DNA from: Alkalibacterium thalassium
Lineage (GTDB): Bacteria; Bacillota; Bacilli; Lactobacillales; Carnobacteriaceae_A
Direction of reading: 5' to 3'
DNA length: 37,658 nucleotides
Assembly (NCBI RefSeq): GCF_900101165.1
Contig: NZ_FNFK01000016.1
Coordinates: forward strand, 1 to 37,658
The position numbers were made by a program, and so were the translations under genes. Below the pieces are notes generated by a model that made no database searches, was not told where the DNA came from, and saw only the letters and a program-made list of their open reading frames with translations. This document shows positions 1 through 37,658 of this stretch, piece after piece; the stretch's first letter is position 1, and every line of letters starts with the position of its first letter.

Positions 1-57
1 GGCTACCGGGGGCATCGGGATAGAGTAGGAGCTCTGAATATCGCCCAAACAACCTAA
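1..57 (+). CDS. tnpB: TnpB C-terminus (partial, IS200/IS605 family)
   Basis: The reading frame is open from the window edge to a TAA at 55-57. It encodes GYRGHRDRVGALNIAQTT, the C-terminal end of a TnpB RNA-guided nuclease: the HRDRVGALNI stretch holds the third RuvC Asp (compare CLDRDINASQNL in the complete copy at 11042-12121). Only 18 residues lie in the window, so activity cannot be judged. It belongs to a different subgroup from the other two copies here, because its C-terminus and right-end hairpin differ from theirs. Confidence 0.8.
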   Translation, partial: GYRGHRDRVGALNIAQTT

Positions 58-213
58 CTCATATGGTCACAGTATGAGTGCCCATGGAGCTATAGGCTCT
101 GCCATGGGAGGGGTGATGGCACACCCTTAAACTTAAGGCTTGAACAAAACAGAAATGGCCTGCGTTCGACAAAGCACTTAAGAATCCCACTGCTTTAGCT
201 GTGGGAGTGTCAA
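1..213 (+). mobile_element. 3' part of an IS200/IS605-type element with right-end hairpin
   Basis: After the tnpB stop come about 125 nt without a gene, then a hairpin with stem TCCCAC (185-190) / GTGGGA (201-206) followed by GTGTCAA at 207-213. Such a subterminal hairpin is typical of the right end of these elements and doubles as the 3' part of the TnpB guide (omega) RNA. The exact right boundary is inferred to be near 213. The element ends only about 117 nt upstream of selD. Confidence 0.6.
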
Positions 214-225
214 TTATAAGACTGG

Positions 226-248
226 GATTCTTTTTCAAAAAAAGAATC
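226..248. repeat. Short perfect inverted repeat between the IS end and selD
   Basis: GATTCTTTTT (226-235) pairs with AAAAAGAATC (239-248) around a 3-nt loop. No T-run follows on either side, so it is not a clear terminator. It lies just beyond the IS right end, in the stretch that should hold the selD promoter. I see no convincing -35/-10 pair here. Confidence 0.4.
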
Positions 249-329
249 GACTTATCCTGTAACAGAATGAGTCTAGTAATGGTAAACTGTAGGTACATTG
301 ACCACCAATCAGGAAAGAAGGCATATATC

Positions 330-1370
330 ATGACTCAAGTTAAACTGACGACGCTTACTAAAAAAGGCGGCTGCGGATGTAAGATCGGACCGAGTGAACT
401 GCGCGAGGTTTTGCATACCCTGCCGGAAACAAAAAAAGATCCGAATCTTCTGGTCGGACTGGATACAGGAGATGACGCCGGGGTGTACAAACTGACGGAT
501 GACCTGGCCATCGTTCAGACGCTGGATTTCTTCACACCAATCGTGGATGACCCGTATGATTTTGGTCAGGTCGCAGCGGCCAATGCACTGAGTGACGTCT
601 ATGCAATGGGCGGTACACCGATCACTGCTTTGAATATCGTTGCCTTCCCTATCTTCAATCTGGATAAATCGATTCTGACAGAGATTCTTAGAGGGGCCAG
701 CGATAAGGTTCAGGAAGCCGGTTGTAATCTCGTAGGAGGCCATTCCATCGATGATCAGGAACCGAAATTCGGGCTGTCGGTAACTGGGACGATCCATCCC
801 GACGACATCCGGACCAATGCCGGAGCAAAACTGGGAGACAAGCTGATCCTGACTAAGCCCATCGGTGTAGGTATTTCCACTACGGCGCTTAAGCGGGGAC
901 TCTTAACTTATGACGAGATTCGTCGAGTGACGGCTGTGATGGCTACTCTGAATAAAGACGCGGCTGAAGTGATGAATGCTTATGATGTACACGCCTGTAC
1001 GGATGTGACCGGCTTCGGACTTCTTGGACATCTATCAGAAATGGCTGCAGAGAGTCATCAGGCGCTGATGATTATGAAAGACGATGTGCCGGTGCTGTCC
1101 CGTGTGCGTGATCTAGCTGAAGAAGGTGTCATTCCAGGAGGATCCAAGAACAACTTCAATCATGTGAAAGCGGTCGTTCACTTTGACGAACGGCTAGATT
1201 CGATCGACCAAATCATTCTAGCTGATGCTGTCACGTCAGGTGGCCTGCTGATGTCCGTCAATCCGGATGAGGCAGCGGCCATGATAGACGCCTTACAGAA
1301 TAAAGGCATCGACGCACGCATAATCGGTGAAGTCACAGATGGACAAGAAGGACATATTTATGTCAGATAA
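330..1370 (+). CDS. selD: Selenide, water dikinase (selenophosphate synthetase)
   Basis: SelD makes selenophosphate from selenide and ATP, the selenium donor for tRNA 2-selenouridine and for selenocysteine. The 346-residue product has the N-terminal glycine-rich active-site loop GGCGCK, with C15 and K18 matching catalytic C17 and K20 of the E. coli enzyme. The catalytic position is Cys, encoded normally, so this is not a selenoprotein form. The downstream blocks GLDTGDDAGVY and DVTGFGLLGHL are typical of SelD. I chose the ATG at 330 because AGGAAAGAAGG precedes it and the family N-terminus begins here; a longer in-frame extension would run into the IS right end. mnmH follows after 14 nt, and its ribosome site overlaps the selD stop. 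This points to selenium use for tRNA modification; selA and selB are not in the window. Confidence 0.95.
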   Translation: MTQVKLTTLTKKGGCGCKIGPSELREVLHTLPETKKDPNLLVGLDTGDDAGVYKLTDDLAIVQTLDFFTPIVDDPYDFGQVAAANALSDVYAMGGTPITALNIVAFPIFNLDKSILTEILRGASDKVQEAGCNLVGGHSIDDQEPKFGLSVTGTIHPDDIRTNAGAKLGDKLILTKPIGVGISTTALKRGLLTYDEIRRVTAVMATLNKDAAEVMNAYDVHACTDVTGFGLLGHLSEMAAESHQALMIMKDDVPVLSRVRDLAEEGVIPGGSKNNFNHVKAVVHFDERLDSIDQIILADAVTSGGLLMSVNPDEAAAMIDALQNKGIDARIIGEVTDGQEGHIYVR

Positions 1371-1384
1371 GAAAGGACTCTTCT

Positions 1385-2428
1385 ATGTTTAAAGATATTT
1401 CACCCTCGGACCTGTTTGAACTCAAAGAAGCCGGACACGTCGTCGTAGATGTCCGTGCGCCTAAGGAATTCAAGGAAGCAACGATCCCAGGAGCGATCAA
1501 TATTCCTCTGTTTTCAGACGAGGAACGTGCTCAAGTCGGAACGACATACAAGCATCAGGGGCAGGAGGCAGCGAAGGAGCTCGGACTGGAGATCTTTTCG
1601 AAGAAGCTGCCGGACTTTATCAGACAGTTCAAGGAGCTGAAGTCTCCGGTCACTGTCTTCTGCTGGCGCGGGGGGATGCGCAGCACAACTGCCGCTACAG
1701 TAACTGATTTGATGAATATCAAAGTCAATCGACTGACCGGCGGAATCCGAGCGTATAGAAACTGGATGAAAGAGCAGATCGACACGCTTCCCCTTCCTCC
1801 TTTTTATGTGCTGAACGGCCATACTGGAAATGGCAAGACTCATATCCTACGTCAGCTCAAACAGGAAAACTATCCTGTGATCGATTTCGAAGGCATGGCG
1901 CGTCACCGCGGATCCATTTTCGGTCAGATCGGTCTTGAACCCAGTAATCAGCGCATGTTCAATCTTCTTCTAGGTGAGGAACTCCTGCGGTACCAGCAGT
2001 CCCCCTATATCCTGGTAGAAGGCGAAAGTGCCCGTATCGGCAAAGTCATTATTCCAGAACGTATTTTTCAGCATAAAGAAATCAGCTCTCAGCTGGTCGT
2101 TGATCTGCCACTTGAAGAACGGGTCGCCATCATTCTTGACGACTATTCGCCTGATGCTTACCATAATGACTGTCTGCTGGCCTTTGAACGAATCAGACGC
2201 CGTATCCATACACCTGTATCAAAAGCGGTCGGCGAAGCCCTTGAAACAGGAGACTATCCGGAAGCAGTCAAGCTTCTTCTGACCTATTATTATGATCCGC
2301 ATTACAACCGATCGATCACACGGTCTGATGCACCGGAAACATCTATCGAGGCTTCAACTCTCGAAGAAGCTGTTGATAAGGTTAGGACGCAACTCGACAG
2401 TCTGAATAAGATCAGACAGCAAAACTGA
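1385..2428 (+). CDS. mnmH: tRNA 2-selenouridine synthase (MnmH/SelU)
   Basis: MnmH replaces the sulfur of 2-thiouridine at the wobble position of certain tRNAs with selenium, using selenophosphate and a prenyl (geranyl) donor. The 347-residue protein starts with a rhodanese domain (about residues 1-130) carrying the active Cys in FCWRGGMRS (C93). A P-loop domain follows with Walker A GHTGNGKT (residues 145-152). Length and domain order match the family (E. coli about 364). AAGAAAGGA overlapping the selD stop serves as ribosome site, so the two genes are probably cotranscribed and translationally coupled. The substrate supplier and the user sit side by side. Confidence 0.95.
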   Translation: MFKDISPSDLFELKEAGHVVVDVRAPKEFKEATIPGAINIPLFSDEERAQVGTTYKHQGQEAAKELGLEIFSKKLPDFIRQFKELKSPVTVFCWRGGMRSTTAATVTDLMNIKVNRLTGGIRAYRNWMKEQIDTLPLPPFYVLNGHTGNGKTHILRQLKQENYPVIDFEGMARHRGSIFGQIGLEPSNQRMFNLLLGEELLRYQQSPYILVEGESARIGKVIIPERIFQHKEISSQLVVDLPLEERVAIILDDYSPDAYHNDCLLAFERIRRRIHTPVSKAVGEALETGDYPEAVKLLLTYYYDPHYNRSITRSDAPETSIEASTLEEAVDKVRTQLDSLNKIRQQN

Positions 2429-2432
2429 TACG

Positions 2433-2515
2433 CAATGAATGCCCAGCCTGCTTTTATCCGGGTGTAGTCCACTATGTCAGCCTGTCTGACATCTGACTAC
2501 TGGACTAGTTCATTG
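2433..2515. repeat. Nested three-block inverted repeat between mnmH and the membrane gene
   Basis: Three stem blocks nest around the loop CCTGT (2481-2485): ATGTCAG (2474-2480) / CTGACAT (2486-2492), TAGTCCA (2465-2471) / TGGACTA (2501-2507), and CAATGAA (2433-2439) / TTCATTG (2509-2515). No T-run follows, so it is not a classical terminator. It fills nearly the whole 106-nt spacer and ends 6 nt before the AAAGGAG ribosome site of the next gene. It could be an RNA-processing, stability or regulatory element. Confidence 0.6.
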
Positions 2516-2534
2516 TGCTCAAAGGAGCGATTTC

Positions 2535-3344
2535 ATGTTTACATTAGGCAGAAAGATTGATCCTCGAATCAAGACTAATCTGGCCATTGTCACCGGTACT
2601 TTTGCTGCCTTCATTGCCGGCTGGCTGTTAACTACCGAGCTGATTTCCGGATTTTACTTAGGCGGCACAGTGTTCGTGACTTGGGCCCTTTCCAGAGATG
2701 TGGATCCCGCCCACAGCTATTCAGCTTTCGTCGCTGTCTTCTTGACTCTGACGAATCTGCTTTACATCGAAACAATCGAAACCACTCAGATTCTGGTGCT
2801 GTTCTGGCTTATTCTCATTCTGCGGGCAGTAAACGGCATAACCGGTAAAACGTTGACGTTACTGGACATCCTTCTGGCTCTCGGATTTACTGTCTTTCTT
2901 TCATTTAATCAGGCGAACAGGCTCTACTTGTTCGTTTTCGTTCTCGCAATGGCTGGTCTCTACAGAATTGGAGAACGCCAGAAAGCAGTTCTAGCAGCCG
3001 GTATCCTCGCCTTCGCACTAGCTATCGTCCAATTGCTGTTTATGCATCGGCTCACACTCGCGGCATTCGATGGGCAGGATCCGGTGACTCTAATTCTGAT
3101 CGCGGTGACTGTTCTGTCGGCAGTTCTTTTCTGGTTTATTTCAAGACGTGAGTGTAAGGATGACCAGGGTAAACAGGCAGACCTCAGGCGAATTTTCACG
3201 GGGCAGGTCATCTACTGTGCAGCTGTTCTGCTTCTGGTCTTTTTCGAAGACTTATCTATAAACGATCATCTAATCCACCTATCAGTCCTCTTGGGAAGCG
3301 TGATCCACTATATGTGGTTAAGAATTAAAGAAGCCGGAGCCTGA
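2535..3344 (+). CDS. Polytopic membrane protein of unknown function
   Basis: The 269-residue protein has about eight hydrophobic segments (for example around residues 15-60, 70-105, 110-160, 175-205 and 220-260) separated by short charged loops. I recognise no catalytic or transport motif. It starts at an ATG with AAAGGAG eight nt upstream. It lies downstream of selD-mnmH on the same strand, separated by the nested inverted repeat. Cotranscription, and hence a link to selenium, is possible but unproven. A plain membrane protein of the local genome is equally possible. Confidence 0.7.
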   Translation: MFTLGRKIDPRIKTNLAIVTGTFAAFIAGWLLTTELISGFYLGGTVFVTWALSRDVDPAHSYSAFVAVFLTLTNLLYIETIETTQILVLFWLILILRAVNGITGKTLTLLDILLALGFTVFLSFNQANRLYLFVFVLAMAGLYRIGERQKAVLAAGILAFALAIVQLLFMHRLTLAAFDGQDPVTLILIAVTVLSAVLFWFISRRECKDDQGKQADLRRIFTGQVIYCAAVLLLVFFEDLSINDHLIHLSVLLGSVIHYMWLRIKEAGA

Positions 3345-3376
3345 GGGCAAACCTCAATCAATTACACTGCATGCAA

Positions 3377-3433
3377 AAATAAAGAGCTGTACAAGAACCA
3401 CCAACCTTGGTCTTCTAGTACAGCTCTTTATTT
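3377..3433. terminator. Bidirectional terminator shared by the membrane gene and the toxin gene
   Basis: AAATAAAGAGCTGTAC (3377-3392) pairs perfectly with GTACAGCTCTTTATTT (3418-3433), with additional pairing inside the loop. T-rich flanks lie on both sides. The right arm contains the last codons and stop of the toxin gene, so the hairpin overlaps coding sequence. Confidence 0.85.
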
Positions 3434-3720
3434 ATACGATCTACTGCTGCGTGATAAACGTATTGATTCTCCCGTTTACCTATTGCAATGACTTGTATGA
3501 TTTCCAGTCCTTCTTCGGATTCTCTAAATACAATCCTTAATCCAGCTTTCTTATGCTTCAGCTTTCTGCATCCCGTCATCTCCCCTTTTAAGGGTTGCCC
3601 AACCTCCATGCCATAGGACTGAAGCTTAGCTATGGATTTTCTCAACAGTATTTTTTGTGACCTGTTCAAAGATCGGAAGTCCTTCTTTGCCTCTTCGATA
3701 AACACAACGTCATAACTCAT
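3415..3720 (-). CDS. RelE/ParE-superfamily toxin
   Basis: The product is 101 residues and begins MSYDVVFIEEAKKDFRSL. The plan fits the RelE/ParE fold: N-terminal beta strand, two helices rich in Lys/Arg, then LKHKKAGLRIVFRESEEGLEIIQVIAIGKREN with the usual GLRIVF and IAIGKR strands. Members are mRNA interferases or gyrase poisons; the sequence alone does not decide which. I chose the ATG whose A is shared with the antitoxin stop (TAATG); a GTG nine nt upstream is in frame but has no better ribosome site. The gene is translated after its antitoxin and its stop codon is inside the terminator stem. Confidence 0.85.
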   Translation of the reverse strand: MSYDVVFIEEAKKDFRSLNRSQKILLRKSIAKLQSYGMEVGQPLKGEMTGCRKLKHKKAGLRIVFRESEEGLEIIQVIAIGKRENQYVYHAAVDRINKELY

Positions 3721-4055
3721 TAGTCCCACCCATTGTCGTCAGGGTCGTATTCGGCTTCAGCCAGTTCTTTACCCATAACAGCTTCCAGAGAAAAAGTTCT
3801 CACATCCTTTTGAGCATCCTGTGCCTTCAATCTTCGGGAAACCTCGTAATCCAGCAGTTCTTCTTCCAGATCATCGATTTTTTGAATAAGCGCCTCATAG
3901 TGCTGCTGGGTAAGCATAACACCGGCAACATTATCACGATTTAAGATATAGACCCCCTCATTTAATTCTTCAGCTTTCTTGAAGATATCCATCGGACTCT
4001 TCTTCACATCAGATATCGATCCTTTTGGAATATTTCCTATCAGTTCAAACGCCAT
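3720..4055 (-). CDS. Phd/YefM-type antitoxin
   Basis: The 111-residue protein has an N-terminal part in Phd/YefM style (residues 1-60: short strand, SISDVKKSPMDIFKKAEE, YILNRDNVAGVMLTQQHYEAL). An acidic helical tail ending DPDDNGWD should bind and neutralise the toxin. AAGGAGG lies in front of the ATG. The stop codon shares one base with the toxin start, the usual coupling for type II modules. Autoregulation is likely: a perfect 12-bp palindrome lies just upstream of a TATAAT -10 hexamer. Confidence 0.85.
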   Translation of the reverse strand: MAFELIGNIPKGSISDVKKSPMDIFKKAEELNEGVYILNRDNVAGVMLTQQHYEALIQKIDDLEEELLDYEVSRRLKAQDAQKDVRTFSLEAVMGKELAEAEYDPDDNGWD

Positions 4056-4081
4056 ACTTTTTGCCTCCTTCTTTTACTAGG

Positions 4082-4107
4082 ATTATATCATTTAGACTTT
4101 TAAAAGT
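4082..4107 (-). promoter_or_regulatory. Toxin-antitoxin promoter with palindromic operator
   Basis: On the minus strand a TATAAT hexamer (4082-4087) lies 26 nt upstream of the antitoxin ATG. Directly upstream is the perfect palindrome ACTTTTAAAAGT (4096-4107), in the -10/-35 spacer region. This is where a Phd-type antitoxin-toxin complex would repress its own promoter. The -35 hexamer is not clear. Confidence 0.6.
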
Positions 4108-4238
4108 TTTTAAAAAAACTCTCGAACGTCCTGTTAATTGCTTATAATTCTATCAGAATTTTTCCTTTGTAAAATGTAATGAGACCCTGCAATATTGAGT
4201 GCTTAATGATACACTGTAACCAAAAGGAGGACACCATC

Positions 4239-4985
4239 ATGTCAATCCCTCTATACGAACCATTGAATACACTGAAGAAAGTTGACGATAACATCTGGAT
4301 CGTGGACGCCGGACTTATCAAGATGAGCGTATCCGTACTTAAGGTCCCTTTCTCCACACGCATGACCATTGTAAAATTGAATGACAGCACGCTATGGATC
4401 CATTCGCCAGTTGCCCCTGATGAAGGGCTGTTTAAAGAAATCGATGCACTGGGAAAAGTCGGACATCTCGTTTCGCCGAACAAGATCCATTATGCCTACA
4501 TTGCGGACTGGAAAGCCCGCTATCCGGAAGCTAAGACCTGGGCAAGTCCCGGGGTCGATGATCGGGCAGCATCGCAGAATATTCCTGTAGCGTTTGAGTA
4601 TGCTCTGGAAGATTCCGCTCCATCTGACTGGTCTGCGGACATTGACCAGCTGATTTTCAAAGGCAGCCGGGCACTTGAGGAAGTCGTCTTTTTTCATAAA
4701 GAAAGCCGAACGCTGATTTTAACTGATCTCATCGAGAATTTTGAACCTGAACGCACTGAGAGCCTAATGTGGCGATCAGTCTATAAAGCAGCCGGCATCG
4801 CTCATCCAGACGGAAAAACGCCGATCGATATGCGGATGACTTTTGCCGGACAGAAGGATCAGGCCAGAGCGTCCTACAAGCGCATGCTTGAATGGCAGCC
4901 TGAGAAAGTCATTCTTGCTCACGGGAAATGGTACGAAGAAAACGGGACAGAGGAACTGAAACGCGCCTTCAGATGGCTGGACTAA
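4239..4985 (+). CDS. DUF4336-type metallo-beta-lactamase-fold protein
   Basis: The 248-residue protein opens with MSIPLYEPLNTLKKVDDNIWIVDAG and contains SPNKIHYAYIADWKARYP, ILTDLIENFEPE and a C-terminal VILAHGKWYEENG. These fit the DUF4336 family, which resembles the metallo-beta-lactamase fold but lacks the full HxHxDH set. Enzymatic activity is unknown. The start is the ATG behind AAAAGGAGG (4222-4230); a longer in-frame extension lacks a ribosome site. The gene stands alone, with a strong terminator 14 nt after its stop. Confidence 0.75.
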   Translation: MSIPLYEPLNTLKKVDDNIWIVDAGLIKMSVSVLKVPFSTRMTIVKLNDSTLWIHSPVAPDEGLFKEIDALGKVGHLVSPNKIHYAYIADWKARYPEAKTWASPGVDDRAASQNIPVAFEYALEDSAPSDWSADIDQLIFKGSRALEEVVFFHKESRTLILTDLIENFEPERTESLMWRSVYKAAGIAHPDGKTPIDMRMTFAGQKDQARASYKRMLEWQPEKVILAHGKWYEENGTEELKRAFRWLD

Positions 4986-4998
4986 GGTAATACCAGCG

Positions 4999-5046
4999 AA
5001 AAAACGGATTAATGGTCGTGAATAACCTGACCTTAATCCGTTTTTT
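4999..5046 (+). terminator. Intrinsic terminator after the DUF4336 gene
   Basis: AAAAAACGGATTAATGGTC (4999-5017) pairs with GACCTTAATCCGTTTTTT (5029-5046) with a single bulged T, ending in six T. Confidence 0.9.
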
Positions 5047-5259
5047 AATGACGGTGACAATGGATCATATATCGTCTTCCACTCCAGTGGAGAAGTAGAA
5101 GCACATACTGAATCAGAAGATAGTACTTTGGTCATTCATTTGACTGAAACTGAAACAGATGGGGTGATAATTAATCAGTTTACCTACTACTTAACGACGG
5201 GTGAAGAACACGATACTATTCAAGTAAGAGTCAACGATGAACGATTCCTTTTGACCTGA
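5047..5259 (+). pseudogene. 5'-truncated remnant of an unidentified gene
   Basis: A frame is open from the terminator to a TGA at 5257-5259 (about 70 codons). It reads as ordinary protein (NDGDNGSYIVFHSSGEVE, later INQFTYYLTTGEEH and IQVRVNDERFLLT), but has no ATG and no ribosome site. The amphipathic beta-like pattern suggests the C-terminus of an extracellular or adaptor-like domain. I do not recognise the family. It is most simply the tail of a gene whose front was lost when the neighbouring terminator-bearing segment was joined here. Confidence 0.45.
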
Positions 5260-5389
5260 GGGTAGCAATGTAACAGGTTAGGAGACCTCTGTTCTAATAA
5301 TGCTATAGACCGGAATGTTTTAAAGCATTACTAAGTCTGACATTAAAATATTACAGCCTTAATCCCACTAAAACCCTTTCAGTAACTAT

Positions 5390-5417
5390 TTGACTAAAAT
5401 TAACAAAGGATTATATT
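5390..5417 (+). promoter_or_regulatory. Sigma-A-type promoter for the leader / BASS transporter unit
   Basis: TTGACT (5390-5395) and TATATT (5412-5417) are separated by 16 nt. Transcription would start near 5424, giving an untranslated leader of about 330 nt that contains the leader peptide and hairpins. The stretch 5260-5389 before it holds nothing I can identify. Confidence 0.6.
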
Positions 5418-5504
5418 TTTTGCTTGTATTCTCATTTTTTTCTCTTTATTATTTAACCTAATCACTTATCAGACAGTAATTTCTCTTTAAGGAAGGACAA
5501 ACTC

Positions 5505-5558
5505 ATGACTAGACAATCTTACTCAAGTTTAATTATCATTATTAGATTCAGGGCTTAA
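5505..5558 (+). CDS. 17-residue Leu/Ile-rich leader peptide
   Basis: ATG to TAA encodes MTRQSYSSLIIIIRFRA. The ribosome site AAGGAAGG (5489-5496) is placed eight nt upstream of the ATG. A Leu codon (TTA) is followed by four consecutive Ile codons (ATT ATC ATT ATT, 5532-5543), the hallmark of amino-acid attenuation peptides such as those of ilv operons. The stop codon is followed within 30 nt by two mutually exclusive hairpins and a terminator, then by the BASS transporter gene. The predicted role is sensing charged tRNA-Ile (or Leu) during translation. It is too short to be a functional protein by itself. Confidence 0.75.
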   Translation: MTRQSYSSLIIIIRFRA

Positions 5559-5584
5559 CACTGTATTTTTCTTACAGCTGTTCA

Positions 5585-5657
5585 AGTCCTATTCATGGTT
5601 GTTTATGAATGGGACTTAGGCCTCCCATTCTTTGTTTATAGAATGGGAGGCCTTTTT
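5585..5657 (+). promoter_or_regulatory. Attenuator: alternative hairpins plus intrinsic terminator
   Basis: Segment 1 AGTCCTATTCAT (5585-5596) pairs with segment 2 ATGAATGGGACT (5605-5616). Segment 3 AGGCCTCCCATTCT (5618-5631) pairs perfectly with segment 4 AGAATGGGAGGCCT (5640-5653), followed by TTTTT, a strong terminator. GAATGGGA of segment 2 is also perfectly complementary to TCCCATTC of segment 3, so a 2:3 antiterminator excludes both hairpins. The last leader-peptide codons (AGGGCTT, 5550-5556) can pair with AAGTCCT (5584-5590), linking ribosome position to the fold. No T-box motif is visible. The polarity of control cannot be settled by reading alone. Confidence 0.75.
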
Positions 5658-5757
5658 CTATTCCAGTTGGCTGTTTGACAATTTTTTCAGGAAGGAGAAT
5701 CTACCCGTGTCGACCGTTCGTTAATTTATTATCTACTTAGAAAAGGGGAATGATTTC

Positions 5758-6732
5758 ATGCAAGTCTTTAAAAAGTTTAATCACACGTTTACTCAGTACT
5801 TATCTTTCATTGTTGTAGGTGTAGCTATTATCTCTCTCGCTCTGCCCTCTAGTTTCTTATGGGCAGCAGGGTACTTAACAAATATTCTGCAGTTTATCAT
5901 GTTTACTATGGGACTGACGATGAAACCAGCTGACTTCAGTGAAGTAATGAAGAAACCATGGCAAGTCTTCATCGTTGTTTTGGCACAATACTTGTTCATG
6001 CCTCTTTCAGCCTTTGTGTTATCACAACTTTTCCAATTACCCTCCGAAGTGGCGCTTGGTCTGATCTTGGTTGGTTGTGTCCCTGGCGGAACATCTTCCA
6101 ATGTCATCGCTTATTTGGCTAACGGAGACCTTCCTTTATCAATAAGTGCAACATCTGTTTCGACACTGATTGCACCTTTCTTGACACCTGTCATGTTGTC
6201 TTTGTATGGTGGCGCATATCTAAACGTAGATTTCTGGACGATGTTCTTATCTATCGTGCAAGTTGTTTTGGTCCCTGTCGTAACCGGCTTGCTGATTAGC
6301 CTATTTTTAGGAAATAAAACTCAAAAAGCAGAAACTGTCCTACCTACACTGTCATCTCTTGCAGTCCTTCTAGTTTTAGGGGCAACAGTTGCGGTGAACC
6401 AATCCAACTTATTAAGTACAGGTCCAGTTATTTTCCTAGTCGTCTGGTTACACAATATGAGCGGATACGGCATTAGTTATCTGGTCTGCGGCTTATTGAA
6501 ACGCGGAAAAGCTACTACCCGATCTATTGCTATCGAAGTAGGCATACAGAATACTGGTCTGGCCGCAAGCTTAGGGTTGGCGCACTTTAGCCCAGTGACT
6601 GCATTAGCCGCAGCTGCAGGAGCTATTGTTCATACTCTTTTTGGAACGATCTATGCCAGCCTATGCAGACGTAAAGACAGTAAAGAACTTAATGTATCTA
6701 AAGCTTCAGCCGGCGAACCCGTTCAGGCCTGA
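5758..6732 (+). CDS. BASS-family (bile acid:sodium symporter-like) transporter
   Basis: The 324-residue membrane protein has about ten hydrophobic segments and the family signatures GCVPGGTSSNVIAYLANGD (near residues 107-125) and EVGIQNTGLAASL (near 261-273), which form the crossing-helix Na+ sites in BASS transporters. Family members carry bile acids, pantothenate or 2-oxo acids such as ketopantoate (PanS). The Leu/Ile-rich attenuator upstream and the dehydrogenase downstream favour a 2-oxo or hydroxy acid, but this is inference. The ribosome site AAAAGGGG precedes the ATG. The next gene begins 59 nt downstream, so an operon is likely. Confidence 0.85.
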   Translation: MQVFKKFNHTFTQYLSFIVVGVAIISLALPSSFLWAAGYLTNILQFIMFTMGLTMKPADFSEVMKKPWQVFIVVLAQYLFMPLSAFVLSQLFQLPSEVALGLILVGCVPGGTSSNVIAYLANGDLPLSISATSVSTLIAPFLTPVMLSLYGGAYLNVDFWTMFLSIVQVVLVPVVTGLLISLFLGNKTQKAETVLPTLSSLAVLLVLGATVAVNQSNLLSTGPVIFLVVWLHNMSGYGISYLVCGLLKRGKATTRSIAIEVGIQNTGLAASLGLAHFSPVTALAAAAGAIVHTLFGTIYASLCRRKDSKELNVSKASAGEPVQA

Positions 6733-6791
6733 CGAATCACATATACAATTCATTTTCGAACGGACACACTTTATAGAAAGTAGGAGATAAT

Positions 6792-7880
6792 ATGAAACTC
6801 AGCCAAACAGTTAGAAGCGGACCAGACCAGTATATTTGCGAGGCACATGCCCTGTCGTATTTAGACCAGAAACTCGAAAGATTCGATTCCCCGGTTGTCA
6901 TTACCGGTAAAAAGTCTTATGATGCCTTTCTCAAACACTATAACGGTGAGTCGTCGTTTGAGGTCCTGAGATATGATGGCTCTGCATCCAACGAAGATAT
7001 GAAGCGACTAGCCAGTCTGGCCCCTCATGCAGATTGTGTCATAGGTATCGGTGGGGGCCGCGTTCTAGATACAGCAAAAGGCACTGCTGATCTGCTTGGC
7101 AAAGCATCGATCATGATTCCTACTGTTCTGGGTACTTGTGCTGCTTATACTCCTTTATCAGCTGTATATCATCCGGATCATACGTTCAAAGCCGTCGATT
7201 ATTATACACAATCAGCCTTTCTCTGTCTGATGGATCTCTCTCTTTTGGTCGAATCACCAAAAGAATATTTGAAGGGAGGAATCGGAGATACGCTGGCTAA
7301 GTGGTATGAGGCTGAAGGCATTACAAGCAATATGACTGGTGACCTGCCTGCAATGGTTTCAGTAGGCCTCCAGACAGCAAAAGTTACGAGAGAAGTTCTC
7401 CTTAAAGATAGTCAAGAAGCTCTAGAAAGCATGGACCGTGGAGAGATAACTCCTGCTTTTACCCGCGTTGTCGAAGCTGTTGTTGCTATCGCTGGTACGG
7501 TCGGAGGCTTTGCCGGGGAATATGGACGAATGGCAGGAGCTCATGCTGTTCACAACGGTATGTCGCTTGTTCGTGAAACACATGTGTATGAACATGGAGT
7601 AAAAGTGGCTTACGGGATACTCGTTCAACTGGCTGCCGCTGGTAATCTAGACGAGGTTAACAACCTCCAATCCTTCTATGAAGAGAACGGGTTCCCTCAT
7701 ACCCTGTCAGCGTTCGGTGTTCATGAAGACTTAGAAGAAAAAATGTGGCAGATTGCCTGTTTTGCTGCATCAGATAAGGAAACTTTTACTCTGGCGGTCC
7801 CAGATGCTACACCTCATACCGTCTATGAGTCGATGAAGACACTGGAATCTATGTCTCGCATGCCTCTATTGACTAAGTAA
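6792..7880 (+). CDS. Iron-type alcohol dehydrogenase family (GldA/HcxA-like)
   Basis: The 362-residue protein has the nucleotide-binding motif GIGGGRVLDTAKG (near residues 84-96). Presumed metal ligands are an Asp in GGIGDTLAKWYEA and His residues in GAHAVHNG and YEHGVKVAYG, the pattern of glycerol dehydrogenase (GldA). Its relatives include E. coli HcxA (YbdH), an NADPH-dependent 2-oxo-acid reductase. Lying behind a BASS transporter under a Leu/Ile-rich leader peptide, a 2-oxo-acid/2-hydroxy-acid reaction is attractive; glycerol dehydrogenase is the alternative. TAGGAG precedes the ATG, and a strong terminator follows. Confidence 0.8.
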   Translation: MKLSQTVRSGPDQYICEAHALSYLDQKLERFDSPVVITGKKSYDAFLKHYNGESSFEVLRYDGSASNEDMKRLASLAPHADCVIGIGGGRVLDTAKGTADLLGKASIMIPTVLGTCAAYTPLSAVYHPDHTFKAVDYYTQSAFLCLMDLSLLVESPKEYLKGGIGDTLAKWYEAEGITSNMTGDLPAMVSVGLQTAKVTREVLLKDSQEALESMDRGEITPAFTRVVEAVVAIAGTVGGFAGEYGRMAGAHAVHNGMSLVRETHVYEHGVKVAYGILVQLAAAGNLDEVNNLQSFYEENGFPHTLSAFGVHEDLEEKMWQIACFAASDKETFTLAVPDATPHTVYESMKTLESMSRMPLLTK

Positions 7881-7939
7881 GTGATTTAGATTGCACGCTT
7901 TCGTTTACCTAGCTGAACACAACAAAGGTTCTGACACGA

Positions 7940-7988
7940 TAAAAGCAGTAAAAAACCGTCTACTGTAGATGGTTTTTTACTGCTTTTA
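7940..7988. terminator. Bidirectional terminator after the dehydrogenase
   Basis: TAAAAGCAGTAAAAAACC at 7940-7957 pairs with GGTTTTTTACTGCTTTTA at 7971-7988, with more pairing inside (GTCTA/TAGAT). A/T tracts on both arms allow it to serve the convergent minus-strand transporter gene as well. Confidence 0.85.
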
Positions 7989-8104
7989 TTTAAATAAGTA
8001 ATGAATCATAATTCCATTAAAAAAGCCGCTGAATCAAAGCTGATTTCTCCTTGACCCCACGGCATATCTAATTTGACACGTATTACTTAGAATTCAAATC
8101 GGAA

Positions 8105-9526
8105 CTAATAACTTAAAAATATCGGCTGAAGAACATAGACGGCAAAGACGATGACAATAATTCCGACCATATTCATCCAGAATCCGGCTTTCATCATGTC
8201 TTCGATATCCAGGATATTTGCACCAAACACTGCTGCATTCGGCGGTGTGGAGATTGGCAGCATAAATGCGCAGGATGATGCCAGAGCGACGACCGCCATG
8301 ATCCCATAAGGTTCTACGCCTATTCCAGCAGCAAGCCCGACACTGATCGGCATCAACATATTGGATACCGCTGTGTTCGACATGATCTCAGTCATGAAGA
8401 GAACGGTGGCGGTTAGAATGATCAGAATCAATAGATAGTTGAAGCGGTCCAGGTTCGACAAGATGTCTCCGAACCAGACAGTAAGGCCGGATGACTCAAA
8501 AGCTGCGGCAAGTGACAAACCACCACCGAATAATAGAAGCAGTCCCCATGACAAGCCCTTCATATCAAACCAGTCCAGCAGCCTGCCACCCTTTGTATTA
8601 GGAATGACGAACAAGATAGTTGCTCCAAGCATCGAAATGGTCGTGTCTGACAGTTCAAAAGGTAGAAAGCCTCCAAAAATCCATAGCAGACCGGTCAGTG
8701 AAAAAATCGTCAGGACGAATTTTTCTTCAGTCGACATTGGTCCTAATTCCTTCAGCTGCTCTCTGGCAAATTCGGAAGAAATATTCCCTTCATCCGTCAC
8801 TTTAAATTTGATTTTAGTAATATAAATGTATAGTGCGACTAGCAAAATCACTGTCACGATAATCCCAAACGTGAACCAGTCGGCGAAGGTGATTTCCTGG
8901 CCGAGCATATTAGAGGCAACTGCTACAAAGGTTGCATTCGGTACCGATCCGACAATTGTTGCTAGACCGCCGATCGATGCAGAATAAGCGACAGTCAGCA
9001 GCAGACCTTTGGCAAACTTCTGAAACGAGTCTTCTTTGAGAAACGCGTTATCTTTGATTTCCTTGATCAATGCCAGAGCGATCGGCAGCATCATCAAGGC
9101 CGTTGCGGCATTCGAAATCCACATCGACAGAAATGCCGTAGCTAGCCCGACACCCATGGTGATCCGACTGCTACTTGTACCCAGTAAAGCAATGATAGTC
9201 ATTGCGATCCGCTTATGCAGGTTCCATTTCTCAATCCCTAAAGCAATTGTAAATCCACCCATATACATAAAGACGATGGGGTTTCCATATGCCATTGTTG
9301 CAGTGGCCTGATCTGTTCCTCCGGCTAAAGGCAGAAGGAAAATTGGAAGCAGTGACGTGGCCGGAATCGGCAAGGCTTCCGTAATCCACCAGGTTGCTAC
9401 CCATGTGGTAACTGCCAGCACTGCTCTCGGACTGGCATCCAGTCCTGTCAGATCAGGTACAAAGTTAATGATCGCAAACAGGAGGGGCCCCAGACCCATC
9501 CCAATCTTTCTGAAGTCAATTCTCAT
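8105..9526 (-). CDS. DASS/SLC13 family carboxylate:sodium symporter
   Basis: The 473-residue membrane protein has about 11-12 hydrophobic segments and the two Ser-Asn sites of the DASS family: SNAATALMMLPIALAL in the first half and SNTAVSNMLMPISVGLA in the second. These bind Na+ and substrate carboxylate. PPNAAVFGANIL near the C-terminus is also typical. Substrates in this family are succinate, malate, citrate or sulfate; the sequence does not decide. The chosen ATG (9524-9526) has GGGGAGAG upstream; a 24-residue longer form has no ribosome site. The malic enzyme gene at 20364-21504, which could use imported malate, is broken. Confidence 0.85.
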   Translation of the reverse strand: MRIDFRKIGMGLGPLLFAIINFVPDLTGLDASPRAVLAVTTWVATWWITEALPIPATSLLPIFLLPLAGGTDQATATMAYGNPIVFMYMGGFTIALGIEKWNLHKRIAMTIIALLGTSSSRITMGVGLATAFLSMWISNAATALMMLPIALALIKEIKDNAFLKEDSFQKFAKGLLLTVAYSASIGGLATIVGSVPNATFVAVASNMLGQEITFADWFTFGIIVTVILLVALYIYITKIKFKVTDEGNISSEFAREQLKELGPMSTEEKFVLTIFSLTGLLWIFGGFLPFELSDTTISMLGATILFVIPNTKGGRLLDWFDMKGLSWGLLLLFGGGLSLAAAFESSGLTVWFGDILSNLDRFNYLLILIILTATVLFMTEIMSNTAVSNMLMPISVGLAAGIGVEPYGIMAVVALASSCAFMLPISTPPNAAVFGANILDIEDMMKAGFWMNMVGIIVIVFAVYVLQPIFLSY

Positions 9527-9686
9527 GTTCAGCTCTCCCCTTAAATAATGTCTAAGCGGCATCCCCCAATGCCCTACTATATAATGCAAAACGTCCAACT
9601 TAATGCACGTAGTATTTAATCATAGCAGAATCTGAACTTCAGGAATAGCGAACACAAATTAAATCTTCATTATGGGTATCATGTTC

Positions 9687-9729
9687 AAAACATTCTAAAG
9701 TTTCAAATGTAAAAACTTTAGAATGTTTT
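9687..9729. repeat. Perfect 17-bp inverted repeat in the gap 9527-9865
   Basis: AAAACATTCTAAAGTTT (9687-9703) and AAACTTTAGAATGTTTT (9713-9729) are perfect complements around a 9-nt loop. It lies about 160 nt upstream of the DASS gene and 95 nt downstream of the FMN reductase terminator. No T-run follows beyond the arm. It could be a regulator site or a leader hairpin for the transporter. The rest of the gap holds no gene. Confidence 0.6.
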
Positions 9730-9824
9730 GCCCCTTCTTCGTGTGACCTCTGTTATTTATTCTGGCTGAAGTTTAATAGGACACTACTCTCACCTTAGCA
9801 ACTTATATTAGCTAAACAGAAAAA

Positions 9825-9854
9825 AGCAGATCAGCGAATATAATCTGACCTGCT
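9825..9854 (-). terminator. Terminator of the FMN reductase gene
   Basis: Read on the minus strand, AGCAGGTCAG pairs with CTGATCTGCT across a 10-nt loop and is followed by TTTTT, 11 nt after the stop codon of the reductase. Confidence 0.85.
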
Positions 9855-9865
9855 TCATCATTAAT

Positions 9866-10435
9866 TTATTTTTCTTCTGTGTCTTCTTTCACTCTCAACG
9901 GTTTTAAAGCACCGCTCCATGCATTGACCTGATCAAGCATGGCATGCACGTTGCTCAAGTGAAGTTCAGCTGGTTTAAATGTTGTAAAGTTTTCGAAGTC
10001 CGTAAACAGAGATAGGGTCGGGTGAACCCGAACATCAGCAATTTTCAATTCAGCCATGACGCCACGCAAGTGTTCTGATGCTCGTGCACCACCAGTCGAT
10101 CCATAACTGACTATCCCTGCCGCTTTATCGTGCCATTCCTCTCTCAAGTGGTCTATCGCATTTTTCAGTACGCCAGAGAAGCTGTGATTGTATTCCTGAA
10201 CGATAAAGACATAGCCATCCAGTTCACTAATTTTCTTCTGCCAAGCAGCGATTCCCGGCTCAGTTCCGTCGGTAGTTCCCAGAAACGGGAGCTGATAATC
10301 AAGAATATCTACGATCTCATAATTTGCATCGCCACGTTCATCTGCGATTTCTTTAACCCAGTTACCCACCTGTGGGCTGACTCGTCCTTCTCTTGTGCTA
10401 CCTAAAATAATACCGATGTTTAGTTTTTCTGTCAT
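9866..10435 (-). CDS. NAD(P)H-dependent FMN reductase family (flavodoxin fold)
   Basis: The 189-residue protein has the N-terminal phosphate-binding loop GIILGSTREGRVSPQVG and the middle signature VQEYNHSFSGVLKNAIDHL of NADPH-dependent FMN/quinone reductases (azoreductase-like). Such enzymes reduce quinones or azo compounds by two electrons. The partner genes support that role: a MarR regulator and a ring-cleaving dioxygenase lie upstream on the same strand, separated from it now by an IS200/IS605 insertion. AAGGAGA precedes the ATG. The original spacer to the dioxygenase was probably short, so the three genes may once have been one operon. Confidence 0.85.
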   Translation of the reverse strand: MTEKLNIGIILGSTREGRVSPQVGNWVKEIADERGDANYEIVDILDYQLPFLGTTDGTEPGIAAWQKKISELDGYVFIVQEYNHSFSGVLKNAIDHLREEWHDKAAGIVSYGSTGGARASEHLRGVMAELKIADVRVHPTLSLFTDFENFTTFKPAELHLSNVHAMLDQVNAWSGALKPLRVKEDTEEK

Positions 10436-10580
10436 GTTTTTTATCTCCTTTTCTATTCCGTAGTTAATTTTTAACGTAATTCCGAAAGAAGTCTCCCACT
10501 TCTAAACGTGCAGGTGCAAAGCACCAGTGAAAGTGGGGGAAGAATTTCAGTCAAGCGATAGCTTGAAGTGGTTAATCTGT

Positions 10581-10623
10581 CCTTTCTGTTGTATACTATA
10601 TTCAGTAGTAATCAACAGAAAGG
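10581..10623 (+). promoter_or_regulatory. Hairpin sequestering the tnpA ribosome site
   Basis: CCTTTCTGTTG (10581-10591) pairs perfectly with CAACAGAAAGG (10613-10623), and the right arm contains the start of the AAAGGAAGTG ribosome site of tnpA. IS200-type elements are known to limit transposase translation this way. A TATACT hexamer lies inside the loop, so transcripts starting downstream of it would escape the hairpin. Confidence 0.7.
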
Positions 10624-10634
10624 AAGTGAAAACA

Positions 10635-11036
10635 ATGGAATTGGACAACAATAACCACTCAGTCTTCTCGATGCATTACCACCTTGTCTTAGTTACAAAG
10701 TATCGAAGAAAAGTCATCACGTCCTCTGTTTCGGATTATGCCAAAGATATGTTTCTAAGAATTAGTGCAAACTACAACATCGCTCTCATCGAATGGAATG
10801 AAGATAGAGACCACATTCATATCCTATTCAAAGCTCAGCCGAATACAGAATTGTCCAAATTCATCAATGCCTACAAAAGTGCCAGTTCTCGACTTATTAA
10901 AAAGAACTTTCCAGAAGTAAAGCAGAAATTATGGAAAGAAATATTTTGGTCGAGGAGTTTTTGCTTATTGACAACAGGCGGCGCTCCAATTGAAGTGATT
11001 AAAACATACATTGAAAATCAAGGCGAAGTGAGGTGA
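10635..11036 (+). CDS. tnpA: IS200-type Y1 single-strand transposase TnpA
   Basis: The 133-residue protein carries the HUH motif HIH (H60 and H62 in DRDHIHILFKA) and the catalytic Tyr Y125 in KTYIENQGE. MHYHLVLVTKYRRKV at the N-terminus and SASSRLIKKNFPE in the middle are standard for the family. Full length with no visible defect, so probably active. AGGAAGTG precedes the ATG; the ribosome site is partly in a hairpin stem. The stop codon overlaps a possible GTG start of tnpB. Confidence 0.95.
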   Translation: MELDNNNHSVFSMHYHLVLVTKYRRKVITSSVSDYAKDMFLRISANYNIALIEWNEDRDHIHILFKAQPNTELSKFINAYKSASSRLIKKNFPEVKQKLWKEIFWSRSFCLLTTGGAPIEVIKTYIENQGEVR

Positions 11037-11041
11037 CAACT

Positions 11042-12121
11042 ATGTTGAAGGCCTACAAGTACAGATTATACCCCACCGAACAGCAAAAAGACTACTTCGC
11101 CAATTGCTTCGGCTGCGCCCGCTTCATCTACAACCAAATGCTCAGCGACAAAATCGACCACTACAAAGAAACGAAACAAATGCTCCGCAATACACCGGCT
11201 CAGTACAAAAAAGAGTTTCCATTTTTGAAAGAAGTGGATAGTCTAGCCTTGGCGAATGCCCAACAGAATCTGGAAAGAGCCTATAAAAACTTTTTCCGAG
11301 ACAAGTCCGTCTGTTTCCCGAAGTTCAAATCCAAACACAAGTCAAAAGCGAGTTACACCACCAACAACCAAGGCGGAAATATTCGAATGGAAGACGGGAA
11401 AATCAAACTTCCAAAAATTGGTTTCGTGAAACTGAAGCAACACAGAAAGTTTGAAGGAGTCATCAAGTCGTGTACCATTTCCATGAACAAGTCGGGAACG
11501 TATTTCGTTTCTATTCTGGTGAAATCAGAAGAGGAGAAAATGGAATTCACCAAAAGGAAAATCGGGATTGATTTAGGAGTTTCCGATTTCGCTATCACCA
11601 CCAACGATTTAGGTGAGGTAAAGAAACACGAAAACCCCAAACATCTGTATAAAGCAGAAAAGCGACTCAAGAAAGCCCAGCGTTCGTTGTCCCGCAAACA
11701 AAAATGTGGGAAGAACCGAAACAAAGCCCGTTTGCAAGTCGCCAAGGAACACGAAAAAGTTTCTAACCAGCGAAAAGACTTCTTGCACAAACTAACGAAG
11801 AAAATTACAGACGAAAACCAAGTCATCGTAATCGAAACGTTGTCGAGCAAGAACCTGATGAAGAACCATAAACTGGCAAAAAGCATTGGCGATGCCGGAT
11901 GGTATGAGTTTGTCCGCCAGTTGGAATACAAGGCGGGACAAAAAGGCCGTACAATCATTAAAGCGGACAGGTTCTATCCATCTAGCCAGATGTGTTCTGC
12001 CTGCGGACACCGTGACGGCAAGAAACCCCTCCACATACGCCAGTGGGTGTGCCCACACTGTGAAGAATGCCTTGACCGAGACATCAATGCCAGTCAGAAC
12101 CTTTTGGCTTTGGCCAAGTAA
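11042..12121 (+). CDS. tnpB: TnpB, RNA-guided nuclease of the IS200/IS605 element
   Basis: TnpB cuts DNA next to a transposon-adjacent motif using an RNA made from its own 3' end, helping the element persist. The 359-residue product has RuvC residues D177 (GIDLGVSD), E265 (IVIETLSSKN) and D347 (DRDINASQ). The zinc finger CSACGHRDG...CPHCEEC lies between the last two. All catalytic positions are present, so it is likely active. I prefer the ATG at 11042 (family start LKAYKYRLYP, GAGGTGA upstream); a GTG at 11033 overlapping the tnpA stop is possible. Confidence 0.92.
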   Translation: MLKAYKYRLYPTEQQKDYFANCFGCARFIYNQMLSDKIDHYKETKQMLRNTPAQYKKEFPFLKEVDSLALANAQQNLERAYKNFFRDKSVCFPKFKSKHKSKASYTTNNQGGNIRMEDGKIKLPKIGFVKLKQHRKFEGVIKSCTISMNKSGTYFVSILVKSEEEKMEFTKRKIGIDLGVSDFAITTNDLGEVKKHENPKHLYKAEKRLKKAQRSLSRKQKCGKNRNKARLQVAKEHEKVSNQRKDFLHKLTKKITDENQVIVIETLSSKNLMKNHKLAKSIGDAGWYEFVRQLEYKAGQKGRTIIKADRFYPSSQMCSACGHRDGKKPLHIRQWVCPHCEECLDRDINASQNLLALAK

Positions 12122-12266
12122 AAAATAACCAATGAGGCAGGGACTGCCTTTTGAGCCTTCCCATATCCGATTCCTCTGTCTGTATGAACTCTGTGCAGAC
12201 AAGAATGGAGTTCGTAGGAAGCCCCCACTTCAAAATCCAAAGGATTTAAGTGGTGGGTAGTTCACT
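12122..12266 (+). ncRNA. Predicted omega (guide) RNA 3' part and right end
   Basis: The 144 nt after tnpB have no gene and are almost identical to the same region of the copy at 37301-37446, although the adjacent TnpB segments differ at many residues. They end in the right-end hairpin. In the family, the TnpB guide RNA covers the end of tnpB and this region, and the guide is the host sequence just beyond the element. Here the guide would match the last codons of the dioxygenase gene. The transcript itself is predicted, not shown. Confidence 0.65.
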
Positions 12267-13205
12267 TTAATCTAATGGGGTCAAGTTGCTTTCAATTTCC
12301 TCGCGTCTGTCTTCCAAAAATGGCGGGAGAACGAGGCGCTCACCTAATTCATCACTGCTCTGATCCACTGTGAATCCCGGTTTATCTGTCGCAATTTCAA
12401 ACAGGATACCGTTGGACTCCCTGAAATAGAGACTCTGGAAGTAATAGCGGTCAACCAGACCGGACGAGGCAAAATGGTTAGTTTTCGCCAATTCATCCCA
12501 ATAGTTCAGCTCGGATTCTTCACTGACTCGAATGGCCAGATGGTGAATGCTTCCTCTACCAGGGCGTTCATCAGGCCCTTCTAAGTGTTTGACCAGAATT
12601 TCTCCATAACTGCCTCCCTTTCGGGTCTGGTAAAGCGTGTCAGTGTGTTCCTGATAAATGGGAGAATACCCCATCAGTTCAGTCAGTGTGTGGGCAAATT
12701 TTTCACTGTCTCGTACCGTTATTTCGATCGGTCCCATGCCTCGGATCTGATGCGCTTCAGGCACCTCTGACTGAGGGTAGCTTTGCCAGTGAGACATTTC
12801 TTCACCGTTCGCTACGAGTAAAACAAGCTGCAGGCCATCCGGATCTTCAAATTTAATGCCCTGACGTCTGGCATAAGTTGTGATACTGCCGTGGTAGACA
12901 TCCAGCTCCTCAAAACGCGATTTCCAGTAATTCAGACTTTCTTCCGTCGGCACCATCAATCCAATACGAGTGATCGCATTCGTTCCCCTGTGCGTACGCC
13001 CGATATTCGGCATTTCAAAGAAAGTAAGGCCTGTTCCCGGACTCCCAGTCTTGTCTCCGTAAAATAAGTGATACATGGTCGGGTCGTCTTGATTGACGGT
13101 AACCTTTACCCGGCGCAGTCCGAGGATATTTTTGTAAAAATGATCGGTTTCTTTCGCATTCTTCACCAGCATGGAGATATGATGATGTCCTAAAATTGTT
13201 GACAT
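12267..13205 (-). CDS. Ring-cleaving dioxygenase, glyoxalase fold (MhqO-like)
   Basis: The 312-residue protein has two halves of vicinal-oxygen-chelate type: residues 1-150 (ILGHHHISMLVKNAKETDHFY) and 150-300 (GMGPIEITVRDSEKFAHTL, RGSIHHLAIRV, ESNGILFEIATDKPGF). His in HHHIS and SIHHLAIR and Glu in LFEIATD are the expected metal ligands. Relatives such as B. subtilis MhqO open hydroquinone or catechol rings and are controlled by a MarR repressor, which here is encoded 64 nt upstream on the same strand. AGGAGGAAG precedes the ATG. The IS200/IS605 element sits one base after the stop codon. Confidence 0.9.
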   Translation of the reverse strand: MSTILGHHHISMLVKNAKETDHFYKNILGLRRVKVTVNQDDPTMYHLFYGDKTGSPGTGLTFFEMPNIGRTHRGTNAITRIGLMVPTEESLNYWKSRFEELDVYHGSITTYARRQGIKFEDPDGLQLVLLVANGEEMSHWQSYPQSEVPEAHQIRGMGPIEITVRDSEKFAHTLTELMGYSPIYQEHTDTLYQTRKGGSYGEILVKHLEGPDERPGRGSIHHLAIRVSEESELNYWDELAKTNHFASSGLVDRYYFQSLYFRESNGILFEIATDKPGFTVDQSSDELGERLVLPPFLEDRREEIESNLTPLD

Positions 13206-13269
13206 GTGTCTTCCTCCTGTTAATCGTTACTTGATTAGTCGATTGATTGAGTAAAAAAATTGGGCACTG

Positions 13270-13713
13270 CTAGCTCAGTTCTTTTTCCGTATGTCGTTGG
13301 ACTTTCGTCATTAATTTATACAACGTCTTCTGTTCTTCTCTGGACAAACAGTCCTCCATCAGCGACGTCTGAAACGCCAGCTGGTGTTCGAACACACTTT
13401 CCAGTTTCGCCTCGCCTTTATCAGTCAGGCTGATCCACTTTGTCTTCCATTCACTGGTCCGCTGGATGTAACCGTCCCGTTCCAGTCTACTCAGCATCCT
13501 TGAAATGCCACCGGCTGAAATCGTAATCTTGTCGGCCAGTTCACTTTGGGATAAAGGCTGATAAGTGCCGATCTGATTCAGTACATCGAACTGAGCGGCC
13601 GTGATGTCGAAGCGTTTCAGAAAGTCGTTGGACAGCAGTTCACTCTGATGCGTGAACCGCGTAATGCGAACCCAAATCAGTGACGCTAACGTATTTCGTC
13701 TCACCGGTATCAT
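13270..13713 (-). CDS. MarR-family regulator (MhqR-like)
   Basis: The 147-residue protein has the winged-helix domain of MarR proteins: [47 protein letters not shown] (recognition helix) and [16 protein letters not shown] (wing). No Cys is present, so a thiol switch like OhrR or YodB is unlikely; ligand or quinone binding is more plausible. It is the first gene of a unit with the ring-cleaving dioxygenase. An inverted repeat at 13727-13748, just upstream of its start, is a likely autorepression site. Confidence 0.88.
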
Positions 13714-13726
13714 CCCTCTCTATGAC

Positions 13727-13748
13727 ATCAGTTTACATGTCAACTGAT
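13727..13748. promoter_or_regulatory. Candidate MarR operator
   Basis: ATCAGTT (13727-13733) and AACTGAT (13742-13748) form a 7-bp inverted repeat with an 8-nt centre containing ACATGT, 14 nt before the MarR start codon. Size and position fit a MarR dimer site. Binding is inferred. Confidence 0.5.
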
Positions 13749-13866
13749 TAAAAAGCAAGCCTTTTTTCTTATTTTTTGTAAGTGACCTCATTAAAGACTC
13801 AGGCTGTACTATGTCGTACTTGCTAAATAAAAATCCGGTCGAGCCATAGCTATTTTACTCCTATAA

Positions 13867-13912
13867 AAAAGCTGCCGGAATCAGTTAAATCAACTAATAC
13901 CGACAGGCTAGA
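13867..13912 (-). terminator. Probable terminator of the ABC exporter genes
   Basis: On the minus strand AGCCTGTCGG pairs imperfectly (one wobble, one bulge) with CCGGCAGCT, followed by TTTTTT. It lies about 50 nt beyond the permease stop. Confidence 0.6.
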
Positions 13913-13958
13913 GTTAAAAAATATTAAGATAACGTCTTCCTTGACGATAAAAATATGA

Positions 13959-14729
13959 TCAGCTTCGCAGTCCCCGGCCTTTTTCAATCAGATACCAGTC
14001 GATAGAATATAAAACGATGATGAAAAGGATCAGAATCAGGACAGAGAAAACGATTGGTACATCGATGACACCTAGGAAGCCGAAGCGGAAGCCCGAAATC
14101 ATGTAGACGATCGGGTTCACTCGGGAAACAGCCTGCCAGAACGGCGGAAGCATCGAAATCGCATAGAATACCCCACCCAGATAAGTCAGCGGCTGTAAGA
14201 CGAATGTCGGAACAATCGACACATCATCAAAAGACTGTGCGAAGATTCCATTCAGAAGTCCAGCCAGTGAAAAGAGAATAGATGTCATCAGAAGTGTCAG
14301 AATGACTACACTCCAGGAGTAGACTTGCAGAGGCACGAAGAACAGAGAAATAATCGTGACAAGTGTGCCTACAAGAATGCTTCTTCCCAGCCCCCCTATA
14401 ACAAATCCCCACATAATGATATGCGTCGGAACGGGTGCTATCAAAAGTTCTTCGATATTCTTCTGAAATTTCTGAGAAAAGAAGGACGACGAGACATTTG
14501 AATAGGAGCTCGTAATGACCGACATCATGATCAGTCCGGGAACGATGAACTCCATATAGGAGAAACCTTCCATTTCACCAATTCGTCCACCGATCAGATT
14601 TCCGAAAATAACGAAATACAAAGAAGTCGTGATGACTGGTGGAACCAAGGTCTGGACCCAAATTCTAAGGTAGCGGTTCGTCTCCTTGACCGCCAGACTT
14701 TTTAACGCTGTAAAATAAAGACTAAACAT
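13959..14729 (-). CDS. ABC-2 type permease (YadH/DrrB-like)
   Basis: The 256-residue membrane protein has six hydrophobic segments and the ABC-2 pattern, including FVIFGNLIGGRIG near the N-terminus and the conserved LTYLGGVFYAISMLPPFWQAVSRVNPIVYMISGFRFG region (about residues 165-205). It pairs with the ATPase encoded just upstream to form an exporter; the substrate is unknown (lipid, drug or polysaccharide types exist). I chose the ATG at 14729 because GGAGG lies six nt before it; an ATG two codons upstream abuts the ribosome site. It overlaps the ATPase gene by 8 nt, so the two are translationally coupled. Confidence 0.88.
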   Translation of the reverse strand: MFSLYFTALKSLAVKETNRYLRIWVQTLVPPVITTSLYFVIFGNLIGGRIGEMEGFSYMEFIVPGLIMMSVITSSYSNVSSSFFSQKFQKNIEELLIAPVPTHIIMWGFVIGGLGRSILVGTLVTIISLFFVPLQVYSWSVVILTLLMTSILFSLAGLLNGIFAQSFDDVSIVPTFVLQPLTYLGGVFYAISMLPPFWQAVSRVNPIVYMISGFRFGFLGVIDVPIVFSVLILILFIIVLYSIDWYLIEKGRGLRS

Positions 14730-15657
14730 GTGCATCCTCCACTACGTGTTTTTCTTCCGTAATTTTCAGGAAGAGTTCTTCTAGACGATTCGATTTGTTT
14801 CTCATGGACAGAACTTTGATCCCCTGTTCGGTCAGCTGACTGAACACCTCGTTGATGCCCTGGTCCCGGGCAACTTCTACTGCCAATGTCGAATCTTCGA
14901 TCATTTCAAAGTCGAAACCAGTAATGACCGGCTGCCTGTCTGATGAATCGAGATCCAGGATAAAGGTTTCAAACTGAAGCTTGGCCAAGAGAGATTTCAT
15001 GCTCGTGTTTTCGATGAGCTCCCCTTTTTGAATGATTCCGATATTCCGGCAGAGCATTTCCGCTTCTTCCAGATAATGGGTGGTCAGGATAATAGTCGTG
15101 CCACTGGCATTCAACTCTTTCAGGAAAGTCCACATTTCACGGCGCAGCTCGATGTCCACACCGGCAGTCGGTTCATCCAAAATCAGCAGCTTCGGCTCAT
15201 GCATCAAAGCACGGGCGATCATCAGACGACGCTTCATTCCACCCGACAGCATACGAGCCCGCACGTCTCTTTTTTCCCAGAGGTCAGACTGCTTCAGATA
15301 CTTCTCACTTCGCTCAAGGGCCTCTTTACGAGAAACTCCATAATAGCCAGCCTGATTCACAACAATTTGCTGGACAGTTTCAAACGGATTGAAGTTGAAT
15401 TCCTGTGGGACCAGCCCGATTTGTCTTTTGACCTGCATCAGCTGCGTATCCAGATCATAACCGAAGACTTTTACTTTTCCTGAAGTCTTATTCACTAAAG
15501 ACGTAACGATACCGATCGTCGTAGATTTCCCGGCTCCATTCGGTCCAAGAAGGGCATAAAAATCTCCTTCTTCCACAGTCAGATCGATGCCGCGAAGAGC
15601 TTCCACGCCTCCTGCATAGACCTTCTTCAAGCCTTCTATTTCAAGTGCATATGTCAT
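14722..15657 (-). CDS. ABC transporter ATPase (YadG/DrrA-like)
   Basis: The 311-residue ATPase has Walker A GPNGAGKST (near residues 38-46), Q-loop LVPQEFNFNPFETV, signature LSGGMKRR, Walker B LLILDEPTAGVD and H-loop TTHYLEEAE. A C-terminal extension of about 90 residues is typical of drug/lipid exporters of the DrrA/YadG group. AAGGAGA lies about 11 nt before the ATG. It forms a two-gene unit with the permease. Confidence 0.92.
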   Translation of the reverse strand: MTYALEIEGLKKVYAGGVEALRGIDLTVEEGDFYALLGPNGAGKSTTIGIVTSLVNKTSGKVKVFGYDLDTQLMQVKRQIGLVPQEFNFNPFETVQQIVVNQAGYYGVSRKEALERSEKYLKQSDLWEKRDVRARMLSGGMKRRLMIARALMHEPKLLILDEPTAGVDIELRREMWTFLKELNASGTTIILTTHYLEEAEMLCRNIGIIQKGELIENTSMKSLLAKLQFETFILDLDSSDRQPVITGFDFEMIEDSTLAVEVARDQGINEVFSQLTEQGIKVLSMRNKSNRLEELFLKITEEKHVVEDAHV

Positions 15658-15783
15658 TGCTTAACGATCTCCTTGTCTATTGATTCTATAATGTAACCCG
15701 GCAGAACTTATAAAATCATACGTCACTGCATGATAAAAAAAGTCCAACTCGAACAGTTTAATGTAAACTGACGCAAAAAACCA

Positions 15784-15806
15784 GACCTTCGTCTTTACCG
15801 AAGGTC
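15784..15806 (-). terminator. Minus-strand intrinsic terminator
   Basis: On the minus strand GACCTTCG pairs with CGAAGGTC across a 7-nt loop and is followed by TGGTTTTTT. It lies about 50 nt beyond the short reading frame at 15856-15933 and indicates a minus-strand transcript arriving from that side. Confidence 0.75.
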
Positions 15807-15855
15807 CAGTTCCGATTATCACATCATATATTATACGCTGTATCCTCTTTCTGTT

Positions 15856-15933
15856 CTACTCCAAGATCAGTGAAAATGCATAACTTGCTTCTCCCTGTTC
15901 CCACTCTGCCTGCACTTCGTAAACGACTTCCAT
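15856..15933 (-). CDS. Possible 25-residue peptide or frameshifted gene remnant
   Basis: ATG to TAG encodes MEVVYEVQAEWEQGEASYAF followed by five more residues. TGGAGG lies eight nt before the ATG and a terminator follows on the same strand. A shift of frame near the end continues as FTDLGVEQKEDTAYNI before a TGA, so this could equally be the tail of a decayed gene. I do not recognise the family. Confidence 0.3.
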   Translation of the reverse strand: MEVVYEVQAEWEQGEASYAFSLILE

Positions 15934-15942
15934 ATATTTGGC

Positions 15943-16346
15943 CTCCATTACTTAAGTGTCGACTATATTTACTCAATTTCTTTCTTAAAGAAAAACATAT
16001 TATCCTCACGAAATGCTCCTACATTGAACAACCCAGGATAATCACAGATGTTTCGATTTAGTGGTCATTACCCATTCCTAATTTTATTAAGTTCTTCATA
16101 CTTTACTTTAGATAATAATGGCTAGACAGTCATTAAGAACGGTTAATCGTATCAACTATTTTGTCTATTACATCCTGAGCTTAAGAGCACCTTTATATTT
16201 ATACTTGAAAAAGATGTGTTGAAGTAAGTTTAGTTTACCGCTTCAATCGATTTTTTGCATTTTCTAATCTCATATATTTTCTCTGAGTGTAGCCGATGGA
16301 TAAAGGTTCCCTTATTTCTAGTATCTTTTGCCAAATGCAAAAAAAA
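15943..16346. other. AT-rich stretch without a recognisable gene
   Basis: No frame here has both a ribosome site and protein-like composition. No repeat or promoter stands out. It separates the short frame at 15856 from the terminator at 16347. Confidence 0.5.
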
Positions 16347-16368
16347 GAAGTCTCTTAAAGAGAACTTC
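16347..16368 (-). terminator. Terminator of the secreted protein / membrane peptide unit
   Basis: On the minus strand GAAGTTCTCTT pairs with AAGAGACTTC (one bulge) and is followed by TTTTTTTT. It lies about 70 nt beyond the stop of the 32-residue peptide gene. Confidence 0.8.
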
Positions 16369-16440
16369 CTTTTATATAAATCCTGTTGGGTTCTTCCTTC
16401 ATATATTTGTCTTAAAAATGATACTTATATTATTAGGAAA

Positions 16441-16539
16441 TCAAAACAAGTTTGGAACAAACCACTGTATCAAACCTACAAGCATCAATAAAATAATAAT
16501 GATAGCTATCGCATATATAATTTTATGTGTTCTCTTCAT
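16441..16539 (-). CDS. 32-residue single-span membrane peptide
   Basis: The peptide starts MKRTHKIIYAIA, continues as an unbroken hydrophobic run of Ile/Leu/Val/Met, and ends GLIQWFVPNLF. The start is basic, followed by one membrane span and a short aromatic tail. GAGAAGGGA, formed by the last codons of the upstream gene, lies seven nt before the ATG, and only two nt separate the genes. Translational coupling is therefore almost certain. Size and shape resemble small membrane toxins, leaderless bacteriocins or immunity/regulatory peptides, but I recognise no family. Confidence 0.65.
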   Translation of the reverse strand: MKRTHKIIYAIAIIIILLMLVGLIQWFVPNLF

Positions 16540-16541
16540 AG

Positions 16542-17198
16542 CTAATCCCTTCTCCAAGCATTTCTCATCAATGATCCATTTTCGTTATATGCAATGTGCC
16601 CTCTTAGCGTTCCAATTTGTTGTGATAAACCTTTAATTGGTCCTATACTATAATGAAAACTAGCTTCCGCATTTGCTCTATTATTTGAAACATACGCATT
16701 TAAACTCGTTTGTCCAGTTTGAACCATTGGATTTAATCTTCTCTCTACTGTTGCAGAGCGGGATAGTATTCTATTTACTCTACTTCCAACTACTTCGTAT
16801 CTCACAGATATTCTGTATCCTGTGACTGTAATACCCAATATAGTCATATTATAATCTCTGTACCTACTATATGTCCTAGTATTGCTCAGAAGCGAATAAG
16901 TATTAGTACCGGGCTCATTACTGTATTGCTCAACCCCTTCAACAATCTCCCAATTTTCATCATTCATATAAGTTTCTGGATCACTTATAATTTTTACAAA
17001 TTCTTTTTGTTCTTCTTCACTTAACTCATTAAACTCTTTATAAACTTCAAGGTCATTTTCTAATAAGAAATCCTTGTAGTCTTCTATAGTTAAATTGTGT
17101 GCGATATTTTCTTCTGCGTATACATTACTTGTTCCAACCAATGAGCTTATTAGTAAAAGAGCAATTATCAGTAATAACCCAAATGTTTTTTTCTTCAT
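16542..17198 (-). CDS. Secreted protein of unknown function with signal peptide
   Basis: The 218-residue protein begins MKKKTFGLLLIIALLLISSL, a clear signal peptide with a likely cut after SNVYA (about residue 28). An acidic helical segment follows (about 29-85, LSEEEQKEFVKIISDPETYM). The C-terminal region is beta-rich and basic (about 100-218) with NMTILGITVTGYRISVRYEV, ATVERRLNPMVQTGQTSLNA and NAEASFHYSIGPIKGLSQQI. There are no Cys residues and no sortase or lipobox motif. I chose the ATG with GGAGG eight nt upstream over a GTG overlapping that site. It is the first gene of a two-gene unit with the 32-residue membrane peptide, divergent from a membrane XRE regulator. Function unknown. Confidence 0.7.
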   Translation of the reverse strand: MKKKTFGLLLIIALLLISSLVGTSNVYAEENIAHNLTIEDYKDFLLENDLEVYKEFNELSEEEQKEFVKIISDPETYMNDENWEIVEGVEQYSNEPGTNTYSLLSNTRTYSRYRDYNMTILGITVTGYRISVRYEVVGSRVNRILSRSATVERRLNPMVQTGQTSLNAYVSNNRANAEASFHYSIGPIKGLSQQIGTLRGHIAYNENGSLMRNAWRRD

Positions 17199-17279
17199 TT
17201 CTCTAACCTCCACTATTTTTTTATCTCTACGGTTAAATTCACAGAGAAGTTATTAGTATTCTATGCCTCCTTTAAATCA

Positions 17280-17386
17280 ACTATACTATTTTGTGTTTTT
17301 TTTAAAAGTAACGAGATGTTTCCCCCCTAGAAACACCCTGTTACTTTTGTTGAAACAAGGTCCAGTAAGTATAGATTAATATAGAT
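17280..17386. promoter_or_regulatory. Divergent control region: 45-bp inverted repeat and phased direct repeats
   Basis: AAAAGTAAC (17304-17312) and GTTACTTTT (17340-17348) are perfect complements; GTTTC (17318-17322) and GAAAC (17330-17334) pair inside. On the minus strand a TATAGT hexamer (17280-17285) lies 18 nt from the outer arm, so the arm would cover the -35 region of the secreted-protein gene. Toward the regulator gene, TATAGAT occurs at 17370-17376 and 17380-17386, ten bp apart and thus on the same DNA face. These are candidate sites for the XRE protein; binding is inferred. Confidence 0.5.
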
Positions 17387-17439
17387 ACTAATACTGTTAT
17401 ATGCTACATTTAATTAAACTATATTTGTGAGGTGCCGGG

Positions 17440-18015
17440 ATGCTTCTGTCCGAGAAAATCAAATACCTTAGAAAAACTAAAGGCTATTCTCAAAATGATA
17501 TGGCAAAAGAACTGCTGATTGAGCGGCAGACCATATCAAGATGGGAAAATAATGTAACCAGACCTGATCCATACAATTTAGAATTAATTAGTGAATTGTT
17601 TGAAGTATCATATGACTGGCTTCTGAAAGAAGACTTTGGCATCGAAGATTTGGATAAGCAAACATTTGATGCCTCAAACCTTGATAAAGAAGTCACACAA
17701 AATAATAAGCACTCAACAGAACCTCACGATTCACCCGGTTTAAAGTCTTTATTTGATTCGTTTTGTATTCTATTTGTGACTAGCGCTTCAACGCAAAGGC
17801 GATTAGCCTATACTCTCTTCTTCATGACTTTTGCAACTGGTGTTCTCCAGCCGGCTACACTGTTATTTAGCATTCCTTTTTCTGTGATTTATATTTTAGC
17901 TACTCCTGGTACTTTACTTAAAAAAATTTGTCTGCTTATATTTATGCTTTGGGTGGGCTACTATCTATTCATTATTCTCCTGTTACTTTTGGGAATTGGT
18001 ATGTGGTATTTATAG
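17440..18015 (+). CDS. Membrane-anchored XRE-family regulator
   Basis: Residues 5-60 form an XRE helix-turn-helix (KIKYLRKTKGYSQNDMAKEL, RQTISRWENNVTRPDPYNLE). A polar linker to about residue 105 follows, then about three membrane segments (about 120-140, 142-160 and 163-190) ending LLLLLGIGMWYL. The 191-residue layout is that of a one-component regulator fixed in the membrane, able to sense a membrane or extracellular signal. It is divergent from the secreted protein / membrane peptide unit, the obvious regulatory target. The ribosome site is weak (GAGGTG at about ten nt). Confidence 0.8.
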   Translation: MLLSEKIKYLRKTKGYSQNDMAKELLIERQTISRWENNVTRPDPYNLELISELFEVSYDWLLKEDFGIEDLDKQTFDASNLDKEVTQNNKHSTEPHDSPGLKSLFDSFCILFVTSASTQRRLAYTLFFMTFATGVLQPATLLFSIPFSVIYILATPGTLLKKICLLIFMLWVGYYLFIILLLLLGIGMWYL

Positions 18016-18134
18016 ATGTATAATAATTACTTACTCCTTTAATTTTTAATTATATAATTTTAGAAAACAGACTATTTTCTAAATCATGATATCCATATCC
18101 TGTCTAAAAAAACTACACCTTATTCACCTACACG

Positions 18135-18175
18135 AACAGCTCAAGACTAGCCATATGGGCTAAACTTGAGCTGTT
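18135..18175 (+). terminator. Terminator in the 354-nt gap after the XRE gene
   Basis: AACAGCTCAAG (18135-18145) pairs with CTTGAGCTGTT (18165-18175), with TAGCC/GGGCTA pairing inside, followed by TCTATGTTTT. The rest of 18016-18369 shows no gene; AAAAGGAGAT just before 18370 is the ribosome site of the next gene. Confidence 0.8.
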
Positions 18176-18369
18176 TCTATGTTTTCAATAGAACTGTGTA
18201 TTAATATTCTCACTTACTTTACTGAATGCCCCTAATCTACTTTATTGCTGTATGTTTTTACTTAAATAGTTCAAATTAGGGATAATTACTGGCTTAGCTT
18301 CTACATCTCTGATATATTTATTCTAGCATTTAATTTTCCTGACTTACACTAAAAGGAGATAACTCGCTT

Positions 18370-20265
18370 ATGTCATCGAAACATTTAAAAAGAGGACTGA
18401 TTTATGTCCCTTATTGCCTTATCGGTTTCTTTGCGATCCCGTACGTCTTGAATCATTATGGTGTTTCGTACACTCTAACCACTGCAGTCCTACATATTCT
18501 CATTCTAATCCTGCTTGTCTATACACTCTATCAGTACCGGCAATTAGATGGTGTACATGAGATTAACCAGAAATACAAAGAAAGCCGTCAGAAACTTCTT
18601 CTTAGGGAAAATGAGCTTAATTCCTTATTTGATAATAACAACGCTTATTTATGGACCATCGACTTTGCGGAAAAAACATTCCTTCCCTCTCAAGGTTTTG
18701 AACAAGTTTACGGCTTTTCAAGAGACGAGTTTATGGAAAACTATGAACTATGGAAAGACCGTGTCATCCCGGAAGACCTGCATATTGCCGAAGAACATTA
18801 TGCACGGTTAAAATCTGGTCTCCCTTCAAACCGGTCGTTCCGTTTCAGAAATGGAGACGAAGAAATCCGCTGGCTGGATGCATGGGGTAAACCGATCTTT
18901 AATGAAAAAAATAAAGTTACGCACCTGACCGGAGTAGCTTATGACATTACCGATCGGAAAGAATTGGAAGAAAAGCTGTATCACAATGCCACCCATGACT
19001 ACCTGACCGGACTGCCAAACAGAAAGAAACTGCTGCAGCACATGGAAGATGAAATGACTAAGTGCTCTGAAAAAAAAGAGTCTCTGGCTGTTCTGTTTCT
19101 TGACTTGGACCATTTCAAGTTTGTTAATGACAGCTACGGGCATAATGTCGGTGATAAACTGCTTGTACAGATCGGTGAACGTCTTAACAGCTTTGTCGGA
19201 AAAAAAGGTATGGTCTTTCGGCATGGTGGTGACGAATTCATAGTAATCATGAGATACCAGTCTTATAAACAGTTTATCAATGTCGTCCGCGGTCTTATCC
19301 AAACGTTCAAGACCCCTTACGATCTGAACGTTGAGCACAGTACTATTTCAGCAAGTATAGGTGTGAGTATGTTTCCTAAAGACGATACAACAATCGAAGG
19401 CCTGATCGGCAAAGCTGACAGGGCTATGTACCGGGCTAAGGAACAAGGCAAGAACACCTATCGTTTTGCCAATCCGGAGCTTGAGGAAGCTGAAGTACGT
19501 AGAAACAATGTCGAGAAACATTTGAAGAAAGCCATGGAACTGAATGAGCTGGAAGTATATTATCAGCCAATAGTCAACATGAAAACTGGTCAAATCTTTG
19601 GAGTCGAAGCCTTGATTCACTGGGACAATCCTTACCTTGGCAAAGTTAAGCCTTCTGAATTCATCCCTCTGGCTGAACGACTGGGTATTATGGGTGAAAT
19701 GGGGCTATGGGTAATTGATTCGGCTACGAAGCAGATGAAAGCCTGGCATGAAATGGGGCTTAATTTCAGATTATCAGTTAATGTTACAAATGCACAGTTC
19801 GAGGACCCTCTCTTTTCGAGAAAACTAAACACTACCTTGGGCAACAATCATTTCAAACCTGATATGTTGACCATTGACGTACCTGAGAGTGTACTGCAGA
19901 ATACTGAAAAGGCGTCTAAGACAATTCGTCACTTAAGACATATGGGAATCGAAGTAGCCATAGACGACTTCGGAACGGGCTTTTCGTCACTGAGTGTTCT
20001 GAATGCAGTTCCTATTGATACTATAAAAATTGACGAAACATTTTTGAAAGATGTTCCGGAGAATAAGCATAACGGTCAGATCATCAACACGATAATTAGT
20101 TTAGGGCATACTTTAAATAGTAAAGTGGTTGCCAAAGGTGTTGAAACCACTAAACAAGTTACCTTCCTGAATGAGGCTGGCTGTCAATATGGTCAAGGAT
20201 ACAAGTACAGTCATCCCGAAAGTGCTGCTGAGATTGAAAAACTACTCCTGCAACAGAGTGTCTAA
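18370..20265 (+). CDS. PAS-GGDEF-EAL cyclic-di-GMP enzyme, membrane bound
   Basis: The 631-residue protein has two N-terminal membrane spans (about 10-30 and 35-55) and a PAS/PAC sensor (about 75-200, ending THLTGVAYDITDRKELEEKL). A GGDEF domain follows (about 205-365) with intact G286-G287-D288-E289-F290, then an EAL domain (about 385-628) with E413-A414-L415. No RxxD inhibitory site precedes GGDEF. In the EAL half the Asn (NVTNAQF), Glu (VPES), Asp pair (DDFGTGFSSL), Lys (IKIDETF) and QGY are kept. The usual EGVET reads KGVET: K589 replaces a Glu that in RocR and related enzymes is catalytic. Cyclase activity is therefore likely and phosphodiesterase activity doubtful. Confidence 0.9.
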   Translation: MSSKHLKRGLIYVPYCLIGFFAIPYVLNHYGVSYTLTTAVLHILILILLVYTLYQYRQLDGVHEINQKYKESRQKLLLRENELNSLFDNNNAYLWTIDFAEKTFLPSQGFEQVYGFSRDEFMENYELWKDRVIPEDLHIAEEHYARLKSGLPSNRSFRFRNGDEEIRWLDAWGKPIFNEKNKVTHLTGVAYDITDRKELEEKLYHNATHDYLTGLPNRKKLLQHMEDEMTKCSEKKESLAVLFLDLDHFKFVNDSYGHNVGDKLLVQIGERLNSFVGKKGMVFRHGGDEFIVIMRYQSYKQFINVVRGLIQTFKTPYDLNVEHSTISASIGVSMFPKDDTTIEGLIGKADRAMYRAKEQGKNTYRFANPELEEAEVRRNNVEKHLKKAMELNELEVYYQPIVNMKTGQIFGVEALIHWDNPYLGKVKPSEFIPLAERLGIMGEMGLWVIDSATKQMKAWHEMGLNFRLSVNVTNAQFEDPLFSRKLNTTLGNNHFKPDMLTIDVPESVLQNTEKASKTIRHLRHMGIEVAIDDFGTGFSSLSVLNAVPIDTIKIDETFLKDVPENKHNGQIINTIISLGHTLNSKVVAKGVETTKQVTFLNEAGCQYGQGYKYSHPESAAEIEKLLLQQSV

Positions 20266-20286
20266 CACACGATTGACAATACAAAC

Positions 20287-20330
20287 AAAAAGGACCGGAC
20301 TCAGCCTCTGAAGCTGAATCTGGTCCTTTT
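20287..20330. terminator. Bidirectional terminator between the GGDEF-EAL and malic enzyme genes
   Basis: AAAAAGGACC (20287-20296) pairs with GGTCCTTTT (20322-20330), with CAGC/GCTG pairing inside. A/T tracts flank both arms, serving the two convergent genes. Confidence 0.85.
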
Positions 20331-20363
20331 CTTCGCATTATTCTATGCTGGAAAATGATATGC

Positions 20364-21504
20364 TTATTCTGATTTTGCCTGTTTAACACTATCCGCAACA
20401 ATTGAAGCGACGCCAGGCGTAAACACGTTTGGAATAATGTTATCTACTGACAGCTCGTCATCACTAATTACACTGGCAATCCCTTTAGCTGCCGCAATCT
20501 GCATATCGTCTGTGATGTTACTGGCCCGGGCATCCAAAGCGCCTCTGAAAATCCCTGGAAAAGCCAGAACATTATTGATTTGGTTAGGAAAATCGCTTCT
20601 TCCCGTTCCCACAATGAATGCTCCCCCGTCTTTGGCATCTTGAGGGTTGATTTCTGGTTCCGGATTCGCCATCGCAAAGATGATCGGTTTGTCGTTCATT
20701 GAACTAATCCATTCTTTTTTAAGAACATTCGGAGCGGATACACCAACAAAGATATCTGCATCTTTTAGTGCTTCCTGAAGATTTCCTTTGATATTGTCCT
20801 GGTTAGTCAATGATGCTATTTCCTCATGTCGTTCTTCAAGATTCGGATTATCTGAAGATACAATACCTTCTTTGTCTACCAATAGGATATGTTTTACTCC
20901 TGCAGTCAGTAGACGCTTGGAAATCGCGACACCTGCTGCTCCTCCACCGTTAACGACGACTTTAACTTCGTCAATTTTTTTGTCAGCTAATTTTAAAGCA
21001 TTATATATCCCCGCCAGAACAACGATAGCTGTCCCGTGCTGATCATCATGGAATACCGGGATATCTAATGATTCTTTCAGTCTGCGTTCTATTTCAAAAC
21101 ATCTCGGTGCACTAATATCTTCTAAGTTGATGCCCCCAAAAGATGGAGCAATCGCTTTGACGTGAGCGATGATTTCTTCTACATCATTTGTGTCCAGAGA
21201 GATCGGCAAAACGTTTGAATAAGGCTGCTTTCCCTTCCATTACAGGAATAGCTGCTTCAGGACCGATATCACCCAGACCGAGTACGGCAGACCCATCAGT
21301 CACTACTGCCACTAAGTTACGTTTTGATGTGTAGGTATAAACGTCTTCTTTATTTTCAGCAATAGCTGAGCTCACAGCTGCAACGCCTGGTGTGTAAGCT
21401 ATAGCCAAATCTTCCATGGACTCGATCTTAACTTTGGAAGTAACCTCAATCTTTCCACCTTTTTCTTTGCTCACTTGAAGTGCTTTTTCTTTTACGTCAG
21501 ACAT
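20364..21504 (-). pseudogene. NAD(P)-dependent malic enzyme, broken by a frameshifting deletion
   Basis: Malic enzyme decarboxylates malate to pyruvate. The N-terminal part (start 21504, ribosome site AAAGGAGAA) reads through AIAYTPGVAAVSSAIAENKE and [13 protein letters not shown], then runs into a TGA at 21184-21186. The rest of the protein continues in another frame from [15 protein letters not shown], with the metal/substrate motif [17 protein letters not shown] and the dinucleotide motif VVNGGGAAGVAIS, to a stop at 20364. Family members read FAGVDAFPISLDT across the junction. Comparing codons, about 17 nt are missing at about 21200, which both shifts the frame and removes VDAF. A TTG could start the second half, but the N-terminal catalytic Tyr would then be on a separate chain. 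Most likely non-functional. Confidence 0.85.
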
Positions 21505-21606
21505 GTTAGTTCTCCTTTAACTCTTTAGTTTTATCACTTAACTTGTAAAATCAAGCTGCTCGATTAAACTTAACCCGTTAGATGATGGCACGCTACTCTC
21601 TTATAT

Positions 21607-22314
21607 TTATTCAGTATGAAGTAACAATTGATCTAAATCCATTATTTTAATTTTCTTTTTCGGTAACTGTTTAATCAATCCAAGTTCTTCTAGAGTAGTA
21701 AACTTACGGCTGATTGTTTCTGGTGTGGTACCAAGATACGAGGCTAAATCCTTTTTGGACATCGGTAAGATAATCGTTGGACTATTGCCACTTCCCTTTT
21801 CAACATTCTCAGCTAAAAAGGATATAATGCGGGTTTCTACATTTTCAATCGCTACTTGTGTGGTTTGTTTTTCAGAATCCTTCAAACGCATCGTTACTTC
21901 TGACAGTATTTTTAATGAGATCTGCGGATATTTCACCAAATACTCTTGTAAATCCTCTCGTTTAATTAAACAAATGGATGTATTTTGTAGTGCTTCCGCA
22001 TAGTTATCATGAATACTTCCAGGTTGGAAAATGGCGACTTCACCTGTAAAATCACCGGGATTTAAAATGCGAACAAGTTGTTCTTTTCCAGAATCCGATA
22101 AGCGGTAAATCCGAGCCTTACCTGAATTGATAATATATAAGGTATCATCTTTCTCACCTGCACGGAATAACATTTCCCCTTTTTGTAGATGAAGTGTCTT
22201 GGCAGATTCCGCAATCAAATCCATTTGTGAGTCTTCCAAATGGTTGAAAATGGGAACAATACGAATACATTCTGCATGTCCATGTTGGTGATGACAACAT
22301 TGGTTTTGTTCCAA
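21607..22314 (-). CDS. Crp/Fnr-family regulator with Cys/His-rich N-terminus (FNR/FLP-like)
   Basis: The 235-residue protein has an N-terminal CCHHQHGHAEC (C6, C7, C16), a cyclic-nucleotide-like sensor domain (about 20-135), a central Cys C115 (NTSICLIKRED), a dimer helix and a C-terminal helix-turn-helix. The recognition helix LGTTPETISRKF keeps the E-xx-SR residues with which FNR reads TTGAT. Three N-terminal Cys plus one central Cys resemble FNR iron-sulfur ligands, but the spacing CC-x8-C is unusual and the His residues allow metal binding instead. The start is TTG with GGGAGAGG upstream. It is the last gene of the HMA/RIC unit, with a terminator-like hairpin in front of it. Confidence 0.88.
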   Translation of the reverse strand: MEQNQCCHHQHGHAECIRIVPIFNHLEDSQMDLIAESAKTLHLQKGEMLFRAGEKDDTLYIINSGKARIYRLSDSGKEQLVRILNPGDFTGEVAIFQPGSIHDNYAEALQNTSICLIKREDLQEYLVKYPQISLKILSEVTMRLKDSEKQTTQVAIENVETRIISFLAENVEKGSGNSPTIILPMSKKDLASYLGTTPETISRKFTTLEELGLIKQLPKKKIKIMDLDQLLLHTE

Positions 22315-22336
22315 AATAACCTCTCCCTTTTATAAA

Positions 22337-22361
22337 AAGCCTAAGAGGGTATCCTAGGCTT
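22337..22361 (-). terminator. Intra-operon terminator in front of the FNR-type gene
   Basis: On the minus strand AAGCCTAGGA pairs with TCTTAGGCTT (one mismatch) across TACCC and is followed by TTTATA. It ends about 22 nt before the TTG start of the regulator gene, leaving no room for a separate promoter, so the regulator depends on read-through. Confidence 0.75.
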
Positions 22362-22378
22362 CCTTTCTATTCACTCGA

Positions 22379-22612
22379 TTAAGCAGGTTTTACCTTTGAT
22401 TTGACAACAGGATATCCTAAGTCTTCAATTGCCTTTTCGATATCGTTAATAACGACTGCTTCTGAATCAAAATCTACTTTTACTTTACTAGCATTGAACA
22501 TTACTTTCAAGCTATCTTGATTCACACCGTTTATTCCTTTCACCGCATTTTCAATCTTTTGGAGACAAGATGGGCAAGATAAGGTTTCTAATTGAATCGT
22601 TGCTTTTTGCAT
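22379..22612 (-). CDS. Small heavy-metal-associated (HMA) protein, copy 2
   Basis: The 77-residue single-domain protein has metal-binding CxxC (C13, C16 in LETLSCPSCLQKIENAV) and the usual HMA beta-alpha-beta pattern ending AIEDLGYPVV. It differs from the protein at 23011-23244 at only eight positions, so the two genes are a recent duplication flanking the RIC-like gene. Such proteins shuttle soft metals (Cu, Zn, Cd). The P1B ATPase encoded upstream lacks an N-terminal HMA domain, so these proteins may act in its place. GGGGGAAA upstream of the ATG serves as ribosome site. Confidence 0.85.
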   Translation of the reverse strand: MQKATIQLETLSCPSCLQKIENAVKGINGVNQDSLKVMFNASKVKVDFDSEAVVINDIEKAIEDLGYPVVKSKVKPA

Positions 22613-22677
22613 AAATCATTTCCCCCTTCATTTTTTAACGACCGTAAACCAATTTATTCTTTTGTTTTTGAGTTACT

Positions 22678-22977
22678 TTAAGCCTGATATGCTTTATCTA
22701 CTTCTGATAACATCTCGAATGTGCCTGCATATGTTTCACATACATCTCCAGGAATGGCGTAGTTGTCTGTGATTTTTCGTAATTGAGCAAATTCAGCATC
22801 TAAGTCAGGTTTGTTCGTACCTGCGTCTTTTACTTTTCCACTAATTGTTTCAAACAATTCACGTACTTCATAGGCTTCTGGATGGTTCTTACCATGGGCC
22901 CGTGTAATCGCAGTAGTGTATAAATCCAGTTTTTCAAAATGGTTTGTTATTACTTCGTTAAATGTTTGTTCAGACAT
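22678..22977 (-). CDS. Small helical protein resembling RIC/YtfE hemerythrin domains
   Basis: The 99-residue protein is mostly helical. The segment YTTAITRAHGKNHPEAYEVRELFETISGKV matches the VHG..HPE...I..LF pattern of the di-iron hemerythrin domain of iron-sulfur repair proteins (RIC, YtfE, ScdA), but the second half of that domain is missing. A single Cys lies in GDVCETYAG. It is encoded between two nearly identical HMA genes in the FNR-type regulator's unit. That fits a role in iron or nitrosative stress under low oxygen. Family assignment is by motif only. Confidence 0.6.
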   Translation of the reverse strand: MSEQTFNEVITNHFEKLDLYTTAITRAHGKNHPEAYEVRELFETISGKVKDAGTNKPDLDAEFAQLRKITDNYAIPGDVCETYAGTFEMLSEVDKAYQA

Positions 22978-23010
22978 TATTATTTCCCTCTTTCTTGTGT
23001 TTTTTTGGTC

Positions 23011-23244
23011 TTAGGCCGATTTTACTTTTGATTTGACGACTGGATATCCTAAGTCTTCAATGGCTTTTTCGATATCGTTAATGGTGATCGTTTCTGAATC
23101 AAAATCTACTTTTACTTTACTGGCATTGAATAATACTTTTAAGCTATCTTGATTAACCCCATTTAATCCTTTCACCGCATTTTCAATCTTTTGCATACAA
23201 GATGGACAAGATAATGTTTCTAATTGAATAACTGCTTTTTGCAT
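23011..23244 (-). CDS. Small heavy-metal-associated (HMA) protein, copy 1
   Basis: A 77-residue protein with CxxC (C13, C16 in LETLSCPSCMQKIENAV), nearly identical to the one at 22379-22612. First gene of a four-gene unit (HMA, RIC-like, HMA, FNR-type regulator). AAAGGAGAAA lies in front of the ATG. The FNR-type promoter at 23309-23350 lies 65 nt upstream. It probably delivers metal to, or takes it from, the P1B ATPase encoded by the next unit upstream. Confidence 0.85.
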   Translation of the reverse strand: MQKAVIQLETLSCPSCMQKIENAVKGLNGVNQDSLKVLFNASKVKVDFDSETITINDIEKAIEDLGYPVVKSKVKSA

Positions 23245-23308
23245 GAATTATTTCTCCTTTCATCTTATCTTTAATTTTTTTGTTTTCCCTCTTCTTCTTT
23301 ACAATTTA

Positions 23309-23350
23309 AGTATAGCTGAGGTTCAACGAAATGAAATTGACGCAAATCAA
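23309..23350 (-). promoter_or_regulatory. Class II FNR-type promoter of the HMA / RIC / regulator unit
   Basis: On the minus strand TTGATTTGCGTCAA (23337-23350) is an FNR box with one deviation (GTCAA for ATCAA). TATACT (23309-23314) follows after exactly 22 nt, placing the box centre at -41.5, the class II activating position. Confidence 0.85.
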
Positions 23351-23366
23351 GTTTTAAGAAAAAAGT

Positions 23367-23405
23367 AGGGGAGTATTTTGTTCTTCCTACCTGAATACTT
23401 CCCCT
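23367..23405 (-). terminator. Terminator of the P1B ATPase gene
   Basis: On the minus strand AGGGGAAGTATT pairs with AATACTCCCCT (one bulge) and is followed by ACTTTTTTC. It lies between the ATPase stop and the FNR box of the next unit. Confidence 0.8.
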
Positions 23406-23437
23406 TTATCATTCGTCAAGACCGCTTTCTGTTAAAT

Positions 23438-25291
23438 TTATCCTCTCAAACGGTATCGAAGCAATCTCATACCATTCAAGATGACTATTAAGATACTTGC
23501 TTCGTGAACCAACATCCCGATTGACATATTCATCCATTCACTAAATAGTAGGCTAGCAAGTAAGACTAATACCACACCAACTGCTATGGTGATGTTCTGT
23601 TTCATGTTTCTTGAAGTTGATTTTGTTAAGCCTAATGCGTGTGGTAAACGACTAAAGTCAGAATTCATTAAAACGACATCCGATGTTTCAATTGCAACAT
23701 CTGTTCCACTTCCCATTGCGATTCCGATATCTGCTAAGGCTAATGAAGGACTATCATTCACTCCGTCACCGACAAAGGCAATGAGTTGGCCTTTTGCTTG
23801 CATTTTTTCAATATATGCGGATTTTCCTTCTGGAAGCATATGACCGTGTGCTTCTGTTAATCCAAGTTCTCGAGCAACTAAATCTACGGTTCCTTGGTTG
23901 TCCCCAGAAAGAACGACAAGGTTTTTGACCCCTAGTTTTTTCAGTTTTTGAAGATCTTTTTTAACACCTGGACGGATTTGATCCCGAATACCCATCAGAA
24001 CGTTTAATTCTCCGTCAACCGCAGTTAACACAAGAGAATTCCCATTTTTCTCAAAGCGTTCGACGTCTTTTTTAGCTTTTTCGCTTAATTTCACATTTTC
24101 CTTTTCCATTAACGCTACGTTACCAACGGCTATACGATGAACACCTATTTTTGCTACAATTCCGCCACCTTTAACGACTTCGGTTTCTTCAACAGTATAG
24201 AAAGTTGTCTCGCCAATATCCTGTAAGACAGCTTTTGCTAGTGGGTGGTCCGATTCGCGCTCCACACTTGCTAAGTATCCTAGAATTTCTTCAGTGTTGT
24301 TGCCGTAAAATTCTTTTTCGGCAACTTCAGGGTTTCCTACTGTCAATGTTCCCGTTTTATCAAAAACGATAGTATCTACTCTGCTAAAGTCATTGATAAC
24401 TTCACTACCTTTTAAGAGGACACCATTACGTGCACCGTTTCCGATACCGGCAACGTTGGATACAGGAACCCCGATAACTAATGCACCTGGACATCCTAAA
24501 ACAAGAATCGTGATAGCTAGTTCAATATCTTTTGAGAAAAACCAAACAATAAAACCAAGGACTAAAACAGCTGGTGTATAGTATTTTGAGAATCGATCAA
24601 TAAACCGCTCTGCTCCTGATTTGGAATCCTGTGCTTCTTCCACTAATTCGATAATTCTACCAAATGTTGTATCTTCCCCTACACGGTCAGCTCGAATTTG
24701 GATCGTTCCATTTTCTAAGATAGATCCTGCAAATACTTCAGAATCGACCCTTTTGCTTACTGGAACAGACTCTCCGGTAATACTTGCTTCATTGATGTGA
24801 CCTTCACCTGTTAACACGGTTCCATCTACGGGGACTTTTGCACCCGTTTTGACTAATAAAATGTCACCTTCATCTACATCATCGACATCAACTTCTTCAA
24901 ATTCTCCATTTTCCATTTGCTTTAAAGCACTTTCTGGTGCCAGCTCTGTTAATTCTTTAATGGCAGAACGTGTTTTGTTCAAGGTACGTTGCTCCAAGTA
25001 AGAACCAAATAAGAATAAGAAAGTAACGATGGCTGATTCCTCATAATTTTGAATCAATACTGCCCCAATTACTGCAATGGTAACTAAAACATCAATACTG
25101 ACAACTTTTACTTTTAATGCCTGAAAGGCTTGAATCGCAATTGGTGCTACACCAAGAATAGATGCAATGATGAGCGACCAATTGAAAATGGCCATGTTGT
25201 CTAAGGAAAATCGTCCGAAGAATGCAAGTGCAATCAAAATTGCACCGATCAGTGTAATGGAATTCTTTTTACTTAATATATATCTTTGCAT
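23438..25291 (-). CDS. P1B-type heavy-metal ATPase with CPG membrane motif
   Basis: The 617-residue P-type ATPase has the actuator motif ITGESVPV, phosphorylation motif DKTGTLT, HP motif SDHPLAKAV and hinge GDGVNDSPSLALADIGIAMG. In the sixth membrane helix the metal site is LGCPGALVIG (C267-P-G) instead of the usual CPC, SPC or CPH. There is no N-terminal HMA domain; two free HMA proteins are encoded just downstream. Transport of a transition metal is certain in kind, but the ion cannot be named. The chosen ATG has TTGGAGGG seven nt upstream; a 22-residue longer form lacks a ribosome site. An FNR-type promoter lies immediately upstream. Confidence 0.9.
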   Translation of the reverse strand: MQRYILSKKNSITLIGAILIALAFFGRFSLDNMAIFNWSLIIASILGVAPIAIQAFQALKVKVVSIDVLVTIAVIGAVLIQNYEESAIVTFLFLFGSYLEQRTLNKTRSAIKELTELAPESALKQMENGEFEEVDVDDVDEGDILLVKTGAKVPVDGTVLTGEGHINEASITGESVPVSKRVDSEVFAGSILENGTIQIRADRVGEDTTFGRIIELVEEAQDSKSGAERFIDRFSKYYTPAVLVLGFIVWFFSKDIELAITILVLGCPGALVIGVPVSNVAGIGNGARNGVLLKGSEVINDFSRVDTIVFDKTGTLTVGNPEVAEKEFYGNNTEEILGYLASVERESDHPLAKAVLQDIGETTFYTVEETEVVKGGGIVAKIGVHRIAVGNVALMEKENVKLSEKAKKDVERFEKNGNSLVLTAVDGELNVLMGIRDQIRPGVKKDLQKLKKLGVKNLVVLSGDNQGTVDLVARELGLTEAHGHMLPEGKSAYIEKMQAKGQLIAFVGDGVNDSPSLALADIGIAMGSGTDVAIETSDVVLMNSDFSRLPHALGLTKSTSRNMKQNITIAVGVVLVLLASLLFSEWMNMSIGMLVHEASILIVILNGMRLLRYRLRG

Positions 25292-25340
25292 GTTGATTCC
25301 CTCCAATTTCATTTCATTTGTATTCCTTGTTGATGACTCA

Positions 25341-25382
25341 AGTATAGGATGTTTCAATGAAATAAAAATTGATTAGGATCAA
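25341..25382 (-). promoter_or_regulatory. Class II FNR-type promoter of the P1B ATPase gene
   Basis: On the minus strand TTGATCCTAATCAA (25369-25382) is a perfect FNR consensus box. TATACT (25341-25346) follows after exactly 22 nt, so the box is centred at -41.5. Transcription would start near 25334, about 43 nt before the chosen ATG. The gap 25383-25600 holds nothing else I can identify. Confidence 0.9.
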
Positions 25383-25676
25383 GTTCTATTGTAAAAGTGA
25401 AAAATTATAAAAGAACAGCAAAACAAATCCAACTGTTTTACTGAATAACTGAATAACTCTTATATATTATCGAACATACAATCACCTGAATAATTCATAG
25501 CTATCTGTGGATAACTATTTCACTGACTATTTCCGTTCATTTGAGTATTTTTGTTGTCTTGACTGGCTCGAATAAAGTCGGTTCAGGCAGATTTTGATAG
25601 GCTCGCCCAAAAAAAGGGTATACCACCCCCTTGGTTTTACACTACTTAAAAAAAGACGTCTGACTCATTCAAAAAG

Positions 25677-26997
25677 CTAATGCACGAGGACAAGCGATTG
25701 AATATTCTCAAGCACTTCCCAAAAGAGGGAATCAAATACGTGAGATGATGCCAAACGAACTCTTAGTTGCCTGGCATGACTCGTTAGCCTTCCTGCAATA
25801 TGAAAGAGTTTGAAAACGAATTGTTGAAATGGTCGACCGTTTCATTTCCTTTGGAAAGGTCGCTTCTTTCATGAGATGGACCAAATTGTAGGCGATACAA
25901 CTCATCATCATTCGAGCTTGATTCGCCACATAAGTTGAGCTGTCGGTCTTATCAAAGGAAAACCGATTCTTGATTTCTTTGATACAATTTTCCATCGTAC
26001 CACGCTTTTGATACAGCTTAAATAAAGTTTCGGCAGAGAGTCCATGAAAGTTAGTGACAATAAACTCATACTTAGTAAACAGAAGGTTTCCAGCTTCACG
26101 AGTCGCTTTTACAGCGATTTCTCGGGAAATATCCCAACTACCTGCTTGATAGTCCATAATAAAATATTGGTGTTCGTCCTTAGTGAAGTCCGTGGTTTCT
26201 CCATAATGCACGCGGTGATGTGCGAGATCTTTCAGTTTATGATTCACTTTCAACCGAATCACATACTTGACTTGTTCTTCTTCACAAAGGGAATAGATCT
26301 CTGGTTTGGCAAAGCCACTGTCCCCACGAACAGTCAGAAACATCTCACAAGAATGTTTCTTGTGCTGACGGATAATAGCGGCTATAAAGTCTTCTGCCGC
26401 ATTGGACGTATAGACATTTCCAGGACGAAGTCGGGCATCTAAAAACAATCCAGTTAATCCGTCAAAAGCGACTAAAGGATGGTACCCATTGGTACCGTAA
26501 TGCGTCTTGAAATCTGTGTGTTCTTGATGGCCAAAGGTATCCGAGTGCGTAGAATCGATATCAATCACCGTGTGTTGTGTGTTCGTATGGTGGATCCAAT
26601 CATCTGCCAAGCCTTTGGCGATTTGTTGGAATTGAGCCACATTTTCTTCAGTTAGTTCATGAATAAAGCGAGAAATCATGGATTGAGAAGCGAGCTGATC
26701 TTTTCCAAGCCCTTGCTTTAGAATAGGATCTAGGCGTAGACGGTTCGCAGCAGAATCTTGTGGATAACCGGCAATGAGTTGTACGATTAGTTGCTTCAAT
26801 ATTTCTTCGTACTCATGAATACAATAGGCACGAGAATCATTTAAATGAAAGAACTCCTTAAGCATCTCATCAAACTTAATCTTGTGTAAAAACTCAAAAA
26901 GTAAAAGAAGTCCGGCATCATTAAACAATTGTCCTCCATCGTTTGAAACAATCATATTTGAGTTGAATTTCAGCGATTTTTCTTGTAAAGTTTCCAT
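25677..26997 (-). pseudogene. IS1380-family DDE transposase, frameshifted near the C-terminus
   Basis: The DDE residues are visible in TVIDIDSTHSDTFG, FLTVRGDSGFAKPEIY and LYQKRGTMENCIKEIKN, as in IS1380 transposases. The frame runs to STISTIRF and then continues out of family as QTLSYCRKANESCQ to a stop at 25732. The expected end (LFHIAGRLTSHARQLRVRL through FWEVLENIQSL) is present in the next frame, ending in TAG at 25677-25679. Removing one T from the TTTT run at 25813-25816 restores it. I prefer the ATG at 26997; a GTG twelve nt upstream lies in the ribosome site. Probably inactive unless the shift is a sequencing error or is bypassed. Confidence 0.8.
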
Positions 26998-27000
26998 ATA

Positions 27001-27063
27001 AGAGCACACCTCTTTTTGGTATTTGGGTTTTGGTTGACTTTACAATATCACAGAGTGTGCTCT
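27001..27063 (-). promoter_or_regulatory. Hairpin sequestering the IS1380 transposase ribosome site
   Basis: AGAGCACAC (27001-27009) and GTGTGCTCT (27055-27063) are perfect complements. On the transcript, the downstream arm abuts and partly covers AAGAGGTG, the transposase ribosome site. Transcripts entering from outside the element would fold this stem and be poorly translated. Confidence 0.55.
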
Positions 27064-27129
27064 TTTTGTATCTTTTTTACTTCACCCAACGGGTGAACAA
27101 TGAATAGAGTGGTAAACGGTATTAATACG

Positions 27130-27404
27130 GGATAAATGCTAGTTCTGACAAATAAGTATGAATAATTCAGGATTTATTACTTTTTTTGTTTTAAGGCCTT
27201 CTTTTCCATATTTCTTGTATTGGTTGACCCATTTCTGAAGTTGACTTTTACTTGAAATATTGTATTTTTTACTGAGTAACGTATAGCCCAATGTTCCATT
27301 TAGATATTCTTGTACAATTTTTAATTTAAATTCATACGAATACTTTTTTGACATAAAAATAACCCCCATAAAGTTAGAATTTTCACTCTAACTTTTGGGG
27401 GTCA
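27130..27404 (-). mobile_element. Left-end fragment of an IS3-family (IS150-like) element
   Basis: On the minus strand the segment begins TGACCCCCAAAAGTTAGAGT (from 27404), the typical left terminal repeat of IS150-like elements. It is followed by the first part of orfA. The sequence stops matching before orfA is complete, close to the IS1380 end. The rest of the element (orfA end, orfB, right repeat) is absent. Confidence 0.75.
27139..27354 (-). pseudogene. IS3-family orfA, truncated
   Basis: The frame starts MSKKYSYEFKLKIVQEYLNG and contains the orfA helix-turn-helix (LGYTLLSKKYNISSKSQLQK, then WVNQYKKYGKEGLK). After about 63 residues it leaves the family pattern and stops, so the leucine-zipper part and orfB are missing. 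An in-frame ATG lies 15 nt further upstream. It cannot make an active transposase. Confidence 0.75.
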
Positions 27405-28180
27405 CCTCAAAAGTCTCTAATTAAGGGCTTTTTTCGTCGTCATTCACAAGCAATTACTATTCAGTTTTTATTTATGATTAATTATATAGCATTTCAAGGT
27501 GATAATATTTTTGTTTACTGAGGGGCAAGGTATAAACTTACAGTAGAGATAGGAAATCGTAATTCGTAGATTAATCCATCTTTATGTTCACAATCTTTTC
27601 TCAGATTTGTGAACGCCATAACGACTAAGAGGTGGTCCGGATAAAAAGACTAATCATTCACATAGTGCATTTGGATTCTCTGAATCCCCCATTACTTACC
27701 TCCCAATTAAATGAAAAAGACTTACGCCTTTGATTACTGGAAAAATTCTCTTTTCCGAGCAGAGGCCTTTTTCATGTCTTCCCTGCTTTCAATCTACCCT
27801 GGACCACTTATAAAAAGATTTATAAAAATCAACTGCTTCTATTTGACTAATCTTTGAATCTTTATTATACTAATCTCAACAAATGAATAAGCTTACTAAA
27901 AATTATTCAACCTCTTAAATCAACATGACCCCAAAGTTATCGGCTGATCCCCTCTTATATCAGCCATAATCCCTGCGTTCTTCACTTAACTTTCATACTA
28001 GACTTCTACTACCCTCAGCATCAGCACAAACGATTCCATATCTTACAATAATAACCCTCTTACGTTTCAAACACCTTATATAAACTATCGTATACACCTT
28101 TTTCTACATCTTTCTTTCCAATCCTTGCATGATTCCCCTATCAAACAACACACACAGGACCCTTTAAGGAGGTGGCGCCT
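27405..28180. other. Long AT-rich gap upstream of the pilus operon
   Basis: No gene is visible. At 27711-27775 an imperfect hairpin (ATGAAAAAG...GCCT / AGGC...TTTTTCAT, with GGAAAA/TTTTCC inside) looks like a bidirectional terminator of vanished neighbours. From 27780 to 28160 the strand is poor in G and no promoter is convincing, although the pilus promoter must lie here. Confidence 0.5.
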
Positions 28181-28228
28181 TTGACAGAAACCTATATGCC
28201 GCTCAAGTTTCATACTTTACATCAGTAA
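28181..28228 (+). CDS. 15-residue leader reading frame of the pilus operon
   Basis: TTG to TAA encodes MTETYMPLKFHTLHQ. AAGGAGGTGG, a near-perfect ribosome site, lies eight nt before the TTG. The stop is 17 nt before the adhesin start, and the adhesin's own ribosome site (GGAGG) lies between. It may couple or buffer translation of the first pilus gene; no amino-acid run suggests attenuation. Coding status is unproven. Confidence 0.4.
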   Translation: MTETYMPLKFHTLHQ

Positions 28229-28245
28229 TCGGAGGTGTGTTAGAT

Positions 28246-31200
28246 GTGACAACTCAACGCAAACCGTTGCACACACACGTCATAACGCTGCTGTTCGTTC
28301 TGTTTCAGTTCATTCAGTTCCTTCCCTCGAGTTTAGTTTCATCCCTCACAGCATCCGCTGAGACCAGTAATTCAGTCACACTGTTTTCGGACGATAAAGG
28401 ATCCGGAAATGCCAAATGGTCTTTAAGCGAGGACGGAAAACTCATTACCTGGGATATCACTGTTACCCAAAATGAATCCGAAGCAGAAGCCGCACCAAGC
28501 GTGGAAGTGGTCGTACCAGCAAACGTCGGTGCACCACAAGTCGTGTCGGCAACACCAACTGGCGTATTCACACCATCAGGTACTAGCCATACCTTTACAA
28601 CCCCTTACTCAACCACCGCACAAACCCTCAATCTCAAATTCACGACCGCAGTCAATGATCTTACCTCACCAAACCTAGCCTTCAAAATCGGCGCTTCGAT
28701 ACAGCAGAAAGACAGTCCAGCAGCAGCATCCCTTCAATCCGTCTCGATCCCGAATAAGCTTGCTCAGCTAGAAGCTGAAAGGATCGCGGCAGAAAAAGCG
28801 GAATCGGAAAGAATAGCTGCTGAAAAGGCGGAAGCCGAACGCATCGCAGCCGAAGAGAAAGCTGCTCAGGAAGAAGCCGATAAACTGGCTGAAGAAGCAG
28901 CTAAACAAGCAGCAGAATTAGAAGCTGAGCAGCGTGAAGAAGACAAGGATACTCAAAAAGAAGCCGATGAATCAGAACAAGTAGCTGACGAAGAAGAGAA
29001 AACTGAAGAAGCAGTAGAAGATGAGATCGAAGAAGACGCTGTATCTGAAGAAGATACAGACGGTGAAATCGAGTCAGAAGTAAATGCGGTTGTCGAAGCA
29101 TCTGCATTGGAAGAGAAAACTGAAGCTCAACTTACTGAAAAGGCAGTAGCGGATGACCCTAAAGAGGAAGATGCCAAAGAAGAACCCTTTGCTGCTGTAA
29201 CAATGATGCAAATGGATGCAAATGTTGGTATTTTAAGTACTGCTGATGCTCAGAACTACTTTGAAGCAACAGGAACCAGTACAAATGATCATTATTCAGT
29301 TATTGGCGTTTATATCGATATGGCCGATAATGTTCACCTTATATTGGATAACGACAAAAACACAGCGAATCAGACTAGATTCCACTCCCCTATGCTAAAT
29401 GGTCAAAACGCCTATAATTATTCTACCAATTTCAATACGTATGAACAGTACTGGGATGAAATTGGTACAAGTATCACCTTAAACATCAGTGGGACAGAAA
29501 GAACAATTACTGGAGTTAGAATGTTTGATTTTAATCTCGGTCCTATGACTGATTTATTGCAAGAAACGAATACTTTACAGATGCTAAATCAGGCTGATGG
29601 ATTCAGTATAAAAGGCATGACATTCACACTCGATCTTGATTACTCTATTACCAAAGATGTTGATCCTACAACAGCAACCATCGGTGATGAACTAATTTAC
29701 ACAATCACCGTGATGAATAGTGGCGATTTAGCTTTGAGCAACGTCGATGTATTCGATGATAGTCCACCAGAAGTCACTATACTTCAAGTAAGAGAAGTGG
29801 GTGGTACTTGGATTGATGCTGAAACGATCGATGGTAGAACTCAAATAGCTAAAAATATCTATCTAGCAGCTAATGGTGGCTCGCAGACGTTCGAAATCAG
29901 AGCATACGTTAACGACGACGCTGTGGATGCTCAGGAGTTAACTAATACTGCCACGATCGGTGGAGCTGTCGCTCCTAAAACAGATGATGCTACCGTGACC
30001 GTCGAAGCTACTAATATAGATATAACGAAAGAAATCATGGGTGAAGATGCAGATTTAGAGGGGACATTCGATTTCAATTACTCTATCACTAGACCTGGCG
30101 AATTAAACACTGACCATTACTATTCACCAGTAAATGGAATATTCAATCTGGGTAATGGAGGTACTGAACATTTCAATAACTTACCAACTGATGCTCTTAT
30201 AACAATGAGCGAAGAGTCTGGTAACTATGACGTCACTGTAACCGTAGATGGAGTAGAAGTCACTCCTAACGATGATGGAGAGTATCTATTTGATCTATCA
30301 GGCTTATCTAGTTTATCTATTCTTGTAACTAATGAATTAACTGTTCCAAAAGAAGATTACGTTGTTACAAAAGTTTGGGACGGCGGACCGGAAGAAAATA
30401 AAAATCCAGTCAATCTCACTTTATGGAGAACTACAGATGGAATAGAATTTTCTGCAGTAGAATTTACACCCGTTATTGATCCTGTAGAAGGGCCAGCAAA
30501 TGAATTTACGTATACTTGGTCTGAATTGCCTACAGAAATGGCTGACGGTACTCCAATCACTTACTACTTCACCGAAGTTGAAGTAGACGGTTACACTCGA
30601 GAATATGGCGCCCAAGAAGAATTTAATGGAGCCTTATACGGAGTCTTTAACGAAGTTAACCAGGGAATGGTAACAAACATCTACCAAATCCCTACAGATG
30701 ACATCGAAGCAACGAAAACATGGTTAAACGGTGAAACTGTCCGACCAGAACTATGGTTCCAATTACGTCGCTCTATAGACGCTTTGGAAATCGATGAAGC
30801 TGTAGATGTCATGATGCTACCTGCAGCAAGTGATGCTGAAGAAACAGTGTCTGTGATCTTTACAGATATTGAGTTAACAGACAATGATGGAAACGAATAC
30901 ACCTTCTATGTCGTTGAAGGAACGTTAGTTGATGGCCAGTTTATTCCAGGAACACCTGATAACTTTGTCAAAACTGGAGAAGGATTAGACTTAACGAACA
31001 CATACGAAAGTCCAATGATCGATATCTCTGCTCGTAAAGTTTGGAACGGCGGACCTTCTACCGACCATGTAGCAGTAGACTTGACTCTAAGTCGCAAAAT
31101 TTCTGGAGAAGAGTTCCAATTAGTTGATGATAATACCCCTGTGGTTGATCCAGCAAGCGGAAATAATGCTGAATTTAACTACACTTGGTCAAACTTACCT

Positions 31201-32082
31201 GCAACAGATGATCAAGGTAACCCATATGAGTACACTGTTGCTGAACCAACCGTCCCTGAGAACTATGAATCAGTTGTCACACCTCCAGGAGACGACAATG
31301 ATATATGGATCATGACGAACACTTATACAAGTCCACATATCACTATCGTTGGTGAGAAGATCTGGTCAAACGATACACCAGAACACAGACCAGAAAGCCT
31401 GACTATTTCACTCTACCGCATGATAGAAAGCGGCGAGCCTGAATATGTGACTGAAACAACCACTTCAGCTCTAGACGAATGGTTCTATGATTTCGGTGAA
31501 CAGGATGAAACGGATAATGACGGCAACGTCTACACTTACTCTATCGAAGAGACTGTTCCTCCGAACTATAACGAAGACTATGCTTCACCTTACTATGTTG
31601 AAGACGTCCTGAATCTGGATGTAGAAAATACGCTAGTCATGGGTGACCTCTATATTCTAAAAACAGATATGGACGGTAATCCTATCCTAGATAATCCTGC
31701 AGAATTCAAGCTGACACGCATAGATCCTGAAGTTGCAGATCCGTTCACAGAAACTTTATCGACAGATGCTGAAGGTAAACTGGTCTTCACAGACTTGCTT
31801 GCCGGAACCTATCGCTTAGAAGAAACAAAAGCACCGCTCGGTTTCAACCTTTATCCTGACGACTTTATTATCACTATCGCAAAAGGACAAAACGGTGAAA
31901 CGATCGTCAGCGTAGAAGAAGTTCAAGTTACTGAAGAAAATCCATTAATGATCAAAAACCGACCATCTCAGTCCTTACCTGATACAGGAAGCATGGGAAC
32001 CACCATCTTTACTGTTCTTGGTATCGCCTTGATGGGAGGAGCTGTATACGGCCTTAACAAAAAGAAATCAAAACAGTCATGA
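28246..32082 (+). CDS. Large LPxTG surface protein, pilus tip/minor pilin with Cna-B repeats
   Basis: The 1278-residue protein starts with a signal peptide (HVITLLFVLFQFIQFLPSSL, cut near SLTASA). A short beta domain is followed by a very acidic Ala/Glu-rich coiled coil (about 173-315, repeats of AERIAAEKAE). Next come a globular region (about 320-470) and a DUF11-like domain (about 470-585, ITKDVDPTTATIGDELIYTI). At least five Cna-B/SpaA-type repeats follow (about 585-1240; VVTKVWDGGPEENKNPVNLT, ARKVWNGGPSTDHVAVDLTL, GTYRLEETKAPLGF). The end is LPDTG (from residue 1244), a membrane span and KKKSKQS. It would be joined by sortase C to the backbone pilin as tip or ancillary subunit. The GTG at 28246 has GGAGG ten nt upstream; a GTG at 28237 abuts that site. 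Confidence 0.85.
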   Translation: MTTQRKPLHTHVITLLFVLFQFIQFLPSSLVSSLTASAETSNSVTLFSDDKGSGNAKWSLSEDGKLITWDITVTQNESEAEAAPSVEVVVPANVGAPQVVSATPTGVFTPSGTSHTFTTPYSTTAQTLNLKFTTAVNDLTSPNLAFKIGASIQQKDSPAAASLQSVSIPNKLAQLEAERIAAEKAESERIAAEKAEAERIAAEEKAAQEEADKLAEEAAKQAAELEAEQREEDKDTQKEADESEQVADEEEKTEEAVEDEIEEDAVSEEDTDGEIESEVNAVVEASALEEKTEAQLTEKAVADDPKEEDAKEEPFAAVTMMQMDANVGILSTADAQNYFEATGTSTNDHYSVIGVYIDMADNVHLILDNDKNTANQTRFHSPMLNGQNAYNYSTNFNTYEQYWDEIGTSITLNISGTERTITGVRMFDFNLGPMTDLLQETNTLQMLNQADGFSIKGMTFTLDLDYSITKDVDPTTATIGDELIYTITVMNSGDLALSNVDVFDDSPPEVTILQVREVGGTWIDAETIDGRTQIAKNIYLAANGGSQTFEIRAYVNDDAVDAQELTNTATIGGAVAPKTDDATVTVEATNIDITKEIMGEDADLEGTFDFNYSITRPGELNTDHYYSPVNGIFNLGNGGTEHFNNLPTDALITMSEESGNYDVTVTVDGVEVTPNDDGEYLFDLSGLSSLSILVTNELTVPKEDYVVTKVWDGGPEENKNPVNLTLWRTTDGIEFSAVEFTPVIDPVEGPANEFTYTWSELPTEMADGTPITYYFTEVEVDGYTREYGAQEEFNGALYGVFNEVNQGMVTNIYQIPTDDIEATKTWLNGETVRPELWFQLRRSIDALEIDEAVDVMMLPAASDAEETVSVIFTDIELTDNDGNEYTFYVVEGTLVDGQFIPGTPDNFVKTGEGLDLTNTYESPMIDISARKVWNGGPSTDHVAVDLTLSRKISGEEFQLVDDNTPVVDPASGNNAEFNYTWSNLPATDDQGNPYEYTVAEPTVPENYESVVTPPGDDNDIWIMTNTYTSPHITIVGEKIWSNDTPEHRPESLTISLYRMIESGEPEYVTETTTSALDEWFYDFGEQDETDNDGNVYTYSIEETVPPNYNEDYASPYYVEDVLNLDVENTLVMGDLYILKTDMDGNPILDNPAEFKLTRIDPEVADPFTETLSTDAEGKLVFTDLLAGTYRLEETKAPLGFNLYPDDFIITIAKGQNGETIVSVEEVQVTEENPLMIKNRPSQSLPDTGSMGTTIFTVLGIALMGGAVYGLNKKKSKQS

Positions 32083-32111
32083 AGAATGACTAAAAAGGAG
32101 AGTTAAAGCAA

Positions 32112-33824
32112 ATGACCAAAAGAATAAGAACGATTACCGGTTTCTTGATGGGGCTGTTCATGGTTCTTTCCATTATGGCACCTTCCATGGCAATGGCAGC
32201 AACAGCAAGACCAGAAACAGGAAATCTGCATATCCACAAAGTCCAGACGAACTATGATCCTTTTAATGATGAACTGATCGATAACGATGGTTTGACAAAA
32301 GATCTCCCAGCCGATTCTGCATTCTTAGAAGACGCACAGTTTACTATCTATAAAGTAGCAGATGATGCCGAACTGCCCGTAGATATTTCTGGATTAACTC
32401 CAATCGTAGAAAAAACAGACAACAACGGCTTAGCTTTCTTTGGAAATTTAGCTAAAGGGCGTTACTACGTTGTAGAAACAGAAAGACCTAAAGGGGTCGT
32501 AGCATACAGCCCGCCATTCTTAGTGGATGTGCCAATGATGCACCCTGACGGTGACAGCTGGAACTCAAATGTTCACGTCTATCCTAAGAACCAGTTGATC
32601 CTGGGTGCCGTCGAACTGACTAAATTAAAAGAAGACGGTGAAACTGGCTTAGCTGGAGCAACATTCAGTCTTTACAGGGTACAAGAAGGTGACGATGAAG
32701 AAATCGCAACAGGCTTGATTACTGATGGAAATGGTAATATCTTCGTTGGTAACTTAGTCGTCGGCAACTATTACTTTATTGAAACAGCTGCTCCTGCTAA
32801 CTACGGCTTAGATCAAACACCTATTCATTTTGAAGTAACAAAAGATGACCATGCATACGGTTTAGGAAATGATTCAGCTGACGAAAATGTTATTGATGAA
32901 AAAATCATCCGCGAAGGGGTCGAACTTGTCAACGATGATTTACCTGAAATTGATAAATCTGTAACAGAACAAGGGCAAGAAGAGGATACTGGCGATTTCT
33001 TTGAAAACCTTACGTGGATTATTCGTTCAGATATACCGAACTTTATCGATACTGAAAATCTAGTAAGTTATATCATAAGAGATACATTCGGTCCAGAACT
33101 CACTTATGCCGGTAACCTTGTTGTAGAAGCTGACGGTGCTGCATTTACAGACTTTACTGCATCTGGCGTAACTGTTGGCCAAGAAGGTGGCACATTAGAA
33201 CTTGATTTTGATATCAATGCTTTAGATGGTTTTGATGAACTCGTTATTTCCTTTGACACATTCATTAACGAAAATGCCGTCATGGGAAGGGATTATGAAA
33301 ACAACGTCACACTGACGTATAACAATGGATTTGAAGAATATACTGACACAGAGGAAAATCCTCCTGTTGTTCACACTGGTGGTAAAGCCTTTGAGAAAGT
33401 GAACAAAGAAGGCGAAGGTTTACCAGGTGCCGAATTCCTTATCTACAAAGGTGAAGGCATGTATCTACAACCAGACTACAACTGGGGTGCTAAAGCCACA
33501 GCTTGGACATTCGTATCTGACACTAACGGCTACTTTGAAATCAAAGGGTTAGCATACGGCCAATACTTCCTGGAAGAAATCAAGGCACCTGAAGTTGACG
33601 GTATTCAGTACAGACTGCTTGATGATGACTACGAGTTCACTGTAAATGCTAACAGCTACTACAGTAACGTTTCAGATCTTGTCGCTGCTGCTCCTGCTGA
33701 AATCGAAAATAGCCCAGAAATCACTCTTCCTCAAACAGGTGGCATGGGTACACTCGTATTCAGTCTCATTGGTCTTGGCTTGATGGGCACTTCTGTCAAA
33801 CTCTATAAAAAATCAGAAAAATAA
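32112..33824 (+). CDS. Backbone (major) pilin, SpaA type
   Basis: The 570-residue protein has a signal peptide (ITGFLMGLFMVLSIMAPSMA, cut near AMAA), then GNLHIHKVQ and several Cna-B-like domains. The pilin motif WNSNVHVYPKN carries K159, the lysine that sortase C joins to the Thr of the next subunit. An E-box-like YVVETERPKGVV and later YFLEEIKAPE support internal isopeptide bonds. LPQTG (from residue 539), a membrane span and KKSEK close the protein. K159 plus LPQTG identifies the polymer-forming subunit. It lies 29 nt after the adhesin gene with AAGGAGA upstream of the ATG. Confidence 0.92.
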   Translation: MTKRIRTITGFLMGLFMVLSIMAPSMAMAATARPETGNLHIHKVQTNYDPFNDELIDNDGLTKDLPADSAFLEDAQFTIYKVADDAELPVDISGLTPIVEKTDNNGLAFFGNLAKGRYYVVETERPKGVVAYSPPFLVDVPMMHPDGDSWNSNVHVYPKNQLILGAVELTKLKEDGETGLAGATFSLYRVQEGDDEEIATGLITDGNGNIFVGNLVVGNYYFIETAAPANYGLDQTPIHFEVTKDDHAYGLGNDSADENVIDEKIIREGVELVNDDLPEIDKSVTEQGQEEDTGDFFENLTWIIRSDIPNFIDTENLVSYIIRDTFGPELTYAGNLVVEADGAAFTDFTASGVTVGQEGGTLELDFDINALDGFDELVISFDTFINENAVMGRDYENNVTLTYNNGFEEYTDTEENPPVVHTGGKAFEKVNKEGEGLPGAEFLIYKGEGMYLQPDYNWGAKATAWTFVSDTNGYFEIKGLAYGQYFLEEIKAPEVDGIQYRLLDDDYEFTVNANSYYSNVSDLVAAAPAEIENSPEITLPQTGGMGTLVFSLIGLGLMGTSVKLYKKSEK

Positions 33825-33863
33825 TCGATGATGATCTAATTCAAACCGACACCTGACACCTCC

Positions 33864-33895
33864 GGGATGGGACACTACCTGTCTCATCCCTTTCT
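33864..33895 (+). terminator. Partial terminator between backbone pilin and sortase genes
   Basis: GGGATGGGACA (33864-33874) pairs along its full length (one G-T) with TGTCTCATCCC (33880-33890), followed by TTTCT. The T-run is short, so some read-through into the sortase genes is expected. This would give much pilin and little sortase. Confidence 0.7.
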
Positions 33896-33944
33896 ACATA
33901 CTCCTCTACCCTACTCTCATCATTGAAAGGAGGGAGTCCCCCCC

Positions 33945-34841
33945 ATGAAAAAACCATTGCGTTCATTCAAAAAACCTTCTAAATCCACTCTTTTATTCGT
34001 CCTTGCCTTTATTATTGGATTGAGCATCTTTCTATACCCCATCGTTATGCAGATTTATTCCAGCATGACCCAGACCCGTGTCATCGATACGTATCAGGAT
34101 TCCCTGGATCAGCTTTCCCAAGAAGAAATCGATGCTTATAAGAATCAGATAGCTGAGTACAACCAAAATCTTTCCGGCAGCGATATTGAGCAGGGCTATG
34201 AGGACCCTTTTTCTGATGAACCATCCAACGAAGTCTCTGCTGAAGGTGATCGCTCTTCCTTCAATGTATTTACGGATCGCCTAGGTGATGTTCTTGGACA
34301 TATAGATATCCCTGATATCAATGGTAACTTCCCGATCTATTCAGGTACAAGTGATGCTGTACTCCAAAAAGGTATTGGATATATGGAAAATACGTCCTTT
34401 CCTTTGGGCGGGGAGAGTACCCACTCTGTCTTGACTGGACATCGCGGTTTACCCACATCTAAACTATTCACGGACCTTCCCGACTTAGAAATCGGCAGTG
34501 TCTTTTACTTGAATGTATTGGATGAAACCTTAGCTTACCAAGTCACTGAAATCAATACCGTTCTGCCTTACGAAACAGATCTTATAGCCATCCAAGAAGG
34601 ACGAGATCTCGTTACCCTGATCACTTGTACGCCATACATGATCAACACCCACCGGCTACTGGTCATGGGCGAACGGATCCCTTACTCTCCCGAAGAACCG
34701 GTCGCTGCTACGATCACCCCAGACGGAGTGCCCAATGATAATTCATATCTCCTTCCGATCATCCTTGCTTCATTAACCGGACTCCTAGTCATCGCTTTTA
34801 TCATCTATAAGAAGAAAACGCGAGAGGAGAATAGACAATGA
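33945..34841 (+). CDS. Class C (pilin-polymerising) sortase 1
   Basis: The 298-residue protein has an N-terminal membrane span (about 15-38), a lid with DPF in GYEDPFSDE, and the catalytic triad H166 (LTGHRG), C228 (TLITCTPY) and R237 (THRLLVMGER). A second membrane span lies near the C-terminus (about 265-288). This is the complete class C layout. It polymerises the backbone pilin through K159. GGAGGG precedes the ATG. Sortase 2 overlaps its stop by 4 nt (ATGA). Confidence 0.93.
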   Translation: MKKPLRSFKKPSKSTLLFVLAFIIGLSIFLYPIVMQIYSSMTQTRVIDTYQDSLDQLSQEEIDAYKNQIAEYNQNLSGSDIEQGYEDPFSDEPSNEVSAEGDRSSFNVFTDRLGDVLGHIDIPDINGNFPIYSGTSDAVLQKGIGYMENTSFPLGGESTHSVLTGHRGLPTSKLFTDLPDLEIGSVFYLNVLDETLAYQVTEINTVLPYETDLIAIQEGRDLVTLITCTPYMINTHRLLVMGERIPYSPEEPVAATITPDGVPNDNSYLLPIILASLTGLLVIAFIIYKKKTREENRQ

Positions 34842-35599
34842 AGAAAAAACTAATCCCCTTTCTGCTGTTTCTTGTCGGTCTACTCTTTTTTACCTATCCT
34901 CACATTGCTCACTACATCAATGATCACGCCATGCAGCAGCAAATCGAAGAGTTCGAAATCGTTTCTGCCCAGCCCGATTCAGAAGAAGACACTGACGCTT
35001 TGTGGGAAGAAATGCTGACATACAATGAAGAGCTTCAAAACAATCCAGATCAGACGATAGAAGATGCGTTTACAGATGAGGTGATGGCTTCGAATGCCTT
35101 TTACTCAAGTGATCAAGCTGACCCTGAAAACGATGGTAGTCTCGTCGATAATTCTCACATTGAGATGGAAGATGTCAGTGCCTCTTCTCTATCCTCTCGT
35201 TCATTTTATTCGATCATCCGTATCCCTAAAATCAATATTGAACTTCCTATTTACCTAGGAGCCTCGGATGCCAACTTGATGAAAGGTGCCGCACATATCA
35301 CAGGTACATCGCTTCCTGTTGGAGGCAAAGGCAACCATTCTGTTATAGCCGGTCATCGCGGGACCTTAAGACATAATATGTTCCTGCATGTCAATGACTT
35401 GAATGCTGGCGATACGTTTGAAGTCCAGACCTTAGATAAAATCATGACGTACCGAGTGACAGGATCAAAAGTCGTCTTGCCTAACGAAGTCGATACATTA
35501 AGTATTCAAGAAGACAAGGATCTCGTGACCCTCGTCACCTGTCTTAAGTACCCCATGAATTACAAGCGTCTTCTCGTTTATGGTGAACGGGTAGACTAA
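34838..35599 (+). CDS. Class C-like sortase 2
   Basis: The 253-residue protein has an N-terminal membrane span (residues 5-25) and the triad H173 (IAGHRG), C235 (TLVTCLKYP) and R244 (NYKRLLVYGER). The lid region reads EDAFTDE, with Ala where class C lids carry Pro (DPF/DPW). There is no C-terminal membrane span, unlike sortase 1. It may attach the tip protein or anchor the finished pilus, a division of work known from loci with several sortases. The start overlaps the sortase 1 stop (ATGA), so the two are coupled. Confidence 0.9.
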   Translation: MKKKLIPFLLFLVGLLFFTYPHIAHYINDHAMQQQIEEFEIVSAQPDSEEDTDALWEEMLTYNEELQNNPDQTIEDAFTDEVMASNAFYSSDQADPENDGSLVDNSHIEMEDVSASSLSSRSFYSIIRIPKINIELPIYLGASDANLMKGAAHITGTSLPVGGKGNHSVIAGHRGTLRHNMFLHVNDLNAGDTFEVQTLDKIMTYRVTGSKVVLPNEVDTLSIQEDKDLVTLVTCLKYPMNYKRLLVYGERVD

Positions 35600-35648
35600 T
35601 ACGCTAGCCTAGTTCGGTGCATTCAGCTAGTTTTATACTATAATCAAG

Positions 35649-35716
35649 CTGAACCACACCCAACTTCGGCTCAGACTAGCCGCAAACAACTTGGAATAAA
35701 CTGAACCACACTCAAA
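35649..35716 (+). repeat. Short direct repeat downstream of the sortase genes
   Basis: CTGAACCACAC occurs at 35649-35659 and 35701-35711, followed by similar CCCAA/TCAAA contexts, 52 bp apart. The surrounding 35600-35781 has no gene. No function is apparent. Confidence 0.4.
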
Positions 35717-35781
35717 ACGGCCTGTCCCATCGTCAGTCACTCTTCGACAAACCGAAAACTGCTCTAAAAGCTCAATAAATT

Positions 35782-35836
35782 ATGACCATTATATAAATAT
35801 AATCGGAGCTTTCCGCATATATTTCTGGTCATTTTT
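35782..35836 (+). terminator. Probable terminator of the pilus operon
   Basis: ATGACCA (35782-35788) pairs with TGGTCAT (35826-35832), with partial pairing inside (GGA/TCC), followed by TTTT. The loop is long, so strength is uncertain. Confidence 0.55.
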
Positions 35837-35838
35837 GG

Positions 35839-35913
35839 CTATGCTTCTTTGGATATCTTTCCGCCGCCTTGCTTATTCTTTATCAGTTTCTGCATTTTTT
35901 CTTTTGGAGTCAT
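35839..35913 (-). CDS. Possible 24-residue basic peptide
   Basis: ATG to TAG encodes MTPKEKMQKLIKNKQGGGKI followed by four residues. AGAGGTGG lies about nine nt before the ATG. The peptide is Lys-rich and Gly-flexible. I do not recognise a family, and the frame could be chance. It lies antisense just beyond the pilus operon. Confidence 0.3.
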   Translation of the reverse strand: MTPKEKMQKLIKNKQGGGKISKEA

Positions 35914-35990
35914 TTGTTCCACCACCTCTTTAATTGATGCTTTTTCATTTTATTTCACTAGCGTGTTGTCGTCTTTCTCAGGCACTAAAA

Positions 35991-36027
35991 ACAAAAAGGC
36001 ACCAGCAGAATGCTGATGCCTTTTTGT
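35991..36027. terminator. Strong terminator downstream of rpsI
   Basis: ACAAAAAGGCA pairs with TGCCTTTTTGT, with AGCA/TGCT inside, a near-perfect stem at 35991-36027 with A/T runs on both sides. It ends the minus-strand rplM-rpsI unit and could also stop plus-strand transcription. Confidence 0.85.
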
Positions 36028-36134
36028 ACTGCAGTATTAAGTTTAAGCCGCAAATTGAATGGTACTCGATTTCTTTCGAAATCTCTGTCTCATACTGTAT
36101 CCGTAAGCGAATAAATTCGCAACGGCTCCAGCAA

Positions 36135-36527
36135 TTAACGTTTTGAGAATTGTGGAGATTTACGCGCTTTTTTAAGACCTGGTTTTTTACGTTCTTTCAT
36201 ACGTGAATCACGTGTAAGCAGTCCAGCTGCTTTCAGTGGAGAACGGAAGTCAGGATCTACTTGTAGTAACGCACGAGAAATTCCGTGACGAGCAGCGCCT
36301 GCTTGTCCTGAGAACCCACCACCGTGAACGTTGATAGTGATGTCGTAGCTGTCTACTGTATCAGTGATAGCTAGTGGCTGTTTAACTACTAAGTGTAGGT
36401 GATCGAAGTTTAAATATTCAGAAATATCTTTACCGTTAAAAGTGATTTTACCAGAACCTGGAGTCATGATAACACGAGCTGTAGAGTTTTTACGACGACC
36501 AGTTCCGAAATATTGTACTTGTGCCAA
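36135..36527 (-). CDS. rpsI: 30S ribosomal protein S9
   Basis: The 130-residue protein has the S9 signature ([40 protein letters not shown]) and the basic tail ending [12 protein letters not shown] that reaches the ribosomal P site. AAGGAGG precedes the ATG. It follows rplM by 13 nt, the standard order. Confidence 0.98.
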
Positions 36528-36540
36528 TGGATGTCCCTCC

Positions 36541-36984
36541 TTAAATCAAGTTTGTGATGTCTAGTACTTCTGGCTGTTGAGCTTGGTTCTTGTGCTCAGG
36601 GCCAGCGTATACGTGAAGTTTTTTAATTTGTTTGCGTCCTAGTGGGTTGTGTGGAAGCATACCTTTGATTGACATTTCAATCAAATGTTCCGGTCTTTGA
36701 GCACGGATTGTTCCAGCTGACTGTTGAGTCAATCCACCTGGGTGTCCAGAGTGACGAGAATAAATCTTGTCGCTAGCTTTCTTCCCTGTTAGTTTAACTT
36801 CTCCTGCATTAATTACGATTACGTGGTCACCAGTATCAACGTGTGGTGTATACGTAGGTTTGTTTTTACCGCGTAGGATAGATGCAACGACAGTTGACAG
36901 ACGTCCTAAAGGAATATCTGTAGCGTCGACTACATACCATTTGCGTTCGATGTTACTTTCATTCGCCATAAATGTTGTACGCAC
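36541..36984 (-). CDS. rplM: 50S ribosomal protein L13
   Basis: The 147-residue protein starts at a GTG ([20 protein letters not shown]), eight nt after GGAGG, matching the family start RTT-MAN; a TTG five codons upstream lies in the ribosome site. The blocks [20 protein letters not shown] and [13 protein letters not shown] are typical of L13. First gene of the rplM-rpsI operon. Confidence 0.98.
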
Positions 36985-37135
36985 GATCTTAACCTCCAAA
37001 TTTTCTTTTCAAGAATCAATTTTAAATTAGCTGCTTTCCATCGCTTCTAAGTTCCGTTAAAAGTAATAAGAAAGACTCTCTGTTGTTTGTTCCAAAACAA
37101 GTTTCCGGGGCTTATCATGGTGGCAAACAATACCA
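36985..37135 (-). promoter_or_regulatory. rplM leader, candidate L13-type autoregulatory RNA
   Basis: About 150 nt of untranslated leader lie between the predicted start of transcription and rplM. They contain short inverted repeats (for example TTGTTT...AAACAA around 37086-37104). Firmicutes rplM leaders often carry a structured RNA bound by L13. I could not match a consensus by eye, so this is tentative. Confidence 0.4.
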
Positions 37136-37141
37136 TCTGAT

Positions 37142-37170
37142 ATAGTACCGTGAATGGCGGGAAAAGTCAA
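37142..37170 (-). promoter_or_regulatory. Promoter of the rplM-rpsI operon
   Basis: On the minus strand TTGACT (37165-37170) and TACTAT (37142-37147) are separated by 17 nt, a good sigma-A promoter. Confidence 0.8.
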
Positions 37171-37197
37171 TTGGTTTTGAAGAATTAATCATTATAT

Positions 37198-37255
37198 TTT
37201 CAAGAGGTTTATAGACCAGCCCTACAACTGGCCTTTCTCCTGCCGTCCCTTGAAA
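37198..37255 (-). terminator. Long hairpin upstream of the rplM promoter
   Basis: On the minus strand TTTCAAG pairs with CTTGAAA at the base, with GGCCAG/CTGGTC pairing inside. It probably ends transcription of the gene that preceded rplM. That gene is not visible; the IS200/IS605 copy begins 45 nt upstream. There is no good T-run. Confidence 0.4.
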
Positions 37256-37300
37256 GATCTATCGTTCACACTTTATCTATTATCTACCTTATTATAGAAG

Positions 37301-37658
37301 AAGTGAACTACCCACCACTTAAATCCTTTGGATTTTGAAGTGGGGGCTTCCTACGAACTCCATTCTTGTCTGGACAGACTTCATACAGACAGAGGAATCG
37401 GATAGGGGTAGGCTCAAAAGGCAGTCCCTGCCTCATTGATTTTCTTTTACTTGGCCAATGCCAAGAGGTTTTTGCTGGCATTGATATCTCTGTCAAGGTA
37501 TTCCCCGCATGTCGGGCAGTCCCACTCCCGGATATTGAGCGGCTTCTTGCCGTCTCGGTGTCCGCAACTCGAACAAACCTGACTAGACGGATAAAATCGG
37601 TCTGCTTTGATAAGTGTCCGTCCTTTTTGCTTGGATTTATATTCTAATTGTCGGACGA
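37301..37658 (-). mobile_element. Second IS200/IS605 copy, right end and tnpB 3' part
   Basis: The right end (37301-37446) is almost identical to that of the element at 10487-12266, including the right-end hairpin and TAGTTCAC terminus. The remainder continues past the window. Right boundary at about 37301-37303. Confidence 0.85.
37447..37658 (-). CDS. tnpB: TnpB, C-terminal part (continues outside the window)
   Basis: About 70 residues are visible: VRQLEYKSKQKGRTLIKADR, the zinc finger CSSCGHRDGKKP...CPTCGEY and LDRDINASKNLLALAK with the last RuvC Asp. It differs from the complete copy at 11042-12121 at many positions (its zinc-finger end CPTCGEY replaces CPHCEEC), while the untranslated tail is nearly the same. 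No defect is visible in this part. Confidence 0.9.
   Translation of the reverse strand, partial: VRQLEYKSKQKGRTLIKADRFYPSSQVCSSCGHRDGKKPLNIREWDCPTCGEYLDRDINASKNLLALAK

Follow-up and report, generated by a model that had tools for sequence, protein, structure and literature searches.

The stretch of DNA analysed here (the window, 37,658 nucleotides from Alkalibacterium thalassium) carries genes for a BASS/PanS-like transporter and an iron-type alcohol dehydrogenase (Fe-ADH), preceded by a leader that comprises a short open reading frame and a series of RNA segments with alternative pairing partners (Table 1). The terminator-like hairpin downstream of the dehydrogenase gene is the likely end of the operon. 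Two candidate promoters were noted upstream of the leader; promoter-like matches in the scanned region numbered 8, versus 7.2 in shuffled sequences, and so were not above chance. A CodY box near the promoter, known from the ilv operons of Listeria and Staphylococcus, was also looked for: the best one in the window agreed with the consensus at 10 of 15 positions (p 0.82), and p ≤ 0.05 was reached in two of the 16 BASS leaders described below, which is not convincing. Between the leader terminator and the BASS gene there is a second strong Shine-Dalgarno (SD) sequence with a tiny GTG ORF (MSTVR; window 5690-5722), and small ORFs occupy the same place in the relatives L007 (MESEIFALP) and L020 (MESDILG). 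Elsewhere in the window an Rfam ribosomal protein L13 leader was detected (37080-37134, minus strand, 50.3 bits), and some ORFs resemble known genes when judged by eye: a neighbouring pair looks like IS200/IS605-type TnpA and TnpB (10527-12121, plus strand), and others look like selenophosphate synthase, SelU and a toxin-antitoxin pair (201-2428, plus strand, and 3415-4055, minus strand).

Table 1. Features of the leader and the operon (positions in the window)
Feature	Position	Strand	Basis or remark
Alternative candidate promoter TTGACT-16-TATATT	5390-5417	+	Promoter scan
Candidate promoter TTGTAT-17-TATTAT	5424-5452	+	By eye; like-spaced TTGTTT-17-TATTAT in L002
Ribosome site of leader peptide, SD AGGAAGG	5490-5496	+	Sequence
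Leader peptide ORF MTRQSYSSLIIIIRFRA and stop	5505-5558	+	Like-built ORFs at 15 further loci
Presumed sensor, four tandem Ile codons	5532-5543	+	Ile run of 2-5 in 16/16 BASS leaders
Segment 0 (last two codons, stop, upper stem)	5550-5565	+	Folding, covariation; pairs with 5573-5590, or by its 5551-5556 with 5618-5623
Segment 1	5573-5598	+	5573-5590 pairs with segment 0; 5584-5598 pairs with segment 2
Segment 2, contains GAATGGGA	5603-5617	+	Folding, alignment
Segment 3, terminator 5' arm	5618-5631	+	Folding, covariation
Segment 4 (terminator 3' arm, 5640-5653) and T run	5640-5657	+	Folding, covariation
BASS/PanS-like sodium-coupled transporter, 324 aa	5758-6732	+	Homology searches, residue comparison
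Iron-type alcohol dehydrogenase, glycerol-dehydrogenase-like group, 362 aa	6792-7880	+	Homology; BASS neighbour in 12/16 leader loci
Terminator-like hairpin 3' of dehydrogenase	7943-7985	+	Scan: 3 sites vs 2.3 expected

BASS homologues were collected at E ≤ 1e-60 from 395 genomes of the order, which gave 23 loci in 22 genomes, and the DNA upstream of every locus was read. A leader of the same plan with tandem Ile codons precedes the BASS gene in 16 of the 22 genomes, among them Marinilactibacillus psychrotolerans and M. piezotolerans of the family Carnobacteriaceae, so the peptide does recur in relatives, a point on which the original prediction depended. In the other six genomes (L028-L033; BASS proteins 35-55 % identical) no leader was visible within approximately 380 nt upstream. 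The distribution of the operon is patchy, with two carriers among 12 genomes of the genus.

The leader ORF begins with ATG at 5505, has a Leu codon at 5529-5531 directly before the Ile codons, and ends with TAA at 5556-5558; these coordinates agree with the peptide of one Leu and four Ile codons behind a good ribosome site that had been proposed from the DNA. The string IIII occurs in one of the 36 small ORFs preceded by an SD-like site on both strands of the window, and that one is the MTRQSYSSLIIIIRFRA ORF. A translated-looking short ORF with an SD sequence and a run of sensor codons, as in ribosome-mediated attenuators, is conserved in all 16 leaders, the first half of the peptide being variable and the Ile codons retained. 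Ile makes up 69 of the 276 residues of the 16 peptides (3-6 per leader), and accounts for 5.9 % and 3.3 % of the two downstream proteins. Leu contributes 27 of the 276 residues without forming a conserved run; in L004 and L006 it is at least as frequent as Ile. Judged from the peptides, the proposed Ile and Leu signal looks isoleucine-specific.

The region 5505-5680 folds at -60.5 kcal/mol in comparison to -34.9 ± 3.98 kcal/mol for shuffled sequences (z -6.43; 0 of 200 shuffles). The pairings 1:2, 2:3 and 3:4 and the strong terminator expected beforehand are all present in the folds, and GAATGGGA (5607-5614) and TCCCATTC (5623-5630) are indeed perfect complements. Folded alone, hairpin 1:2 (5584-5598 with 5603-5617) has -18.3 kcal/mol, 2:3 has -7.7 kcal/mol, and 3:4 (5618-5631 with 5640-5653), a stem of 14 bp followed by TTTTCT, has -26.8 kcal/mol. 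A further hairpin, 0:1 (5550-5565 with 5573-5590, -16.2 kcal/mol alone), includes the 3' end of the peptide ORF and is an addition to the anatomy described earlier.

The mutually exclusive hairpins and the intrinsic terminator are kept in the relatives. When folded singly, 0:1, 1:2 and 3:4 each form in all 16 leaders, and 2:3 takes the expected register in 14, as had been anticipated for relatives; it is shifted in L007 and weak in L023 in the stretch given. On the MAFFT alignment (A1) both sides changed in 8 of 8 pairs of 3:4 and in 5 of 14 pairs of 0:1. In 1:2 this occurred in none of the 10 pairs, half of which never vary, so the covariation suggested as a check on the hairpins was obtained for 3:4 and not for 1:2, on which, lacking any two-sided change, it is neutral, neither for nor against. 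For the structure 0:1 plus 3:4, 87.1 % of cells were paired and 37 were changed on both sides, and the covariation score was 0.372; shuffles gave 0.189 (0 of 500), and sliding the structure gave no more than 0.139. In 80 family rows (79 distinct) fitted to the model described below, 93.5 % of cells pair and 310 are changed on both sides, counts that lean to the structure because the alignment was fitted to it. Compensatory changes in the aligned leaders support the predicted hairpins 0:1 and 3:4. The sequence of segments 0-2 varies unusually little.

From the 16 BASS leaders alone a covariance model (R1) was built. In the order it matched 136 of the 395 genomes (E ≤ 0.01) and in the class 36 of 398 (E ≤ 1e-4); family f17, presumably the Staphylococcaceae, accounts for 29 of these 36. 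Sixty stretches were picked from the listed R1 matches, and their genes were classed by BLAST to 26 representatives, which in turn were named with NCBIfam. The match preceded BCAA uptake or synthesis genes in 54 of the 60, including the Listeria rli60 locus. In these 54 the first gene was ilvD or ilvB in 34 cases, a Liv substrate-binding protein gene in nine, leuA in eight, ilvE in two and BrnQ in one; in the other six it was RidA in three, Fe-ADH in two and an M20 peptidase in one, and the leader of the last (L088, MFNFGILLYLIL) is doubtful. Rfam assigns L096 and L097 to rli60 (173 and 183 bits), and R1, which gives L097 61.9 bits, recovers such ilv leaders independently of its training set. 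Among 15 related loci, four passed the Rfam rli60 gathering score. The bare pattern TCCTATTCN{3,25}GAATGGGA was found in 40 of the 395 genomes and its reversed control in 12, so it is the model and not the pattern that carries the family argument. The exact core is present in order in only 25 of the 80 family rows.

The sensor codons vary with the operon: Ile prevails for uptake and salvage, ilv has a mixture, and leuA has Leu. The run is composed of Ile, Leu and Val before ilv genes, of Leu in most leuA leaders (L103 is unclear), and of Ile or almost so before ilvE, Fe-ADH, BrnQ and RidA. Two of the 11 Liv leaders are Val-rich. At L069 (5596-5775 and 4063-4250, minus strand) and L091 (202-397 and 1759-1944, plus strand) tandem genes for Liv-type binding proteins have a leader each, one of every pair being Ile-rich (IIIII) and the other Val-rich (VVVIVI or VVVDAV), which suggests that these paralogues may serve Ile and Val separately. 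The ilvD-BASS operons at L119 (3398-3545) and L072 (1041-1188) are headed by an Ile/Val/Leu leader and have a second, Leu-only leader ahead of the following leuA-like gene; their BASS proteins are only 33-35 % identical to that of the window. Ile-only leaders stand ahead of RidA at L074, L094 and L109. RidA is an enamine/imine deaminase family linked to isoleucine precursors.

The homology of the two operon proteins was of limited help in naming a substrate. The transporter scored 234.4 bits with the PanS equivalog NF047939 (cut-off 400), and the dehydrogenase 230.6 and 224.9 bits with the PRK10586 oxidoreductase and glycerol dehydrogenase models (cut-offs 429 and 336). The closest solved structures to the BASS protein are the ASBT-NM entries. 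According to the ASBT-NM paper (PMC10645422), this protein binds pantoate and not ketopantoate, Thr112 and Asn265 mark pantoate-type sites and differ in keto-acid carriers, and Asn295, the neighbour of His294, contacts the terminal hydroxyl of pantoate. Thr112 and Asn265 are retained in the window protein and in 17 of 17 leader-linked copies, and the position of Asn295 is Thr in 16 of the 17. Since the pantoate-type residues are kept and Asn295 is replaced, we infer that the substrate may be a 2-hydroxy acid that lacks a terminal hydroxyl, e.g. 2-hydroxy-3-methylpentanoate. The Thr is not by itself diagnostic because the leaderless L028 and L029 carry it as well.

Searches for ilvD and ilvC, both positive in 14 of 14 controls, found neither gene in the window genome, an assembly of 124 contigs that is 99.12 % complete. 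ilvE was found (438.9 bits, above the cut-off), and from its gene content the source bacterium appears unable to make isoleucine or the other BCAAs. ilvC is present in 4 of the 16 leader-BASS genomes versus six of six leaderless ones, a comparison confounded by kinship. A tentative scheme, which we hold to be possible rather than probable, is that the BASS protein would import a branched 2-hydroxy (or 2-oxo) acid, the dehydrogenase would oxidise it to 3-methyl-2-oxopentanoate, and IlvE would aminate this to isoleucine; a route by way of 2-hydroxy-3-methylpentanoate fits the Ile-only sensor. A route from a hydroxy acid through 2-oxobutanoate to isoleucine was set aside because it requires the ilvC and ilvD that were not found in this genome. 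The Fe-ADH gene is not an invariable partner, being absent from beside BASS in 4 of the 16 leader loci.

The operon might instead serve something other than isoleucine salvage, such as pantoate/CoA supply or a by-product exchange linked to Ile by mere coincidence, with the attenuator itself real. This is a serious contender that nevertheless falls short of being probable: the transporter is nearest to the pantoate-binding PanS and ASBT-NM, the substrates of Fe-ADH enzymes are unreadable from sequence, and all NCBIfam matches lie below their cut-offs, but the sensor is Ile-only and the residue contacting the pantoate hydroxyl is replaced in nearly all leader-linked copies, as described above. 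Sister leaders, moreover, stand before Liv, BrnQ and RidA genes, before ilvE with an Fe-ADH (L065/L066, this enzyme being only 27 % identical to that of the window) and, in two genomes, before a 67 %-identical Fe-ADH without BASS.

How the leader would switch was analysed by equilibrium folding with an assumed ribosome footprint reaching 13 nt from the A site. In the classical three-hairpin scheme a ribosome stalled at the sensor codons masks segment 1 and thereby lets 2:3 form. All three of its pairings are present, but the distance from the start of the last Ile codon to the beginning of segment 1 is 44 nt in the window and 31-46 nt across the 16 leaders; since this exceeds the reach of approximately 13 nt, an Ile-stalled ribosome cannot mask segment 1. 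With segment 1 left free the three-hairpin model would always terminate, and in it the conserved 0:1 hairpin has no function. We consider this scheme very unlikely; a mechanism without segment 0 was ruled out on distance. Of the amino-acid attenuation architecture originally predicted, the attenuation itself has good support from conservation, covariation and the family, and the 1:2, 2:3, 3:4 logic on its own does not stand.

A role for segment 0 is consistent with the calculated folds. With the ribosome at the first Ile codon the calculated probability of 2:3 exceeded 0.7 in 12 of the 16 leaders, and with the ribosome at the stop codon 1:2 dominated in 14 (the exceptions are L023 and L034). 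The window is itself an exception in the first respect, since 2:3 reached only 0.01 with an Ile-stalled ribosome. Here the minimum combined 1:2 with 0:3 (5551-5556 with 5618-5623) at -30.7 kcal/mol, and the state 0:1 plus 2:3, at -28.2 kcal/mol, was hence not the minimum. Both states occupy segment 3 and both require a free segment 0. The pairing of segment 3 calculated for a ribosome standing where the Ile run begins, minus that for a ribosome at the stop, was on average 0.355 over the 16 leaders, in comparison to 0.037 ± 0.048 when the intervening RNA was shuffled; none of 100 shuffles reached the observed mean. In the window the difference was 0.34 (1 of 100 shuffles). Taken singly, nine of the 16 leaders passed at ≤ 5 of 100 shuffles and seven (L002, L006, L007, L019, L020, L025 and L034) did not, L002 being without effect. 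When segment 3 was defined differently, the difference was positive in all 16 leaders and above 0.2 in seven; by this definition 33 of 63 other family leaders were above +0.2 and four below -0.2. In silico, the terminator arm thus becomes more or less accessible with ribosome position, in the direction expected of an attenuator.

The mechanism proposed is as follows. When isoleucine is plentiful, the ribosome would reach the stop codon and cover segment 0; segment 1 would then pair with 2, leaving 3 free for 4, and transcription would stop at about 5657. When isoleucine is scarce, the ribosome would halt at the Ile codons and leave segment 0 free, so that 0:1 would form and segment 2 would capture 3, the terminator would be blocked and the operon read. 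In the window the equilibrium folds offer an alternative in which segment 0 itself would pair with 3 to the same effect.

That the ORF is incidental and the hairpins are read by a trans-acting factor or a small molecule, as in a T-box, PyrR-like control or a riboswitch, is hardly credible: it could draw on the invariance of segments 0-2 and on a sub-threshold PyrR match (29 bits, gathering score 54), but no Rfam family reached its threshold on the leader, a T-box (RF00230) was not matched anywhere in the window, the Ile codons stay while the first half of the peptide varies, and the codons of related leaders change with the operon. Very probably the leader works by ribosome-mediated attenuation of transcription, with charged isoleucine tRNA as its signal, and governs an isoleucine-salvage operon of the BASS and Fe-type dehydrogenase genes. 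We infer that it responds to isoleucine in the cell. It is possible, though somewhat less likely than not, that a single codon-swappable RNA module, used before Listeria-type ilv, leuA and BCAA uptake genes, was here placed before a hitherto unassigned route for uptake of 2-hydroxy-3-methylpentanoate (or its keto acid) by the BASS transporter and oxidation by the Fe-type dehydrogenase, which would be induced by isoleucine starvation alone and supply isoleucine through IlvE without ilvC and ilvD.

With an isoleucine signal assigned, a likely pathway would follow for a BASS/Fe-ADH pair for which homology does not reveal the substrate. It would also extend ribosome-mediated attenuation of BCAA genes from synthesis to uptake and salvage, and it offers a testable code in which the sensor codons of a leader point to the amino acid served by the neighbouring transporter or enzyme. 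Searches of a body of literature outside which most subscription journals lie turned up no paper on a leader of such build before a BASS transporter and nothing useful on YbdH/hydroxycarboxylate dehydrogenase, bacterial BASS proteins with 2-keto acids, or Lactobacillales leader peptides.

In the enteric amino-acid leaders (trp, his, ilvGMEDA, leu) a stalled ribosome decides between alternative hairpins. The principle proposed here is the same; the window leader differs by a segment 0 lying over the stop codon and by one extra hairpin, and its operon is for transport and oxidation whereas the enteric leaders control synthesis. Ribosome-mediated attenuation of BCAA synthesis is established in Gram-positive bacteria (PMC5864092, PMC5794164, PMC6123439). 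The ilv-leu leader of Listeria monocytogenes, rli60 (RF02414), is described in PMC5864092 as a 13-aa BCAA-rich peptide with a terminator and antiterminator, and L097 encodes a peptide of that length. The window leader scores 27 bits with this family (gathering score 60). Despite this it is kin to rli60, since R1 recovers the rli60 loci L096 and L097 and the 0:1 hairpin recurs in the latter, where it is based on AGGACTT/AGTCCT. Unlike the window leader, rli60 controls biosynthesis and uses Ile, Leu and Val codons, and four segments are described for it (PMC5864092). The ilvD attenuator of Staphylococcus aureus, as presented in PMC5794164, has an Ile/Leu-rich peptide, a terminator and a GAAUGG motif. 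It resembles the window leader in its Ile-containing peptide and terminator, and the f17 leaders look alike and share TCCTATTTC...GAATGGGA; it differs in preceding ilvD, in a longer peptide that contains both Leu and Ile, and in the other antiterminator fold proposed there (PMC5794164). Compared with these systems, and as far as the literature searched goes, the new features are the kind of operon under control, a sensor confined to Ile and, as a family-wide trait, the segment that overlaps the stop.
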